In this document: positions 1-64,000 of the stretch, in pieces
How the letters are laid out: every line of letters begins with the position of its first letter
Numbering within the stretch: the first letter of the stretch is position 1
The notes under the pieces: model-generated
The model's database searches: none
Told to the model about the DNA's origin: nothing
The model's input: the letters and a program-made list of their open reading frames with translations, nothing else
Source of the DNA: Desulfobacteraceae bacterium
Lineage (GTDB): Bacteria; Desulfobacterota; Desulfobacteria; Desulfobacterales; JAABSP01
NCBI GenBank assembly: GCA_011390345.1
Contig: JAABSP010000015.1
Location: forward strand, 1-64,000
Direction of reading: 5' to 3'
DNA: 64,000 nt
Position numbers and translations under genes: made by a program

Positions 1-735
1 AGTGAGGCCCCCCACGGTCTTCCCCTCCTCGTTCTTCAGCGACATGGTGTTGACCCGCACCGGAACCACCCGGCCCTCCCGGGTCTTCAGCTCCCCCTCC
101 CGGCTGATGCCGCCTTTGCCATCCTTGGCATCGATCTTGTCGAAATGATCGAACCGGGCCATCTCCCGGGAGATCTCTTCGCCGAAGAGCGCGGCTGCGG
201 TCTTGCCGAGGATCTCCTCCCGGGGGTATTCCGACAGGGTCTCGGCCATCTGGTTGAAGAAATTGATGTGGCCGCCCCGGTCCACTGTCAGCACCCCGAT
301 GTCGAGGTTGTCTAAAATCATCTTGAGGCGCCGGTCCTCATATCGGACCCGGTTGATGAGATCCCAGAACGCGGAGTCGTCGTGAAAGATCTCCATGCAG
401 CCGATGCCTTTTCCGTCGGGGCCGTACAGGGGGGTGACGATCTTGGTGATCGCGTTGGGCCGGCCCTCCGCGTCGATCATCTGCACCTGGAGGCGGGTGG
501 GGCCCGAAAGGGTTTCAAAGGGCTCGGGGACCGGACATTTCCCGTTGCAGAGCGCGCTCAGGAAAACCTCGTGGCAGTAAAAGCCTATCACATCTTCTGC
601 CACATGTTCCGTGAGGGTCTCTGCAGAACGGTTCATGAACCGGATGCGACGGTCCGAAGAGAGGATCAGCACCCCCAAGGAGAGATGGTCGAAGAGCGCA
701 CCGAGATGTTCGTATCGGACCAGGGGTTCATCCAT
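1..735 (-). CDS. PAS-domain signalling protein, C-terminus cut by window edge
   Basis: The minus strand is open from an ATG at 735 to the window edge, giving 245 residues with no stop. An SD-like AAGGAAGG lies just upstream, 12 bp after the stop of the receiver-kinase gene, so it is the third gene of the same operon. Two PAS domains are visible: residues about 8-120, with a cysteine motif FYC-(9)-C-(3)-CPV near residue 50, and residues about 135-245 (LDNLDIGVLTVDRGGHINFFN-like S-box). The output domain is outside the window. Tandem PAS followed by an AAA+ sigma-54 activator or a kinase would both fit. The sigma-54 promoter upstream of the tmc operon makes an NtrC-type activator attractive, but that is inference. 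Confidence 0.75.
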   Translation of the reverse strand, partial: MDEPLVRYEHLGALFDHLSLGVLILSSDRRIRFMNRSAETLTEHVAEDVIGFYCHEVFLSALCNGKCPVPEPFETLSGPTRLQVQMIDAEGRPNAITKIVTPLYGPDGKGIGCMEIFHDDSAFWDLINRVRYEDRRLKMILDNLDIGVLTVDRGGHINFFNQMAETLSEYPREEILGKTAAALFGEEISREMARFDHFDKIDAKDGKGGISREGELKTREGRVVPVRVNTMSLKNEEGKTVGGLT

Positions 736-747
736 CAAAGCCTTCCT

Positions 748-1905
748 TTACGATCGCCGGGGCAGCCGGATGGTGAAGGTCGAGCCTCTGCCCTTCTCTG
801 ACTCCATCTCGATGACGCCGCCGTGCTCGTCGATGAGCTTTTTGGTGATCATCAGGCCGATCCCGGTCCCCCGGCTCCCCTTGGTGCTGAAAAAACGCTG
901 GAAGAGCTTCTCTTTGGTCTCCGGGTCCATGCCGATCCCGTTGTCCGTTATCCGGTAGTACAGCTCACGGGGGCCCGCCATACCGCATTCCAGGAGAATC
1001 TGCATTTCTTTACCGGCATCGGAGTCCGCTTCGGCCGCCTCACGGGACGCGTCGATCGCGTTGGAGACGAGATTGACCAGGCAGAGATGGATGCTCTCCG
1101 AGTCCAGCGGGAAGGTCGCCTCCGAAGAGAGGGGCTTCAGTTCCAACGCTATGCCGTACTCTTGGGCCCTGGGCCCCATCAGCTCGGCCACCTCCCGGGC
1201 CGGCCCGGACGGGTCCGAAGGACGGATCTCCAGCTCGGCCGGCTTGGCATAGTTCAGCAGATCCATAGAGAGATTTTTGATCTTCTCCACATTCCCCTTG
1301 ATCATCTCCCAACCCTGGTTCAGGTAATCGGGATTGTCCAGCTCGATCCCCTTTTCCAGGACGAATCCGCCGCCTTTCAAGCCCCCCGCGATGTTCTTGA
1401 TAGCATGGGAGAGCCCCGCAACGGTCTGGCCGATGGCCGCAAGCCGTTCGGCCTCCACCAGGCGCCGGCTCTTCTCCTCCACCAGGGCCTCGAGGTTCTC
1501 CGTATACTCCCGAAGCCGGCGCCGCATGGTGATCCGCTCCTTGGATCTTTTGAGCGCGATCTCCAGGACATCGTCGTTGATGGGCTTGGTGATGAAGTCG
1601 GTGGCCTCGAACTTGAGGCTCTTGATGGCCAGATCGATGTCGCCGTGGCCCGTGATCATGATGATCTCGGTATCGGGGCTTTCCCCCTTGATCTTCCGGA
1701 GCAGCTCGATGCCGTCCATCACCGGCATCTTGATGTCGGTCATCACGATGGCAGGATGCCATTCTTCGAAGATTGAAAGGGCCTCCCGGCCGTCTGCCGC
1801 GGTTCGGACCTCGTATCCGGCATCTTCCAGAGTGATGCCCAGTACGGTGCGGATTCCTTCCTCATCGTCAACGAGTAAGATGGTATCGGTAATGGTATCT
1901 CTCAT
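748..1905 (-). CDS. Receiver-histidine kinase (REC-HisKA-HATPase)
   Basis: 385 aa, cytoplasmic, with no membrane segment. Residues 1-125 are a CheY-like receiver with the acidic pocket DDE, phosphoacceptor D57 (TDIKMP) and K107. A coiled linker with YTENLEALVEEKSRR follows. The dimerisation helix has the probable phosphorylated H167 in LSHAIKN, which lacks the usual acidic residue after His. The HATPase_c domain (about 265-383) has N (VSNAIDA), DNGIGMD and GTGIGL boxes. The start overlaps the stop of the upstream heme-type kinase by 4 bp (ATGA), so the pair is translationally coupled. It closely resembles the kinase at 12475-14061, including the EATDFITKPI and YTENLE segments. Its position suggests that it relays signals from the membrane kinase. 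Confidence 0.9.
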   Translation of the reverse strand: MRDTITDTILLVDDEEGIRTVLGITLEDAGYEVRTAADGREALSIFEEWHPAIVMTDIKMPVMDGIELLRKIKGESPDTEIIMITGHGDIDLAIKSLKFEATDFITKPINDDVLEIALKRSKERITMRRRLREYTENLEALVEEKSRRLVEAERLAAIGQTVAGLSHAIKNIAGGLKGGGFVLEKGIELDNPDYLNQGWEMIKGNVEKIKNLSMDLLNYAKPAELEIRPSDPSGPAREVAELMGPRAQEYGIALELKPLSSEATFPLDSESIHLCLVNLVSNAIDASREAAEADSDAGKEMQILLECGMAGPRELYYRITDNGIGMDPETKEKLFQRFFSTKGSRGTGIGLMITKKLIDEHGGVIEMESEKGRGSTFTIRLPRRS

Positions 1906-4199
1906 GCCTCCCCTTCCGGTATGGGAAAATGGATCACGAAGCAGGCCCCTTCTCCCGGTTCCGAGATCGCCCGGACGGTCCCGCCGCAGTCCTTGATGAT
2001 GCCGTAGGTGATGGAAAGCCCCAAGCCCGTGCCCTTGCCCACCTTCTTGGTGGTGAAGAAGGGCTCGAAGATCCGGTCGATCACGGCCTCGGGAATCCCG
2101 ACGCCTGTGTCGCAGACCTCTGCTTTCACATATTTTTCTCTCTTTTTCTCTTCGATTGCGGTCCGCAGGGTGATCTGCTTCTCTTCGGCTTTGAAGATGT
2201 CGGATTGGGCCCGCTCCTCGATGGCATCCCTTGCATTGATCAGCAGGTTGATGAAGACCTGCTCCAGCCGGCCCGTCTCCCCCATGATGAGGGGAAGGTC
2301 TTCTCCGATCTCCCAGACCACCTCGATCCCCCGGATCTTGAGCTGCTGGCTGAAGATATCGAACGCGCTTCTGATGACGCCGTTCAAGTCCACGGGGGTG
2401 AGGGTCATGTCCGACTTGCGGCCGAACTGGCGCATGTGGTTGATGATCTTTGTGGCCCGGTCCACATGGCTGTCGATCTCCTTTGCCAGAGTCCCTAAGA
2501 TCTCGGTCTTGATGGGCTCGTTTTTATTCACCTTTTTGATGAAGAAACTGCTGGCGGTCTTGATGACCGAAAGCGGCTGGTTCAGCTCATGCGCGACGCC
2601 CGTGGCCATCTCCCCAAGAGTGGCCATCTTGCTGGCCTGAATGAGCTGCTGTTCGGCCTCCAGCCTTTTGGTGATGTCGCTGGTTGTGACGAGAAGCACC
2701 TTCTGGCCCGGATATTCCGAGGGGGAGATCCTTATATTGACGAAGATGGTTTGGCCGTCTTTGCATATCTGGCGGACCTGGCTGATTGCGGCCCGGCTCC
2801 GGCTCTTGATCTTTTCAAAGCAGCTTTTCCGCTCTTCTTCCTTGAAGAGATCGAGAAAGGAGCGGTCGATGATCTCCTCTTTGGAGTAGCCGTAGACGAT
2901 CCCGACGCTCTCGTTGCAGTCGAGCACCGTGAGGGTCTCTACATCGAGCACAAAGACCGGGTTGGGGATGTTGTTGAAGATCGCGTAGTACTTCTTTTCC
3001 GATTTGGCCAGCTCCTTTTCCAGGACTTTTCTGTCTGTGATATCGAGGCTCATCTCCATGGCAGCGATGATCTCCCCCTGTTCGTTTCTTAGAGGGGAGG
3101 TGGTGACGAGCCAGTGGAACTCCTTGCCGTCCTTGTTCTTGCCGCTCTCCTCGCTGAAGTGGATCTTGCCGTCTGCAAAGGTCTGTTCCACGGGGCAGAC
3201 CACACATTTTTCCGTTCTTCCCTTGTATGCGTGGAAGCAGAAATCTCCGGGGCACGGGTCGAAGTTCTCCGAGAAGTGGCGGTTGTATTTGATGAGCCGG
3301 TAATCCCTCCCCTGCACCGTGATCAGGCAGGGGACCTGCTCGAAAAGAGTTTGATACTCCTTGCGCTGCTGGTTCAGCTCGGCCTGCTTCTCCCCGATCT
3401 TCCCCTGCATGTGGTTGATCGATTCGGCAAGCTGGCCCAGCTCGTCATGGCGGGCCACCTCGATCTGGGTGGTGTAGTCGCCTTTGGCGATCATTCGGGT
3501 TCCCCGGATCAGCCGGCGGATGGGGTGGTTGACGAATTTGAGCACCAGCAGGAAGATCATCGCGGAGGTGATCAGGAAGACCGCTACGGCCAGCCCGATG
3601 GCACCCTTTTCGAAATGGTGGATCTGCTGGTTCGCCTCCTCGATGGAGACCACCAGATCCAGGGCCCCGAGAATCATCTTGTCATCCGGATGGATGTGGC
3701 AGGCGTCCGTGGAGCAGCCCGGCTCGTTCTCGATGGGGCTGATCATTCCCAGAAACCTTCGGCCCGAGGGATCTTCAAAAAAACGGGCGCGGTTTTCCAA
3801 TGCCAGGCTCTGGAGGGGCGGATCGGTTCTGTGGCAGATGTAGCAGGCCTCGTCCTTGATGTTGGTGGCCCGTTCCAGCTCCGACGGCTGGTTGGAGAAC
3901 TTGATCTGCCCCTCCTTGTTGTAGATCCGGATGGTCTCGATATCCCGCTGCCGCGCGATGTTGTTGATGATCTGGTTGATCTCGTCGCGGGAGTTGAGCA
4001 TCATGGCATAGTGGGTTCCCAGCTTGATGGTGTTGCTCAGCCGTTCCGCAGAGAGGGTGATGTCCTGCATGATCCGCTTCTTCTGGTATTTGATGTTGAA
4101 GTAGGCCCAGGTGGAGATGCTCAGCAGCAGGGTGATGCCCAGCGCGAAGATGAGCTTTGTGGCGAGGCTGTGGCGAAGGTCGTGAAAGAGTTGGTGCAT
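1902..4199 (-). CDS. Membrane sensor histidine kinase with two c-type heme motifs
   Basis: 765 aa. TM1 spans about 14-34 and TM2 about 199-221, enclosing a periplasmic domain of about 165 residues. That domain contains CYICH (119-123) and a CX4CH motif, CSTDACH (162-168). Both are covalent heme-c attachment patterns, and CX4CH is known from cytochromes c3. HAMP follows (about 222-275), then a PAS with the cysteine motif DFC-...-C-VV-CPV (about 318-342), a second PAS (about 405-510), HisKA (VAHELNQPL) and a HATPase_c with DTGVGIP and GTGLGL. It is the first gene of a minus-strand operon with the receiver-kinase (4-bp overlap). The sequence supports a redox or gas sensor at the periplasmic face; the ligand is unknown. 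Confidence 0.9.
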   Translation of the reverse strand: MHQLFHDLRHSLATKLIFALGITLLLSISTWAYFNIKYQKKRIMQDITLSAERLSNTIKLGTHYAMMLNSRDEINQIINNIARQRDIETIRIYNKEGQIKFSNQPSELERATNIKDEACYICHRTDPPLQSLALENRARFFEDPSGRRFLGMISPIENEPGCSTDACHIHPDDKMILGALDLVVSIEEANQQIHHFEKGAIGLAVAVFLITSAMIFLLVLKFVNHPIRRLIRGTRMIAKGDYTTQIEVARHDELGQLAESINHMQGKIGEKQAELNQQRKEYQTLFEQVPCLITVQGRDYRLIKYNRHFSENFDPCPGDFCFHAYKGRTEKCVVCPVEQTFADGKIHFSEESGKNKDGKEFHWLVTTSPLRNEQGEIIAAMEMSLDITDRKVLEKELAKSEKKYYAIFNNIPNPVFVLDVETLTVLDCNESVGIVYGYSKEEIIDRSFLDLFKEEERKSCFEKIKSRSRAAISQVRQICKDGQTIFVNIRISPSEYPGQKVLLVTTSDITKRLEAEQQLIQASKMATLGEMATGVAHELNQPLSVIKTASSFFIKKVNKNEPIKTEILGTLAKEIDSHVDRATKIINHMRQFGRKSDMTLTPVDLNGVIRSAFDIFSQQLKIRGIEVVWEIGEDLPLIMGETGRLEQVFINLLINARDAIEERAQSDIFKAEEKQITLRTAIEEKKREKYVKAEVCDTGVGIPEAVIDRIFEPFFTTKKVGKGTGLGLSITYGIIKDCGGTVRAISEPGEGACFVIHFPIPEGEA

Positions 4200-4228
4200 T
4201 TTTTCCCTTGTTGTCCGTCGGGTTCTGT

Positions 4229-4252
4229 TTCAGAGGAGACGTCTCCTCTGAA
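4229..4252. other. 24-nt perfect palindrome between DUF3782 gene and kinase operon
   Basis: TTCAGAGGAGAC is followed directly by its exact reverse complement GTCTCCTCTGAA. It lies 30 bp upstream of the heme-type kinase start and 55 bp past the stop of the preceding minus-strand gene. There is no T-tract on either side, so it may be an operator or a weak terminator stem. Confidence 0.5.
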
Positions 4253-4306
4253 TTACCGACTATCACTTTTCACATAAATGGGGCCGGATCTCAAGGGAAA
4301 AATGGA

Positions 4307-5080
4307 TTACAGGCCATCTACGGCCTCGGCATGGGTGTAAATCGTGATTCCAAGACTTTCAGCCGACGTTTTTGCTTTCGGATCCACCATAGGCGAGATG
4401 ACGATCCATCTGGAAGCCTTTCTGCCGTGCTTCTTCTCGTAGAATTCGGCTTTTCTCGCAAAAATATGCATCTGAGATTGTGAGATGGAGGATTTCAATT
4501 CACAGATGATCAGCTCGCCGTTTCGGATGATGATATCCAGCTCGACCTGATCCGGCCTGCCGAAGACCTCTCCCTTGTCATCGAACTCGTTGACGGAGAT
4601 GACCTCTACATCGAAATGCTCCTCTAAAATCCCTTTCAGCGCATTTCGGAAGGATGCCTCGGAATTGGTACCCCAGCGAGCCCCCAGCGCCCCGATGGTG
4701 CTGTCAAATTTCCGGTCGAAATGGGCTCCCAGATCTCTGATCTCCTGGATCAGGGCTTTGTGGACATCCTGATTTTCTTCCCATTTCCGTTCACTTTCCC
4801 GCTGTAGTCTCTCCCATCTTTCCTCGCTTTCCCGCTGCTGCTGCTCCCATCTTCTGTCATTCTTTTCCCATTTTCTCGTGCTCTCCTCCTGCATACGGGT
4901 CAATTTTGCCATCATTTGGTCAAAGCGGCTCTCTCCTTGGTCCCGGTCCATAAAATGCTTCCGACCCAGATCGACGATAAATCTCCGCACCTCCTCGTCC
5001 GTCTGAACGATCCGGGGGAGTTCCTTTAAAATGATGGCTTTGATCTCCTGGCGGTCCATTGTCATTTCCTGCTCGGCCAT
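4307..5080 (-). CDS. DUF3782 family, PD-(D/E)XK nuclease-like protein (copy 2)
   Basis: 257 aa. Residues 1-55 are a helical N-terminal region (DRQEIKAIILKELPRIVQ). Residues about 58-105 are a strongly charged coiled coil of W/E/R/Q heptads. The C-terminal domain (about 125-257) has a PD-(D/E)XK-like signature, with D in VELDIII followed about 11 residues later by E-L-K in IICELKSS. DUF3782 proteins are typical of bacteria with many expanded families; their function is not established. The SD is AAAGGAGTG. The gene is a tandem paralogue of the one immediately upstream (27-bp gap). The first 43 residues are identical apart from one K/R change, and the C-terminal domains are nearly identical; only the coiled coil differs. 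Confidence 0.8.
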   Translation of the reverse strand: MAEQEMTMDRQEIKAIILKELPRIVQTDEEVRRFIVDLGRKHFMDRDQGESRFDQMMAKLTRMQEESTRKWEKNDRRWEQQQRESEERWERLQRESERKWEENQDVHKALIQEIRDLGAHFDRKFDSTIGALGARWGTNSEASFRNALKGILEEHFDVEVISVNEFDDKGEVFGRPDQVELDIIIRNGELIICELKSSISQSQMHIFARKAEFYEKKHGRKASRWIVISPMVDPKAKTSAESLGITIYTHAEAVDGL

Positions 5081-5107
5081 GATGCACTCCTTTTATGGAA
5101 AAATAGA

Positions 5108-5869
5108 TTACAGGTTCTCTACGTCATCGGCATGGGTGTAAACCGTGATTCCCAGTTTTTCGGCCACCGGTTTTGCCCTCGGGTCCACCATGGGCGAGAT
5201 GACGATCCATCCGGAAGCCTTTTTGCCGTGCTTCTTCTCATAGAAATGGGCCTTGTTAGCGAAAGTATGCATCTGAGATCGGGAGATGGAGGATTTCAAT
5301 TCACAGATGATCAGCTCGCCGTTTCGGATGATGATGTCCAGCTCGATCTGATCCGGCCTTCCGAAGACCTCTCCTTTGTCATCGAATTCGTTGACGGAGA
5401 TCACCTCCACATTGAAATGTTCCTCTAAAATCCCCTTGAGCGCATTCCTAAAGGATGCCTCCGAATGAAGGCCCCACCGGGTGCCGATCGCACCCATTGT
5501 GCTGTTGAATTTCCGGTCGAAATGGGCTCCCAGATCTCTGATCTCCTGGATCAGGGCTTTGTGGACATCCTGATGTTCTTCCTTTCTTCTTTCGCTATTG
5601 AGTTTGAATTCTTTCAAATCCCGAATCAGCTCTCGATTTTCTGCCTGACCTTCTTTCCATCTTTTCTCGCTCTCCTCCCGCATGAGGACCAGCTCACCCA
5701 TCATTTGGTCAAAGCGGCTCTCCCCTTGGTCCCTGTCCATAAAATGTCTTCGGCCCAGATCGACGATAAATCTCCGCACCTCCTCGTCCGTCTGAACGAT
5801 CCGGGGGAGTTCCTTTAAAATGATGGCTTTGATCTCCTGGCGGTCCATTGTCATCTCCTGCTCGGCCAT
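5108..5869 (-). CDS. DUF3782 family, PD-(D/E)XK nuclease-like protein (copy 1)
   Basis: 253 aa, the upstream member of a tandem pair. It has the same architecture as its neighbour: N-terminal helical region, coiled coil at about 58-95, and a C-terminal PD-(D/E)XK-like domain with IELDIII and ICELKSS. The coiled-coil centre (EKRWKEGQAENRELIRDLKE) is unrelated in detail to that of the other copy, while the flanks are almost the same. This suggests duplication followed by divergence of the middle, or gene conversion of the ends. The SD AAGGAGAA precedes the ATG. The 370-bp region upstream must contain its promoter, divergent from the tmc operon. Biochemical activity is unproven. Confidence 0.8.
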   Translation of the reverse strand: MAEQEMTMDRQEIKAIILKELPRIVQTDEEVRRFIVDLGRRHFMDRDQGESRFDQMMGELVLMREESEKRWKEGQAENRELIRDLKEFKLNSERRKEEHQDVHKALIQEIRDLGAHFDRKFNSTMGAIGTRWGLHSEASFRNALKGILEEHFNVEVISVNEFDDKGEVFGRPDQIELDIIIRNGELIICELKSSISRSQMHTFANKAHFYEKKHGKKASGWIVISPMVDPRAKPVAEKLGITVYTHADDVENL

Positions 5870-5987
5870 GATCTTCTCCTTCCGCCGTTGTGGTTCTTCG
5901 GTCTCTTTCAGACTCGTTCATATATTACTTCACTCAAAGGGGATCGGCAAGCCCTGTCATTCCGTCCCTTATTGCGGAAAAATCCTT

Positions 5988-6094
5988 TTGCATCAATGTG
6001 CAATATTTTTGCAACATGGACATATAAAGCAAAACTATCTTTTATAAAAAGATAATTCACCATTATATATCATTGTTGTTGCATACCTGCAACA
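5988..6094 (+). promoter_or_regulatory. TTGCA palindromes, probable activator binding region
   Basis: Two inverted repeats share the half-site TTGCA: TTGCA-N6-TGCAA at 5988-6003 and TGTTGCA-TACC-TGCAACA (perfect 7-bp arms) at 6077-6094. A further TTGCAACA arm lies at 6009-6016. They sit about 105-210 bp upstream of the sigma-54 promoter, the usual position for enhancer-binding-protein sites. An unrelated perfect repeat TATCTTTT-ATA-AAAAGATA lies between them at 6036-6054 and may serve the divergent DUF3782 gene. The region is clearly more AT-rich than its surroundings. Confidence 0.55.
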
Positions 6095-6184
6095 CTTATC
6101 GGATATGAAACAGCGGAGACACCTTATCGTTAAATCTTCCTCAAACAATTGATTTGATAGGTTATTTATCCGGAACAGTCATCT

Positions 6185-6200
6185 TGGCACGCCTGATGCA
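6185..6200 (+). promoter_or_regulatory. Sigma-54 (-24/-12) promoter of the tmc operon
   Basis: TTGGCACGCCTGATGCA carries GG and GC at the canonical 10-bp separation, matching the sigma-54 consensus TGGCAC-N5-TTGC(A/T) with one mismatch in the -12 element. Transcription would start near 6210, about 30 bp before the first ATG at 6240. No competing sigma-70 promoter of comparable quality was seen. Confidence 0.7.
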
Positions 6201-6239
6201 TTAAAAGAGGGCAACGAACCTGCAACCCTGGAGAGGATC

Positions 6240-6794
6240 ATGAACAACGTAACCCTCAAAAACGATGGCCAGATGCTGCTGAACGGAAGGCCAGTGAAGA
6301 ACCGCCCCCTGATGTGCCTCAACCACTCACTGGGCATCGCGGAGGACTGCACCTTCCGCTCCTACTTCCGGCTCATCGAGCAGTATCCGCCCCTGGCCGA
6401 GTTGAGCCCCTTCTTTCCCGGGTATCTCAAGGAGTACCGGGATGCACCTGAAGAGAGATGCATCTGCGAAGACTTCGACTACCTGGAGCTTTCCAAGACG
6501 GTCGAGATGATCGGGTTTCCGGGAAAGCCGAGGCTTGAGATCTACATCGCGCTCCACGGCATCTGCGAGGAGGGGACCTGCGACATGCGCCACCAGTCCC
6601 TCTTCAATCTCCTGGACATGCCCCTGAAGCTGGGAAGGCTCAAGCACATCATCTTCGGAGACCGGGTGGATGTCTTCGAGTTCGAAACCGTCTTCACCCT
6701 GTTCGAGTTCATCGACGGGATCGCGTGGGAACTCGGTTTTCACAGCGTCCCCATGACCTGTACCGTCAACCCCAAGGAGGTGTCCCATGTTTGA
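6240..6794 (+). CDS. Conserved hypothetical protein, first gene of the tmc operon
   Basis: 184 aa, soluble, with no signal peptide or membrane segment. I do not recognise a named domain. It has seven cysteines (26, 37, 74, 76, 109, 114, 174), including CIC and GICEEGTC pairs that could bind a metal or respond to redox state, and it is rich in aromatic residues. An SD-like GGAGAGGAT precedes the ATG. The end overlaps the following Usp gene by 8 bp. From memory, the Desulfovibrio vulgaris tmc locus also has a hypothetical protein and a Usp protein beside tmcABCD, which supports a shared but undefined role with the complex. Confidence 0.75.
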   Translation: MNNVTLKNDGQMLLNGRPVKNRPLMCLNHSLGIAEDCTFRSYFRLIEQYPPLAELSPFFPGYLKEYRDAPEERCICEDFDYLELSKTVEMIGFPGKPRLEIYIALHGICEEGTCDMRHQSLFNLLDMPLKLGRLKHIIFGDRVDVFEFETVFTLFEFIDGIAWELGFHSVPMTCTVNPKEVSHV

Positions 6795-7710
6795 TAAGAT
6801 CTTATTTGCAACCACCGCATCCCCGACCTGTGATGCGGCCGCCAATGTCGCATTCGACATGGCCAAGAAGTATGACTCGGAGATCATCGTCTTCCACACC
6901 TACGGCCTGCCGTCCAGAGGCTACAGCCCCTTTGTCACCGATCTCCGCACCGGTGATGCGGAGGTGAGCCATGACGCGGACTATGCCGAGTGGGTCAAGG
7001 AGGAGATGAAGAACACCTATGCCAAGCAGATGGCAAACGTGAAAAAGGAGGTCCGGTTCGAGACCTGCACAGGCGTACCCTACACTGAGATCCAGCGGCT
7101 CGCGAGAAAAGAAGGTGTGGATCTCATCGTCATGGGCGCACACACCAGAGAGAATGAGGATGTGGGCGCGACCAGGTACCGGAACGTGGTGGGCAGCACC
7201 ATGCAGCGGGTGGCCAAGAGCGCCCGGTGTCCGGTGCTTATCGTGAGTCGGCCCTGCACCACCTGCTTCTGGTACTTCTCCAACATCATCTTCGGCACCG
7301 ATTTTTCCAAGGCATCTGATTCGGCCTTTGCCTTCGCGCTCAAGACCGCAAACGAGATCGGCTGCAAGATCCATATGTTCCATGCGGTGGACCTGAGCGA
7401 CATGCAGATGGGCCGGGAGCATGACCAGAAGGAGATCGAGGCCCGGGTCAAGGAGGCCAAAGAGAAGATGGAGGAGCGTTATGTCTCGAAAATGAACGAC
7501 TTCGACAATTATGATATTGAAATCTGGGAGGGAATTCCCTATGTGGAGATATTGAAGTTCGCCCGGGAGCGCAATGGGGATCTCATCGTCATGGCGCACC
7601 ACACCCGGGAGATCGATCCGGAAAAAGCCCTGCTCGGAAGCACGGTGGAACAGGTGGTGCTGCGCGCCGCATGCCCGGTGGCCAGCGTCAACCGGCCCGA
7701 CAAACTCTGA
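6787..7710 (+). CDS. Tandem universal stress protein (UspA family)
   Basis: 307 aa with two UspA domains, residues about 1-155 and 165-305. Each ends with the nucleotide-binding pattern: GAHTRE...VGSTMQRVAKSARCPVLIV in the first, and AHHTRE...LGSTVEQVVLRAACPVASV in the second. The GX2GX9G(S/T) spacing is better kept in the first. The start lies inside the end of the preceding gene with an AAGGAGGTG SD. Usp proteins bind ATP or AMP and modulate stress responses. Its fixed place beside the Tmc redox complex suggests it reports energy state to the complex or its regulators, but this is inference. Confidence 0.92.
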   Translation: MFDKILFATTASPTCDAAANVAFDMAKKYDSEIIVFHTYGLPSRGYSPFVTDLRTGDAEVSHDADYAEWVKEEMKNTYAKQMANVKKEVRFETCTGVPYTEIQRLARKEGVDLIVMGAHTRENEDVGATRYRNVVGSTMQRVAKSARCPVLIVSRPCTTCFWYFSNIIFGTDFSKASDSAFAFALKTANEIGCKIHMFHAVDLSDMQMGREHDQKEIEARVKEAKEKMEERYVSKMNDFDNYDIEIWEGIPYVEILKFARERNGDLIVMAHHTREIDPEKALLGSTVEQVVLRAACPVASVNRPDKL

Positions 7711-7759
7711 TCCGCCGACGATCCGTTCAGGGCTCAATTCAACACGAAAGGGAGCCCCC

Positions 7760-8191
7760 ATGAACAAAAAAAAGGTACTGATCGTCGATGATGAAATGGA
7801 TATGCGGATCTTTCTCTCCACCCTATTTGAAACGAGCGGCCGCGAGGTCGTGGCCGCTCGGGAGGGGAAGGAGGGGATCGAAAAGGCCGGTGAAACAGCG
7901 TTCGATCTGATCGTGCTCGATGTGATGATGCCCGGCGAGGGCGGCGTGATGATGTACCGCCGCCTCAAGACCGACGAAGAGTTGAAGAAGATCCCGGTGA
8001 TCATCCTTTCGGCCATCGCGAAGAAGACCTTTATGCACTATCTGAAGATGTTGAACGCACAGATGACAACCCCGATACCGGAGCCGGACGTTTACATGGA
8101 AAAGCCCCCGGAGGCAGATGAGCTGATCGAGGTCAGCCGAAAGCTTCTGGGAGACGAGAAGCGGGACGGCCCGGAAAAATCCCCGGAATAA
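7760..8191 (+). CDS. Single-domain response regulator
   Basis: 143 aa; the start was chosen at 7760 because AAAGGGAG sits just upstream. It is a CheY-like receiver with DDE pocket, phosphoacceptor Asp in VLDVMMPGEGG near residue 53, Ser in LSAIAKK and Lys in MEKPPE. An insertion of about 20 residues between the S/T and K motifs (MHYLKMLNAQM...EPDVY) makes the beta4-beta5 part longer than usual, and there is no output domain. It sits between usp and tmcD in the operon, so it probably acts as a phospho-dependent partner or phosphate sink for the kinase at the operon end. Confidence 0.9.
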   Translation: MNKKKVLIVDDEMDMRIFLSTLFETSGREVVAAREGKEGIEKAGETAFDLIVLDVMMPGEGGVMMYRRLKTDEELKKIPVIILSAIAKKTFMHYLKMLNAQMTTPIPEPDVYMEKPPEADELIEVSRKLLGDEKRDGPEKSPE

Positions 8192-8211
8192 GGGGAAAAG
8201 GAGCATGAGAT

Positions 8212-9471
8212 ATGAACGGTATGCATGGCTGGGACTGGGAGATCGGCCGGCGGGAGATCGCGGACCTGTCCCGGTGGAAGGCGGAGTATAAGGCGGTTCA
8301 CGAAACCTGCGTCAGCCCGGACGGGGAGCGGATCGCAGCCCCCGTCAGAACCGGAGAGACGGAATTCGGCCTCTGCGAAAATGGAGAGCTGTGGGAGGGG
8401 GAATTCGACAAGGTCTGGTATGCCCGGTACACGCCGGACGGCAGGCTTACCGCACTGGTCTCGGAGATGGGGGAGTGGACCCTTGCCGTGGACGGTGCGG
8501 CCTGGGAGGAGCGGTTCGAGTTTCTCTGGGACCCGCGCTTTTCAAAGGAGGGCGGCCATATCACCGCGGTGGGCCAGAAAGGGCGGAAGTATTACGCGGT
8601 GACGGATGGAGTTCCCTGGGAGGAAGGTTTCGACAACCTGACCAACCTGACCCAGAGCCCGGACGGAAGCCATGCCGCGGCCGCGGTCCAGATCATCCCC
8701 ATGACCGAGGGCGAGATCTTCAAATTCCAGGCGGGCGTCTACACCGTCGCGGTGGACGGACAGCCCTGGCCCCGGAACTTCGTCAATGTCTGGGAGATGA
8801 GTTTTTCCCCGGACGGAAAACGGGTGGCGGCCGAGGTGCGGATCAACCTCTACGACTACACCATCGTTGTGGACGGCGTTCCCTGGGATACGGTCTTCAA
8901 GACGGTCTGGAAGCCGGTCTTCTCCCCATCGGGGGATGAAGTGACCGCGCCGGTCCGCGCCAACGGGAAATGGACATTGGCCCGAAACGGCGCCCTCCTC
9001 TGGAAGCGCGGATACACCCAGCTCTGGCACCACGCCTACAGCCCGGACGGCTCCAAGATCGCCGCGATTGTCGCGCCCAAATACGGCCGATGGACCGTTG
9101 CCGTGGACGATACCCCCTGGAATCTCACCTTCGGGGATCTGGTCACGGATTTGGTCATCTCGCCGGACGGGGGCCGGGCCGGCTGCGTCGGCAAGGAGAA
9201 GGAGCGGTGGTCCGTTGTGGTGGACGGAAAGCGGTGGTACGGAGATTACGACATGGCCTGGGGGCCGGTCTTCTCAGCCGACGGCAGAAGGGCCGCTGCA
9301 AAGGTCGAAACCAAAAAGACCTACGGGATTCTGCTGGACGGGAAACCGCTTCCCGAGATGGATGGCTTCGAAGTTCTGTGGAGCCCGGTCTTCTCCCCGG
9401 ACGGCGATCGGCTTCTGGTCCGGGGCATCCGGGAGGGAGCGTATATCCGGGAGGTCATCTCCATTTCCTAG
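8212..9471 (+). CDS. tmcD: TmcD-like tryptophan-rich beta-propeller protein
   Basis: 419 aa, soluble, with no signal peptide. It is built from about eight repeats of about 45 residues following the pattern VDG-x-W-x(4)-F-x(3)-W-x-P-x-FSPDG-x(4)-A-x-V, as in WD40/TolB-like propellers. Trp is very abundant. Family knowledge: TmcD is the cytoplasmic tryptophan-rich subunit of the transmembrane complex TmcABCD of sulfate reducers. The gene directly precedes tmcC, tmcB and tmcA, which fixes the assignment. The SD AAGGAG lies about 9 bp from the start. How TmcD contributes to electron transfer is not known; it carries no obvious cofactor motif. Confidence 0.85.
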   Translation: MNGMHGWDWEIGRREIADLSRWKAEYKAVHETCVSPDGERIAAPVRTGETEFGLCENGELWEGEFDKVWYARYTPDGRLTALVSEMGEWTLAVDGAAWEERFEFLWDPRFSKEGGHITAVGQKGRKYYAVTDGVPWEEGFDNLTNLTQSPDGSHAAAAVQIIPMTEGEIFKFQAGVYTVAVDGQPWPRNFVNVWEMSFSPDGKRVAAEVRINLYDYTIVVDGVPWDTVFKTVWKPVFSPSGDEVTAPVRANGKWTLARNGALLWKRGYTQLWHHAYSPDGSKIAAIVAPKYGRWTVAVDDTPWNLTFGDLVTDLVISPDGGRAGCVGKEKERWSVVVDGKRWYGDYDMAWGPVFSADGRRAAAKVETKKTYGILLDGKPLPEMDGFEVLWSPVFSPDGDRLLVRGIREGAYIREVISIS

Positions 9472-9483
9472 TATCAGTTCCAT

Positions 9484-9596
9484 AAGGAGGAAAAAATCCA
9501 TATCTTATACAACCTCGTTAGCGGCCACCAAACACCAGCCACTAACCACCACATAGGAGAAAAACATGCATACCTTATACAACCTCGTCAGCGGCC
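9484..9596 (+). repeat. Imperfect 70-bp-offset direct repeat of the tmcC translation start
   Basis: The block GGAGGAAAAAAT..TATCTTATACAACCTCGTTAGCGGCC (9487-9526) recurs 70 bp later as the real tmcC ribosome binding site and first codons (9555-9596), with CTTATACAACCTCGT and AGCGGCC identical. The upstream copy has an SD but its ATG is lost. It looks like the remnant of a tandem duplication covering the SD and the first eight or nine codons of tmcC. Confidence 0.8.
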
Positions 9597-10225
9597 CCCT
9601 GGTCTGGGTCGCGTTCATTCTGTTCATCGGCGGCAGCCTCTACCGGATCATCACCATGGCGATCCTGGCAAAGGAGAAGGACGGCGCGGTCTACGCCTAT
9701 ATGGACACCTACCACGCGTTCCGCTCCATTTATCACTGGATCATTCCCTTCGGCAGCCGCAACATGAAGCGAAAACCGATCATGACATCGGTGGCCTTCG
9801 TCTTCCATGCCTGCCTCATCCTGGTGCCGATCTTCATCCTGGGCCATGTGATGCTCTGGAAGGAATCCTTTGACATCGCATGGTGGTATATGCCGGATCT
9901 GGCCGCGGACATCATGACTGTGCTGGTGATCTCGGCCTGCGTCTTCTTTCTGGTCCGCCGCCTGACCCAGCCCGAGGTCAAATACCTGACCACAGCCTCT
10001 GACTTCGTTCTCCTCGGGATTGTTGCAGCCCCCTTCATCACCGGATTCTGGGCCGCGCACCAGTGGCCCGGCATGCGCACCGCTCTGATACTGCACATGC
10101 TCTCGGGCGAGATCATGCTGGCCGCGATCCCCTTCACCCGCCTGAGCCATATGATCTTCTTTCCATTTACAAGAGGTTACATGGGCTCGGAGTTCGGTGC
10201 TGTGAAACATGCAAGGGACTGGTAA
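9566..10225 (+). CDS. tmcC: TmcC, membrane cytochrome b subunit
   Basis: 219 aa with five predicted membrane helices (about 7-30, 70-97, 112-132, 147-166 and 170-200). Candidate heme b ligands are the histidines in VFHACL and LGHVML (helix 2) and those in LHMLSGE and LSHMIF (helix 5), as in NarI/DsrM-like cytochromes b. The SD is AGGAGAAAAAC. Family knowledge: TmcC is the membrane subunit linking periplasmic cytochrome TmcA to cytoplasmic TmcB and exchanging electrons with menaquinone. It lies between tmcD and tmcB, and the start region is partly duplicated just upstream. Confidence 0.9.
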   Translation: MHTLYNLVSGPLVWVAFILFIGGSLYRIITMAILAKEKDGAVYAYMDTYHAFRSIYHWIIPFGSRNMKRKPIMTSVAFVFHACLILVPIFILGHVMLWKESFDIAWWYMPDLAADIMTVLVISACVFFLVRRLTQPEVKYLTTASDFVLLGIVAAPFITGFWAAHQWPGMRTALILHMLSGEIMLAAIPFTRLSHMIFFPFTRGYMGSEFGAVKHARDW

Positions 10226-10280
10226 ATCTAAAACAACGGACATCTGCATTTGACAGGGATGTCCCCCAAGGAGTCGAATC

Positions 10281-11645
10281 ATGACGGAAACCGTAATCCG
10301 ATCGAGAAAAATCAAGGAAAAGAAGCGGGTATATCCGCCCCGCCGGCCCGTGCCGGATCTGGGGCTGGACAAGGGCGCGGAGAAGCTGACACCAGAGCGG
10401 ATCGAGTCGACCATCCGGTCCGTGCTGGATAATGAGACGGGCGCGCGCCTCAAGGTCTATGTGGATACCTGCGCGCACTGCGGCCTCTGTTCCGAGGCGT
10501 GCCACTTCTTCTGGTCCCATGACGGCGATCCCTCCTATTCTCCGGCCGGAAAGGTGAAGCAGACCATTTCGGAGATCGTGAAGAAAAAGGGAAAGGTGGA
10601 TGCCGATTTCATCCGTGGGGCAGCGGAGATCGCCTACACCGAGTGCAACCTCTGCCGGCGCTGCTCCATGTACTGCCCTTTCGGCATCGACATCGCCTAT
10701 ATGATGCTGACGGTCCGGCGGATCGCGCATCTGCTGGGCGTAGTGCCCCAGTATATCCAGGACACGGCCCACAGCCATTCGGCCACCATGAACCAGATGT
10801 GGGTGAAGGATGACGAGTGGATCGACAGTCTCCTCTGGCAGGAGGAGGAGGCCGCAGAGGAGATCCCGGAGCTGCGGATTCCCTTGGAGAAGGAGGGCGC
10901 GGACATCCTCTATTCGGTCATCGGCCCCGAGCCGAAGTTCCGGGCACAGCTCATCTACCAGGCCGCGGTCATCATGCACGAAGCCGGCGTCGATTGGACC
11001 ATGCCCGCGACACCGGGATGGGACAACAGCGACATGTGCATGTACACCGGCGACAACGAGATGATGGGGAGATTGAAAAAGGTTCACTTCGAGACCGCGA
11101 TGCGCCTCAAGAACAAGCGGATCGTCATGGGCGAGTGCGGCCATGCGTTCCGCTCCATCTTCGACATGGGGAACCGGTGGCTTGCCTGGAAGATGCCGCC
11201 CATACCCGTGACCCATGCGATCGAGTTCTACGCGGAACTCTTCCGGGACAAGAAGATCAAGGTGAAGAAAAAGTTCGAAAAGCCGGTAACGCTTCATGAT
11301 CCCTGCAACATCGTCCGAGGCCGGGGGCTGCACGAGATGGCCAGGTATGTGGTGAATGAGATCTGCACCGATTTCATCGAGATGCACCCGAACCGGGAGC
11401 ACAACTTCTGCTGCTCGGCCGGGGGCGGGGTGATCAACACGGGCCCTCCATTTAGAAACAAGCGGGTGGAGGGGAACCGGATCAAGGCGGAGCAGCTCTT
11501 CGCGGCCAAGAGCAAGGGCGCCCAGGTGGTGATCGCGCCCTGCCACAACTGCCACGGGGGACTGGAGGATATCATCCACCATTACAACCTCAAGATGGAA
11601 CTCAAGTTTCTGGGCGACATCATCTACGAGGTCATGGAGAGATAG
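10281..11645 (+). CDS. tmcB: TmcB, HdrD/DsrK-like iron-sulfur protein
   Basis: 454 aa, cytoplasmic. Two [4Fe-4S] ferredoxin motifs are CAHCGLCSEAC (64-74) and CNLCRRCSMYC (122-132). The C-terminal half contains a CCG-type domain with DPCNIVRGRG, NFCCSAGGG and APCHNCHGG, the motif class that binds the noncubane cluster of heterodisulfide reductase. An earlier degenerate CCG domain keeps only GECGHAF. The CC-to-CXXC distance (about 42 residues) is longer than the usual 35-36. Family knowledge: TmcB is the HdrD-like subunit thought to pass electrons to an as yet unknown cytoplasmic acceptor, possibly a disulfide. SD AAGGAG; spacing to tmcA is 13 bp. Confidence 0.92.
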   Translation: MTETVIRSRKIKEKKRVYPPRRPVPDLGLDKGAEKLTPERIESTIRSVLDNETGARLKVYVDTCAHCGLCSEACHFFWSHDGDPSYSPAGKVKQTISEIVKKKGKVDADFIRGAAEIAYTECNLCRRCSMYCPFGIDIAYMMLTVRRIAHLLGVVPQYIQDTAHSHSATMNQMWVKDDEWIDSLLWQEEEAAEEIPELRIPLEKEGADILYSVIGPEPKFRAQLIYQAAVIMHEAGVDWTMPATPGWDNSDMCMYTGDNEMMGRLKKVHFETAMRLKNKRIVMGECGHAFRSIFDMGNRWLAWKMPPIPVTHAIEFYAELFRDKKIKVKKKFEKPVTLHDPCNIVRGRGLHEMARYVVNEICTDFIEMHPNREHNFCCSAGGGVINTGPPFRNKRVEGNRIKAEQLFAAKSKGAQVVIAPCHNCHGGLEDIIHHYNLKMELKFLGDIIYEVMER

Positions 11646-11658
11646 GAGGAATAGAGCG

Positions 11659-12048
11659 ATGAAAGCGAAATTGAAACGTCTGCTGCCGGTTCTGATCCTG
11701 TTGATGGGTGCCGGGATCTGGCTGTCGCCGGCCCTCTCCCAGGAATATATCGAACGGGTGGCCGACAGCGGATTTACAAAGCAGAAACGGGCCGGGGTTC
11801 CCTTCTTCCACGACGAGCACAATGAGAAGGCCGGGGTCGAGGATTGCTATATCTGCCACCATGTTTACACTGACGGAGTGATCGACCCGTATGACTCGTC
11901 CGAGGGGATGGAGTGCTCCGAGTGCCACTTATCGGAAGGGGATTCGGATCTCTCCCTTGCCCGGGTCTACCATCTCCAGTGCAAGGGGTGTCATCAGGAA
12001 AAGAAGGCGGGGCCCGTGGCCTGTGCCGAATGTCACAAGGAACTGTAG
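11659..12048 (+). CDS. tmcA: TmcA, periplasmic tetraheme cytochrome c3
   Basis: 129 aa. An N-terminal signal peptide (KLKRLLPVLILLMGAG, likely cut near ALS-Q) directs export. There are four CXXCH heme sites, at 63-67 (CYICH), 86-90 (CSECH), 108-112 (CKGCH) and 122-126 (CAECH). Non-motif histidines at 51, 54, 68 and 105 are candidate distal ligands for bis-His coordination as in class III cytochromes. Family knowledge: TmcA (acidic or type II c3) receives electrons from hydrogenase via type I c3 and delivers them to the Tmc membrane complex. It is the last structural gene of the complex here; the order tmcD-C-B-A is reversed relative to D. vulgaris as I recall it. Confidence 0.93.
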   Translation: MKAKLKRLLPVLILLMGAGIWLSPALSQEYIERVADSGFTKQKRAGVPFFHDEHNEKAGVEDCYICHHVYTDGVIDPYDSSEGMECSECHLSEGDSDLSLARVYHLQCKGCHQEKKAGPVACAECHKEL

Positions 12049-12058
12049 GGGGTGTATG

Positions 12059-12418
12059 ATGGCCAAAAAAATTCTAGTGGTTGACGATGATCCCGTGGTC
12101 GTGCGATATGTGGTTCAGGTGCTGGAGGACAGCGGGTATGAAACCTGCACCGCCAGCGACGGGATGGCGGCATATGAGGTGCTGGAAAAGGAGAAGCCGG
12201 ATCTGATCTCGCTGGATCTGGAGATGCCCGAGGAGTGGGGCACGCGGTTCTATCGGCGGTTTTCCAAAGATCCGAACTTCAAGGATACGCCGGTGATCGT
12301 TTTAAGCGGCCTTGCAAGCCGCCATCTCTCCATCAAAAAGGCGGTCGCCTTTCTGAGCAAGCCTTTTGATCCGGAGAAGCTGGTGGCCGAGGTGAAAAAG
12401 GCCATCGGCGAGCCCTGA
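12059..12418 (+). CDS. Single-domain response regulator (CheY/DivK-like)
   Basis: 119 aa. The second of two adjacent ATGs (12056 and 12059) is preferred because the SD AGGGGG ends about 6 bp before it. It is a receiver with DDD pocket, phosphoacceptor Asp in SLDLEMPEEWG near residue 52, Ser in LSGLAS and Lys in LSKPFD. The usual Gly after the phosphorylation loop is shifted (EEWG). It has no output domain. The gene lies 10 bp after tmcA and 56 bp before the receiver-PAS-kinase, the likely partner kinase. Confidence 0.9.
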   Translation: MAKKILVVDDDPVVVRYVVQVLEDSGYETCTASDGMAAYEVLEKEKPDLISLDLEMPEEWGTRFYRRFSKDPNFKDTPVIVLSGLASRHLSIKKAVAFLSKPFDPEKLVAEVKKAIGEP

Positions 12419-12474
12419 AAGAGAAGATGACCCGTTGAAAATGATCAAGTTCAGGAAACAAAAGTGATCGGGTA

Positions 12475-14061
12475 ATGACGGAAAAGATCCTTTTAGTCGA
12501 TGATGAGCCGGGCATCCGGAAGGTGCTCTCCATCTCCCTTGCGGACTCGGGATACGAGGTCATCACAGCAGAGAGCGGGGAGGAGGGGCTCGAACTTTTT
12601 CGGGAGAACCGGCCCATCATCGTGCTTACCGACATCAAGATGCCCGGCATGGACGGCATCGAGCTGCTTCAGCATATCAAGCGGGAGGACCTGGAGACCG
12701 AGGTGATCATGATCACGGGCCACGGGGACATGGATCTTGCGGTGAAGAGCCTGAAGCTCGAGGCCACTGATTTTATCACCAAACCGATCAGCGACGAGGC
12801 CATCGAGGTTGCCCTGAAGCGGGCAAGAGACCGGATCGAGACCCGGGAGAAGCTGCGGGCCTATACGGAAAACCTCGAGGACATGGCCCGGCAGCAGTCC
12901 CGGCGGTATCAGCAGCTATTCCACGAGGCCCCCTGCTATATTACGGTTCAGGACCAGAACCTGCAGTTGCTGGAGGTCAACCGGCGCTTCAATGCCCACT
13001 TCGGCGGGAAACGGGGGGATTACTGCTACGAGGTTTACAAGCACCGGGAAACCCCCTGCCCCGAGTGTCCGGTGATCCGGACCTTCGAAGACGGAAAGCC
13101 CTACAGCACCGAGATGGTGGTGACCACTCGGGAGGGGGAACAGCGCCATGTGCTGATCCGGACGGCCCCCATCGCAGATGGCGGGGGCCGCGTGGCCCAG
13201 GTGATGGAGATGTCCACCGACATCACCGAGATCCGCCAGCTCCAGGACCATCTCGCTTCCCTGGGGATGCTCATCGGCTCCATCTCCCACGGCATCAAGG
13301 GGATGCTCACGGGTCTGGACGGCGGGATGTATCTCCTCGATTCCGGTTTTCAAAAGGAGAACGAAGAGCAGATCAAAGAGGGCTGGGAGGTGGTGAAACT
13401 GGTGGGCAACCGCATCCGGAACATGGTGCTCAACATTCTCTACTATGCCAAGGAGCGGGATCTCCAGTGGGAGCGGGTGGATGTCAGAAGCTTTGCCGAG
13501 GAGCTGGCCCGCATCATCGCGCCCAAGGCCGGCGCACATGATATCCGGTTCATTTCCGATATCGACGAATCCGCGGACGCGTTCGAAGTGGACCCGGGGG
13601 TTCTCCGATCCGCACTGCTCAATATCCTGGAGAATGCTCTCGATGCCTGCATCGAGGATACGAGCAAGCCGGATCACCAGATCGGCTTCCATGTCCGCCA
13701 GACCGAAGATGGGGTAATCTTCGAGATCGAGGACAATGGATTGGGAATGGATCGGGAGACCCGGGAGAAGATATTCACCCTCTTTTTCTCCTCCAAAGGA
13801 GGCCGGGGCACGGGCCTGGGGCTTTTCATCTCCAACAAGATCATCCGGCAGCACAATGGGGCCATCACCGTGGAATCTTCGCGGGGAAAAGGGAGCCGTT
13901 TTCAGGTGAAGATGCCGGTGAAGAAGCCGGAGAATGGAATTCCGGAGAAATCCGGCAGTACGGAAGCATCCGGCGAGAAAAAACAAAAAAGCCGTTTGGA
14001 TTTCATGGCCGGTCAAATCACCATACCCGAAGATTTTGACAGAATGGGCAGTGACGAATGA
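12475..14061 (+). CDS. Receiver-PAS-histidine kinase, last gene of the tmc operon
   Basis: 528 aa, cytoplasmic. Receiver residues 1-120 (D53 in TDIKMPGMDG, K in FITKP). The PAS domain (about 142-255) carries the motif DYC-(10)-C-(2)-CPV at C184, C195 and C198. The dimerisation helix has H272 in ISHGIKG, without the usual acidic neighbour. HATPase_c (about 360-480) has NILENALDA, DNGLGMD and GTGLGL. A charged tail of about 40 residues (KPENGIPEKSG...) ends the protein. It resembles the receiver-kinase at 748-1905 with an inserted PAS. Placement after tmcA and a lone receiver suggests that it senses the state of the Tmc electron pathway. Confidence 0.9.
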   Translation: MTEKILLVDDEPGIRKVLSISLADSGYEVITAESGEEGLELFRENRPIIVLTDIKMPGMDGIELLQHIKREDLETEVIMITGHGDMDLAVKSLKLEATDFITKPISDEAIEVALKRARDRIETREKLRAYTENLEDMARQQSRRYQQLFHEAPCYITVQDQNLQLLEVNRRFNAHFGGKRGDYCYEVYKHRETPCPECPVIRTFEDGKPYSTEMVVTTREGEQRHVLIRTAPIADGGGRVAQVMEMSTDITEIRQLQDHLASLGMLIGSISHGIKGMLTGLDGGMYLLDSGFQKENEEQIKEGWEVVKLVGNRIRNMVLNILYYAKERDLQWERVDVRSFAEELARIIAPKAGAHDIRFISDIDESADAFEVDPGVLRSALLNILENALDACIEDTSKPDHQIGFHVRQTEDGVIFEIEDNGLGMDRETREKIFTLFFSSKGGRGTGLGLFISNKIIRQHNGAITVESSRGKGSRFQVKMPVKKPENGIPEKSGSTEASGEKKQKSRLDFMAGQITIPEDFDRMGSDE

Positions 14062-14160
14062 ATCGCGGAGCCGGGGCCGATGGAGATCCCGCGGTTGACA
14101 TTTCCCCGATGAAATGAGACGATAAAGCTTTTTTATCCCATTCATCATGAGGAAATGACA

Positions 14161-14832
14161 ATGACAGAAGAACAGCCAAATCCAGATAAGGACATCCGCG
14201 TCACCCCCCAACAGGCTCAGATCGCCATTGCCGCGGCCCTGCCCATCCATGTGGCCGAGGCCAAGGATCAGGCCGGCCCCCTGATTGACGCGCTGGAAAA
14301 TGGCGGCTATACCGAGTTGACGGGCGTCATCCGCCGGATCTGGGACGGAGAGCGGGATTATGCGGCGCTGCGCCAGGGGCTGGATGAGGAGGATGCGGCC
14401 ACGGTGTCGCTGATCCTCGATGCGGTCAACGATCCCCGGGATCTGCAGAAGCTCCTCGAAGCATCGGAAAAGCTCTCCCAAAGCGAACACGACCACGGCG
14501 AAGGCCATCATCATGGCCATGACCATCATCACGGGGAGGAGGGAGACCACTTCTCTCCGCAGCACGCCAAAGTCCTGCTGACCGCGGCCATTCCGGCCCA
14601 TCATCCCGAGACCCGATCCAAGGCAGAACCGCTGCTGGCCTCGATGGAAGGAAGCGGCCATACCGCGCTGCCGGCCGCGATCCGCCGGATCTGGGACGGA
14701 GAACGGGACAGCACCGCGCTGACCCAGGGGCTCGAAAAGGAGGATGCCTTCTTTATCGGAATCGTTCTGCATGCGGTGGAGGATGAAAAATTTCTAGAGG
14801 GACTGATGAAGGCTGCAGACGGGCCTGCCTGA
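14161..14832 (+). CDS. Duplicated-domain protein with histidine-rich linker
   Basis: 223 aa; the ATG at 14161 was chosen because GAGGAA is well spaced from it and only 2 bp from the alternative ATG at 14155. Two homologous domains of about 85 residues (about 14-98 and 134-218) share IRRIWDGERD, a TAA/AAA(L/I)P segment and an acidic C-terminal part. Between them lies a linker of about 22 residues with eleven His alternating with Asp, Glu and Gly (HDHGEGHHHGHDHHHGEE), a likely Zn/Ni/Cu-binding stretch. I do not recognise the domain family. A 99-bp gap and plus orientation make it possibly the tenth gene of the tmc transcript. It is convergent with the P-type ATPase, a possible cation partner. 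Confidence 0.8.
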   Translation: MTEEQPNPDKDIRVTPQQAQIAIAAALPIHVAEAKDQAGPLIDALENGGYTELTGVIRRIWDGERDYAALRQGLDEEDAATVSLILDAVNDPRDLQKLLEASEKLSQSEHDHGEGHHHGHDHHHGEEGDHFSPQHAKVLLTAAIPAHHPETRSKAEPLLASMEGSGHTALPAAIRRIWDGERDSTALTQGLEKEDAFFIGIVLHAVEDEKFLEGLMKAADGPA

Positions 14833-14883
14833 GCCGATCACTGTATAGAAAATTTCCCAGTCCGGATTCTTCCGGATGCGGGA

Positions 14884-14911
14884 CCGGCAGCGGATTTTCT
14901 TCCGCTGCCGG
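14884..14911. terminator. Hairpin between convergent genes
   Basis: CCGGCAGCGGA-TTTTCT-TCCGCTGCCGG forms a perfect 11-bp GC-rich stem with a 6-nt loop, 52 bp after the stop of the His-rich gene and 71 bp from the end of the ATPase gene. It lacks a T-tract, so it is a plausible but imperfect bidirectional terminator. Confidence 0.55.
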
Positions 14912-14981
14912 CAGTATGATGGGAAAATGCTACGGGGATTTATGGTGGGAAAAAATCATTGTACCGTTTTCTGTGCCGTCT

Positions 14982-17756
14982 CTATGCGGCTTCTTTCTCC
15001 TCTTCTTCCGGATTCTTCCTCTCCGGATTCCTCTCCCCTTCCTGATCTCTTCGGGAAAAGGTGGCCCATAGCTGGCCGAAAATCAGCGGAATCAGGCTCG
15101 ATCCGATAATGAGCAGCCAGGCCTTCCCCCCGGGATTTACAAGATGGAGTACATCTCCGAGCCACGGTATATAGACGCCGATGAGCAGCAGTCCCGTGCA
15201 TAGGGCCAGAGCGCCCCAGACATAGGGGTTTGTGGTGATGGTGTTGATGAATAGGTTCGATCCCCGCTCTCTCATATTGAAGACATGCCAGAGCCGGCCA
15301 AAGGCCAGGCTGAGAAAGGAGACCGTCACGGCCCCCTCTGTATCCATCCCGAGCCATTTAAAGGCCAGCGCAAACGCACCCAGTACGGCCCCGGCAAAGA
15401 TCAGGCCGTAGACCATGATGGCGACCCAGTGGTATTTGGTGAGGATCGCCTCGTCCGCATCCCGCGGCGGCTTTTTCATGTTCTCCGGATTTCCCTCGCT
15501 CAATCCCAGTGCCAGTGCGGGGAAGACGTCGCCGATCATATTGAGATAGAGGATCTGCAGGGGCAGCAGGGGCAGAGGCGCACCCGCGAGGATGGCAAAG
15601 GCGACGATCATGATCTCTCCCACGTTTCCGGAGAGGAGATAGAGGATGAACCTGCGGATGTTTTTGAAGATGGCCCTGCCCTGTTCCACAGCCACCAGGA
15701 TCGTCTTGAAGGCATCGTCTTGCAACACGATGTCTGCGGCCTCCCGGGCCACCTGGGTTCCCCGCCGGCCCATCGCGACGCCGATATCGGCCTTTTTCAA
15801 GGCCGGCGCGTCGTTGACGCCGTCTCCGGTCATCGCGACGATCGCGCCCTCCTTCTGATGGAGTTCGATGAGGTCAAGCTTCTGCCCGGGGTTGACCCTT
15901 GCAAAGATGGGCGTCTTTACCAGCCTCTTCCGCTCCTCGTCCGAAAGCTTTTCGGGATCACCCAGATCGCTGCCGCGCACCACCATCTCCTCTTCACTCA
16001 GCCCTTCGACAGAAATGCCCACTTTCTTTCCGATGTTTCTTGCCGTTTCCGTTTGATCGCCGGTGATCATGATCACCCGGATGCCGGCCTTATGGCAGGA
16101 TTCGATGGCCTGCGGGACATCTTCTCTTGCCGGATCGAGCATTCCGACCAGCCCCAGAAAGACGAGATCCTCGTAGGGTTCGGCCTCCTTGGATTGGACC
16201 TGCTTTTGCGCTACGGCCAGAACCCGAAGCCCTCCTTTGGCCATCTCATGGTTTCGATCCCGCCACTTCTGCTTCTCCTCTTCGCTGAAGCTCTCGGTTC
16301 CCGCTTCGGTTCTGTAGTTTGTGCAGAGATCGAGTACGGCTTCGGGCGCGCCCTTGACCGCAACCCGGATGCCTTCATCGCCGGTGTGGTAGGTGGCCAT
16401 CATCATGATTTCGGGATCAAAGGGAACCTCCCGCACCTCGGACATCTTTTCCAAAAGCGCGTCCCGCTTCATGCCGGCCTTGGCTCCGGCGATTAAAAGT
16501 CCGATCTCCACCGGGTCTCCGACCGCATCCTCACGGCTTTCCGGCTCATCCTCGTCAATGGAGGCATTGTTGCAGAGGACCCCGACTTCGAGCATCTCCC
16601 GCAGCGGCGCGAAATCCAAAGGATCGACCGACTCCTCATCTTTTGAAAAACTTCCCTCTTCCAGGTTGACCGATCCGTCCATGGCCAGAGCGAACTGCGT
16701 CACCCGCATCCGGTTTTCCGTCAGGGTTCCGGTCTTGTCGGTGAAGATCACGCTGGTGGAGCCCAGGGTTTCCACAGAGGAGAGGCGGTTGACGATGGCA
16801 TTGTGTTCGGCCATCCGCCACATGCCCCGGGCCAGGGCGATGGTCGCGACTATGGGCAGCCCCTCCGGGATTGCCGCCACCGCAAGGATGATGGCGGTCT
16901 GGATGATCATGAAGGTGTCCTGGCCCCGAATCAGGCCGATGCCGATGAGCAGGGCCGAGACCCCGAAGGTGGCCCAGATCAGCCGGTATGCAAGCTTCTC
17001 GAGCCGTTTTTCGATGGGGCTCTCCTCCTCTTCGGCCGCCTCGGCCATTTGGGATATCTTCCCCAGTTCGGTCTTCATACCGGTGGCGGCCACGATGCCC
17101 TCTCCCGATCCCAAGGTTACAAAGGTTCCCTTGAAGAGCATGCTCTTTCTCTCGGCAAGAGAGGCGTCCCCATCAACGGCCTCGGTATTCTTCGAGACCG
17201 GAACCGATTCTCCGGTCAGGGCCGACTCATCGGCCTGCATCCGCTGGGCCTCCAGAAGACGAAGATCTGCGGTGACGATGTCGCCGGCCTCGATCACCAC
17301 CCGGTCCCCTGGGACGAGCTGCTGGGCCGGGATCTTTTTGACCTCTCCGTCCCGGCGGACCTTTGCATCCACCCGGGCCATCTTCTGCAGTGATTCCAGA
17401 GAACGGATCGCCTTCAGCTCCATAACAAAGCCGATGACGATGTTGACCAGAAGCGCGATCAGGATCGCTATGCCGTCGAGCCATTGCCCAAAGAGGAAGG
17501 AGATGACCGACGCGCCCAAAAGGAGAAGGATAATGGGGTTTTTGAACTGTTCGTAAAGGATGGCCGCGGCCGATTTCTGTTTGGCGGCTTTGAGCCGGTT
17601 CTCTCCATAGGTTTTTCGCCGCTCTTCGGCATCGTTTTCACTGAGACCGTTATCCTTTGCATCCAGGGCATCTGTGACTTCATCGACCGATTTTGCCCAA
17701 GGTTTTTCTACGGGAGGGCCGGATTTGGAACCGGATTGCTGCTGTTCGGATGACAT
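14982..17756 (-). CDS. Cation-transporting P-type ATPase (P2A, Ca2+-type)
   Basis: 924 aa from the ATG at 17756, preferred over the ATG at 17771 because AAGGAGAG precedes only the former. Order: cation ATPase N domain, TM pair (about 75-115), actuator with TGES (181-184), TM pair (about 262-300) with PEGLP (297-301), phosphorylation site D340 in DKTGTLTEN, nucleotide domain with KGAPE, hinge TGDGVNDAP, and six C-terminal helices. SERCA-like ion ligands are visible: E in PEGLP, N and E in GNVGEIM (M5), N and D in NMIGD (M6), where Gly replaces the site-II Thr. This argues for Ca2+ or a related cation. It lies downstream of the BON protein gene on the same strand. Confidence 0.92.
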   Translation of the reverse strand: MSSEQQQSGSKSGPPVEKPWAKSVDEVTDALDAKDNGLSENDAEERRKTYGENRLKAAKQKSAAAILYEQFKNPIILLLLGASVISFLFGQWLDGIAILIALLVNIVIGFVMELKAIRSLESLQKMARVDAKVRRDGEVKKIPAQQLVPGDRVVIEAGDIVTADLRLLEAQRMQADESALTGESVPVSKNTEAVDGDASLAERKSMLFKGTFVTLGSGEGIVAATGMKTELGKISQMAEAAEEEESPIEKRLEKLAYRLIWATFGVSALLIGIGLIRGQDTFMIIQTAIILAVAAIPEGLPIVATIALARGMWRMAEHNAIVNRLSSVETLGSTSVIFTDKTGTLTENRMRVTQFALAMDGSVNLEEGSFSKDEESVDPLDFAPLREMLEVGVLCNNASIDEDEPESREDAVGDPVEIGLLIAGAKAGMKRDALLEKMSEVREVPFDPEIMMMATYHTGDEGIRVAVKGAPEAVLDLCTNYRTEAGTESFSEEEKQKWRDRNHEMAKGGLRVLAVAQKQVQSKEAEPYEDLVFLGLVGMLDPAREDVPQAIESCHKAGIRVIMITGDQTETARNIGKKVGISVEGLSEEEMVVRGSDLGDPEKLSDEERKRLVKTPIFARVNPGQKLDLIELHQKEGAIVAMTGDGVNDAPALKKADIGVAMGRRGTQVAREAADIVLQDDAFKTILVAVEQGRAIFKNIRRFILYLLSGNVGEIMIVAFAILAGAPLPLLPLQILYLNMIGDVFPALALGLSEGNPENMKKPPRDADEAILTKYHWVAIMVYGLIFAGAVLGAFALAFKWLGMDTEGAVTVSFLSLAFGRLWHVFNMRERGSNLFINTITTNPYVWGALALCTGLLLIGVYIPWLGDVLHLVNPGGKAWLLIIGSSLIPLIFGQLWATFSRRDQEGERNPERKNPEEEEKEAA

Positions 17757-17789
17757 ATCTCTCCTTGACATTGTCAGGTTTTTTTGGGA

Positions 17790-19334
17790 TTATTGACGAT
17801 TATTTTGAGGGCCTTTGCGGAGCTGAAGCTGGTTTCTCACACGGACCGCACCGCCCTCCAGGGCATTCTCCTTTGCAGCGGAGCGCTCCCGCCAGGAATC
17901 CACGGTTCCGGTGAGGGTGACTACGCCCTCTTCCACCTGGATCTCGACCTGGTCCGCGTCCACAAAGGGGCTCCACCAGAGCTGCTCTTTGATGTCGGAT
18001 TCGATCTCCCGGTCCTCTGCCACCGGCAGATACGCGGGCGGGGAGTACCAGTCGAAATCGTAGATCCGGAAGTTGTCCGTGTAGGGGTTGTGGGTCTGGA
18101 TATCCCGGGGATTTTCGGTCTTGAGGTAGTTGTTGATCTTTGAAACGCCGTAGATTCTGCTGGCGACGTCATCCGCGCGCGCCTTTTCAAAGAGGCTGTC
18201 CACGATTCCGATGAGGGTCACTTCGCCGTCGTAGACCTTTATGGTGATGTCGTACCGGTCGATGTAGGCATCCCGGAGAAAGGCTCTTTTTATCCGGTCT
18301 GCCACCTGCTGATCCGTGGGCGTTTCGGGATTGACCTGGATGTAGTTTCGGACCCGCCAGACCCCGGAGGTATTTCTTGCCACCTCTTCGGCCTCCCGCT
18401 TGGCCGGGAGATTGTCCACTGTGCCGAAGAGCGTCACCTTTCCGTCCACTACCCGAACATCCACCTCCCGGGCCACCACCCGGGGGTTGTATTCGAATGC
18501 CCGGTTGACGGCCTCTTCGATATCGGGATCGGAGCGCTCTTCATAGGAATCATCGGTCGCTATGTTGTCTTGGGCCCACGGGGTGACTTCGAGCCCTTCC
18601 ACGTCCACCCGGTCAACACCCGACACCCAAGCATCCTGCTGGGCTCTGCGCTTTTCGGCAGCGCTCTCCATCTCGCCGGTCAGGATGACTTCGCCGTCAA
18701 CTACACCGACATTGATCCGGGAATGGTCCACCAGTTCGCTCCATGCCAGGCGCTGCCGGACTTCTTCACGGATCTCGCTGTCCGGATACCGTTTCCCCTG
18801 CTCGATTTCGATGCGGTTGTCGATATCCCGGACGCCCTTGATGTTCTGGACGATCTGCCGGGCCAATCGCTTTTTGGCCATGGAATCGACGGTTCCTCCG
18901 AGGGTCACGGTGCCGTTGTCTACCCGGACATCGATGTTCCACTCTTTTGCGGCAGGATCATAGGCAAGTGCTTCCATGACATCGGATCTCAGACCGGTAT
19001 CTGGGCGCTCCCCGGAGCCGCGGACTTCGAGTTCGTTGACTACGGCTTTGACGCCGGCCACGGATTCGGCAAGGCGGGCTGCCAGACCGGCGGCCGCAAT
19101 GTTTCTTACGCTTCCGGAGAGGGTGATGACGCCCTCATCCGATGTCGCGTCGATGCGCCGGGCAGAGACGCCCCGCTCCTCTTCGATCTCCATGATTACG
19201 GCGCGGGCGATGTCTGCGTCGGTGACTTTGTTTCGGTCAGTGGACATCTGGGCCGGCGCCGGAACGGCCGAACCGAAAAGCATCAGGATCAGCAGCAAAG
19301 TGATGAATGGTTTTACGGATAGTGGGTTGTGCAT
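17790..19334 (-). CDS. Exported protein with six BON domains
   Basis: 514 aa. The signal peptide (ITLLLILMLFGSAVPAPAQ) is followed by six BON domains of about 65 residues at roughly 35-105, 115-185, 190-262, 275-345, 350-420 and 440-508. Each has the pattern I-x(3)-V-x-(D/N)G-x-V-x-L-x-G-x-V followed by a helix and a V-x-N segment. BON domains bind phospholipids or peptidoglycan-associated partners and occur in OsmY-type envelope stress proteins; six in one chain is many (OsmY has two). SD GGAGGAATT. The P-type ATPase gene follows 33 bp downstream. The role is probably periplasmic envelope maintenance; the exact function is unknown. Confidence 0.9.
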   Translation of the reverse strand: MHNPLSVKPFITLLLILMLFGSAVPAPAQMSTDRNKVTDADIARAVIMEIEEERGVSARRIDATSDEGVITLSGSVRNIAAAGLAARLAESVAGVKAVVNELEVRGSGERPDTGLRSDVMEALAYDPAAKEWNIDVRVDNGTVTLGGTVDSMAKKRLARQIVQNIKGVRDIDNRIEIEQGKRYPDSEIREEVRQRLAWSELVDHSRINVGVVDGEVILTGEMESAAEKRRAQQDAWVSGVDRVDVEGLEVTPWAQDNIATDDSYEERSDPDIEEAVNRAFEYNPRVVAREVDVRVVDGKVTLFGTVDNLPAKREAEEVARNTSGVWRVRNYIQVNPETPTDQQVADRIKRAFLRDAYIDRYDITIKVYDGEVTLIGIVDSLFEKARADDVASRIYGVSKINNYLKTENPRDIQTHNPYTDNFRIYDFDWYSPPAYLPVAEDREIESDIKEQLWWSPFVDADQVEIQVEEGVVTLTGTVDSWRERSAAKENALEGGAVRVRNQLQLRKGPQNNRQ

Positions 19335-19523
19335 AATTCCTCCGTGGAAGATTCGCGGTTGTTTTACTCTCTTCTTATGGCATGGAAGGGACGGAGTTCA
19401 AAATACGGTCTTTTCGGCATTTTACTCTGGTAAAGCCTGTATATCCGGCAGAACTTCACCCTAAAAAGGGTTCTTATTCCTCGACTTATCAGGATTGAAC
19501 CGATATAGTAGGGCGGTTTTTTT

Positions 19524-19626
19524 GAAAGGACAAAGGACCAAAAGGACGTAAAGGACATAAGGGACAGATGGACCGGATGGAGGAGGCCGGATGAATAGAT
19601 CGGATCAATAGACCGGATGAATAGAA
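19524..19626. repeat. AAGGAC low-complexity array and 13-bp triple repeat
   Basis: 19524-19574 is a run of variants of AAAGGAC(C/A)A, with seven GGAC units at 6-10 bp spacing. It is followed at 19588-19626 by three tandem 13-mers: CGGATGAATAGAT, CGGATCAATAGAC and CGGATGAATAGAA. The last 13-mer contains the ATG used for the Smr gene. The GGAC motif also occurs inside the DUF3999 gene (22474-22565). Confidence 0.85.
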
Positions 19627-19970
19627 TGGGGCAAATGGTGCGGACGGAACTGATAGAAGAAGAATTCATGGAAGAAGAATTCGATGATATGGAACCTGTT
19701 GTGGTGCCGATTACGGATACTTTAGACCTGCATACCTTTCAGCCAAAAGAGGTTTCGGATCTCTTGCGGGATTATTTTGAAGCGTGTATAGAAGAGGGGA
19801 TCTTCATCGTTCGGGTGATTCACGGGAAGGGGAAGGGGTTTTTGAAGAAGGGGGTTCATGGGGCGTTGAAGAAGAACCCCTTTGTGAAGCGGTTTTATGA
19901 GGCGCCGTCCGGCTCCGGGGGCTGGGGCGCGACGATTGTGGAACTGAAAAGGAGCGAGGATACAGAATGA
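19617..19970 (+). CDS. Smr-domain protein
   Basis: 117 aa; the start is uncertain because ATGs at 19617, 19626 and 19635 are all in frame and the leader is repetitive. An acidic N-terminus (EEEFMEEEFDD) is followed by an Smr domain of about 80 residues with DLHTF, V-x-VIHGKGKG and a C-terminal GGWGATIVEL. Family knowledge: stand-alone Smr proteins are small nucleic-acid-binding or nicking proteins related to the MutS2 C-terminus. Its stop overlaps the start of the UDP-sugar dehydrogenase gene (ATGA), so they are coupled, though no functional link is obvious. Confidence 0.85.
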   Translation: MNRMGQMVRTELIEEEFMEEEFDDMEPVVVPITDTLDLHTFQPKEVSDLLRDYFEACIEEGIFIVRVIHGKGKGFLKKGVHGALKKNPFVKRFYEAPSGSGGWGATIVELKRSEDTE

Positions 19971-21349
19971 AAATCATTGTTGCGGGAACCGGCTATGTGG
20001 GTCTTGTCCATGCGGCCGTCTGCTCGGAATACGGTCATGAGATCTATGCATACGATAACGATGCCCGAAAGATCGAAGCCTTCACCACCGGAGAGGCCGG
20101 CGCGATCGAGCGGTATGTCAACGAGCCGGGGTTGGCCGCTATCATCAGGGAGACCCACGGCAGGTATCTCTTCTTCTCCACGGATCTGGAGTCGATCCTG
20201 GAGGGGGCCGATGCGATCTTCCTCTGCCTTCCCACGCCGCCCAATCTGAACGGCTCGACAAATCTGACCTGTTACGATGCCGCGACGCGGCAGATAGCGG
20301 ATGTCGCGGCCCGGCGGGAGGATACCCGGCGACTGCTCTTCATCAACAAGAGCACTGTTCCCATCGGCACTGCCCGACACCTGGAAGGGATTTTGAAAGA
20401 GCACGAGGTAGTGAACTTCGGGGTCTGCTCCAATCCGGAGTTTCTGGCCGAGGGCAATGCCGTGGACGATGCGCGAAAGCCGGACCGGGTTGTGGTCGGC
20501 TGCGATCAGGAGCAGGATTTCAAGATCATGCGCCGAATCTACTCCCAGTTCATCCACCATGTCCGGATCAAGTATATCGAAACCACGCCGGAGACGGCCG
20601 AGTCGATCAAGTATGTGGCCAATACCATGCTGCTCACATATATCTCCTTCTGGAACGGGGTGGGGGCCAAGATCGGCGAGAGCTTTCCCAACGTCAGCAT
20701 CGATGACCTTCGGATGGGGGTGACGGCCGATACCCGGATCAGCACATGGGGCTCTTTTGTCAGCAACGGCGCGGGGGGGAGTTGTTTCGGCAAGGATATC
20801 TCCTCGCTCATCTATCAGTTGAGAAGGGTCAATGTGAACACCAAGATGCTCGAGGCCTCCTACGAGGTGAACGAGTTCCAGAAGATATATCTGGTGGATC
20901 GCGCGATAAACGAGGCCCGATTTGCCTTCAATAACAAGACCATCGCGGTGCTGGGGCTGGCCTTCAAGAAGAGGACCAACGACATGAGAGATGCCTCCTC
21001 CATCAAGGTGATTGAATGTCTGCTGGGGCGGGGGGTCGCAAAGATCCATGCCTATGATCCTCTGGCAAACGAGACTGCCCGGGTCTGTTTCGATCCGGAG
21101 CGGAACATCCTCTTTGAAAAGATCAGCTACTTCGATTCGGCAAAGGCCGCCATCGAAGAGAGCGACGGCCTTTTCCTCTCATCGGACTGCGAGGAGTTCC
21201 GGGGGCTTTCCCGCACCATTGAAGAGACGGTCAAGCCGCCCTATCTGGTCATCGACGGCCGGCGGATGATTCCGGACTATAAGGAGTTGACGGAAAAAGG
21301 TTACACCTATATCGCGGTGGGATGTCAGGCCATGACGCGGGACAACTGA
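19967..21349 (+). CDS. UDP-glucose/GDP-mannose 6-dehydrogenase family protein
   Basis: 460 aa. N-terminal Rossmann domain with GTGYVG (7-12) and acidic D30 for NAD. Central helices contain NPEFLAEG, and the catalytic cysteine C273 is in GAGGSCFGKD. The C-terminal UDP-binding domain includes GLAFKKRTNDMRDAS. It oxidises a nucleotide sugar to a uronic acid for polysaccharide synthesis. The Pro that normally follows the catalytic segment (CFPKD) is Gly here. The last eight codons fall within a 68-bp tandem duplication, so the natural C-terminus may have been altered. No glycosyltransferases are nearby. Confidence 0.92.
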   Translation: MKIIVAGTGYVGLVHAAVCSEYGHEIYAYDNDARKIEAFTTGEAGAIERYVNEPGLAAIIRETHGRYLFFSTDLESILEGADAIFLCLPTPPNLNGSTNLTCYDAATRQIADVAARREDTRRLLFINKSTVPIGTARHLEGILKEHEVVNFGVCSNPEFLAEGNAVDDARKPDRVVVGCDQEQDFKIMRRIYSQFIHHVRIKYIETTPETAESIKYVANTMLLTYISFWNGVGAKIGESFPNVSIDDLRMGVTADTRISTWGSFVSNGAGGSCFGKDISSLIYQLRRVNVNTKMLEASYEVNEFQKIYLVDRAINEARFAFNNKTIAVLGLAFKKRTNDMRDASSIKVIECLLGRGVAKIHAYDPLANETARVCFDPERNILFEKISYFDSAKAAIEESDGLFLSSDCEEFRGLSRTIEETVKPPYLVIDGRRMIPDYKELTEKGYTYIAVGCQAMTRDN

Positions 21350-21477
21350 GTCTCGTCTATCCCTTGTCGGTCTCCATGATCCGGTAGAGGCGCCAGGCCA
21401 TGAGGCTGGACAACTGCGTCTCGTCTATCCTTTCTCGGTCTCCATCATCCGGTAGAGGCGCCAGGCCATAAAGCCGG
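21326..21477. repeat. 68-bp tandem duplication at the ugd/DUF3999 junction
   Basis: CAGGCCATGA..GGACAACTG.GTCTCGTCTATCC.TT.TCGGTCTCCAT.ATCCGGTAGAGGCGC starts at 21326 and again at 21394, and a third start of the unit is at 21462 (offset 68 each). The copies differ at only a few positions. The right copy encodes the true C-terminus of the DUF3999 protein on the minus strand (YRMMETEKG-stop). The left copy encodes the same tail (YRIMETDKG-stop) detached beyond the gene and overlaps the end of the dehydrogenase gene. Confidence 0.9.
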
Positions 21478-22990
21478 CCCCGGCCACTCCAATGATCAGA
21501 ATGGCCCAGAGGGTCCACTTCCGCCAGGGCAGGGGGCCCGGTTTTGGTGCAAGCGCGGCCTCTCCGCCCAATTCCACAATTCCCCCGATCCGAACCGGGG
21601 CAGGGGAAACAGCCTGTCCCCCTTTCTCCAGGGCGTCGAGCAGCAGGCTGAGAGGAGCTTCCCCGACATCGGCAGCCCGGCTGCCGTAGGCAAGGCGAAA
21701 GGGGGGCCTGCCCTGCGCGATAAAGGCGATCTCATGGGGAAGATAGCCGATCTCCAGCTCGGGAATCTCTTCGAAATCCCGGGCCGGATGGGAAAGCACG
21801 ATGCGCCAGTACCTATCCGGAGTCGCTGAGATGCGGACCGGATCGCTCTGAAGCCGGGATTCAGGATTTTGAATCCGCCCCACGTTCAGCCGGTAGAAAA
21901 GGCCGCTGCTTCGCAGCTTCCATGAAGTCTCTGCATTCTCTCTCGACAGGATCTCGGCCTGAGCCAGGGAATTGGGCTCTTTAAAATGGAGATCGAGCCG
22001 ATCGACCGGAAAGAGGCCGCTGGTCTCATATTCGTAAATACCGGGCTTTCCCGGAACCGCCGGAACCGCCTGCCCCGCTATCCGCATCCAACGCCGATCA
22101 GGCTCCTGCCGCAGTCCGGAAGGAATTGCGCTGATGCGGCTGATCATCACTCCCTCTTTCCCGGCCGGCCATAGGATCTTCAGGTATTTCACACCGGTTC
22201 CCCCCGGAATCGGAATCCGATGCTCCGCAAGGCGATGCCCCCTGTAATTCATATCCGCAAGCGTAGCATTCTGGTTCAGCATCCGCCAACGGGTCAAGTC
22301 ATCGCTGCCTTCCACGGAGACAGTGCTGATAAAAGCCTCCCCGGCCCCGAACCACCGGATCTCCAACGCATCGATTCCGCCATCCAGCCGGCTCGCATCG
22401 GCCAAATAGGCGTAAAGCACTTTCTCCTTAGGGCTTTCCACCCCTTCGATCTCATCTTCTCCAATTACATCTCCGGTCCCTTCTTGGCCCCCAGTCCTTT
22501 GAGTCCCTTGGGTCCCTTCTTCGCGCCCGGTCCTTTGAGTCCTTTTCGTCCTTTTGGTCCTTTCCTCCGTTTCCCTGAAACTCGGCCCCTTCACCCTTCG
22601 AAGAATTGCACCCGCGCTGTCAGTCCCAAAAAGAAAGAGAATCTCCCCCTTCCCTTCGGAAGCGCTCTCATAGAGCGGAAAAAAGGGCAGTTCCACCGGC
22701 TCCTGCCGAACCAGCAAATTCCGGGGCCGCCGAACCGCATGAGAGAGCATCCGCCCCTCTGCATCGAAAATCGCCACATCCAAAAGATCCTTCTGCAAAA
22801 CCCCCTGATACACCGTCTCCGGAACCGCCAGACCATATATCGGCCCCGTCCCCTCCGGCTCCAGCAGAAGCCCATCGGCAAAATCTTCGGGCTTAAGCCC
22901 TTGGGCAAAACCGACACCCGCCCATGTCACAAGGCAGATCAAAAAAGAAAACAACCCAACCCTAAAGCCAATAATAACGGCTCTTATCAT
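21425..22990 (-). CDS. DUF3999-like exported membrane-anchored protein
   Basis: 521 aa. The signal peptide or first helix lies at about 8-29. A large, mostly beta extracytoplasmic region follows, and a C-terminal helix (about 488-510, WTLWAILIIGVAGAGFMAW) with a short cytoplasmic tail ends the protein. A low-complexity T/R/K/G-rich stretch at about 143-172 is encoded by the GGAC repeat array and is probably a disordered insertion. The start overlaps the stop of the DUF2339 gene by 4 bp. From general knowledge, DUF3999 genes often follow DUF2339 genes, which supports the assignment. Function unknown; envelope assembly or a membrane complex with DUF2339 is the natural guess. Confidence 0.8.
   Translation of the reverse strand: MIRAVIIGFRVGLFSFLICLVTWAGVGFAQGLKPEDFADGLLLEPEGTGPIYGLAVPETVYQGVLQKDLLDVAIFDAEGRMLSHAVRRPRNLLVRQEPVELPFFPLYESASEGKGEILFLFGTDSAGAILRRVKGPSFRETEERTKRTKRTQRTGREEGTQGTQRTGGQEGTGDVIGEDEIEGVESPKEKVLYAYLADASRLDGGIDALEIRWFGAGEAFISTVSVEGSDDLTRWRMLNQNATLADMNYRGHRLAEHRIPIPGGTGVKYLKILWPAGKEGVMISRISAIPSGLRQEPDRRWMRIAGQAVPAVPGKPGIYEYETSGLFPVDRLDLHFKEPNSLAQAEILSRENAETSWKLRSSGLFYRLNVGRIQNPESRLQSDPVRISATPDRYWRIVLSHPARDFEEIPELEIGYLPHEIAFIAQGRPPFRLAYGSRAADVGEAPLSLLLDALEKGGQAVSPAPVRIGGIVELGGEAALAPKPGPLPWRKWTLWAILIIGVAGAGFMAWRLYRMMETEKG
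22474..22565. repeat. GGAC/GTCC low-complexity array inside the DUF3999 gene
   Basis: On the plus strand, variants of GTCCTTTTGGTCC and GTCCCTTGGGTCC repeat across about 90 bp. The array is read in frame on the minus strand as KRTKRTQRTG...GTQGTQRTGG. It is the same motif as the intergenic array at 19524-19574, here tolerated inside a coding sequence. Confidence 0.85.
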
Positions 22991-25617
22991 TCCTTCAGCC
23001 CCTCTTCAGCCCCTGCCCCCCTATTCTCCGGCGGCAGCGGCGCAAAATATCCGATCACCAGCATCAGCACCCCCACTCCCAAAAACGAGACAATCCGGGA
23101 AACCGTTCCGCTGCCGGATAGATCAATCAGAAACAGTTTTACAACAACAACCGCCAGCACGGCCGCGCCCCCATACCAGACCTTCCGCAATCCCCTTCGA
23201 TGGGCAAATATCATCGCCCCCAGCGCGGTCAGGCTCCAGATCACCGAAACAGCGGTCTGAAAAATCGTCGCGCGAAACAGCGCCTCCCCGTCATAGGGAA
23301 TATCCCCCCAGAAATGAACGGTCCGGGCAATCACGACCGTCAGCCAGAAGAGTCCGACCCCGGCCGGCAATCCGCCCAGTTTCGAAACCGGCAGGCGAAA
23401 CGGCAGCAAAATCCTTTCCCGGTGAACCTCTCTCAGCCAAAAGATGACGGCCATCAGGGAGAAAACCTGCGCAACATCCAACGGATTCAGTACCGGCAGA
23501 TAGACCAGCGGGTCCGGGTCCCCCGAAAAACCCGCGGCAAGTATCTCCCATATCAATATCCAGATCCCTAAAACCAGCGGCCCCATTCCCCGATACTCCA
23601 TCTCGAATGCCGCCACAGGCCATCCGAACCGCTTTCCCCGCCCCGTCAGGGCGATCATCACCAGCGCGGGAACAACCCCGAATACAATAAACGACCATAC
23701 GCTATTCAGAGGCTCTTCCTGCCCTGCCAGACGATCCATCCCCCATCCGGCCTCCCATGTCAGCACAAAGACCGCAAACAGCAGCGTCGCCAGATGATAT
23801 CCCCGCATCCAAAGCCCCTTTTCCAGCCGCCGCATCGCGAAGTACTGCGCGACAAATCCGAAAATCCAGGGAAACCATCCCCATCCGTAAAAAAGATGGT
23901 TCCACCGGGAACCCGCCAAAGTGAGCCAGGCAATGAAGACCATCCCCGGCAGAAGACCGTAGGCCGGAATCCTTCCCTGGGGCCATTCGAGCCGCCGGGA
24001 AATCTCCGCCATAAGCCCCGCGCTGACACCGATAAAAAGCAGCGCCGCATGAAGCGCATTATCTGGGGAAACATAAAGGTCGATCTCATGAAACCCGCCC
24101 CCGAACCAGTAGAGCGCGGCCCACAGGACAAGAAGGGACGGAAGATTCTTCTCCCATTTCCGCAGAAAACCTTCTTTTCGGTTCAGGTAGAAGGATGAGA
24201 AGAATCCAGCAGCACTCACGCAGAGCGCTCCGAGAAAAAGGCCGTTCAGAAGGGGCCGATCCGCGGAAGCATCCCAGCCAAACAGCAGCGCGATTCCCGC
24301 ACCCAACTGCAGCAATATCCCGAAAATCCGTGCGGTAATCCGTCCCTGCCGCACCCCGATCCAGACCAGCCCCGCGCCTTCCAGGGACCAGGCCGAAGCT
24401 GTCCACTGCCCGCTCAGGGCCAATGGAATGGCAAGACTTCCGAAGACCACCCCCAGCGCGGTAAATGCCTCGGTCAGCAGCCGAAGCCCCTCGCCCTGCC
24501 GCCGCCAGAGGGCCGTTGCCGTCAACAGGTAAAACAGGGACAAAGAGAGCGCACTGAAGGCAAGCCCATATTCCATCTCATGGACCAGCCCCCCCTGAAG
24601 CCCGAAGGCCACGATGGGAACCCCGAAGACGAGGGTTCCGTCCACGGCCCCCCGAAGGCGGGGCGGCTGGCGCAGGGCAAATAGGATCGCGATCAGGGTG
24701 TAAAAGAGAAAAAAGAGGATCAGAAAGGGCTCGGTGGTGGCAAAATCCTCGGCTCGATACTGCAGTATCCCCCATGCCGTACCGATGACAAAGGTGAAGC
24801 CGAACCCGAGAAGGTTCAACATCCGCCACGCCTTGAACCAGGACACGCCGAGGATGCCGGCATTGAGAATTGCATAGTATGTGAAGAGCGCGACATGGCT
24901 TCCCGCGCCGGTAGATGTCAGCACCGGCGCGAGAAATCCGCCTGCCGCACCGTATGCGGCCAGTGGATGGGAATCCTGAAGCACGGCCAGCGCGCCCGAG
25001 AGAACGGCCAGCGCCGCCATGAGAACGAAAGCCAGCCCCAAAGGAATCAGTCCATAGAGCTTGGCTCCGGCAAAGAGCGTCAGATAGAGAATCCCGATCC
25101 CGCCGCCCTGCACCAGAAGCCCGAAATCGGGACGGCTCAGGCGCAGTCGCCAGCCCAGCCCCAGCAGAACGATTCCCAGAACCCCGACACCGGCAAGGCG
25201 AAGCTCGATCGGGAGCAGGCCGTGATCCGCGGCCAGTTTCACCAGGAAACCGACGCCGAAGAAGAGGACCACCAGCCCGACCCAGACCACCGGATTGACG
25301 CGGGAGAGCCTTTCCGGCAGGCGATCCCAAAGGGAATAGATCTCCAGCCGCTCCCAATCCTTCTCTTCGGCCGCCGCCTTTTTCTCTTCTTTCTCCTCCG
25401 GAGCTTCCGGGGGCGCGGCCGTCACCGGTTCCGCCTTCTCTTTCTCCATCGGCTCGGAAAGGGAGACCGGCGCGGTTGTCACCGGCTCCGCCTCCTCTTT
25501 CTCCATCGGCCCGGAAAGGGAGACCGGCGCAGTCTCCGCTTCGGGCTCCGAAGATGCCGATTCCGGTTCCGATTCCGGTTCCGGTTCCGATTCCGGTTCC
25601 GGTTCCGGCGCGGGCAC
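22987..25617 (-). CDS. DUF2339 multispanning membrane protein, main reading frame
   Basis: 876 codons from a GTG at 25617. The N-terminal about 95 residues are a Pro/Glu-rich linker containing repeated SLS(G/E)PMEKE(E/K)AEPVT units. More than 20 hydrophobic helices follow from about residue 115 to the end. DUF2339 proteins are very large predicted membrane proteins of unknown function. The natural start is almost certainly the ATG at 25858. A perfect 64-bp tandem duplication (25623-25750) throws the first 57 codons out of frame. Removing one copy restores a continuous reading frame of about 935 codons. No SD supports the GTG, so expression of this frame is doubtful unless the duplication is an assembly error or reverts. 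Confidence 0.8.
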   Translation of the reverse strand: MPAPEPEPESEPEPESEPESASSEPEAETAPVSLSGPMEKEEAEPVTTAPVSLSEPMEKEKAEPVTAAPPEAPEEKEEKKAAAEEKDWERLEIYSLWDRLPERLSRVNPVVWVGLVVLFFGVGFLVKLAADHGLLPIELRLAGVGVLGIVLLGLGWRLRLSRPDFGLLVQGGGIGILYLTLFAGAKLYGLIPLGLAFVLMAALAVLSGALAVLQDSHPLAAYGAAGGFLAPVLTSTGAGSHVALFTYYAILNAGILGVSWFKAWRMLNLLGFGFTFVIGTAWGILQYRAEDFATTEPFLILFFLFYTLIAILFALRQPPRLRGAVDGTLVFGVPIVAFGLQGGLVHEMEYGLAFSALSLSLFYLLTATALWRRQGEGLRLLTEAFTALGVVFGSLAIPLALSGQWTASAWSLEGAGLVWIGVRQGRITARIFGILLQLGAGIALLFGWDASADRPLLNGLFLGALCVSAAGFFSSFYLNRKEGFLRKWEKNLPSLLVLWAALYWFGGGFHEIDLYVSPDNALHAALLFIGVSAGLMAEISRRLEWPQGRIPAYGLLPGMVFIAWLTLAGSRWNHLFYGWGWFPWIFGFVAQYFAMRRLEKGLWMRGYHLATLLFAVFVLTWEAGWGMDRLAGQEEPLNSVWSFIVFGVVPALVMIALTGRGKRFGWPVAAFEMEYRGMGPLVLGIWILIWEILAAGFSGDPDPLVYLPVLNPLDVAQVFSLMAVIFWLREVHRERILLPFRLPVSKLGGLPAGVGLFWLTVVIARTVHFWGDIPYDGEALFRATIFQTAVSVIWSLTALGAMIFAHRRGLRKVWYGGAAVLAVVVVKLFLIDLSGSGTVSRIVSFLGVGVLMLVIGYFAPLPPENRGAGAEEGLKE

Positions 25618-25622
25618 AGCCG

Positions 25623-25750
25623 AAGGCCGGATCTCCGGAACCGCCTTCGGCCGTTCTTCCAGCCTGCGAACCCGCTGGCGCAGTTCAAGGCCGGATCTCC
25701 GGAACCGCCTTCGGCCGTTCTTCCAGCCTGCGAACCCGCTGGCGCAGTTC
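25623..25750. repeat. Perfect 64-bp tandem duplication
   Basis: 25623-25686 and 25687-25750 are identical over 64 bp, beginning AAGGCCGGATCTCCGGAACC and ending GCTGGCGCAGTTC. Because 64 is not a multiple of three, the repeat shifts the DUF2339 reading frame and creates a TGA at its junction (25685-25687 on the minus strand). Confidence 0.97.
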
Positions 25751-25858
25751 CATCACCTCTCCGGCCAGAAGTCCCACCAGAAAGCCGAAAACCGGCGGCA
25801 GACGCCAGAATATCTGGCCGAAAACGGCCATCAGAATCCCCAAAAGCAACTTTATCAT
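25685..25858 (-). pseudogene. Detached N-terminus of the DUF2339 protein
   Basis: An ATG at 25858 opens a 57-codon frame, MIKLLLGILMAVFG.., with a hydrophobic helix (about 3-33) and the segment LRQRVRRLEER. It ends at the TGA formed by the duplication junction. This is the expected beginning of a DUF2339 protein (membrane anchor plus short coiled coil). It would continue as RPSAVPAPEPEPE into the downstream frame if one 64-bp copy were removed. Confidence 0.8.
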
Positions 25859-25899
25859 CCGCAACCGCTCTGCAACAGAATTTCTATATTTCTACATTT

Positions 25900-26856
25900 C
25901 TACAGCATCAGCAGGATCAACAGCAGCAGCCCTGCACCGGAAACCACGCCGACACCCAGCAGTGAGAGCATCAGCACCTTGTTAATCCGGGTTTTCTGGC
26001 TCATCGTCACCACGGCTCCCTTTTCCGCAATCTGGGCCGCGGTCAGCTCTCCGACCCCCTGAAGCGCGGCGATGTCGGCCAGGACCGCATCCGCATTCGG
26101 ATACCGCTCTTTCGGGTCGGCCGCAACCATCTTCTTCAGGATTCTCAGCAGATCCGGAGATACATTGACCCGACCATCGAAATCGAGCCGGTTCTCCGCG
26201 CCGCGCATCATTTGCATGGGTTCCTGATGGGAGAGAGCGAAGATCAGCGTCACGCCCAGTCCGTAGATATCCGAGGACGGGGAGGTCTCTTCGGCCATTA
26301 CCTCGACCGGAAGATATCCGAACCCCTCCTTCATCACCGCATCCGGAAGCCGCGCCGGCCCGTCCGCATCATCCAGCATCTCTCCGAAACCGGTCAGATA
26401 GGGCGTGCCCTCCTTCCTGATGAGGATATGGTCGGGCCGGATGTTTCTGTGGATCAGCCTGGGGGAAAAGGCGTGGATGTAGGCAAGGGCACTGGTAATG
26501 GAGGAGAGAATATTGAAGATCTCGGCTTCTGTGAAATGGTGTCCTTCGGAGACGAGCCGGGCCAATGTCCTGCCTTCGATGTATTCCTGCGCGATCCAGA
26601 TCTCGTCCGGGTCATCGCCCCCCTCGAAGATGCAGTCGTAGGTATCCGGGATGTTCGGATGGCGCAGATCTGCCAAAATTCCGGCTCTGCGCTTCAGCGC
26701 ATCAAAGGTGAGGTCGCTCTCCTCGATCCGCAGATGTTTGACCACACAGGCTCGATTCTCCTTCCGGTCCAAAGCCATCCAGGTAATGATGGAAGAACTC
26801 TGCCCCAGGTTACGGGCATCTGCAAATCGGCCTTGAGCGATTTCTCCGTTTCTCAT
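25900..26856 (-). CDS. Tail-anchored protein-kinase fold protein, probable pseudokinase
   Basis: 318 aa. The kinase fold is recognisable: VAIK-like K40 (ACVVKHL), alphaC region, and hinge IAQEYIEGRTLARLV. The catalytic loop reads HRNIRPDH (136-143) instead of HRDxKxxN, the DFG motif is GFG (156-158), and a glycine-rich loop is not evident. The catalytic Asp, the Lys and Asn of the loop, and the Mg-binding Asp are therefore all changed. The C-lobe APE-like PVEVMAEE and SSDIYGLGV are kept. A single hydrophobic helix (about 293-317) anchors the C-terminus. It is flanked by UbiB upstream and DUF2339 downstream on the same strand. It likely acts as a scaffold or allosteric partner rather than an enzyme. 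Confidence 0.85.
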   Translation of the reverse strand: MRNGEIAQGRFADARNLGQSSSIITWMALDRKENRACVVKHLRIEESDLTFDALKRRAGILADLRHPNIPDTYDCIFEGGDDPDEIWIAQEYIEGRTLARLVSEGHHFTEAEIFNILSSITSALAYIHAFSPRLIHRNIRPDHILIRKEGTPYLTGFGEMLDDADGPARLPDAVMKEGFGYLPVEVMAEETSPSSDIYGLGVTLIFALSHQEPMQMMRGAENRLDFDGRVNVSPDLLRILKKMVAADPKERYPNADAVLADIAALQGVGELTAAQIAEKGAVVTMSQKTRINKVLMLSLLGVGVVSGAGLLLLILLML

Positions 26857-26908
26857 TTACACCTGCCCTCTCTGCACCGCTTCCGCACCCGGAAGGTCTG
26901 ATCAGGGG

Positions 26909-28570
26909 TTAAAAATTCCTATGGCGGATGATGTGATAGATGAGCCATAGCCCCAGCAGCGCGGAGACGATATACCCGATGATGCCGAAGGCCGGATAGC
27001 CGAAGATATGGGGCCGGACCCCGGTGGTGATGATCATGGATGAGCCGATGATCAGAGAACCGATGATGATGCCGAAGGTGAGCCGGTTGAAGACATGCTC
27101 CAGGGTCTGGATGATGTTCTTGATATCGGGCAGCGCGAACTGAATCCGGAATGTCCCCTCGTCGATCTTCCGGACGATGTTGCCGATGTGCCGGGGAAAG
27201 TGCCCCTTGGAAGTCAGCAGCTTGTAGAAGAGTACTGCGGCCCCCCGGAACATCGCGCTGGGGGTGAAGCGCTTGCTGGAGAGCCTTTTGATGTAGGGCG
27301 CGGCCTCGTCGATCACGTCGAGTTCAGGGTAGAGCTGCCGCGCGACCCCCTCCAGGGTGATGAGAGTCTTGATCATGGTCGCGAAATCGGGCGGAATGGA
27401 GAGATAATGATCCCGCATGACCGTGACGATGTCCAGCAGGAGCTGCCCCAGGTTGAGTTCCTCCACCGATACCGAATGGTACATGTCGAGGATGTCCATG
27501 AGATCCTTTTCCAGGCTTCTCCGGTTGACATCATCCTCCTGGTTCAGAATCGCGATGCTGAGCACTGCATACATGAGCCGCTTGCTGTCCTTGTCCGCCA
27601 CCGCGCTCACCAGATCGATGAGATCGTGGCGTTCGCTGCTGGTGAGCCTTCCCACCATGCCCCAGTCGATGAGGCAGATCTTGTTGTCCTCGCCGATGAT
27701 GAGATTTCCCGGATGGGGGTCCGCATGGAAGAAGCCGTCGCGGAAGACCTGCTGAACCCCGGCCTTCAATCCCTGCCGGGCCAGCTCATAAGCCTCCTCC
27801 TTGTCCAGATGCTTTCGGTCGATGTTCCTGATCTTGGTGCCGATGATCTGCTCCATCACCAGGATCTGTTCGGTGCAGTACTCGTCATAGACCTTGGGGA
27901 TATAGATGAAGGGGAGATTGGAGAGATTGGCCCGGGCCACATGCATATAGCGGGATTCCTTTCGAAAATCCAGCTCCCGCATCATGGTCTGGCCCGCGGA
28001 GCGGAACGCTTGGGGAAGTTCGTATATCTTCAGTTCGTCGAACCGTTCATGAACCTTGTCGGCAATGGCGATCATGATCTCGAGATCGGTCTTGATCATC
28101 GGCTTGATGCCAGGCCGCTGCACCTTTACGGCGACGGCCGGCCCCTCTTTGTGGAGAGCTGCCCGGTAGACCTGGGCAAGGGAGGCCGACGCTATGGGCT
28201 CCGGATCGAAGACCGGAAAGACCTCCGAAAGGGGCCTGCCCAGGCCCTCCTCGATCACGGGCCGGATCTGGTCGAAATCGACGGGCGCGACATCGTCCTG
28301 CAGCTTCTGAAGCTCCAACATGATGGCCCTGGGAACCACATCGGGCCTAAGGCTCAGCACCTGCCCCAGTTTGATGAAGGCCGGCCCCAGCTCCTCCAGG
28401 GCATGGCGGAAGCGCTCGAATTTTCCGTACTGTTGTTGGGGGGTCATCGCTCTGACCAGCAGCTTTCCCGGAACATTCAGCTCCTCCACCAGATCCTCGA
28501 ACCCGTATTTCCAGAGGACCATGATGATGTCCTTGAACCGGCCGATGTTCGAAAGAGTTTTCCAGTCCAC
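26909..28570 (-). CDS. UbiB/ABC1/ADCK family atypical kinase
   Basis: 553 aa from a GTG at 28570, chosen because it lies 4 bp past the upstream stop with AAAGGAG before it; an ATG at 28636 would overlap the upstream gene. It shows the family's KxGQ motif (AFIKLGQVLSLRPD), the AAAS-like loop (PIASASLAQVYRA), the VAVKVQRPG lysine, HADPHPGN catalytic loop and LIDWGMVG metal site. Two C-terminal membrane helices (about 497-519 and 525-546) follow. UbiB proteins are ATPases supporting isoprenoid quinone synthesis or lipid transport; in an anaerobe the link would be menaquinone. It is coupled to the phasin-like gene upstream. Confidence 0.93.
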   Translation of the reverse strand: MDWKTLSNIGRFKDIIMVLWKYGFEDLVEELNVPGKLLVRAMTPQQQYGKFERFRHALEELGPAFIKLGQVLSLRPDVVPRAIMLELQKLQDDVAPVDFDQIRPVIEEGLGRPLSEVFPVFDPEPIASASLAQVYRAALHKEGPAVAVKVQRPGIKPMIKTDLEIMIAIADKVHERFDELKIYELPQAFRSAGQTMMRELDFRKESRYMHVARANLSNLPFIYIPKVYDEYCTEQILVMEQIIGTKIRNIDRKHLDKEEAYELARQGLKAGVQQVFRDGFFHADPHPGNLIIGEDNKICLIDWGMVGRLTSSERHDLIDLVSAVADKDSKRLMYAVLSIAILNQEDDVNRRSLEKDLMDILDMYHSVSVEELNLGQLLLDIVTVMRDHYLSIPPDFATMIKTLITLEGVARQLYPELDVIDEAAPYIKRLSSKRFTPSAMFRGAAVLFYKLLTSKGHFPRHIGNIVRKIDEGTFRIQFALPDIKNIIQTLEHVFNRLTFGIIIGSLIIGSSMIITTGVRPHIFGYPAFGIIGYIVSALLGLWLIYHIIRHRNF

Positions 28571-28574
28571 AGGA

Positions 28575-28904
28575 TTACCGCTCCTTTTCGGCTTCGCGAG
28601 CCCTTTCAAGGATGGAGACCCGGATCTCCATAGCATCCACCTTCTCCTTGAGGTTCTCGAATGCCTCCTGACGGCTCACCCCGATGGAATCCATCCCCTT
28701 GCTCATGGCCTCTGAAATCGACTTTTCGATTCTTGCAAACTGCTCCTCGCCGCTATCGGACAATTCATCCACAAGCCGCCGCGCATCCTCTTCGCTCAGT
28801 TTGGCCTCCTTGACCAGCCGCTGCGTCACCTCCTCGATCCGCTCCCGGGTCATGAAGATCGCGCCCAGTCCTGTCATCAGTCCTTTTCGAATATCTTTGA
28901 GCAT
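28575..28904 (-). CDS. Phasin-like coiled-coil protein
   Basis: 109 aa from the ATG at 28904, chosen because AGGAGG lies 7 bp upstream; more distal starts have no SD. It is almost entirely helical, with KGLMTGLGAIFMTRERIEEV followed by a long charged coiled coil ending AMEIRVSILERA. It resembles the small phasin-superfamily or PhaF-like proteins found beside ubiB genes in Desulfobacterota. The stop lies 4 bp before the UbiB start, so both are co-translated. A role in organising UbiB at the membrane is possible but unproven. Confidence 0.8.
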   Translation of the reverse strand: MLKDIRKGLMTGLGAIFMTRERIEEVTQRLVKEAKLSEEDARRLVDELSDSGEEQFARIEKSISEAMSKGMDSIGVSRQEAFENLKEKVDAMEIRVSILERAREAEKER

Positions 28905-29033
28905 CTTTTTTCCTCCTGTTGCGGGGTCATATAAGCTCCTTCCAAGCTCCTTCGGCATAATGAAAAATTCTACCATAACAGATGGAGAAAGGATATAGGC
29001 AAAAGACAGTATTTCAAATATCGTGAATAGTTC

Positions 29034-29077
29034 TTGACAAAAACCCATTTCCTTTATAAAAGGTTATCCTTTGTCAA
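29034..29077 (+). promoter_or_regulatory. Candidate sat promoter with flanking inverted repeat
   Basis: TTGACA (29034-29039) and TATAAA (29055-29060) are spaced 15 bp, or 16 bp to ATAAAA, about 100 bp upstream of sat. The 8-mer TTGACAAA (29034-29041) is repeated in inverted form as TTTGTCAA (29070-29077), bracketing the -10 region and the likely start, a plausible repressor operator. A short direct repeat ATTTGGATACGGA-ATTTGGATACGGA follows near 29099. Confidence 0.5.
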
Positions 29078-29166
29078 AAGAGATTGTATGCAACCGTATT
29101 TGGATACGGAATTTGGATACGGACATGTCAACGTAAACAATTAGAAAAAAAAGGAGAGACAATCAC

Positions 29167-30466
29167 ATGTCGAACTTGATTCCCCCGCATGGCGGAAAAG
29201 GCCTGACCTGTTGTCTTCTGGAAGGCGCTGAGCTTGAAGCCGAAAAGAAAAAGGCCGCCGGCCTGAAGCAGATTCCCATTACCCCCCGCGCCAAAGGTGA
29301 CCTGATCATGATGGGCATCGGCGGATTCAGCCCCCTCACCGGCTTCATGACCAAGGCCGACTGGAAGGGCGTCTGCGACAACTATCTGATAGCCGACGGC
29401 ACCTTCTGGCCCATCCCCGTGACATTTGACGTCTCCCGGGCCGATGCCGACGCGATCAAAGAGGGCGATGAGATCGCGCTGGTGGACCCCCAGACCAATG
29501 TGGTCATGGCCACCATGAAGGTCACCGAGAAGTATGAGATGTCCGAGGACGAGAAGAAGTACGAGTGCGAGAAGGTCTTCATGGGCGAAGGCACCCCGAG
29601 CGCTGACGAGTTCTGGAAGATCGCGAAAGACGATCATCCGGGTGTCCAGATGGTCATGAACCAGAAGGAGTTCAACCTGGCCGGCCCTGTCAAGGTGCTG
29701 AGCGAGGCCGAATATCCGGAAAAGTACAAGGGAATCTATCAGCGCCCCGAAGAGTCCCGGAAGATCTTCGATGACCGCGGCTGGAAAGAGGTTGCGGCCC
29801 TGCAGCTCCGGAACCCCATGCACCGCTCCCACGAGTACCTGGCAAAGATCGCGGTGGAAGTCTGCGACGGCGTCTTCATCCACAGCCTGGTCGGCAACCT
29901 GAAGCCCGGCGACATCCCGGCCGACGTGCGCGTCAAGTGCATCGACGTGCTGGTGAAGAACTATTTCGTCGAGGACAAAGTGGTTCAGGGCGGATATCCC
30001 CTGGATATGCGCTATGCCGGCCCCCGCGAGGGTCTGCTGCACGCCACCTTCCGCCAGAACTACGGATGCTCCCGGATGATCATCGGCCGCGACCATGCGG
30101 GCGTGGGCGACTTCTACGGGATGTTCGAGGCCCAGACCATCTTCGACAAGATTCCGGCCCCTGAAGAGCCCGGAAAGGCGCTGCTCTGCACCCCGCTGAA
30201 GATCGACTGGACCTTCTACTGCCACAAGTGCGACGGCATGGCCTCCCTGCGGACCTGCCCCCACGGCAAAGAGGATCGGGTTCTTCTAGATCGGAAGAGC
30301 ACACGTCTGTCTCTCCGGCACCATGCTCCGGAAGCTCCTCTCCGAGGGCGGTGATCTTCCCGATCACTTCGGCCGGGACGAGGTGGTGGTGGTCCTGCGG
30401 GATTACTACGAGAACCTGACCGACAAGGTGGAGATCAAGACCCACAAGGCCGCAACCGGCTCATAG
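29167..30466 (+). CDS. sat: Sulfate adenylyltransferase (ATP sulfurylase), frame interrupted by adapter sequence
   Basis: Sat activates sulfate to APS, the first step of dissimilatory sulfate reduction. The reading frame from 29167 (SD AAGGAGAGA) shows the family signatures LQLRNPMHRSHEYL (QXRNPXHRXHE), DMRYAGPREGLLHA and GRDHAGVG, and a Cys/His zinc site CHKCDG...CPHG. At 30288 a 25-bp insertion, largely Illumina adapter, shifts the frame. Removing it joins DRVLL to SGTMLRKLLSEGG and runs in frame to TAG at 30464-30466, giving about 425 residues, the normal length. The break is therefore artificial. The terminator at 30514 shows that sat is monocistronic here. Apr and Qmo genes are not in this window. 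Confidence 0.95.
30288..30312 (+). other. Illumina TruSeq adapter embedded in sat
   Basis: AGATCGGAAGAGCACACGTC, continuing TG, occupies 30288-30309 and is an exact match to the start of the standard read-1 TruSeq adapter. Three more bases (TCT) complete a 25-bp insertion relative to the expected sat sequence. It is not biological. Confidence 0.97.
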
Positions 30467-30513
30467 GTCTTCGGTCCGGATACTTCTTTAGAGAGGTTTC
30501 CCCCTGAGAACAG

Positions 30514-30544
30514 AAAAGGAGGTGCATCTGCACCTCCTTTTTTT
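30514..30544 (+). terminator. Rho-independent terminator of sat
   Basis: AAAAGGAGGTGCA-TC-TGCACCTCCTTTT is a perfect 13-bp stem followed by more T residues, 48 bp after the sat stop. Confidence 0.9.
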
Positions 30545-30626
30545 ATGTACGGCTTTTTTTGCGGTTTTTTTGCCGGGCCTTCTTTATGAGGGCAACGGAT
30601 CGAACCGCGGAAAAGAGCGAGGCGGA

Positions 30627-31241
30627 TCAGGTCGCGTCAAAGGGCGCGACGCTCACCGGAACCCCCTCATAGGGCGTCCACTTCCGGGATTTGATCAGAT
30701 TCGGGTCCCTCAGGCTCTTGAGCACCTCGATGCTCTCTTTCAGCCCCTTGTAGTGGCGGGCCATGTCGATGGCCATCCCGACCATATAGGCCATGGCCTG
30801 GACAAAGTTGACATCTTCGAGGGTGAAGTCCCAGGCCTCGGCCGTATAGACCCGGAGTGCGCCGATGACGCGGCCGGCCGCCACAATGGGAACCGAAAGA
30901 ATGGAGACGATTCCCTCCTTTTGAGCCTGTTCCGGATACTGGAGTCTCGGGTCGTCCGATACATCGGTGATGGCAACAGGTCCGTCCTGCAATGAGCGGG
31001 CGATCGACTTCAGCGCGCTGACGGGCCCCTTGTTGATGTACTCGTCGCTCAGCCCGTAGGAGGCGGCCACCTCAAGCTCGTTGGTGGCGCGGTTGATGAG
31101 AAAGACCGTACACCCCTTCACGTCCAGCGCGGTCTTGATACTCTCGACAGTCATCAATACCACCTCTTCGGGGTCTTTGGAGTGGGAGATGGCGCGGGTC
31201 ACCTTCAACAGGGTCTCGTAGTTCAAAAGCTGTCTTTTCAT
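30627..31241 (-). CDS. GAF-domain protein
   Basis: 204 aa from the ATG at 31241, where AAAGGAGGAGAA gives a strong SD; longer in-frame extensions upstream lack one. Residues about 20-165 form a GAF domain (VTRAISHSKDPEEVVLMTVESI...KGCTVFLINRATNELEVAASYGL...SILSVPIVAAGRVIGALRVY). A short C-terminal tail follows, with no kinase, cyclase or DNA-binding output. Stand-alone GAF proteins sense small molecules or redox state and act through partners. It is convergent with sat across a terminator, and its upstream region is not shared with another gene on the same strand. Confidence 0.88.
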   Translation of the reverse strand: MKRQLLNYETLLKVTRAISHSKDPEEVVLMTVESIKTALDVKGCTVFLINRATNELEVAASYGLSDEYINKGPVSALKSIARSLQDGPVAITDVSDDPRLQYPEQAQKEGIVSILSVPIVAAGRVIGALRVYTAEAWDFTLEDVNFVQAMAYMVGMAIDMARHYKGLKESIEVLKSLRDPNLIKSRKWTPYEGVPVSVAPFDAT

Positions 31242-31685
31242 TCCTTCTCCTCCTTTCTTTTGGCTTTCTTCTTCTGGTGCCGGCGTTGAGATGTTTATAT
31301 GCAGACCCGGTTCGATAACAACCGGAGGAAGACTACCCGATGGAAGAAGAGTGGGAGCGCCGAACGCGGCCGGAAGAAGAGGAGGCTCCGCTTGAAAAAG
31401 AGTGGACGCGGGACGAGCCGCTGTGCCGATCGAGATGTTCGGTAGAGGAAATAGAATTCGTTCCATTTAATTTTTAGTATATCTTCGATCAAAAATCAAG
31501 AATTATTATTGCTCATTTGGAAATACGATGACAAAACCGGCCAAAGATCCGCGAAGATTTTTTTCCCGCCGATCTCTTGAATCGGGGACAAAAAAGATTA
31601 TCTTAATGAATTTAAGAGATTATTTTAACATTCTTCCTTTGGGGAGATGGGAACATACAGGAGCCAAATCAGGAGCCGAGGCAGA
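31242..31685. other. Non-coding region between GAF and SNF2 genes
   Basis: A 444-bp divergent region. The left part is GA-rich on the plus strand, and the right part (31470-31640) is AT-rich with TTTAATTTTTAG and TATATCTT stretches suited to promoters. CCGGTT-CGATAAC-AACCGG near 31308 is a weak inverted repeat. No RNA gene or convincing promoter was found. Confidence 0.5.
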
Positions 31686-34469
31686 ATGGCGGAAACACAG
31701 ACCGATATATTTGAAAAACTGAAAAGAACCCGAAGTCTGATCCGGCCCGAAAAGGGGCCCGACAATATCTTCTTCCAACTTCGGTTCGACGAAAACGGCG
31801 GATATGTCGTCGTGGTGGACAAAAAGGGGGAAGAGGTTCAGACCACCCATGAATACTACAGCGGCCCCACCCGGGATCTGCTGCGCACCATCGAATCGAT
31901 CCGGGAGCGGAACAGCTTCCGCATCGACTGGGAACGGCCCGGGGATCATCTCTATATCGGAGAGAACGACTACCTGCTCTGGCAGTTGAAGCAGGCGGAA
32001 AACTTCGTGGACAAAAAGATGCAGCCGGTCTCCTTTGCCGACGAACCCGGAGAGTTGCGCCTTTTGGTTGATGAAGAGGGGAAAAAGCTCAAGAGCCGCT
32101 TATCCCTGCACCATGACGGAGATCGGCTGACCCGGCCCGTTCCCCTGAACGAAGACCATCTCTTCTGCAACGATCGGATCTACCGGATTCCGCCGCTGGG
32201 GGAGAACTTCGATCTGCTCAACCATTTCGAAACCACCCTGCTGCCCCGGAATCTGGAGAAATTCCTCTCCCTCTTCTTCTCCAGCTTCGGAGAGGTGCCG
32301 GTCCGGTACAACGGCTATTCGGTCCAGGGGGGAGAGCCGAAAAAGACCCGGCCCACCCTGATCTTCGAGAAGGTGGGGCCCGACAACTCCCTTCATCTGC
32401 GCCTTTCAGTCTCCCTTCCCGGCTTTGATCCGGACTTCTTCGACACCTATGAGGTGACGCGGATCGCGACTTTAAACGATATGGAGAAGAAGATCACCGT
32501 CAGTGATGTGCGACGGGAGGACATCTACGATGCCTTTTTCGAGATCGACAAGCTGCTCAAAAAACACCGGCGGGCACTGAAGAACGGAGCCTCCGGCTAT
32601 TTTGCAGATGATAACCTCTTCATCATGGAAGAGGAGCTGGCCAAGGCCTTCATCCATTCGGAACTGCCGGGGCTCATCCCCCAGTTCGAGATCCTGGGCG
32701 CGGAGAAGCTGAAGCAGTATAAGGTCAAGGCCGTCAACCCCCGGCTCGATCTCTCCCTCACCCACGGCATCGACTTTCTGGAGGGGGATGCAAATCTGGA
32801 GATCGAGGGGGAAAAGATCCCGCTCTTCGAGGCCCTGAACCAGTACCGGAAGAATTCCTACATCCCGTTGAGCGACGGAACCCATGCCATCATCAACCGG
32901 AGCTACATCGACAAGCTCAACCGGATCTTCAAGAAGACAAAGGACAAGGTCAAGGTCAGCTTCTTTGATCTGCCGGTGGTGGAGGAGATGATCGACGAAC
33001 GGATCGCGGAGAAGAACTTCAAGGCATCCAAAGAGATCTTCATGGGCTTCAACAAGCTGGCCCGGGCCAAGGCCAAGCTGCCGCAGTTGAACGCGGAACT
33101 CCGGCGATACCAGAAGCAGGGGTTCAAGTGGGCCCAATATCTGCACAAGCACCGCCTCGGCGGGTGTCTGGCCGACGACATGGGACTGGGCAAGACCCTG
33201 CAGGCCATCGCTCTGCTCGGGACCATCTACCCCGGCGAGAAGAAGCCATCCCTGGTGGTGATGCCCAAGAGCCTTCTCTTCAACTGGGAGAACGAGCTGG
33301 CTAAATTCAAGCCGGATCTCACCCATTACACCTATCACGGCCTCAACCGGGATATGGAAGAAGCAAAGGGCAAAAACCTGATTCTGACCACCTACGCGAT
33401 GGTGCGAAACGATATCGAAATCTTCAAGGATATGGAATTCCATTCCATCATCTTAGACGAGTCCCAGAACATCAAGAACCTCAATTCACAGATATCCAGG
33501 GCCGTGATGCTGCTGCAGGCCGAGCACAGGCTGGCACTCAGCGGAACCCCCATCGAGAACAACCTGGGGGAACTCTACTCCCTGTTCCGGTTTCTAAACC
33601 CCTCGATGTTCGGATCATTGGAAGAGTTCACCCGGAATTACGCGGTTCCCATCCAGAAGAACGACGACAAGGATGCCCTCGGGGAGCTGAAGAAGAAGAT
33701 CTACCCCTTTGTGCTGCGCCGGCTCAAAGGGGATGTACTCAAAGATCTTCCCGAAAAGGTGGAGCAGACCCTGTTCGTTGACATGAGCGAGGAGCAGCGT
33801 CTCTTCTACGAGCAGCGCCGGCGCTTCTATTACGAGACGGTGCGGGCCCAGATCGGCCAGAACGGTATCGAAAAATCCCAGTTCTTCATCCTCCAGGCAT
33901 TGAGCGAGCTGCGTCAGATCGCGGCCATTCCAGAGGCCAAGAGCGAAAACGGGATCATCTCTCCCAAGCGGGAGGTGCTGATGGAGCACATCAACGACAT
34001 CGTCTCCAGCAACCACAAGGTTCTGGTATTCGCCAACTTCCTCCACGCACTCGACTGCATCGGCGAGGATCTGGAGCGGGCCGGGATCGAATACCTCCAC
34101 ATGACGGGCGCGACCCGGGACCGGAAGAAACTGGTGGAGACATTCCAGGAGGAGGAGAGCCATCGGGTCTTTCTGATGACCCTGAAGACCGGCGGCATCG
34201 GCCTCAATCTGACGGCTGCCGACTACATCTTCATCTTCGACCCCTGGTGGAATCTGGCGGCCGAGAGCCAGGCCGTGGACCGGACCCACCGGATCGGACA
34301 GGAGAAGACCGTCTTCAGCTACAAGCTGATCACCAAAGGAACCATCGAGGAGAAGATTCTGGCTTTACAGGAGCGCAAACGCGCGCTCTTCGACAGCCTT
34401 ATCTCCGCGGACGGCGCCTCTCTGAAATCCCTGGATGAAAAGGATGTGGAATTCGTTCTGGGAGCATGA
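31686..34469 (+). CDS. SNF2-family DEAD/H helicase-like ATPase
   Basis: 927 aa; ATG 31686 was chosen because AGGAG precedes it, while the ATG at 31647 has its G-rich stretch too close. The N-terminal half (about 1-470) is a SNF2-associated region without a visible SWIM zinc motif. The ATPase core starts with LRRYQKQGFKW, followed by Walker A DDMGLGKT, LDESQNIKN (motif II with Gln), LSGTPIENN, and the C-lobe KTGGIGLNLTAADY and DRTHRIGQ. Family enzymes translocate on double-stranded DNA to remodel protein-DNA complexes. The stop overlaps the start of the next large gene by 4 bp, indicating a two-protein unit. The role is unknown: DNA repair, transcription recycling or defence are possible. Confidence 0.92.
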   Translation: MAETQTDIFEKLKRTRSLIRPEKGPDNIFFQLRFDENGGYVVVVDKKGEEVQTTHEYYSGPTRDLLRTIESIRERNSFRIDWERPGDHLYIGENDYLLWQLKQAENFVDKKMQPVSFADEPGELRLLVDEEGKKLKSRLSLHHDGDRLTRPVPLNEDHLFCNDRIYRIPPLGENFDLLNHFETTLLPRNLEKFLSLFFSSFGEVPVRYNGYSVQGGEPKKTRPTLIFEKVGPDNSLHLRLSVSLPGFDPDFFDTYEVTRIATLNDMEKKITVSDVRREDIYDAFFEIDKLLKKHRRALKNGASGYFADDNLFIMEEELAKAFIHSELPGLIPQFEILGAEKLKQYKVKAVNPRLDLSLTHGIDFLEGDANLEIEGEKIPLFEALNQYRKNSYIPLSDGTHAIINRSYIDKLNRIFKKTKDKVKVSFFDLPVVEEMIDERIAEKNFKASKEIFMGFNKLARAKAKLPQLNAELRRYQKQGFKWAQYLHKHRLGGCLADDMGLGKTLQAIALLGTIYPGEKKPSLVVMPKSLLFNWENELAKFKPDLTHYTYHGLNRDMEEAKGKNLILTTYAMVRNDIEIFKDMEFHSIILDESQNIKNLNSQISRAVMLLQAEHRLALSGTPIENNLGELYSLFRFLNPSMFGSLEEFTRNYAVPIQKNDDKDALGELKKKIYPFVLRRLKGDVLKDLPEKVEQTLFVDMSEEQRLFYEQRRRFYYETVRAQIGQNGIEKSQFFILQALSELRQIAAIPEAKSENGIISPKREVLMEHINDIVSSNHKVLVFANFLHALDCIGEDLERAGIEYLHMTGATRDRKKLVETFQEEESHRVFLMTLKTGGIGLNLTAADYIFIFDPWWNLAAESQAVDRTHRIGQEKTVFSYKLITKGTIEEKILALQERKRALFDSLISADGASLKSLDEKDVEFVLGA

Positions 34470-37087
34470 TGCCGATGCCGACAAAATCCACGAGCCAAAG
34501 ATCGATCCGGGAGAAAATAGTATCCGCGGACTCGTGGTTCGAGGGGGAACACTCCTGCAGCGCCTGTTACGGCTTCAGTGAATCTGCATTTCTCCAGACG
34601 AGCACCGGAAACATCTGCCTGGAATGTATCGAGGCGCTTTTGGAAAAGGCCGCAGCCCAGGAGGAGATCGCGGCCTGGCACTATTCCCGGTTTCTCAACG
34701 CCCTCTCCCCCAAGGGGCAGCTTTTCCACCGGCTTCTGGTGCTCCTCCGCTACGGGGAAGCGGAATATCTCACCCAGAAGCAGAAGCCTGCAGATATCGA
34801 AAAGCTGCGGGCTCTTCTGGTGGAGAACCTCGGCCGGAAGACCGGAAATTTTCTGGATGCCAGAGTCCGACAGGCCGCGGTCGATGCCTGCATCGAGGTG
34901 GGTATTCCTATGATCCCCCATCTCTTCCGCCAGCAGAACCGGACCGAGCCCTGGCAGTTCCATGCCAATCTCGTTTTATGTGTGGGACGCATCCATCATG
35001 GATTTCCCGAGGCGCAGGACCTTCTGATGGCGGCGCTGAAGAGCGATCATCCCGAGGTTCGGCTGCGAGTCCTTTACAGTGTTTCCGAAAACCGGACATA
35101 TCTTGCCGAGAAGATCGCGCAATATTGCCTGCAGGACCCCGATCCCGAGATCCAGAAGACCGCGGCCGATCTTATCGACACATGGGAAAAAGGAAAGAAT
35201 TTTACATCCACAATGGCAAATAAGACCGAAGTCACATCGATGAACCCCATAGAAACCGCGATCGACAAAACCTATACCGTCGAAACTCTCAAATCGATCT
35301 ACAACCAGTACCTCAACCGAGTCTACGACCATCGAAAGTTCAAGACCCGAGGACCCTTTTCAGTCAATAAGCTGAAAAAGACCCAACTGGTTCGGGCTCT
35401 GGCCGAGATCTACGCCGAAGAGAATCGCTTCATGGAATTCTTCTCCCAACTGCCGGAGGGGGTTCAAAGCGTCTTTTCGACCCTCGTATGGGAGGGGGGA
35501 GAACACAATATCCGGCAATTCAAGGGGAAGGTGGACCCGCCGATTCTGACGCCCCAGATCCGTCAGCGCTTTGGAACACGGTTAGAGACCGAGGAGTTCA
35601 ACAAGGTCTACCACATCTTTCCGGCCCGAAAATCCTATTCCTGGGCCGGAGTCTTCGGCAGCCCCCATGAATATGCCCTCTATCTGCCGGACGGGCTGCG
35701 CAGTCTGCTCAAGGAGTACCTCCCCCTTCCCCGGGATTATCATCTTCAAGGGGCAAAAAAGCCGGAGGAGACCGATTTTCTCTATGAGGACGGGGATCGG
35801 ATCGTGGAGGGGATCGATCTCTTCTGCGCATACATCGCCCAGGGAAACCTCCGATACACCAAAGCAGGGGACCGGCCTCTGAAGACATCCGTCCGCCAAA
35901 TGGCCAACACCTGCAACATTCAGGAGTTCTATCCCGAGGAGAAGAAGGGCTTTCTGGAGCTGATGAAAACGAACCTCATCATCGACTTTCTCGACGCTGG
36001 GGATCGGAAAAGCTGGGGCAAGGGGCTGAAAACTCTCAAAAAGCTCTTCGATGACTTCTTAAGCCCCAAGGCCAGGAAGTTTTACCCCCTTCGCAATCTG
36101 CTGACCCATCTGCGGGGGCTGCACCGGTTCGAGGGAGGGGAGCTGGAAAGGCGTCATATCTTCCATGAAAAGGCCGCGCGGGACACTCTCCAAAAGCTTC
36201 TGCTGGAACTGCCCCCGGGGGAATGGGTCGAGGTTGAAAATCTGATCCGGTATGCGCTCTATCGGGATCAGATTCCGGATCTGCTGGACAAGGAGGAGGC
36301 AGAGCGCCACCTCTCTTTCAATCGAAAGCTGTCGAACAAGGAGCGGAAATACGCCTACTACCGAAACGAGACGGTCCGGCTGACCCCGGATCACTACCGG
36401 GAGGCCGTGATCGATCCCTTTATCAAGGGGAGCCTCTTTCTGCTGACCGCATTCGGTATTGTAGACATCGCCTATGACAGGCCCGAAACAGAGAGATCGA
36501 ATCGGCAGGAGGAGGCCTCCTACGATCATCCCTATGCTGGGGTGCGCTATCTGAAAAGAACCCCCCTCGGCGATTACCTGCTGGGGAAGAGCGACAAGTA
36601 CAAGCCCCGGTTGGAGCGGATGCGGGCCAAACCGATACTGGAGGAGAACCGGCTGCTGATCCAGCTCGACGGCCCGGACCCGCTATCGGAGATGGTTCTG
36701 GACAAGATGGCCGAGCGGATCAGCGAGCGCCTCTTCCGGGTCACCTTCCCCTCCTTTCTGAAAAACTGCCGCTCCCCCGAGGAGATCCGGGAGAATGTCC
36801 GGCTCTTCAAGGATCAGATCGAATCGGACCCGCCGCAGATCTGGAAGGATTTTCTGTCGGATGTGGAGAAGAAGATCAATCCGCTGGAGCCTGTCCCCTC
36901 CATGAAGGTCTTCAAGCTCAAATCCCACCCGGAGCTGATCGCTCTGATCGCGAAGGATTCAGTGCTGAAAAAGTACCTGCTCAAGGCCGAAGACTACCAT
37001 GTGGTGGTCAACACCCGCCATCTGAAGCAGGTCCGGCAGCGGCTGGAGGAGTTCGGCTTCTATTCCGATCCCTTTGAAAAGAGCTAG
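34466..37087 (+). CDS. Large zinc-ribbon/HEAT-like partner of the SNF2 protein
   Basis: 873 aa, translationally coupled (ATGA) to the SNF2 gene. A zinc ribbon CX2C-X16-CX2C lies at C31, C34, C51 and C54. Helical repeats of HEAT type follow (about 100-245, RQAAVDACIEVGIPMIPHLF, HPEVRLRVLYSV, DPEIQKTAADLI). The remaining 620 residues are mostly helical and unrecognised. The extreme C-terminus (HPELIALIAKDSVLKKYLL..VVNTRHLKQVRQRLEEFGFY) faintly resembles the helicase-associated segment of XPB/Ssl2-type proteins; this is tentative. I know no named family. The stop lies 26 bp before the convergent outer-membrane gene, with no clear terminator. Confidence 0.8.
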   Translation: MMPMPTKSTSQRSIREKIVSADSWFEGEHSCSACYGFSESAFLQTSTGNICLECIEALLEKAAAQEEIAAWHYSRFLNALSPKGQLFHRLLVLLRYGEAEYLTQKQKPADIEKLRALLVENLGRKTGNFLDARVRQAAVDACIEVGIPMIPHLFRQQNRTEPWQFHANLVLCVGRIHHGFPEAQDLLMAALKSDHPEVRLRVLYSVSENRTYLAEKIAQYCLQDPDPEIQKTAADLIDTWEKGKNFTSTMANKTEVTSMNPIETAIDKTYTVETLKSIYNQYLNRVYDHRKFKTRGPFSVNKLKKTQLVRALAEIYAEENRFMEFFSQLPEGVQSVFSTLVWEGGEHNIRQFKGKVDPPILTPQIRQRFGTRLETEEFNKVYHIFPARKSYSWAGVFGSPHEYALYLPDGLRSLLKEYLPLPRDYHLQGAKKPEETDFLYEDGDRIVEGIDLFCAYIAQGNLRYTKAGDRPLKTSVRQMANTCNIQEFYPEEKKGFLELMKTNLIIDFLDAGDRKSWGKGLKTLKKLFDDFLSPKARKFYPLRNLLTHLRGLHRFEGGELERRHIFHEKAARDTLQKLLLELPPGEWVEVENLIRYALYRDQIPDLLDKEEAERHLSFNRKLSNKERKYAYYRNETVRLTPDHYREAVIDPFIKGSLFLLTAFGIVDIAYDRPETERSNRQEEASYDHPYAGVRYLKRTPLGDYLLGKSDKYKPRLERMRAKPILEENRLLIQLDGPDPLSEMVLDKMAERISERLFRVTFPSFLKNCRSPEEIRENVRLFKDQIESDPPQIWKDFLSDVEKKINPLEPVPSMKVFKLKSHPELIALIAKDSVLKKYLLKAEDYHVVVNTRHLKQVRQRLEEFGFYSDPFEKS

Positions 37088-37112
37088 CCGAAACTGACTC
37101 CCTCTGTTTGGA

Positions 37113-38384
37113 TCAGAAAAACCAGGTGATCCAGACAAAAGCCGTGTCTGCAGGCTTTATAACCAGATCGGCATCCTTGACCGGAAAGCCGCCGTATTCG
37201 GTTCCCGTCTCACCTGCGTACAGGGTTGCACCAAGGATGCACCGGAGGCTCTGCGCGGCATCCCAGACCATCCGGGGCTGAAGAACGGCCGATGGGCCCT
37301 GGAGTTCGGAAATGGCCAGCAGATAGAGGTTGACCAGCGGGTGGGCCTCCATCTGAATCTGACCGGAAAGGTAATTTCGGCCCAGGGTGTGGATTTCGCC
37401 CCGGGCCAACCTCTCCACAAGGGCCGTCTGCTCGTATGCATCCTCGATCTCCTCCTCCCCCAGACCATTATGGCAGTATTCCAGCAGGCCGTAGAAATTC
37501 TTATCCAGGAGATTCCAAGAGTAGTCGATGTTTGCTGTAAACGCGAAAAAGCCCTCTTCATCGGCCTCCTTGTCCAGAAATGTCCAGACGCCGTCCATAC
37601 GCCAGGCCGCGTTCTTCAGATATCCTCTCGCGCCCGCGCCGATCACGGTCTCTCCGTAGTGGTGCGCAGCCATGAGATCGAACTCCGAAACCCCTTTTGC
37701 AAAATGGAACTTTCCCGCAACCGAGGATTCATCCGTCTCGATCTCCCGATTCTCCGGGTTCCGCCGGGGGACAGCAAGGAGCTGCAACTCGGCCATATCG
37801 CCCGTCGGAAACTGCACCAGGGCCATATCATCGCCCATCTTGTAATCCCGGTTGAAGTCCGTGGGCGCGAAGGGATTGAACAGGTCCATCGGGTTGAAGA
37901 CCATCCCGTTTCCCCAGGTCAGGGCCTGGCGGCCCAGGGTGAGTGTCCCCCAGTCGGAAAAACGGGTGTAAGAGAGCCGGTCCAGCCGGTGGTAGAGCAG
38001 GCTGTCGTCCTCCTCGTGCAGGGTATGTGTGAGATCGAAGAGGCGGCGGTCGTCATCGACCGGCCCCGCGCCCGGAAAGCCGGGATACCGCTTTCGAAAA
38101 AGGCCCCTGTTCTTCTGCGTCTCGCCGGCAAGATAAAGGGCCTCGTAATGGATCTCGAACCCACTCTTTTGGTGATCGATCTTCCCCTTGAGCCGGAGTT
38201 CCCCAACCGCGTCCGTATAGAGATCCGCATCCTGCATAACAGCGTTATGGTCCGGCCAGGAGAGAAGCCCCTGCCCCCGGAGATGTCCGCTCCGTTGAAA
38301 ATCCGCGGCCCCGGATTCCTTCCCGATGCCAAAGAGCAGAAGTGCGGTGCAGAGGCTGAAAAAGAGGTATCTAAGAATCGCCAT
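37113..38384 (-). CDS. Outer-membrane beta-barrel protein
   Basis: 423 aa. The signal peptide (YLFFSLCTALLLFGIGKESGA-A) is followed by alternating amphipathic strands typical of a barrel and ends with an aromatic residue (VWITWFF), the usual outer-membrane assembly signal. The segment RFSDWGTLTLGRQALTWGNGMVFNP resembles porin-like proteins with an R-Q-x-x-x-WG motif, as in DUF1302-type barrels. Substrate unknown. A perfect 48-bp duplication sits just upstream (38404-38499), doubling any promoter or operator. It is convergent with the SNF2 operon. Confidence 0.8.
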   Translation of the reverse strand: MAILRYLFFSLCTALLLFGIGKESGAADFQRSGHLRGQGLLSWPDHNAVMQDADLYTDAVGELRLKGKIDHQKSGFEIHYEALYLAGETQKNRGLFRKRYPGFPGAGPVDDDRRLFDLTHTLHEEDDSLLYHRLDRLSYTRFSDWGTLTLGRQALTWGNGMVFNPMDLFNPFAPTDFNRDYKMGDDMALVQFPTGDMAELQLLAVPRRNPENREIETDESSVAGKFHFAKGVSEFDLMAAHHYGETVIGAGARGYLKNAAWRMDGVWTFLDKEADEEGFFAFTANIDYSWNLLDKNFYGLLEYCHNGLGEEEIEDAYEQTALVERLARGEIHTLGRNYLSGQIQMEAHPLVNLYLLAISELQGPSAVLQPRMVWDAAQSLRCILGATLYAGETGTEYGGFPVKDADLVIKPADTAFVWITWFF

Positions 38385-38403
38385 ATGTTGAGGGTTTCCG
38401 GTG

Positions 38404-38499
38404 CTTTTCGTAAGTTATCGATTTTCTTTTGTTACCAGATCATATCTTGACCTTTTCGTAAGTTATCGATTTTCTTTTGTTACCAGATCATATCTTGAC
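38404..38499. repeat. Perfect 48-bp tandem duplication upstream of the barrel gene
   Basis: 38404-38451 and 38452-38499 are identical, each beginning CTTTTCGTAAGTTATCGATT and ending CATATCTTGAC. The unit is AT-rich. On the minus strand it contains TCTGGTAACAAAAGAAAATC and lies 20 bp upstream of the outer-membrane protein start, so both copies are within its promoter region. Confidence 0.97.
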
Positions 38500-38548
38500 A
38501 GGAACCAGTTTGTCCAGAAAAATTCCCTGAAGTAAAGGCTCCGAAAAG

Positions 38549-38590
38549 AATCGCCCCTTTACCTTCCGGCCGGAAGGTAAAGGGGCGATT
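38549..38590 (-). terminator. 21-bp perfect hairpin after the superoxide reductase gene
   Basis: AATCGCCCCTTTACCTTCCGG and its exact complement meet without a separate loop, followed on the minus strand by CTTTTC. It lies about 70 bp past the superoxide reductase stop and is a likely terminator. Confidence 0.75.
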
Positions 38591-38658
38591 GCTCTCCTAA
38601 ATTTTATGGCATCGTCTCCTTCTGCAGGATTTCTACAAAAGGATCTAATATGCGTTTC

Positions 38659-39054
38659 CTACTTGAGCCCCACGGATTTTTCGAACTCCCAGAGGCCGTG
38701 GATGTTGCACCATGAGGTGGCCAGCAGGGTTCCCGGCTTGTTGATCTTCACCTGCGCCACCACGGAATGGTTGGTGTAGACGGGCCCCTTGTCGCTCTCT
38801 CCGGCGGTCGCGCCGTGGGCCATGAATTTGTAGTCCCCCACCTGATACGCGAACTTCTCCCCTTCGGGGTGAAAGAAGAGCTGAATCCAGGCGATGTGGT
38901 GCCCGGGCTTGTTGGGATGGGCCACTTCCTTGCCGATGGAGACGGTCACGTCGAACATCTCGTCGGCCTTGACCGAATCGGGCGCGTCGATCACCGGGAC
39001 ATGTTTCTCCTCTTTCCAGTTTCCGCTCTGATAGAGTTCACCGATCTTTGCCAT
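38659..39054 (-). CDS. Superoxide reductase (neelaredoxin type, 1Fe)
   Basis: 131 aa. It lacks the N-terminal desulforedoxin domain of 2Fe desulfoferrodoxin. The iron centre ligands are visible: E16-K-H18 (EKHVPVI), H46 (AHPNKPG), H52 or H53, C116 and H119 (SWCNIHG). It reduces superoxide to hydrogen peroxide in anaerobes, taking electrons from rubredoxin or a similar donor; no rubredoxin gene is adjacent. The SD AAGGAGGAGA is strong. It is separated from the osmoprotectant transporter genes by 135 bp, and the hairpin at 38549 ends its transcript, so it is probably monocistronic. Confidence 0.93.
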   Translation of the reverse strand: MAKIGELYQSGNWKEEKHVPVIDAPDSVKADEMFDVTVSIGKEVAHPNKPGHHIAWIQLFFHPEGEKFAYQVGDYKFMAHGATAGESDKGPVYTNHSVVAQVKINKPGTLLATSWCNIHGLWEFEKSVGLK

Positions 39055-39189
39055 TTGTCTCCTCCTTATAAAAAAATGGGTTATGCGATCTTTTCAACCC
39101 TTTTTATACAAAAAAGGAGACAATGGGGTAAATGGGGTGGATCGGGTATATTGATCTGCAAAAAAGTGTACGGGAAAGCCTGCAGAAAC

Positions 39190-40107
39190 CTACAGCAGCC
39201 CTTTCTTCTCGAGCCACTCCCGGGCCACGGTAGAGACCTTCTTGTGCTCTACATCTACGGCCGCGTTGAGCTTCTGCATCTCCTTTGTGGTCAGTTTGTC
39301 CGATAGGGAATTCAAGACCTCTTCGACCTTCGGATTCTTCTCCAGCACCTCTTTTCGAACCACGGGCGCGGGATTGTAGACCGGAAAAAAGTTCTTGTCG
39401 TCATCCAGGATGAAAAAGCCGAACGCATCGATCCGGCCGTCGGTGGCAAATCCCATGGAGACATCGACGTTCTTGTCCCGCAGCGCCTTGTAAACCAGGC
39501 CCGAATCCATCTTCCGCACCTTGTTGTAAGGGAGGCGGAACCCATAGTGGGTCATCAGGGCCTTGAGTCCGTCGGGCCGCTCCCAGAACTCCGCATTGAC
39601 CCCGACCACCAGCTCGTCAGGATGCTCGTTGATGTAGTCGCTCAGATCCCCGATAGATTCGATCCCGAGCTTTTTCGCCTGCTCCTCCCGCATCAGCATG
39701 GTGTAAGTGTTGTTGAAGGCCACCGGCTTCAGCCAGACCAGATCCTTTTCAGTATCCTTCTTCTTGACCCACTCATAGACCTTCTGCGGATCGGTCATCA
39801 CGTCCAGATCCTTCTCCTTGTAGAAGACGGTGTAGGCCGTGCCCGTGTATTCGTAATAGAGGTCCATCTGATCGTTCTCCAGAGAGCGACGGGCAACGGA
39901 TGTCCCGACACCGGTCTGCATATCCACCTCGAACCCGGCTTTCTCCAGCAGGAGCTTGGCCAGTTCCGGCAGGATATACTGCTCGGTGAAGTTCTTCCCG
40001 CCGACAACGATCTTCTCCTCAGCAAAGCCGGTCGCGGCAAAGCATCCTAAAAGAAACAGCATCGAAATCAGCAGAACCGCGGCCTTTACAAAATTTTTTG
40101 AACGCAT
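39190..40107 (-). CDS. Osmoprotectant (glycine betaine/choline) ABC transporter substrate-binding protein
   Basis: 305 aa. The N-terminal export signal ends in LLGC (C22), suggesting a lipoprotein; AFA-like Ala sites downstream allow ordinary cleavage instead. The OpuAC/ProX-type domain starts with IVVGGKNFTEQYILPELAKLLLE and contains YYEYTGTAY and FATDGRID, as in OpuCC/OsmF proteins that bind quaternary ammonium compounds. It is the last gene of the transporter cluster, in the order ATPase, permease, permease, binding protein on the minus strand. The 94-bp gap upstream carries three 11-bp repeats. The exact ligand cannot be read from sequence. Confidence 0.92.
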   Translation of the reverse strand: MRSKNFVKAAVLLISMLFLLGCFAATGFAEEKIVVGGKNFTEQYILPELAKLLLEKAGFEVDMQTGVGTSVARRSLENDQMDLYYEYTGTAYTVFYKEKDLDVMTDPQKVYEWVKKKDTEKDLVWLKPVAFNNTYTMLMREEQAKKLGIESIGDLSDYINEHPDELVVGVNAEFWERPDGLKALMTHYGFRLPYNKVRKMDSGLVYKALRDKNVDVSMGFATDGRIDAFGFFILDDDKNFFPVYNPAPVVRKEVLEKNPKVEEVLNSLSDKLTTKEMQKLNAAVDVEHKKVSTVAREWLEKKGLL

Positions 40108-40118
40108 CTTTTCTCCCC

Positions 40119-40151
40119 TTGTTTTAAGGTTGTTTTAAGGTTGTTTGAAAG
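40119..40151. repeat. Three 11-bp tandem repeats before the binding-protein gene
   Basis: TTGTTTTAAGG, TTGTTTTAAGG and TTGTTTGAAAG follow one another directly, 11 bp upstream of the binding-protein start on the minus strand. They span part of its leader. Confidence 0.85.
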
Positions 40152-40201
40152 TTGACAGAAATGATCGAAAAGGTTTCACCTGAATTCTTGTAAAAAAGGT
40201 T

Positions 40202-40942
40202 TTACATCTCCTCCCGCTTCAGCCGAAGCCCTCTGGGAACCACGACCAGCTCCATCAGATCCACCAGATAGTCGGCCAGCAGGGCCAGCAGAATGGTAGG
40301 CAGCGCACCGGCCAGCAGCTTGTCGGAACGCATGAGATCGATCCCCGTGAAGATATGCTCTCCCAGCCCCCCCGCACCTATGAGAAAGGCCAGGGCCGCG
40401 GTGCCGATGTTGATCACCAGAGAGATCCGGAATCCGGTGATGATCACCGTCATCGCATTGGGCAGCTCGACCTGGAAGAGGATTCGGGTGTTGGTCATAC
40501 CCATCCCCTTGGCCGCGTCGATGATCCAGGAGGGGACCGCATTGATCCCGGCCAGGGTGTTCCGGGCGATCGGCAGCACCGAATAGACCAGCAGCGCGAA
40601 GATCGCGGGCTTGAAGCCGATCCCCAGAAAGCTCATAGCGATGGCGATCACCGCAAGAGAGGGGATGGTCTGTCCCAGACTGACCACATACATGACGACC
40701 CCGGTATATTTCCTGAACTGGGGCCGGGTGAAGATGATCCCCACGGCAAGCCCCACAACCGTGGCCATGACCATGCTCACCCCGACCATGGTCAGGTGCT
40801 GCATGATGAGATAGAGCGTATACTCGAACTCAAAGGGGTCCGAAAGGTAGTCGATCACCCCGATCCGCTCCAGAAAGATGCCGGCCGTAACCAGCAGCGC
40901 GACGAGCAGAAACCGATATGCTTTGATTAAGGTATTGATCAT
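40202..40942 (-). CDS. Osmoprotectant ABC transporter permease (second)
   Basis: 246 aa with about six membrane helices and the EAA loop IDAAKGMGMTNTRILFQVELP that contacts the ATPase. The segment GQTIPSLAVIAIAM and the ending IGAGGLGEHIFTGI are typical of OpuC/ProW-type permeases. It lies 11 bp after the first permease gene and, with it, forms the heterodimeric membrane channel. Confidence 0.93.
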   Translation of the reverse strand: MINTLIKAYRFLLVALLVTAGIFLERIGVIDYLSDPFEFEYTLYLIMQHLTMVGVSMVMATVVGLAVGIIFTRPQFRKYTGVVMYVVSLGQTIPSLAVIAIAMSFLGIGFKPAIFALLVYSVLPIARNTLAGINAVPSWIIDAAKGMGMTNTRILFQVELPNAMTVIITGFRISLVINIGTAALAFLIGAGGLGEHIFTGIDLMRSDKLLAGALPTILLALLADYLVDLMELVVVPRGLRLKREEM

Positions 40943-40953
40943 GGTCCGCCCCT

Positions 40954-41622
40954 TTAGGATTTCAGTGCCTTTTCCAGTTTGATCCCCTTTGAGGTCACCA
41001 GCCGCTCCAGCAGCGCCATGCCCGCGTCGACCAGGATCGCCAGCAGCGAGACCATGATGGCCCCCCCGATGATCATCTCGTCATATACCCTGGCAATCCC
41101 CTGCTGAATAAAGACGCCGAGCCCTCCCGCGCCGATATAGGCCGCGATGGCCGCAATCCCGATATTCATGACGGCCGCGGTCCGGAGGCCCGCGATGATC
41201 ACCGGAATGGCCAGCGGGATCTCGATCTCCCGCAGCCTGCGCCAACTGCTCATCCCCAGCCCCTTGCCCGCGTCGATCAGCTCCGGCGGGACGTTTTTGA
41301 TCGCGATGTAGGTGTTCCGGATGATGGGCAACTGGCTGTAGAGGACCAGCGCGATGACTGCGGGGACCTTTCCCAGCCCGAATCCGAAGACCGCAAGGAT
41401 CGGCAGCATCAGGCCGAAGAGCGCGATGGAGGGGGTGGTCATCAGCACATTTGCGCTGTTGATGACCTTTGCGGCCGCCTTCTGGTTACGGGTGATGGCG
41501 ATCCCGATGGGAACCCCGATCAATGTGGCCAGAAAGACCGACAGCGCCACGATCCAGACATGCTCCCAGGTCAGCAGCAGGGTACGTTCATAATTGTTTT
41601 GGAAAAAACCGATGATGTCCAT
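40954..41622 (-). CDS. Osmoprotectant ABC transporter permease (first)
   Basis: 222 aa, with about five or six membrane helices. The EAA loop is IDAGKGLGMSSWRRLREIEIP, with TTPSIALFGLMLPI in the middle and IGAGGLGVFIQQGI near the end. It is a paralogue of the following permease. It lies 37 bp downstream of the ATPase gene and belongs to the same operon. Confidence 0.93.
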   Translation of the reverse strand: MDIIGFFQNNYERTLLLTWEHVWIVALSVFLATLIGVPIGIAITRNQKAAAKVINSANVLMTTPSIALFGLMLPILAVFGFGLGKVPAVIALVLYSQLPIIRNTYIAIKNVPPELIDAGKGLGMSSWRRLREIEIPLAIPVIIAGLRTAAVMNIGIAAIAAYIGAGGLGVFIQQGIARVYDEMIIGGAIMVSLLAILVDAGMALLERLVTSKGIKLEKALKS

Positions 41623-41659
41623 TGCCGTTTCTCTGCCCCCTTTTTGGATCAGATTTGGA

Positions 41660-42793
41660 TCAGACGTTTTCCCTCATATCCTCGGCATAGATGTCGATGA
41701 GGTGCTTCTGGATATGGTTCAGGCTGACAAGGCCGGTGAAGCGCTCTTCTTCATCGGTAACGCAGATAACCCGCATGTCGTACATGAGCATGTGGGACAT
41801 CACATCCCGCAGGACGCTCCCCTCCTCCACGGTGACCGGATAGGGTCTGGCGATCTCCCGGACCTCGGTATCCTCGTATTTCAGCGCCTTTGGTGTGACA
41901 TATCCGATGGGCCGGCTTTTCAGCAGCACCACCGCATGCTTCCAGTTGTGCTCCTCCATCATCTTGAGCACCTCTTTCGTGTTCATGGACCCCTGCACCA
42001 CATTGGGCGGCGACTTCTCCATCACTTCCCGGCACCGTATGATCCCCAGCACCTTGAGGGCCCGGTCCGCGCCCACGAAATCGGCAATATACTGGTTGCG
42101 GGGTTGGGTCAGGATGATCTCGGGCGTGTCATACTGCACCAGTTTGCCGCCCTGGAAGATGGCGATCCTGTCGCCCATCTTGATGGCCTCATGGATGTCA
42201 TGGGTGACAAACGCGATCGTCTTTTTCAGCTTTCCCTGAATCCGCAGAAATTCGTTCTGGATCACCTCCCGGTTGATCGGATCAATCGCGCCAAAGGGCT
42301 CATCCATCAGAAGGATCTCAGGGTCGGCCGCAAGGCATCTCGCCACCCCCACCCGCTGCTGCTGTCCTCCGGAGAGTTCCACCGGATACCGGTCCCGAAA
42401 GGAGGAAGGCTCCAGCCGCAGCATGTCCAGCAATTCATCGGCCCGCTCGCTGGTCCGCTTCTCATCCCACTTCAGAAGGCGCGGGACGGTCGCGATGTTC
42501 TCATAGATGGTCTTGTTGGGGAAAAGGCCGATCTGCTGGATGGCATACCCGATGGACTGGCGCAGCTTCACCGGGTCCATCTCCATGACATTTTTGCCGT
42601 TGATTATGATCTTCCCGCTGGAGATGTTCAGCAGCCGGTTGGTCATCCGCAGCAGGGTCGTCTTGCCGCATCCCGAAGGGCCCAGAAACGTCACCAGCTT
42701 TCCCTTGTCGATGTCAAGCGTGACATTGTCTACGGCCGTGACCGTATCCTCCCCTGTGCCGAAAATCTTTGTCACCTTCTCATACTGGATCAT
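41660..42793 (-). CDS. Osmoprotectant ABC transporter ATPase with CBS domains
   Basis: 377 aa from the ATG at 42793, where AGAGGGG provides an SD; an upstream in-frame start lacks one. ATP-binding cassette: Walker A GPSGCGKTT, Q-loop QQIGLFPNKT, signature LSGGQQQR, Walker B ILLMDEPFG and H-loop VTHDIHEA. Two CBS modules follow from about residue 255 to 375, as in OpuCA/OpuAA, where they sense ionic strength and gate transport. It is the first gene of the operon. The 284 bp upstream are AT-rich near 42860-42930 and must hold the promoter. Confidence 0.94.
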   Translation of the reverse strand: MIQYEKVTKIFGTGEDTVTAVDNVTLDIDKGKLVTFLGPSGCGKTTLLRMTNRLLNISSGKIIINGKNVMEMDPVKLRQSIGYAIQQIGLFPNKTIYENIATVPRLLKWDEKRTSERADELLDMLRLEPSSFRDRYPVELSGGQQQRVGVARCLAADPEILLMDEPFGAIDPINREVIQNEFLRIQGKLKKTIAFVTHDIHEAIKMGDRIAIFQGGKLVQYDTPEIILTQPRNQYIADFVGADRALKVLGIIRCREVMEKSPPNVVQGSMNTKEVLKMMEEHNWKHAVVLLKSRPIGYVTPKALKYEDTEVREIARPYPVTVEEGSVLRDVMSHMLMYDMRVICVTDEEERFTGLVSLNHIQKHLIDIYAEDMRENV

Positions 42794-43077
42794 TGTGCGC
42801 TGCCCCTCTGTTGCAAATGTCCGTTGCCGATGCTCTGTTGAAAAAGATCGTTGGATGGAATGAAACATGTATCATATTTATCTATACCATTTTCATCCGG
42901 ATAAAAATATAGGGTAAATACCTTACTTTTTTCTTTTGGAGCAGGACTTTTTGCAAAAATCTACTCTGTTGCCAGAGAGAAAATACATACTTACCCTGCG
43001 ATTTACAGAAATCGAGCTGCGGCTTCTGCGCCCAAAAATCAAAGCGATCTCTTTATGATCGATTCCACGCTCCTGAC

Positions 43078-43494
43078 TCAGCCAGGGATATACCCCTTCA
43101 GCGCAGATCGGATCTTTTCCGGGCCCGGGGGCGCAAGTTCTGCCAGTGGTCGGTCGGTGACGCTTTTTCGAAAGCGCGCGTCCATACTCTTCCCGGTTTC
43201 ATTCCGATAGAGGGGCGCGATCATAATTCCGTCCGGTTTCAGCCGATCCCGGTACTTTTCTGCGGCCCCCTCGTTCAGGGCCAGCAGGATGTCGGCCTCC
43301 ATCAGCGGCGAATTTACAGGCGATTCCCCGATCCTGAGGGAGTAGCTGTTCTGGCCCCCGCGGATTCTCGACTCGAACTCCTGCCAGGCAAAGATCGCAT
43401 ATCCCTGGGTCAGGAGAGTTTTCGCCAGAAGCGCGCCCACGGTCTGCACCCCTTCCCCTGCCGCGCCGGCAATGACGATACTGATGTCTTCCAT
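43078..43494 (-). pseudogene. Truncated 2-oxoacid:acceptor oxidoreductase gamma-domain fragment
   Basis: 138 codons from an ATG at 43494 with AGAGGTG upstream. MEDISIVIAGAAGEGVQTVG, followed by WQEFESRIRGGQNSYSLRIG, is a typical beginning of the gamma domain of KorA/PorG proteins, which oxidise 2-oxoacids with ferredoxin. A full gamma domain is about 180 residues, and fused alpha chains exceed 550. Here homology fades after about residue 105 and the frame stops. No TPP-binding beta subunit is adjacent. It could be a very short functional gamma subunit, but the decayed surroundings favour a remnant. Confidence 0.6.
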
Positions 43495-43618
43495 GATCAC
43501 CTCTTGAATGGGGATATTTTGAAAACAAAGATGAACGGCTCTACAGACCGATTCCCGGAACCGATGGCAGAGCCGTCTTCTGAATTGGGTTCTGGGGAGG
43601 GCCTTCAGGAGAATCCTT

Positions 43619-44391
43619 CCGAAAAACGGAACCGGGGCAGACCATTGCATCGACGCCACATTCGTGGGAGATGACGGGGAGATCTTCCTCCTGAACCAGC
43701 GGGACGCGCCCAACCTGTAAGGCTTTCAAGCCGAATCCCTTCCGCCGCAGGCCATCTGCACCGAAGGAAAGATCAAGCTCTATCCCACCACATCAGACGA
43801 GACCGGGGTTCTGGTTCCCTTTTCCGATGTCAACGCCGCAGTTGCCTTCGCGCATGAGCTGGGCGCACGCGGGATCGGCCTTGCGGTCGCGGTTTTGGGG
43901 CTGGAGTATATCTCCACCTTTATCGCGCCCACCCGGGAGCTGGCCCGTCGAATCAAAGAGATTTTCCCGAAGACGCTGGGCATCGCCTGTATGGTGTTGG
44001 TAATAGGAGATCGTTATGCTCTGGATGCGGTGCGGCAGATGTCGGATGTGGTGATGGAGAACGATCTCTTCCGCTCTCTGTTTCTGGGGCTTCCCCGGCT
44101 GACCGATGACCGGCTCCAAGATCTCATTGACGGGATGGAAAGCGATGCCGAGCCCTATCAAATCCTGTTTAAGCCCCGGATGAGGCCGCTTCTGGAGGCG
44201 ATCATCGATCCTTCCCCCGAAACCCTGGCCGAGCCCTCTGGATTTCACAACGTCTACGAGGAGACCAAGCACCGGGGAGAGCGGATGGCGGTAAAGCGGT
44301 GCGAAAACGGGGGCATCCGATTCCGGAGATCATTTCCCGGTTCACAAATATCGGCTACATCCACCGCGGCTTTTCCCATATGCGGCAGTGA
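43619..44391 (+). pseudogene. Decayed oxidoreductase-like gene (in-frame stop and frameshift)
   Basis: The plus strand reads as good coding sequence in one frame from PKNGTGADHCIDATFVGDDG through LLNQRDAPNL, meets TAA at 43718-43720, and then continues in the same frame for about 180 residues (GFQAESLPPQAICTEGKIKL...FKPRMRPLLEAIIDPSPE). After about 44300 coding character moves to another frame (HPIPEIISRFTNIGYIHRGF) and ends at TGA 44389-44391. GTGAD-type N-terminal sequence and overall pattern recall FAD-linked oxidases, but I am not sure of the family. There is no start codon with an SD. It is clearly a gene remnant. Confidence 0.6.
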
Positions 44392-44602
44392 GGAGTTATG
44401 CCCGGCGTGCGAACTTGGCGGATTCGTTTTCCACGGCCTTGATGATTCCCTGGACAAGATCCACATCCTCCGAGCAGTTTGGATTTTGAGATCGTCCATT
44501 TATTCCATCGCCGCACTGAGGGGTTTACAAAAGCCCCCGAATATCGTAAAGGAAGAAACAGACCTCAATCAACGGCCCATTGTAAGAAACAGGAGAACCC
44601 AT

Positions 44603-44770
44603 ATGAGCAACTGCGAAAGATGCAAATTTCGAAAAAATTACGACCGGAATCCAAGATCGTTTTTGGGCAGACTCTGGAAATGGCACACCCGCTGGTGTCC
44701 CGGCTGGAAAGGCTATCTGCAGTCCCTGCCGGAGGAAAAAAGGGATGCTGTGCTGGAGAAATACAGGTAG
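44603..44770 (+). CDS. Small Cys/Trp-rich protein
   Basis: 55 aa with a good SD (AGGAGA, 7 bp upstream). The sequence has CERCKFRKNYDRNP near the start, then WKWHTRWCPGWKGY. The three cysteines (4, 7 and 32) with a histidine (28) could form a zinc or iron site, and Trp and aromatic content is high. It ends with a charged helix (LPEEKRDAVLEKYR). It is intact although it lies directly after a stretch of decayed genes. I cannot name the family; similar tiny proteins occur in anaerobes as far as I recall. Confidence 0.65.
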   Translation: MSNCERCKFRKNYDRNPRSFLGRLWKWHTRWCPGWKGYLQSLPEEKRDAVLEKYR

Positions 44771-44791
44771 CCTATCCGGGTAAGATCGGCT

Positions 44792-46471
44792 TTACCGCAG
44801 AATCCCCATCACCATAACCAAAGCAGCAAGAAACAGAATCGCAGCCAGTGTAAAGGAGAGAATATGTGGGCCGCCGGCCCGATATAGGAGATCATCGGCC
44901 GCACCGATCCACCGCAGCCACCAGGGATTATACTGCGGGAATACCGAGACCGAAGGCTCGATGACCTTTGCCGCGCGCCTCCCGCTCTCCACTGCGCCTT
45001 CGATGCTCCAGACGTCGGCTTCGGTCTCCGTATGGGCCCCGGCAAGGACCAGGTTGGGAACCGGCGTGGCCTGTGTTGGACGATACGGCTTTGTCTGGGT
45101 CGAGTTGACCCATTTGAACTGGTAGGTCTTGATGCCCTCGGACGAGAACTCCCATTCATGCCAGATCTCCAGCCGAAATATCTCAAAGGACTCTAACCCC
45201 CGGCCCCCGTTCGCCTCCCGGATGAGCCGGTCCAGCGCCTCGCAGGAGAAGATCTGCGCCTTGACCTCCTCGATGAATTCCTCTCTTGTGCAGTAGATCA
45301 ACTGCTTTCCGTAGATGCGCCCCGGAGCGGTATCCACGCACGCGGTCACGGTCCAGAGCGACTTGATCCCCTCCCCCAGATCCACATCCGAATCCCAGAC
45401 CTCCTCTTCGGGAAAGAGGGTCAGGTTGTATTCGGAATCCCCGATGATCACCGCCATCCGTTTGCGGGGCCATCGGATCTTCTCTGAAAATGCGAGACGG
45501 AAGGAGACTTGTGTGTGGGGGCCGTCCTGAACAAGGGGTTCGAACAGGCAGAGTTGATCCATTTGGGCAAGAGTCGGGGTTCTTTTGAGAATCTCTGCGG
45601 CTGCGAAGGGATTGACAGCAAGAACATAGTAATCGGCTTGAACCGTCTCTTCCGATCCCAAGTGCGCACTGGTGATCTTCCGGCCGTCATAATCGAGCTG
45701 GTGCAGGGAGTGCTCCCAGTAGAACCGAACCCCGCTTTTCTGAAGATGGTCCACCCATTTCTCGAACCAGTATTCATTGCTGGGCCCCCGAAGCAGCAGC
45801 CAGTTGTCCCCCTTGCCCTGCTGCCATGCGGGCCCCTCCGCGTCGGCCTTGTGGTAGTGGGGCGGTTTTGTGATCAGAAGCTTTCGGAAGAAATCGCCCA
45901 TGGTGTGCAGGGAGGCATTGGTCCAGTCCGAACCGATCCAGGGGCCGAAGGTGGCTCTCCAGGTCAGCCATGCGGGCCGGCTCAGAACCGGCCTGTAAGC
46001 CTCGGCCGCATTCAGCTTTGCATACACTTCGATGCTTCGCTGGTGTGCGGTCCATGTCTTTATCATCAGCCAGCCCCACCGGATGCTGTCGAACCCCTGC
46101 ATACGGAGCATCGAGGGGGCCGATGAAAGGGGCGTGGTTCCCACGAACCGGGCCTCGCCCTTATCCGGTGCGACGCCGAAGTCGATGGGTCGGGAGAGGG
46201 ATCTTTCATACAGGCTTTCCGAATCATCAAAAGGGATCTCCTTCATGATGTCGAAAGCATTATGGTACCAGGGGCCGAACCCGTGCCATGAGTATTCCGA
46301 AGGCATGTTCCCCTTGTCCTGCAGGCGCGCACTGCGAAAGAAGCCGCCCGGGTCCTGGTTGGTTTCGTAGACCGATACCGCATATCCGAGGCGGGCAAAC
46401 TCATGGGCTGCTGCCAGTCCTGATATCCCGCCGCCAAACACGGCCACCGATCGCTCTTTCCCCTTCTCCAT
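44792..46471 (-). CDS. FAD-dependent oxidoreductase, amine oxidase/phytoene desaturase-like
   Basis: 559 aa with SD AGGAGGCGAA. The N-terminal dinucleotide fold is VAVFGGGISGLAAAHEFARLG with the second motif YETNQDPGGFFRS. The C-terminal FAD contact is LVLAGAHTETEADVWSIEGAVESGRRAA. A hydrophobic helix (about 533-556) near the C-terminus probably anchors it to the membrane. This superfamily includes carotenoid desaturases, hydroxysqualene dehydroxylase and amine oxidases; the substrate cannot be told from sequence. Neighbours give no pathway context, with a small Cys/Trp protein downstream and a DsrE remnant upstream. Confidence 0.88.
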   Translation of the reverse strand: MEKGKERSVAVFGGGISGLAAAHEFARLGYAVSVYETNQDPGGFFRSARLQDKGNMPSEYSWHGFGPWYHNAFDIMKEIPFDDSESLYERSLSRPIDFGVAPDKGEARFVGTTPLSSAPSMLRMQGFDSIRWGWLMIKTWTAHQRSIEVYAKLNAAEAYRPVLSRPAWLTWRATFGPWIGSDWTNASLHTMGDFFRKLLITKPPHYHKADAEGPAWQQGKGDNWLLLRGPSNEYWFEKWVDHLQKSGVRFYWEHSLHQLDYDGRKITSAHLGSEETVQADYYVLAVNPFAAAEILKRTPTLAQMDQLCLFEPLVQDGPHTQVSFRLAFSEKIRWPRKRMAVIIGDSEYNLTLFPEEEVWDSDVDLGEGIKSLWTVTACVDTAPGRIYGKQLIYCTREEFIEEVKAQIFSCEALDRLIREANGGRGLESFEIFRLEIWHEWEFSSEGIKTYQFKWVNSTQTKPYRPTQATPVPNLVLAGAHTETEADVWSIEGAVESGRRAAKVIEPSVSVFPQYNPWWLRWIGAADDLLYRAGGPHILSFTLAAILFLAALVMVMGILR

Positions 46472-46527
46472 TTCGCCTCCTGTTCCGGTTCCTCACTGTC
46501 GATGGTCTTTGAGCCCCTCACTCATTT

Positions 46528-46755
46528 TCAGGGCTTTACATAAGTATACCTCTCTTCCTGCAATTGAACAAGTACAACAATTCCCGCGGGAACGATCCCG
46601 CAAACCTCCGGCACTTCTGAAGGATCGATTCCCTTTTTGGACAAGGTGTTACTGAAGATCAGAAACTTCACCCCCTTTTGGGAAAGTTTTCCCACCTTTT
46701 CGAGATAATCACCGGCTTCCGCTTTGCGGAAAAAACCCGAGCTGATGTATGGAGG
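46528..46755 (-). pseudogene. C-terminal remnant of a DsrE-family protein
   Basis: 75 codons without a start read as a DsrE/DsrF-like C-terminus: LEKVGKLSQKGVKFLIFSNT, PEVCGIVPAGIVVLVQLQEE, RYTYVKP-stop. Family proteins are about 115-120 residues with an N-terminal beta-alpha unit that is missing here. The fragment abuts the end of the hybrid kinase gene (stop at 46767), suggesting deletion of the 5' part. Confidence 0.7.
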
Positions 46756-46766
46756 CGATCTCTTCC

Positions 46767-49700
46767 CTATAAATCGAGCCGGACTTTCTCCAGTGCCACT
46801 TTGACCCCCTGAAATTCGATTTCGATTCGATCCAGCAGGTCGGATTGATCTGTCGATCCGGCCTTGGCTATGTCTTCGGCCTTCTGGCAGAGAACGGCAA
46901 GCTCGGTGGCCCCGAAACTTTTAGCGTTGGATTTGAGAGTATGTACGGTTCGGCGCAGTTCCTCACCTTTGCCCTCTTCCATCTCGGCCCGGGCCTGTTC
47001 TATGAGCTTGCCCCCATCGATCAGGAACTTATCGATCAGCACCGGCAGCATGGTCCCGGCCTTTTTGCCGAGCATCTCATTGAGGCGTTTGAACGCGGCC
47101 GGATCAAGGAGGATATCGGGCTGCGGCATCGCGGGATCAGAAGACGGGAACGGAGGATCGGAAGATGGGAACGGGGCCTCGACCGGCTGTCCGGGATCAT
47201 CCGGGGCCGGAGTTTTGGGTTTGCATTCCAGCAGGGCACGGGTCAGTCTTTCCACTGTAAAGGGCTTGCTGATGTAGTCATCCATGCCGGCGGCAAGACA
47301 CATCTCCCGATCCCCCTGAAGCGCGTTGGCGGTCATCGCGATAATCCGGGGCTGCCTTTTCGGGGGAATTGTGCCGCGAATCTTTTTGGTGGCGTCGAGG
47401 CCGTCCATTTCCGGCATCTGAATGTCCATCAGCACCGCATCATAGGGCTGGCGGCTCAGGGCTTCCACCGCCTCCAGGCCGTTTCCAGCGATGTCGGCCC
47501 TGTAACCCAGTTGCTCCAGGGTGAGCAGGGCCAACTGCAGATTGATGGAATTATCCTCTGCAATCAGAATCCGCAGCGGATGCCGTTTCCCCATGTCCGG
47601 ATCATATTCCGAATCGGGATTGTCGAGATCCGCATCTTCCGGAAGCCGAACCTCGAGGGGGGGCCGCTCTGGGGATGCCGGGCCCGGCAGGATCATCTCG
47701 GTTTGGGCTCCGCGGATGGAAAAAGAGAAGGTCGTGCCCCGATTTTCAACGCTCTCCACCGTAATCTGGCCGCGCATCATCTCCACGATCCGCTTTGAAA
47801 TGGCCAGCCCCAGGCCCGTGCCCTCGAACTTGCGGGATGTGGAGGAATCGACCTGGGAAAAGGATTTGAAGAGCCGGTCCATTTGATCTTCGGGAATACC
47901 GATTCCCGTATCCCTGACTTTGAAATGAAACTCGAAAAGCTCGGAAGAGCCGTTATCCTCCGGTTCCCGCGGAACCGGTGAAGCGGCTACGGAGACCGCC
48001 ACTTCCCCCGCACTGGTAAACTTGACCGCATTGTCCAGGAGGTTGAGCAGAACCTGACGCAGGCGGGTTTCATCCCCGATGATGGCCCGGGGAAGATCCG
48101 TTTCCACGGTGCAGGCAATCTCCAGGCCTTTTTCAGCGGCCTTGGCAGCCACCTGATCCAGGGCTGATTCCAGGCATTCCCGGAGGTTGAAGGGTTCATT
48201 TTTCAGATCGAACTGACCCGCCTCGATCTTTGAAAAATCGAGGATGTCGTTGATGATGGCCAGCAGGGATTCGCCGCTCTTGCGGATATTTTCGGCAAAC
48301 ATTCGCTGATCCGCAGCCAATGCCGTATTCAGCAACAGGCCGGTCATGCCGATGATGCCGTTCATGGGGGTGCGGATCTCATGGCTCATGGTGGCCAGAA
48401 AGCGGCTCTTGGCATAATCGGCCGCCTCGGCCGCTTCCTTGGCCTGCTCCAGGTCCTCCTCCATCTTTTTCCGCTCGGTGGTGTCACGGATGCTTTCGAT
48501 GGCCCCGGCAGGGTTTCCCTGGGAGTCTTCCAGGGCGCATGCGGTGGCCGAGAGATAGCGGCCCCCGCCCCGCAGGTGGGAAACATAGGTTTCGCCGAAA
48601 AGAATGCCGCCTTCCCGTTTGACGGAAGAATAATTATTCCGGAAATCTTCATCGGGTATGTTGACCAGGTCGATCAGGATCATTCTCCGTTCTCCGTAAA
48701 AGGGAACGGCATATTCATGATCTCCCTTTCCCAGCATCTCTTCTGCGCGGATCCCTGTCATTTGTTCCATCGCGCGGTTCCATGCCGCGACCCGCCCCTC
48801 CTTATCTATCACCAGGGTGGGGTCCGGCAGGAAATTGATGATATCGTTGAGGCGCCGCTCCGAAGCCTGCAGGGACGATTCCATCTGCCGGCTGATCCAC
48901 ATGGTCAGCAGGAAGGTCAGCAGCAGCGTGGACAGAGCGATGTAGATCGTGGCCTGGCGGATCGTTCGGAGGGGGGTCTGGAATTCCTCGATATAGCTTG
49001 AGGAGGCCACGATCCAGTCGAGTTCCGGAATGTAGTCGAAGATAACCAGCTTTTCCCTTGGCGCTGTCTCCCCCGGATTTTTCCAGGGATAGATGATCCG
49101 GCCTGACTTGCGTTGGCATATTTCCCGAATGAAAGCGCGGCCCTCCGCGTCCGTCGAATCGATAACATTTTGCCCCTGGAGCACGGGATGGATCACGAGC
49201 AGGCCGCTGCTCCGGATCACATAGGGATAGCCCGTGGCGCCGAAGCGGAGTGAAAGGATGCGATCCTGAAAATCCCCGACATTGAGAAGAAAATCGAATT
49301 CATTCCTGTAAGAAGTTGCGGAGATGATCCAGTCCCAGGGCTGAAAATAGGTCATGTAGAGCGCCTTTTCCCTGGGGGATGTCTCTCCCGGATTTTTCCA
49401 GTCGTATTCGAGATATCCTTCTTTTTCGGCCATCTGACGGTGGATGAAGTCATGACCGGCCACGGAGACGCCCACCAGGGCGGCGCTGGGATGAACCAGC
49501 ACGACGCCGTCCGATCCGAGGCAGTAGATGTAGCCGGTCTTTCCGATGACCTGGGTCAGGAGCAGGGTCGAGGCTTCGGCCTTGGCCTCCGCCTCCGTCA
49601 TGAGACCCGCCTGGCTCATCTGGTGATAGTGGCGGACCAGGGCCAGATTGTTCTCCGCCACGGCCCGCAGGTAATTCTTGATGGCCGCGTCCGCGGTGGT

Positions 49701-49880
49701 TCGGACCATGTTGATCGTCGCGGCGGTGGCGCTGGTGAGATGGTCCTCGATGTTCTCCTCGATGGCCTTTCGGGCAAAGGTGTAGATGACCGCGCTTCCC
49801 AGCGTCATGGCCACCGTGAAGAGGGTGGCATAGATGATCAGCAGTTTGAAGCGGATGGGCAGATGGGTAAAACGCGTCAT
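46767..49880 (-). CDS. Hybrid histidine kinase: Cache-Cache-PAS-HisKA-HATPase-REC-HPt
   Basis: 1037 aa. TM1 about 12-35; periplasmic tandem single-Cache domains (about 40-200 and 205-300), each with a (Y)xWKNPGExxPREK segment; TM2 about 308-330; PAS about 340-465. HisKA H500 (TMSHEIRTP). HATPase_c has N (LLDNAVKF), DTGIGIP and GTGLGL. The receiver has phosphoacceptor D819 (LMDIQMPEMDG), and the HPt domain has H980 (TVHTLKSNAKSFG). This is a complete His-Asp-His phosphorelay in one chain; a separate terminal regulator would be needed. It is third in a minus-strand operon with another hybrid kinase (14-bp gap) and a receiver-cyclase. Confidence 0.94.
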   Translation of the reverse strand: MTRFTHLPIRFKLLIIYATLFTVAMTLGSAVIYTFARKAIEENIEDHLTSATAATINMVRTTADAAIKNYLRAVAENNLALVRHYHQMSQAGLMTEAEAKAEASTLLLTQVIGKTGYIYCLGSDGVVLVHPSAALVGVSVAGHDFIHRQMAEKEGYLEYDWKNPGETSPREKALYMTYFQPWDWIISATSYRNEFDFLLNVGDFQDRILSLRFGATGYPYVIRSSGLLVIHPVLQGQNVIDSTDAEGRAFIREICQRKSGRIIYPWKNPGETAPREKLVIFDYIPELDWIVASSSYIEEFQTPLRTIRQATIYIALSTLLLTFLLTMWISRQMESSLQASERRLNDIINFLPDPTLVIDKEGRVAAWNRAMEQMTGIRAEEMLGKGDHEYAVPFYGERRMILIDLVNIPDEDFRNNYSSVKREGGILFGETYVSHLRGGGRYLSATACALEDSQGNPAGAIESIRDTTERKKMEEDLEQAKEAAEAADYAKSRFLATMSHEIRTPMNGIIGMTGLLLNTALAADQRMFAENIRKSGESLLAIINDILDFSKIEAGQFDLKNEPFNLRECLESALDQVAAKAAEKGLEIACTVETDLPRAIIGDETRLRQVLLNLLDNAVKFTSAGEVAVSVAASPVPREPEDNGSSELFEFHFKVRDTGIGIPEDQMDRLFKSFSQVDSSTSRKFEGTGLGLAISKRIVEMMRGQITVESVENRGTTFSFSIRGAQTEMILPGPASPERPPLEVRLPEDADLDNPDSEYDPDMGKRHPLRILIAEDNSINLQLALLTLEQLGYRADIAGNGLEAVEALSRQPYDAVLMDIQMPEMDGLDATKKIRGTIPPKRQPRIIAMTANALQGDREMCLAAGMDDYISKPFTVERLTRALLECKPKTPAPDDPGQPVEAPFPSSDPPFPSSDPAMPQPDILLDPAAFKRLNEMLGKKAGTMLPVLIDKFLIDGGKLIEQARAEMEEGKGEELRRTVHTLKSNAKSFGATELAVLCQKAEDIAKAGSTDQSDLLDRIEIEFQGVKVALEKVRLDL

Positions 49881-49894
49881 GTTGACAGGCTCCT

Positions 49895-52800
49895 TTACTG
49901 GGGTCCCTGGCGAAGTTCTTCAAGCGCGGGCCGGATATCGGAAAGGGCCACGGCGATCCCTTCCATGACATCGGAAAGATCGGTCCGGCCCTCCTTTGCC
50001 GCGTTTTCGGCCTCCTGGCACAGGTCCGCCAGGGCAGACGCGCCGAAGTTGCGGGCGTTGGACTTGAGGGTGTGAACCGACCGGCGCAGGGTTTCCGGGT
50101 CGCTTTTGTCCATCGCGTCGAGCGCCTGCTTTTGAAGCTTGACCGCGTCTTTCAGAAAATCATCGATCAACTTGGGCAGCATTATGGCCGCTTTCTTTCC
50201 CAGCATGGCGTTGAGCCGCTTTATCGCGGAAGGATCGAGAACCGCGCTACAGGAGAGGGCCGACGCGGGCAGTACAGATGCCGCGGCCGGACCGGGCGCC
50301 GGCTGAACCGGGGGGCTGGCCGCGGTTTTGGGCTTGCACATGCGCAGTGCCCGGACCAGCTCGCCCACCTTGAAAGGCTTGCTGACATAATCATCCATCC
50401 CCGCGGCAAGGCAGATCTCCCGGTCTCCCTGGAGCGCGTTGGCCGTCATGGCGATAATGCGGGGCTGGGCATCTGCGCGAAACTGCCGGCGGATCGTTCG
50501 GGTGGCTTCCAGTCCGTCCATCTCCGGCATCTGAATATCCATCAGGATGACATCGTACGGCTGCCGGCCCACGGCCTCCACGGCCTCGATGCCGTTGCCG
50601 GCGATATCTCCCATGTACCCGAGCCGCTCCAGAGTCAAAAGCGCGAGTTGCTGATTGATCGAGTTGTCCTCCGCTATCAGTATCCGCAAGCGGTGTGTTT
50701 GTCCCATGGTTTCATCGTATGCCGATTCCCCCGGCTCCGCGCGATCTGCCCGGAACGCGCCCTCTTTCATGAAGACCTTGACCAGGGTGTTGTACAACTG
50801 GGACTGCTTGACCGGCTTGACCAGCCATGCGTCGAAATCCTTTCGCGACTCCTCCTTGGCGATCATGCCGGCCGAGGACATCATGATCAGAGGCAGTTTC
50901 TGCGTCTGCTCCCGCTGGTGAATCGCCTCGGCCAGTTGGATGCCGTCCATCTCCGGCATGTCCAGGTCCAGGATGGCCAGATCATAGGGTTTTCCCGATG
51001 CGATCGCTTCCAGGGCCTCGGCCCCCGATGAGACGAGTTCCGATTCCATGCCCCAGGATGTGGTCTGGCGCAGCAGGATCTCCCGATTGAGGGCGTTGTC
51101 GTCCACGATCAGAACCTTGCGATCGTTCAGCTTCGGCTGATCCGAAACCAGGTAGATGGGCCGGGACCGGATGCCTTCAACGGCTCGGATGGAAAAGGAG
51201 AAGGTGGTTCCCTGACCCACCCGGCTCTCCACCCACATGCGGCCCCCCATGATCTCTGAAAGCCGCTGGGAGATCACCAGCCCCAGGCCGGTGCCGCCGT
51301 ATCGTCTCGACGTGGAGGCGTCCACCTGGCTGAAAGACTTGAAGAGCCGGTTCATCCGGTCTTCGGGAATGCCGATGCCGGTGTCCCGAATGGTAAATTC
51401 CAGCTCATACTGCTTCGGACCTGCCCCCTCGGAATTTTCCGCCCCTGCCTGGGACGCCTTGACCGCCACCAGCACATCTCCCTTTTCGGTGAACTTGACC
51501 GCGTTGCCCAGCAGGTTGAGCAGAATCTGGCGCAGGCGGGTCTCATCTCCCAGGATGGCCGGGGGCACGTCAGGATCGATCATACATGCCAGCTCCAGCC
51601 CCTTCTCGTCGGCTTTTACCGCCACCAGCTCGATGGCCGATTCAACGCACTCCTGGGGGCTGAAGGGCGCGTTTTCCAGTTCCAGGTGGCCCGCCTCGAT
51701 CTTGGAGAAATCGAGGATGTCATTGATTATGGTCAGGAGGGATTCCCCGCTGTTGCGGATGTTTTCCGCGAAGATCCGCTGCTCGTCGGTCATCTTCGTG
51801 TCCAGCAGCAGGCTGGTCATGCCGATCACGCCGTTCATGGGGGTGCGGATCTCATGGCTCATGGTGGCCAGAAATGCGCTCTTGGAGCGGTTGGCTATCT
51901 CGGCCTCCTCCTTGGCCTCGGCCAGCTCCCGGGTGCGCTCGCCCACCAGATCCTCCAGGTGGAGCTGATGCTGCTTCAGATCGGTGATGTTTTCATGCAT
52001 GATCGCGAAATTGAGAATCTTTCCGTTCTTGTCCCGGATGGGATAAAAACAGCTTCTTATCCAGACCTCCCTCTTCTCCTCGACACCTTCGCTTCCGTTG
52101 ACCTGATATCTGCTTTCGATGCCGTGGATGGTCCGCCCCCCCCGGACCTCTTCCAGATACGGGATCAGTCCCATCTTTTCCACCTGCCGGTTTTTGAAAA
52201 GATCGATACCGATCATCCGGTCCCCGGGAACCCCGAACAACTGTTCGGACGCGGCATTGATTTCCTTCAGGATTCCCTCCTCCGAATAGATCTGAATACT
52301 GATGGGGGACTGCTCGATGATCGTCCGAAGCCGGCTTTCGCTATCCTTCAGCGCCTGCTCCGCGGCCTTGCGAACCTCGACGTGCTCCCGCAGATTGGAA
52401 ACCATCCGCGTGAAGGCCCTGCCCACCGCGGTCAGAGATTGATTCATGCTGTTGAAGGCCTGGGCCAGCATCTGAAGTTCGCCCGTGGCCTTGATCCGGA
52501 TCGGTTCGCTTTGGAACGCGAAGCCGACGGTCAGGTCCCCGGCCTCCACCGCGCCCATGGAATCGGTAAGCCGGGGCAGATCCTCCTGTGTCAGGCGGGT
52601 GGCAGCAGCCGTGATGGCCATCATGGGCATGGCGATCTTTTCGGCCAGGAGCCAGGCCACGCAGCCGCCGAAGAGCGCGGTCATGAAGGCCACCAGAATG
52701 AACATGTGGATCATCTTCTGATAACCGTCCGAAAACGGCTGAAGAAAGCCTTTGATCTCATCCTCGAAGACGGTGGCGCCAATGACCCAGTCCCACGGTT

Positions 52801-53824
52801 TGTAATAGGAGATCCGGGTAATCACGCCGTGAGGGGCCATGTTCTTCTGATCCTCGATGCGGTAGCGCTGGGTCTCATATTGGCCCGGTTCGAGGGCGAG
52901 GGCCTTTGCGATGATCGATCGGATGTACAGGTTTCCGTCGTAGTCGGTGGCGTCCCAAACGCTCAGGTCGTCCAGGAGGCCGTCTTTTGAGATGATATAC
53001 CTGCCCCGGTTCTGTCCCGCGCCTCCCATGATGAAGACGGAGCCCGATTCTCCGATCCGCACCCGCATGATGGCCTCGCGCAGGGCCCGGATATTCTCCT
53101 GCCGCACCCCCACATATAGGACCCCCACCAGCTCGCCGGCCTGGTCCAGAATCGGCTCGTATGCAGTGACGTACCAGTCATTGACCACATAGGCATTGCC
53201 ATGATAGGTTTCCCCCTTCATGATAGTGGAAACCACCGGGTTTGCCGATCCATCCGGATTGACGGCCGGGATGAAGGTCCCGATGGCCCGGCTCTTATCC
53301 AATTTTTCCACATTGGTTCCCACGCGCAGCAGATCTCCGGCCTCGTTCATCCGCTGAAAGATCGTGGCGGTTCCGCCCACCAGGCGCTTGACCTCGTCAA
53401 CTACGGCCGTTTCCACATCCATCCGCGCATTCTGGCCGAGCCAATGGCCCCCGATCATCATCTTTGGCAGCAGGACATGCTTCTTCTCCAGGGAAAACTG
53501 GTTGATCGTCTCCCATTGAACCATCTCGTCGGAGATCTGAACCCCGCCCCTGTTATCGAGAACATATCGGGCCACGTTCAGATCATGGATCACCTTCTGC
53601 CGGATCGATTCATCCTGGGACGCGATCAGGTTGTAGACGCTTTCCGCGATATGGGCAAGATCCGCGTCGATCAGCTTTTCCGCTTCGATCCGGGCGTGCC
53701 GGGTGAGCAGGTCCCCCTGCCAGACGGCCAGGGCCACCATGAAGAGAGTGGTGAGCAGAATGCCGCCGATCCCGATACAGAGCAGCTTGTACTTGATCTT
53801 GATGCCGTCGAACCATTTGATCAT
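49895..53824 (-). CDS. Hybrid histidine kinase: Cache-HAMP-PAS-HisKA-HATPase-REC-REC-HPt
   Basis: 1309 aa. TM1 about 13-33; a large periplasmic Cache-like region to about 365 (VGTNVEKLDKSRAIGTFIPA, YEPILDQAGELVGVLYVG); TM2 about 370-392; HAMP to about 470; PAS about 505-625. HisKA TMSHEIRTPMNG; HATPase_c with DTGIGIP and GTGLGL. Two receivers: the first with LAILDLDMPEMDG, the second with LMDIQMPEMDG. The C-terminal HPt has SVHTLKSNARNFG. The C-terminal third closely resembles the next kinase in the operon. The start overlaps the stop of the receiver-cyclase by 4 bp, so these are co-translated, and the cyclase protein is a candidate phosphate acceptor. Confidence 0.94.
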   Translation of the reverse strand: MIKWFDGIKIKYKLLCIGIGGILLTTLFMVALAVWQGDLLTRHARIEAEKLIDADLAHIAESVYNLIASQDESIRQKVIHDLNVARYVLDNRGGVQISDEMVQWETINQFSLEKKHVLLPKMMIGGHWLGQNARMDVETAVVDEVKRLVGGTATIFQRMNEAGDLLRVGTNVEKLDKSRAIGTFIPAVNPDGSANPVVSTIMKGETYHGNAYVVNDWYVTAYEPILDQAGELVGVLYVGVRQENIRALREAIMRVRIGESGSVFIMGGAGQNRGRYIISKDGLLDDLSVWDATDYDGNLYIRSIIAKALALEPGQYETQRYRIEDQKNMAPHGVITRISYYKPWDWVIGATVFEDEIKGFLQPFSDGYQKMIHMFILVAFMTALFGGCVAWLLAEKIAMPMMAITAAATRLTQEDLPRLTDSMGAVEAGDLTVGFAFQSEPIRIKATGELQMLAQAFNSMNQSLTAVGRAFTRMVSNLREHVEVRKAAEQALKDSESRLRTIIEQSPISIQIYSEEGILKEINAASEQLFGVPGDRMIGIDLFKNRQVEKMGLIPYLEEVRGGRTIHGIESRYQVNGSEGVEEKREVWIRSCFYPIRDKNGKILNFAIMHENITDLKQHQLHLEDLVGERTRELAEAKEEAEIANRSKSAFLATMSHEIRTPMNGVIGMTSLLLDTKMTDEQRIFAENIRNSGESLLTIINDILDFSKIEAGHLELENAPFSPQECVESAIELVAVKADEKGLELACMIDPDVPPAILGDETRLRQILLNLLGNAVKFTEKGDVLVAVKASQAGAENSEGAGPKQYELEFTIRDTGIGIPEDRMNRLFKSFSQVDASTSRRYGGTGLGLVISQRLSEIMGGRMWVESRVGQGTTFSFSIRAVEGIRSRPIYLVSDQPKLNDRKVLIVDDNALNREILLRQTTSWGMESELVSSGAEALEAIASGKPYDLAILDLDMPEMDGIQLAEAIHQREQTQKLPLIMMSSAGMIAKEESRKDFDAWLVKPVKQSQLYNTLVKVFMKEGAFRADRAEPGESAYDETMGQTHRLRILIAEDNSINQQLALLTLERLGYMGDIAGNGIEAVEAVGRQPYDVILMDIQMPEMDGLEATRTIRRQFRADAQPRIIAMTANALQGDREICLAAGMDDYVSKPFKVGELVRALRMCKPKTAASPPVQPAPGPAAASVLPASALSCSAVLDPSAIKRLNAMLGKKAAIMLPKLIDDFLKDAVKLQKQALDAMDKSDPETLRRSVHTLKSNARNFGASALADLCQEAENAAKEGRTDLSDVMEGIAVALSDIRPALEELRQGPQ

Positions 53825-55287
53825 TTCCCATCCCCCTTTTTATCCTTCAACAGCCAAGTCTCCATCTCCCCTTTTCCCTTTATATCGATAATCCCCCGGC
53901 TTTCGAACCTGTATCGATCCTTCAACTGCTCGTATATCTCAGAAGAGACATGGATGGCCCCCGGAATCCCGTGGGATTCCATCCGGCTGGCGATGTTGAC
54001 CGTATTCCCCCACAGGTCATAGCTGAACTTATGGGTTCCGATGATCCCCGCGACCACTGGGCCCGTATGGATTCCGATCCGGATGGCAAGCGAGTGGCCG
54101 TGTTCGACCTTCCAATGGGAGATGGCCATCATCACTTCAAGGGCAAGATCCGCGACCGCTTCGGCATGATCGGGCCTTGGGATAGGAAGTCCGCCCACCA
54201 CCATGTAGGCGTCGCCGATGGTCTTGATCTTCTCCAGTCCGTTGCGGCTTGCGGCACAGTCGAACATCGAAAAGATCTCGTTGAGCAGATTGACCAGCTC
54301 GATGGGCGGAATCCCTCCGGCCAGCTCGGTGAAGCCCACCAGATCCGCGAACATGACGGTGACATCATCGAAAGAGTCTGCAATGATCTCCTCCTTCTGC
54401 TTGAGCCGGTCAAGGATCGGCTTGGGCAGGATGTTCAGCAGCAGTTGCTCCGATTTCCGGCGCTCCTCCTGGATGTTTTTTAAATAGGCCCGCTCCTGAT
54501 CGTGCATCCGCTTGACCGCAAGGGAGGCATTCACCCGGGCGTGGAGGATCGCGGGTTCAAAAGGCTTGCAGATAAAATCAGCGGCCCCGGTTTCGATGCA
54601 CCGCACAAGGCTTTCCATGTCATTCTCTCCGGAGACCACGATCACCGGGATATGATCGGTTCGGCCATCGGATTTCATCCGCTCCAGAACTTCAAAGCCG
54701 TTCATCTCCGGCATCACCAGGTCCAGAAAGACGAGATCGTAGGACCCGGTCTCGATCATTTTCCACGCCTCTTTTCCGTTCTCCGCCTCCGCAACAATAT
54801 AGCCCTTATCCTCCAGGCAGGTTGTCAGCAGGGTCCGGTAGAGGGTGTCATCGTCCACCACCAGCAGGGTTCCTGTGGTCTTTCTTTTTTGATCATCGCC
54901 CCGGGTTAGGGGATAAAGGATATTTTGGATGCGGGTACAGAGCATAATCGGATCACAGGGTTTTGTCATATAATCGACCGCGCCCATCCGGAGGCATTGA
55001 ACGATGTTTTCCTGATCCATCTCCCCGGAGGTGACGATCACCGGAAGATGGCGGAGCCTTTTTTCCGACTTCATCCGGGTCAACACTTCAAAACCATCCA
55101 TCACCGGCATCAGAAGATCGAGCAGCACCAGATCAAAGGACTCTTCCCGCAGAATCTTCAGGCCGATCATCCCATCTTCTGCCTCATGGACAATATATCC
55201 GTTCTCTTCAAGACATGCCGCCATCAAGGTTCTGTTGATGCTGTCGTCATCGATGATCAGGATACGATGCTTGTCACACTGCACCAT
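53821..55287 (-). CDS. Two-receiver class III adenylate/guanylate cyclase
   Basis: 488 aa. Receiver 1 (1-125, D57 in LLDLLMPVMDG) and receiver 2 (about 138-260, FLDLVMPEMNG) precede a coiled coil and a class III cyclase domain (about 295-480). Cyclase motifs: metal-binding VMFADLVGFTELAGG, IKTIGDAYMVVGG with the second Asp, and the transition-state region LWGNTVNIASRME. The substrate-specifying lysine lies in KIKTIGDAY. Product is probably cAMP. It is the first gene of the operon with the two hybrid kinases, whose HPt domains could phosphorylate its receivers, linking periplasmic signals to a cyclic nucleotide. Confidence 0.93.
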   Translation of the reverse strand: MVQCDKHRILIIDDDSINRTLMAACLEENGYIVHEAEDGMIGLKILREESFDLVLLDLLMPVMDGFEVLTRMKSEKRLRHLPVIVTSGEMDQENIVQCLRMGAVDYMTKPCDPIMLCTRIQNILYPLTRGDDQKRKTTGTLLVVDDDTLYRTLLTTCLEDKGYIVAEAENGKEAWKMIETGSYDLVFLDLVMPEMNGFEVLERMKSDGRTDHIPVIVVSGENDMESLVRCIETGAADFICKPFEPAILHARVNASLAVKRMHDQERAYLKNIQEERRKSEQLLLNILPKPILDRLKQKEEIIADSFDDVTVMFADLVGFTELAGGIPPIELVNLLNEIFSMFDCAASRNGLEKIKTIGDAYMVVGGLPIPRPDHAEAVADLALEVMMAISHWKVEHGHSLAIRIGIHTGPVVAGIIGTHKFSYDLWGNTVNIASRMESHGIPGAIHVSSEIYEQLKDRYRFESRGIIDIKGKGEMETWLLKDKKGDGK

Positions 55288-55606
55288 CTCTCTCCTTTAG
55301 ATATGAAATGGCCGTAAAGGCCCTCCATTTCAATTTTTTTGAAACGAGATTTTGAAACCAGATATGGATGTGGATCATTTGGGGGAATAGCAGGGCTGGC
55401 TTCAAAGAGCAGAACGAGGAGAGTGGAAAGGATGGAATGAAAAGGCATCCGTTCTCCGGTGAAAGTCCGCAGTGACAGATTCATTTTACCTCAGGGGCAT
55501 CCTTTCTCTGAATTGAAGCCGGAATTGCAAAAGGTGCTTTTTTTACAGCATCACTGTAATTGAAAAAAGATTTTCTGTCAATATTAGGGGGATAATGGGA
55601 TGAAAA
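55288..55606. other. Leader of the cyclase-kinase operon
   Basis: No gene seen. GAAATGG-CCGTAAAGGCCCT-CCATTTC (about 55306-55332) is an inverted repeat around an inner GGCC pair, followed by a T-run on the plus strand and lying in the minus-strand leader 20 bp upstream of the cyclase start. The rest is AT-rich and probably holds the operon promoter. Confidence 0.5.
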
Positions 55607-55750
55607 TCAGAGGAGTCGGTGGTGATGAGCTGTCAAAACGATTCCCTGCAGCCCAGCTCAAAAGCTCTTTGCACCAGATCGACGGCAGAGATATGGCTGC
55701 AGGTATAATATTCACATGTGTGGCAGTGCATTTGGATCAGTATGGGTTTA
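55607..55750 (-). pseudogene. PHP-domain N-terminal remnant with frameshift
   Basis: The minus strand reads ILIQMHCHTCEYYTCSHISA then VDLVQRAFELG, and after a one-base shift LQGIVLTAHHHRLL-stop (TGA 55607-55609). HCHTCEYSPCS-like and GIVLTDHH-like segments are the first two metal-binding motifs of PHP phosphoesterases. The Asp of the second motif is Ala here and the remaining about 170 residues are absent. It abuts the end of the YihY gene (stop at 55748). Confidence 0.6.
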
Positions 55751-56722
55751 TCTGGCCCCTCCCAAGGTATCTGCCATATCCGCACCCCGCTGGCCCATGG
55801 GCTCTTCTTCTCCCTTAGTGCTGTCTGCCTTTGTCTGATGCTCCAGCTCCGCATTCAACTCCGCGCCGAGCAGCACCGCATACGCGCTCAAAAAGAACCA
55901 GAGAAGCAAAATGATGATCGCGCCGATGGAGCCGTAGATTTCATTGTAATTTCCGAAATTGGAGACATAAAAGGAGAATGCGATGGAGCCTATGATCCAG
56001 AGCAGGGTGGCAAAAATCGCCCCGAAACTGATCCATCTCCATTTGGCAGGGGAACGATCCGGGGCATATCGGTAGATCACCCCCAGTGCCAGAATGATCA
56101 GCAGAGCCAGCAGGGGCCACCGGCCCATGGAGATGGCGAACCGCAGGGAATCGGGCAGCCCGAAAACCCCCAGCAGCGCAGGCAGCGCAGTCACCGCTAC
56201 CAGAGAGACCAGGCCGAAGACAATCGCCCCAAGCGTCAGCAGCAATGCCAGCCCCGTCAGTTTGAGAAAAGATCTCTCTTCCTTCTCGTTGTAGGCGATG
56301 TTCAGCGCGGTCATAAGCGCCTTCATCCCCCTGGTGGCACTCCAGAGGGAGACCAGAATTCCCATAATGATCCCGATGCCCAGCGCGCCGCCGGAGCTGG
56401 TGACAACAGAGCGGAATTGATCCTGGATGATCTCGTAGGCCTGCTGTGGGGCCAGCCGGCTGATGGCTTCGAGATGGGAGGTCAGTTGTTCGGGATCAAA
56501 GACCATCCCATAGATGGAGACAGCCGCGGCCAGCGCGGGAAAGATGGCCAGAAACCAGAAAAACGCGACGCCGGAGGAGATCAGGGAGAGGTTGTCATTG
56601 CTGTTGTTCTCCTTTACCCGCACAAAAACGTCCTTCCAGCCGAGCTTGGAAATTTCGAGGGGCTTTTGGGCATTTCTTCCCCGATCTGTATCTGTAGGTT
56701 CCCTGGTGACTTTTTTAGACAT
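55748..56722 (-). CDS. YihY/BrkB-family inner-membrane protein
   Basis: 324 aa. A charged N-terminus is followed by the family core: DNLSLISSGVAFFWFLAIFPALAAAVSIYG, the conserved NIAYNEKEERSFLKLTG segment, SLWSATRGMKALMTALN, and four more hydrophobic helices ending in LWFFLSAYAVLLGAELNAELEHQ. About six membrane spans. Function unknown; it was once misannotated as ribonuclease BN. SD AAGGAGATTT. It appears monocistronic. Confidence 0.93.
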   Translation of the reverse strand: MSKKVTREPTDTDRGRNAQKPLEISKLGWKDVFVRVKENNSNDNLSLISSGVAFFWFLAIFPALAAAVSIYGMVFDPEQLTSHLEAISRLAPQQAYEIIQDQFRSVVTSSGGALGIGIIMGILVSLWSATRGMKALMTALNIAYNEKEERSFLKLTGLALLLTLGAIVFGLVSLVAVTALPALLGVFGLPDSLRFAISMGRWPLLALLIILALGVIYRYAPDRSPAKWRWISFGAIFATLLWIIGSIAFSFYVSNFGNYNEIYGSIGAIIILLLWFFLSAYAVLLGAELNAELEHQTKADSTKGEEEPMGQRGADMADTLGGAR

Positions 56723-56889
56723 GGAAAATCTCCTTTTCCCTCTTTGATTTTCTTCAAGGAGCCGGTTTTTCCATCCGGTTTTTTCCTGAAGATGATGAGA
56801 AACTCATCTTCTATAAATAACCTCTCCTTCCGCTTCGACAAAATGGGGTCAATTGCTTATTTTGAGAGATTACAGCACGGATATCGTTA

Positions 56890-57231
56890 CTATCGGGAAG
56901 GAAAAGGAGAGTCGGAATGGAGCGCCTCAGCAATGACCCGGCTCAACACCCGCTGATCCACCAGGCTTAGGTGATGCCGGGCGATCTCCCGGTTCTGTTC
57001 GGAATGGGCCCGTAAATGATTTCGAATGGCCACGGATGCGCTGGATCGGACCGCCTTGGTCAGGGACCGGGTAGAATTGGCAAGCTCCTCCCAGGTGCGG
57101 GATTCGAGATAGGGGACCAGGAGCAGTTCCACCACGACCGCAAGCAGAAGGAGGACCGGCAGCAGCGCGGCAAGAAAGGAGAAGAAGATGCGAGAGCGAA
57201 AGGATCGGCCGCTAAATTTTGACTTCATCAT
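56890..57231 (-). pseudogene. Truncated Cache-type sensor kinase N-terminus
   Basis: 113 codons. A hydrophobic segment (about 14-40) is followed by TWEELANSTRSLTKAVRSSA and IRNHLRAHSEQNREIARHH, which matches the start of the periplasmic Cache region of the kinase at 46767-49880 (TADAAIKNYLRAVAENNLALVRHY). The frame ends shortly after, before the ligand-binding core, second membrane helix or kinase. It overlaps the end of the GrpB gene by 20 bp. It is likely a gene remnant, although a short membrane peptide could still be made. Confidence 0.65.
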
Positions 57232-57757
57232 CCTTCCCGTACTGCTCCACCGTCAGCAGATCCTGAATAAAAGCATGTTTGGCTGCCGTATAGGATCTCC
57301 GATCCCGGGAGAATCGGTTTCGAAGATCCCTTTTCAGGGCCGCATATCTGTCCCGAATCCGCTGATCATGGCAAAGCATATCCCGGAAACAGAGGTAATT
57401 TTTCCACTGGATGGATTGGTATTCCACAATATGGAGATGAATGGTTCGAACCTCCGGCGAAGACTCCCTGACAAAGAGATGGCCGCCGCTCTCTTCGGAA
57501 TACCCGCGATGGATATAGCCGTTTTCCGTAAAACGACCAACGATCTGGGGGATTCCATCCCAGCCCGATACAGCAGCGGCAATATCGATGATCGGCTTGG
57601 CCGGCAGGCCCGGAACCGCCGTGCTTCCCACATGCTGAACGTCAATGAGGAGGTCTTCGGCGATCTCTCGAAGTTCTTTGCAGATCTCTGCGGCAAGATC
57701 GGCCCAATGGGGTTGATGATCAATCACCTGAACTGTATTTCTTTTGAGTCCGATCAT
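57212..57757 (-). CDS. GrpB/UPF0157 family protein
   Basis: 181 aa from the ATG at 57757; a more upstream ATG at 57799 lies inside the mrr gene and has no SD. It shows the family signature VQHVGSTAVPGLPAKPIIDI near residue 55, then VRTIHLHIVE and a C-terminal helix with YTAAKHAFIQ. The fold belongs to the nucleotidyltransferase superfamily: GS with DI resembles the GSxxxxxxxxDxD pattern. Substrate unknown. It directly follows mrr on the same strand with its start inside the mrr end region. Confidence 0.9.
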   Translation of the reverse strand: MIGLKRNTVQVIDHQPHWADLAAEICKELREIAEDLLIDVQHVGSTAVPGLPAKPIIDIAAAVSGWDGIPQIVGRFTENGYIHRGYSEESGGHLFVRESSPEVRTIHLHIVEYQSIQWKNYLCFRDMLCHDQRIRDRYAALKRDLRNRFSRDRRSYTAAKHAFIQDLLTVEQYGKDDEVKI

Positions 57758-57780
57758 TCCCAGCACTTGATCCCCCTGTT

Positions 57781-58656
57781 TTACAAATTCGAAAACCAAT
57801 TCTTGTCAACAACAACCTTTTCGACGATTTCCGTTCTTACCCCGAGTTGAAATTCCTTCAATTTTTCCGTAAGCTGCTCACCATCCACGAGATCGATTGG
57901 CGGAGCACCGTCACGGGTTGCCTCCTTTACGGCAGCCGGGGTAAAAGTTCCTGTGGTGATGAATAAACCTTTATCCGCCCTGCCGACCATTGCACCCCTG
58001 AAGTCTCTGATATCACCCGCTGATACCGATCCCTGATACCTTTTGCATTGAAAAATCACATGAAAACTCATGAAGCCGTGGATTCGGGCAATCCCTTTGC
58101 CATCAATTCCCCCGTCCCCGGTTCGACCCGTAACCTCTACCTGAATAAAACCGGATTCCCTCAACAGACGTTGGGTCAGCCGTTCAAAAGCATCCGGAGA
58201 AATTCCTCTGGTTAAAATATGATGAATTTCTTCTCGCCACTCTTCAATTTCCGGAGCATCACTGTCATTTAATTCGATTTGATCATATTTTTGTTTTCGG
58301 TTTTTCTGTCTTGATCCGGCCTCATAATCTTCTTTAACCTTTTTCAAAACATCTTGAGGGTCAACTTTCTTCTTTTTCTTTGCCAAACTTGTTAACGCCC
58401 AAATTCCTCGACTTGAATTTTCGAGAAACCCATATTTTTTTAAATATGTCCTTGCCCATGCAAGTCGATAAGCGACTTCTGTCTGATTACTTTTCTCCGG
58501 ACTGTGCAAAATCGAAGCAATTTCTTCTTCTATCTTTTCGATTTCCAGAACCTTTTCACAGATTTCATCAACAGAGCCGGAGCCTCCGAGCTGAAAGAGT
58601 GCTTTTAATAGGGGGTTCATCAATGAATAGAATGTTGGAATTTGATTATTCAACAT
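57781..58656 (-). CDS. mrr: Mrr-family restriction endonuclease
   Basis: 291 aa with SD AGGAAATC. Residues about 8-95 are the winged-helix Mrr N-terminal domain (LLKALFQLGG...LAWARTYLKKYGFLENSSRGIWALT). A Lys-rich linker follows. Residues about 155-280 are the PD-(D/E)XK catalytic domain with D185 in GDGGIDGKG and Q203-C-K205 in IFQCKRY. Mrr cleaves DNA carrying methylated bases. The gene is visibly more AT-rich than its neighbours, with long A/T runs at 58380-58560, which suggests acquisition by transfer. No methyltransferase is nearby, consistent with a type IV enzyme. Confidence 0.92.
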   Translation of the reverse strand: MLNNQIPTFYSLMNPLLKALFQLGGSGSVDEICEKVLEIEKIEEEIASILHSPEKSNQTEVAYRLAWARTYLKKYGFLENSSRGIWALTSLAKKKKKVDPQDVLKKVKEDYEAGSRQKNRKQKYDQIELNDSDAPEIEEWREEIHHILTRGISPDAFERLTQRLLRESGFIQVEVTGRTGDGGIDGKGIARIHGFMSFHVIFQCKRYQGSVSAGDIRDFRGAMVGRADKGLFITTGTFTPAAVKEATRDGAPPIDLVDGEQLTEKLKEFQLGVRTEIVEKVVVDKNWFSNL

Positions 58657-58876
58657 GATTTCCTGTTTTTATCACAAAATAATAGAAGAGGATATTTCGA
58701 AAATCAACAGATAACATCTTTTTATGGCATAAAGAATTATAACCAGATCATGTTTTATATCCTTTAATACAATCGATTTCGTTTGTAAAGTGTTTTCAAG
58801 ACTTTTAAATCCTATTGAAGGTGGGGGGCCGAGGAGATCAATCGGGGGGTTCAGGAGATGGATCAGGTGGTTCAGC

Positions 58877-59794
58877 CTAATTCTTTTGCCGGAACTTTCC
58901 CTGCCAGATATCCCGGGATTTCAGGACATCTGCGATCTGCTGCAGAGTCTCCCGCTTCCGCAGAGACCATTCCGGTGACACCAGTTCCTCCTTATGGGGA
59001 TCTCCCGTGAGCCGCTGGATGATCATCTCCTCCGGCAACTCTCCGATGAAGTCGCAGACCCGATCCACATATTCGGTCTGGGTCAGGGGCCGGTATTCCC
59101 CCCTTTTATAAAGATCCTCCAGAACGGTTCCCCGAACCACATAGAGGAGATGGAGCTTCACCCCGTCGATGCCGAGATCTCCGATGAATCGGGCCGTCTC
59201 CTTTATCTGCTCCGGGCTTTCTCCGGGAAGGCCGAGAATCACATGCGCGCAGATCCGGATGCCCCGATTCCGGGAGGCTTTGACGGCTCGGGCAAAACAG
59301 GCCGCATCATGGCCCCGGTTGATCCGCTGCAGGGTCTCATCATGTGCGCTCTGAAGGCCGTATTCGATCCAGATGAGATGCTCCTTTGCATATTCTTCCA
59401 GAAGATCGAGAACCGGCCCGTCCACACAGTCGGGCCGGGTGCCGATGGAAAGCCCTACGACATCGGAAACCCCAAGAGCCTCGTCATAAAGCCTTTTGAG
59501 ATGATCCAGAGGTCCGTAGGTATTGGTATAAGCTTGAAAATAGACGATGAATTTTTTGGCCTTATATCTGCGGGACATCGCGGCCTTTCCGGCCTCGATC
59601 TGCTCAGTCAGGCTCAAGCCCTTTTGATGGGCTCCGGTTCCCGATCCCCGTACATTGCAGTAGATACATCCGCCGGAAGAAAGAGTTCCGTCACGGTTTG
59701 GGCAGGAGAAGCCCGCATCCACCGTTATTTTCTGCACTCTGCAGCCGAAGGTCTCCCGGAGATGGGAATTGAGATCTTTATACGGTCGGGTCAT
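58877..59794 (-). CDS. Radical SAM protein, YhcC/TIGR01212 type
   Basis: 305 aa from the ATG at 59794, the second of two starts, with AAAGGTT upstream and the family-typical beginning MTRPYKDLNSHLRETFG. Cluster cysteines occur in FSCPNRDG...GGCIYCN. Further signatures are YFQAYTNTYGPLDHLKRLYDE, GLSIGTRPDCV, EYGLQSAHDETLQRINRGHD and HVILGLPGE. Family members contain a SPASM-free radical SAM barrel; the reaction is unknown. It is transcribed divergently from the tRNA-Val gene, whose 5' end lies 61 bp away. Confidence 0.92.
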   Translation of the reverse strand: MTRPYKDLNSHLRETFGCRVQKITVDAGFSCPNRDGTLSSGGCIYCNVRGSGTGAHQKGLSLTEQIEAGKAAMSRRYKAKKFIVYFQAYTNTYGPLDHLKRLYDEALGVSDVVGLSIGTRPDCVDGPVLDLLEEYAKEHLIWIEYGLQSAHDETLQRINRGHDAACFARAVKASRNRGIRICAHVILGLPGESPEQIKETARFIGDLGIDGVKLHLLYVVRGTVLEDLYKRGEYRPLTQTEYVDRVCDFIGELPEEMIIQRLTGDPHKEELVSPEWSLRKRETLQQIADVLKSRDIWQGKFRQKN

Positions 59795-59855
59795 CTTTTT
59801 TAACCTTTTTTGTTGACAAGGGGGAGCCGAAATGATACCCATACGCATAGCTTGA

Positions 59856-59930
59856 AGGCGCGTAGCTCAGTGGGAGAGCGCTACCCTGACACGGTAGAAG
59901 TCATGAGTTCAAATCTCATCGTGCCTACCA
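59856..59930 (+). tRNA. tRNA-Val (anticodon GAC)
   Basis: 75 nt folding as a full cloverleaf: acceptor AGGCGCG/CGTGCCT (one G-U pair), D-stem GCTC/GAGC, anticodon stem CTACC/GGTAG with loop CTGACAC (anticodon GAC), and T-stem ATGAG/CTCAT with TTCAAAT loop. CCA is encoded at 59928-59930. Confidence 0.97.
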
Positions 59931-59939
59931 TAAAACGGC

Positions 59940-59980
59940 AAAAGGGGAGATCTTTTCATCCAAAAAGATCTCCCCTTTTT
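59940..59980 (+). terminator. Terminator after tRNA-Val (bidirectional)
   Basis: AAAAGGGGAGATCTTTT-CATCC-AAAAAGATCTCCCCTTTTT forms a 17-bp stem with A and T flanks, 10 bp after the tRNA and 16 bp past the msrA stop on the opposite strand, so it can serve both. Confidence 0.92.
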
Positions 59981-59995
59981 GATTTCAACTGCCGG

Positions 59996-60655
59996 CTATT
60001 CCCGGTCCCAGGTCTCATCGAGAAACTTATCCCGGCCCGAGCCATACCGGTAGAGCTTGTACCGTTCCGGGTTTTTCCGGTAATATTCCTGATGGTACGC
60101 CTCTGCCGGGTAGAAGGGGCCGGCCGGTTCGATTCTGGTGACAAGGGGATTTTCAAATAGCCCCGAAGCCTCCAGCGCGTTTTTCGACTTTTCGGCAAGC
60201 TCCCGCTGCTTTTCGTCATGATAGAAGATTGCGGAGCGATAATGGTTGCCGATATCCATGAACTGCCCGTTATTCTGGGTCGGGTCGATATTTTTCCAGA
60301 AGACATCGAGCAGCTTCTCATAGCTCACCTTCTCCTGATCATAGAGTACCTGCACCACCTCGGCATGGCCCGTTCGGCCCGATGAGACCTCCTCATAGGT
60401 CGGGTTCTCCTCTGTGCCGCCGGCATAGCCGCTGGTAGTGGAGATCACCCCGTCGAGATTGTCAAAGGGCGGCTCCATGCACCAGAAGCATCCGCCGGCA
60501 AAGGTTGCCTTTTGATACGATTTCTCATCCATAGACTTATCTTCCTTTCCTTTGGTTTCATATCCTCTGTCCGCGGTTTCATTCTCCGTGAGCGCTGCGC
60601 CCGCAAGGAGCAGCGCACCCGCAAGAACCAGTGCAATCCATCCGAATCGTTTCAT
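59996..60655 (-). CDS. msrA: Peptide methionine sulfoxide reductase MsrA, exported
   Basis: 219 aa. The N-terminal signal sequence (FGWIALVLAGALLLAGAA) indicates a periplasmic enzyme. The catalytic motif GCFWCMEPPF has the nucleophile C56. Further family segments are SGYAGGTEENPTYEEVSSGRTGHAEVV, DPTQNNGQFMDIGNHYRSAIFY and YHQEYYRKNP. It reduces methionine-S-sulfoxide in oxidised proteins; the reductant partner is not in view. SD AAAGGAGG. Together with superoxide reductase it indicates oxygen defence. The upstream region holds the 11-bp repeat array. Confidence 0.95.
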   Translation of the reverse strand: MKRFGWIALVLAGALLLAGAALTENETADRGYETKGKEDKSMDEKSYQKATFAGGCFWCMEPPFDNLDGVISTTSGYAGGTEENPTYEEVSSGRTGHAEVVQVLYDQEKVSYEKLLDVFWKNIDPTQNNGQFMDIGNHYRSAIFYHDEKQRELAEKSKNALEASGLFENPLVTRIEPAGPFYPAEAYHQEYYRKNPERYKLYRYGSGRDKFLDETWDRE

Positions 60656-60751
60656 AGGACCTCCTTTTCCTCTGATTCCTCTGGCATGACAGCCAAAAAG
60701 TTCTTCAGGAAAAGATAAACACGGATATGGGAATTTACACCCTGGGTTTAA

Positions 60752-60905
60752 AAGTGGTTCTAAAACGGCTCGAAAGCGGTTCGAAAGCGGTTCTAAAGTG
60801 GTTCGAAAGCGGCTCGAAAGCAGTTCTAAAGCGGTTCTAAAGTGGTTCGAAAGCGGCTCGAAAGCAGTTCGAAAGCGGTTCTAAAGTGGTTCGAAAGCGG
60901 CTCGA
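60752..60905. repeat. Array of fourteen 11-bp repeats with 44-bp higher order
   Basis: Fourteen contiguous 11-mers match AAG(C/T)(G/A)G(T/C)TC(G/T)A. From 60785 the order AAGCGGTTCTA, AAGTGGTTCGA, AAGCGGCTCGA, AAGCAGTTC(T/G)A recurs almost three times, giving a 44-bp higher-order unit. It lies in the 326-bp gap between msrA and the metallophosphoesterase gene; the rest of that gap shows nothing else recognisable. Confidence 0.95.
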
Positions 60906-60981
60906 AAAGCAGGTGCTTCAGGAGGATAGATTTGGGAATGAAGAGCGGTTATGAAAAAGGAAAGGGCAGAAGAATGCCCCA

Positions 60982-62127
60982 TCAAGGAGAGGCGGGAATC
61001 CGCTCCAGCCGGATCAGCGTCACTTCCGGCGGAGAGAGCAGCCGCATCTGGGGCCCCCATGTCCCGGAGCCGCGGCTGGTATAGATGGCAGAGCCCTTCA
61101 CCAGCTCATAGAAGCCGTCCAGCAGCGGATACTCGCGGGCCACCACATAGTTGAAGGGATAGATCTGGCCACGATGGGCATGGCCCGAAAGCTGCAGATC
61201 GAAAAGCCCCAGGCTTTTTCCCTCCACCTCGGGCCGATGCTTCAACAAGAGGGTGAAAAGACCGTTTCTTTCCAGAGGAGAGAGAATCTTCTCCTCCGGA
61301 ACCGGCTTTCTGCTTTTTCCCCTGAAGACCGCGGGATCGTCCACACCGGCCAAATTGATGATCCCGGCAACCGTTTTTCCCTCCTCCCGAAGCACCTCAA
61401 ATCCCGCGTTTTTGAGGAAACGGAGGGAGTGATCCAGCCCCGGATAGACCTCATGGTTTCCGATAATCGCCCATTTGCCGTATTGGGGTTTTATCGCTTC
61501 CAGACTTTCGGAGAGAGGCTTGAGATGCACCACCATGCCGTCCAGAAGATCGCCGGTGGAGACGAGCATATCGGGTTTGGCCGCGATCACCGGATTGAGG
61601 ACCATCCGCAGCCGCCCCTCTCTGCCTATGAGGCCGAGATGGACATCGGAGATCTGTGCAATGGTGAAGGTATCGACCCCGGCAGGCAGCTTCGGCGTTT
61701 GAATGGTCAGGATTTCAGTTCGGATGTTTCTGGATTCAAAAAATCCGTAGATGGAGGCGCAGAGCACAAGCACCAGCCCGCTGACGATCCAGGGACTTTT
61801 TATCAGGGAGGGGAGATTCACCGGGACCAGCAGGCCCAGCCCCCGGAGGATCAGCTCCGCCCCCCAGAGAAAGAAGAAGAACACCACCGACAAAAAGAGA
61901 AATCCCAACCACTGAAAACCGCCGACGGCAAGAAGCCGCGCGGGAAGTTCAAGATTGAATTTTTGAAGAAAATGGGCGCCCATGGGCGCGAGGACCATCA
62001 GAAGGAGAAAAAGGATCAGCAGGAGACGGGCCGGCCCCCCTTCCGGCAGCAGAACCCGGACCGTGGCGTAAAAGAGCGCATGCATCGCGCTGTAGATGGT
62101 CAGGAAGAAGAGGAGAAAGAGCGACAT
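60982..62127 (-). CDS. Membrane-anchored metallophosphoesterase
   Basis: 381 aa. Four membrane helices (about 3-24, 30-52, 66-98 and 107-128) precede a calcineurin-like domain with the full metal-site series: ISDVHLG, STGDLLDGM, GNHEVYPG, a His in LLLKHRPE, and SGHAHRGQ. It resembles the YkuE/YaeI group, some of which hydrolyse lipid-linked substrates such as UDP-diacylglucosamine; the substrate here is unknown. The helices place the active site on one membrane face. It lies 29 bp downstream of the PP2C gene, on the same strand, so probably in one operon. Confidence 0.9.
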   Translation of the reverse strand: MSLFLLFFLTIYSAMHALFYATVRVLLPEGGPARLLLILFLLLMVLAPMGAHFLQKFNLELPARLLAVGGFQWLGFLFLSVVFFFFLWGAELILRGLGLLVPVNLPSLIKSPWIVSGLVLVLCASIYGFFESRNIRTEILTIQTPKLPAGVDTFTIAQISDVHLGLIGREGRLRMVLNPVIAAKPDMLVSTGDLLDGMVVHLKPLSESLEAIKPQYGKWAIIGNHEVYPGLDHSLRFLKNAGFEVLREEGKTVAGIINLAGVDDPAVFRGKSRKPVPEEKILSPLERNGLFTLLLKHRPEVEGKSLGLFDLQLSGHAHRGQIYPFNYVVAREYPLLDGFYELVKGSAIYTSRGSGTWGPQMRLLSPPEVTLIRLERIPASP

Positions 62128-62156
62128 GGGTTATAATGATCCGGTAAAGGTCGTTG

Positions 62157-62951
62157 TCAAAGGGGCTGGTGAAGTACCACCACGGTGATGTTGTCCTTTC
62201 CGCCGGCCTCGTTGGCCAGTCGGATCAGTTCCTCGCAGGTGGTCTTTGCAGAGCTGTTCTTCTTGATGACCCGGTGGATCTCCTTATCCGGCAGCATATC
62301 CCAGAGGCCGTCGGAACATAGAAGAAGCCTGTCCTTTTTCTTGAGCGGATAAACCGAATGGTCCGGCTGCACCGCCTTCATCGCGCCGATGGCCTGGGTC
62401 AGCTCGTTCTTGATCGGACTCAGCCGGGCCTCCTCCATTGTCATTTTGCCGTTGGCCACCAGAGACATCACCAGGCTGTGATCCGTGGTCAGCAGCTTCA
62501 GGCCCGAACGGTTGCAGAGATAGGCCCTTGAGTCGCCCACATGGCAGAGGTGGAGGTTCTCTCCGTCCACGAGCGCCATCACAATGGTGCAGCCCATTCC
62601 CCGATAACCCTTGTTGGTCTTGGCCATCTCCCGGAGTTCCAGGTTGGCCCGGCAGAGGCACTCGATCATCTCGGCTTTGATCTTCTCCCGGTCTCCCCGG
62701 ATCTTTGCCAGTCTTTCCGTGCTGAAATACCGGTTGATGAACTGGGTGGCATTGAGGCTTGCCACCTCGCCGGCATTGTGGCCTCCCATTCCGTCCGAGG
62801 CGATGTAGAGCTTTTTCTCCAGATGGATGAGAAAGTAATCTTCGTTTCCTTTTCGCACCCGCCCCACATGGGTCTGCCCGTGGATTCTGTTGGAAAGGTC
62901 TTTTCCGATCTCTGGCGAAAGTCCGACCAGCCGTTTGAGAAATTGTATCAT
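62157..62951 (-). CDS. PP2C-family Ser/Thr protein phosphatase
   Basis: 264 aa. PP2C motifs in order: RVRKGNEDYF, ASDGMGGHNAGEVAS (metal-binding Asp and Gly), VGDSRAYL, TTDHSLV, LLCSDGLWDML and GGKDNITVVVL. It is cytosolic with no membrane helix. It would dephosphorylate targets of Hanks-type kinases; the only kinase-fold protein in the window is a probable pseudokinase, so its partner lies elsewhere. It is followed by the metallophosphoesterase gene on the same strand. Confidence 0.95.
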   Translation of the reverse strand: MIQFLKRLVGLSPEIGKDLSNRIHGQTHVGRVRKGNEDYFLIHLEKKLYIASDGMGGHNAGEVASLNATQFINRYFSTERLAKIRGDREKIKAEMIECLCRANLELREMAKTNKGYRGMGCTIVMALVDGENLHLCHVGDSRAYLCNRSGLKLLTTDHSLVMSLVANGKMTMEEARLSPIKNELTQAIGAMKAVQPDHSVYPLKKKDRLLLCSDGLWDMLPDKEIHRVIKKNSSAKTTCEELIRLANEAGGKDNITVVVLHQPL

Positions 62952-63088
62952 CCGCTCCGTCCCCAGCGCCGTTGGGCTTTTATTTTGGTTGGATTCCTGC
63001 CGATACGGTCTGAAACCTCTTTATTCAACAACCTGCGGAAAAGGTCAAGGAATTTGTCTGCAATCGAAAGGTTTTTGCGGATGGTTCC

Positions 63089-64000
63089 CTACCCTTCGGG
63101 GATCTTGAGTAGTTGCCCGGCAAGGATCTTTCGGGGATTTTTAATGGAATTGTACTCTGCAATAACCTTGGGAGAGGTATTGTAAAGCTTTGCGATCTTG
63201 ATCAGGGTCTGGCCCTTCCGGACCCGGTGGCGGATGAAGCCGGAGCCTCCGGAGCCTTTGGAATCTTTCCCGATGCGGGTTCCGGGGATCTTGATCATCT
63301 GACCGGCCCGAAGCCGTCGCGGATTGGTCAGGCCGTTGAACCGTGCCAGGTTCCGCACCGATGTGCCGTAGAGTTCAGCGATGTGGGAAAGGGTCTGGCG
63401 GCTGCGAACCCGGTGCTTTCGGGCTGCGGACACTTTTACGGCCTTTTCGGCTGCCGGGATCTTTGCATAGCCGGCAAGAAAATCGGGCTCGGCATGGGCC
63501 AAAATATTGAGCCGGTAACCTCCGGGGATCAGCCCCTCTTTTGAAAATGCGGTCTTATGCAGCGCCGGGTTGAGACGCCGAAGAATCTCAACCTCCAATC
63601 CGCAATATTTTTCCAGGGTCTCGACGCCGATAGGGTTCGGTATCCTGACCTGGACAATTTCAAGGGGATCATCCAGCACAATCCCCTCATAGTAGCGTTC
63701 CCGATCTTTATAGACCTCCACCCCGACGATAAATTCCACATAGAAATTTCTGGAGGCAAAGTCGAACCGGGAACCATCGAAGCGGGCCACGATCTCTTCG
63801 ATCCGGTCCGAGCCCACATCCCGCACCGCATTCATCATTCCCTGAAGGCCGTAGTTGTAGGCCGTGATGGCCAAAGGCCAGGATCCCAGGGTCTTGTAAT
63901 TATGCGCCAGCAGACGGGCTGCTGCCCGGGCCGCAATGAGCGGGTCCCGCCGCTCATCCAGATGCCCGTCGATCTTCAGCCCGAACTGCTTGCCGGTAGC
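63089..64000 (-). CDS. Lytic transglycosylase with LysM domains (MltD-like), N-terminus beyond window
   Basis: The frame is open at the window edge and covers 303 residues to a stop at 63089. The first part (GKQFGLKIDGHLDERRDP, ARLLAHNY, WPLAITAYNYG) is the C-terminal half of an SLT transglycosylase domain. Three LysM-type regions follow: a weak one (NPIGVETLEKYCGLEVEILRRLNPAL), then clear ones at HRVRSRQTLSHIAELYGTSV and HRVRKGQTLIKIAKLYNTSP, each ending in L-x-AGQ-x-x-KIP. The enzyme cleaves peptidoglycan glycan strands in the periplasm. The catalytic Glu lies outside the window. Confidence 0.9.
   Translation of the reverse strand, partial: ATGKQFGLKIDGHLDERRDPLIAARAAARLLAHNYKTLGSWPLAITAYNYGLQGMMNAVRDVGSDRIEEIVARFDGSRFDFASRNFYVEFIVGVEVYKDRERYYEGIVLDDPLEIVQVRIPNPIGVETLEKYCGLEVEILRRLNPALHKTAFSKEGLIPGGYRLNILAHAEPDFLAGYAKIPAAEKAVKVSAARKHRVRSRQTLSHIAELYGTSVRNLARFNGLTNPRRLRAGQMIKIPGTRIGKDSKGSGGSGFIRHRVRKGQTLIKIAKLYNTSPKVIAEYNSIKNPRKILAGQLLKIPEG

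Follow-up and report, generated by a model that had tools for sequence, protein, structure and literature searches.

The window analysed here, a stretch of 64,000 nucleotides (C4:1-64000 of assembly G000, 4.79 Mb), contains a sat gene for ATP sulfurylase whose reading frame is broken, and the question raised by this locus is whether the sulfate-activating enzyme has been lost by the organism or whether the break belongs to the record. Both aprA and dsrA score above cut-off in the same assembly (C41, C184), and in none of 14 control genomes; by their presence the organism appears to be a sulfate reducer in which sat is in use. A second ATP sulfurylase, fused to an adenylylsulfate kinase, is encoded on another contig and shares 33% identity with the window protein across residues 6-314. 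The features discussed below are collected in Table 1.

Table 1. Features of the sat locus and related features elsewhere in the assembly
Feature	Position	Strand	Basis
sat (ATP sulfurylase, sulfate adenylyltransferase), 5′ part: codons 1-373 and two bases of codon 374	29167..30287	+	NCBIfam, Pfam, nearest relative
22 nt of Illumina TruSeq read-1 adapter, not part of the organism's genome	30288..30309	+	Exact match; sole genome copy at up to 3 mismatches
TCT repeat found on both adapter flanks; with the adapter, the 25-bp excess; placing ambiguous by up to 4 bases	30310..30312	+	Five equivalent 25-bp windows; 25-bp join outscores 22-bp join
sat, 3′ part, from the remainder of codon 374 through codon 424 to the stop TAG	30313..30466	+	51-residue stretch 90% identical to nearest relative; gap-free join
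False 395-aa ORF of the record, ending in 21 residues encoded by adapter and wrong frame	29167..30354	+	ORF translation; relatives
Second ATP sulfurylase: fused sulfate adenylyltransferase/adenylylsulfate kinase, 571 aa	C61 (L003:679-2394)		NF004040, 846.7 bits (cut-off 669)
TruSeq read-2 adapter, 23 nt, inside an ORF	G000:C108:3953-3975 (L044:1501-1523)		ORF has capsule-synthesis domain PF09587
Read-2 adapter, 24 nt, inside a 638-aa ORF	G000:C133:6414-6437 (L046:1501-1524)		ORF on minus strand

The break coincides with a short sequence of laboratory origin. The TruSeq read-1 adapter, which we take to be AGATCGGAAGAGCACACGTCTGAACTCCAGTCA and to follow the insert in read 1, is matched in that form by all 22 bases of the window segment AGATCGGAAGAGCACACGTCTG, including the final TG, which the original prediction had set apart with a "plus". 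The match begins at the A of AGATCGG, directly after genomic sequence, and stops at 30309, where TCTCTCC follows instead of the adapter's AACTCC. Allowing up to three mismatches, the 22-mer was matched once in the window, in none of 100 dinucleotide-preserving shuffles and once in the whole assembly (4,794,238 bases in 199 contigs), against a chance expectation, from base composition, of about 6e-7 per genome.

The effect on the gene is a frame shift caused by a 25-bp excess, consisting of the 22 nt of adapter and a 3-nt repeat, by which the last 50 residues are exchanged for 21 wrong ones and the protein is shortened from 424 to 395 aa. Residues 1-374 of the record ORF are normal, and its last 21 read DRKSTRLSLRHHAPEAPLRGR, whereas the true 50 C-terminal residues, absent from the record ORF, lie at full length 3′ of the adapter in a different frame that ends with the TAG at 30464-30466. 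Omitting 25 bases yields an open frame of 424 aa, with the sequence ...GTTCTTCTCTCCGGC... across the adapter-free join. Any of five 25-bp windows, from 30285-30309 to 30289-30313, restores the conserved stretch equally well because the flanks share bases (TCT on both sides). Omitting the 22 adapter bases alone also restores the frame, but leaves one extra Leu. The record ORF matches the NCBIfam models NF003166 and TIGR00339 and the Pfam domains PF01747 and PF14306; its NF003166 score of 434.3 bits rises to 472.5 in the joined protein (cut-off 387), and its TIGR00339 score of 323.9 bits, barely above the cut-off of 322.95, rises to 352. As both NCBIfam cut-offs are passed even by the broken ORF, an annotator would name sat correctly yet print a false C-terminus.

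The shape of the undamaged gene can be read from its relatives. The comparison took in 109 related loci: whole genomes contributed 29 (55 of the 58 matching genomes listed), and the remainder were the best 80 of 397 contig matches; some genomes occur twice among them, leaving 97 distinct aligned sequences, and all conclusions on sat rest on comparisons that searched both strands. The relatives carry no insertion: between residues 360 and 390 there is neither a gap nor a stop in any of the 107 loci whose alignment spans residues 355 to 395, the other two (L101 and L108) being cut by contig ends. The 25-bp join, which restores the conserved protein, outscored the 22-bp join in all 108 loci whose alignment reaches the join, and omission of the 22 adapter bases alone was rejected on that count; L108, where the alignment ends at residue 364 and the two joins differ by 1 bit only, is uninformative and was left out. 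With tblastn, the 51-residue 3′ stretch was found in 107 of the 109 loci. The claim that omitting 25 bases joins the two halves of sat at normal length is thus borne out, at 424 aa and gap-free in 107 of 107 aligned loci, and the expectation that automated annotation would give a wrong C-terminus holds: 21 false residues are printed and 50 true ones lost. The gene name stays correct.

Among the 109 loci the nearest relative (L004 and L048, the record of the latter being titled S20.Bin200) shares 94.6% identity over 425 positions including the stop codon, with 95% over the 373 residues before the adapter and 90% over the 51 behind it. Codon changes against this relative amount to 101 silent and 18 replacement changes in the 373 codons before the adapter, and to 12 silent and 5 replacement changes in the 51 behind. 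The share of replacements is somewhat higher behind the adapter than before it (5/17 against 18/119), a difference that is not significant (Fisher p = 0.17). Silent changes prevail on both sides, the pattern expected of a gene that purifying selection still maintains.

The adapter in sat is not a solitary remnant, and its companions in the assembly are the strongest added support for an artefact. The 13-nt core that the two adapters share, AGATCGGAAGAGC, occurs in seven copies in the assembly, the one in sat included, against 0.15 expected, and every copy extends 1-11 bases into read-1- or read-2-specific sequence (that on C38 by one base only), so that both read types are represented. Four copies run exactly to a contig end (C38, 14 nt; C107, 17 nt; C117, 17 nt; C142, 16 nt), and adapter tails at contig ends are the mark of untrimmed reads; the other three are internal (C4, 22 nt; C108, 23 nt; C133, 24 nt). 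A search with 10-mers of adapter gave 36 matches against 8.4 expected and added two contig ends with 11 nt of adapter, one on C83 and one on C117 opposite the end already known, so that C117 carries adapter at both ends. The contig-end loci (L042, L043, L045, L047, L145 and L151, on C38, C107, C117, C142, C83 and C117, respectively) hold 11-17 nt of adapter. The 27 10-mer loci that were read comprise the three known internal adapters, two contig-end matches and 22 that are internal, measure 10-12 nt and lie 12 on the plus and 10 on the minus strand; these last are probably ordinary genome, though commoner than base composition would lead one to expect. Another six matches out of the 36 fall outside the new loci, namely one on C142, read via the core search, and five unread ones on C147, C148, C184 (two) and C195; the match on C147 occupies bases 2-11 of its contig.

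The internal copies on C108 and C133 differ from that in sat in that both ORFs remain open through the adapter, without a frameshift, and their proteins consequently carry adapter-coded residues, within SEERRVG (C108) and KTLHDALPI (C133). The 638-aa ORF on C133 had no Pfam match; three further genomes of the same family contain relatives. In the comparison with relatives, at least five distant relatives of the C108 ORF (25-29% identity) roughly equal the adapter-bearing ORF in the amount of sequence, and at least two same-family relatives of the C133 ORF (44-46% identity) have other sequence of similar length in place of the adapter; three of seven loci in this comparison (L007, L010, L012) are uninformative, their wrong strand having been read. 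This suggests that on C108 and C133 the adapter replaced about the same length of genome instead of adding to it, and the C108 protein may have lost genuine residues. Replacement there, set beside addition in sat, would make the three internal joins differ in detail, which tells against a uniform account.

The adapter identity, the 25-bp excess, the gene uninterrupted in relatives and the other adapter tails in the assembly are matters of observation, and we regard it as very nearly certain that the excess in sat is a product of sequencing and assembly and not of biology. A short library fragment would have been read through into its 3′ adapter, which was left untrimmed, and the end of that read (genomic ...GTTCTTCT followed by 22 nt of adapter) could then have extended a contig into a place of presumably thin coverage. 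There the next contig, beginning TCTCTCC, would have been butted on, probably in a contig-joining or gap-filling step, although other orders of events are possible, and such a join would leave 22 nt of adapter and a 3-nt repeat inside sat.

Among the alternatives, the one that survives best accepts the adapter as an artefact but supposes that it conceals a real lesion or lost bases, so that the true gene may differ at the join. The C108 and C133 ORFs lend it some colour, their distant relatives being about as long as the adapter-bearing ORFs, whereby genome may have been lost at those places. Against it, the 25-bp join gives the conserved residues without a gap in 107 of 107 loci, and any lesion would have to leave that join perfect; we consider it highly improbable. 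A real insertion of 25 bp, such as a mobile-element scar or a template-switch product, that broke sat and resembles the adapter by chance would fit the 3-nt flanking repeat, of the kind left by some mobile elements, as well as the slight and non-significant rise in replacement changes behind it. It would, however, be unrelated to laboratory oligonucleotides, whereas all 22 bases here are adapter, a coincidence of the rarity calculated above; it would also have to stand beside six further adapter copies, with both read types among the seven and four of the seven ending contigs, as well as a 3′ part still 90% identical to the nearest relative and the retention of aprA and dsrA. We judge such an insertion extremely improbable, and on these grounds reject both a mobile-element scar and a real sat pseudogene. 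Programmed frameshifting or another recoding signal that restores the frame over 22-25 bases has nothing in its favour except the frame change itself and is vanishingly improbable, the inserted bases being adapter and all 107 relatives aligned past the site lacking extra bases. Under the preferred reading, that of an adapter artefact, the organism's own sat is almost certainly intact, as its relatives and the adapter indicate; the original prediction, that the gene is whole in the organism and broken in the record, thus stands as to the record, which is broken by adapter, and as to the organism holds at that strength.

Similar scraps occur in other draft genomes. Among 389 genomes searched as relatives, the one under study included, the 22-mer is present in five, and the 13-mer has 32, 7, 5 and 1 copies in the other four (G078, G359, G183 and G155, respectively). 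Contexts were read at 32 of the 46 sites in G000, G359 and G078 (7/7, 7/7 and 18/32). The 18 internal sites read in these three genomes measure 13-24 nt and all lie on the contig plus strand, which points to a joining step in which the left piece retains its tail; the 14 terminal sites read measure 14-18 nt, and minus-strand copies, nine of nine, begin at base 2 to 6 of a contig. In G078, a draft genome of the same order, 13 of the 18 copies read (L036, L038-L040, L176, L179, L182, L184, L186, L188 and L190-L199 being its loci) are internal, all on the contig plus strand, and one of them (L186) consists of the 13-nt core only and could be a chance match; its 14 unread copies comprise 12 on the plus strand and two on the minus strand at contig starts. 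The tails in G183 and G155, which lie near contig ends, are longer, at 20-34 nt, and in some of them more adapter-like sequence follows; these two genomes look as if unscreened. Since the five genomes were chosen for holding the 22-mer and are a non-random sample, their adapter lengths are not a fair one either.

The moderate-match limits of NCBI VecScreen are 19 for terminal and 25 for internal matches, and the observed maxima of 18 (terminal) and 24 (internal) agree with them. We give an even chance to the wider proposition that drafts hold hidden adapter scraps just under screening length (up to 18 nt terminal and up to 24 internal), left by directional joining on the plus strand and breaking, or silently altering in frame, a few genes per affected genome; of the five genomes found to bear adapter, three show this pattern, the other two being G183 and G155. 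Strong matches against UniVec are given limits of 24 (terminal) and 30 (internal) in one published account (PMC5996228). NCBI runs VecScreen on submissions and states that its pipelines miss contamination; in 2022, common contaminants, a class comprising adaptors, vectors, insertion sequences and common genomes, were present in 9,381 of 155,618 bacterial and archaeal submissions (PMC10898089).

The case has known parallels. It resembles adapter read-through in drafts (adaptor contamination) in its exact TruSeq prefix right behind genome, its two read types and its contig-end tails, but differs in that the sat copy is short and internal to a contig, which is probably why it passed screening. 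Errors described for metagenome-assembled genomes likewise include, where scaffolds are joined, overlaps that are duplicated and consensus that lacks support, and omitted curation is said there to place wrong protein-coding sequences in public databases; adapter as the filler of a join, in contrast, is not described in the main text of that account, which mentions adapter once, as removed before assembly (PMC7111523). A literature search for adapter-derived peptide strings gave no match, and no title on adapters inside assembled genes stood among the matches listed, a statement on those matches and not on all print.

The practical lesson is that drafts should be screened for internal adapter prefixes of 13-24 nt before pseudogenes are called, which is housekeeping and no discovery; two more internal adapter scraps, within ORFs, have come to light in this assembly. 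The finding on sat is correct but ordinary and matters only as a caution on database records. With 424 aa, 94.6% identity to its nearest relative and both NF003166 and TIGR00339 passed, the joined protein is like the sat of sulfate-reducing Desulfobacterota-type bacteria and differs by the artefact only, and the false picture of a sulfate reducer whose sulfate-activating enzyme is broken is removed.
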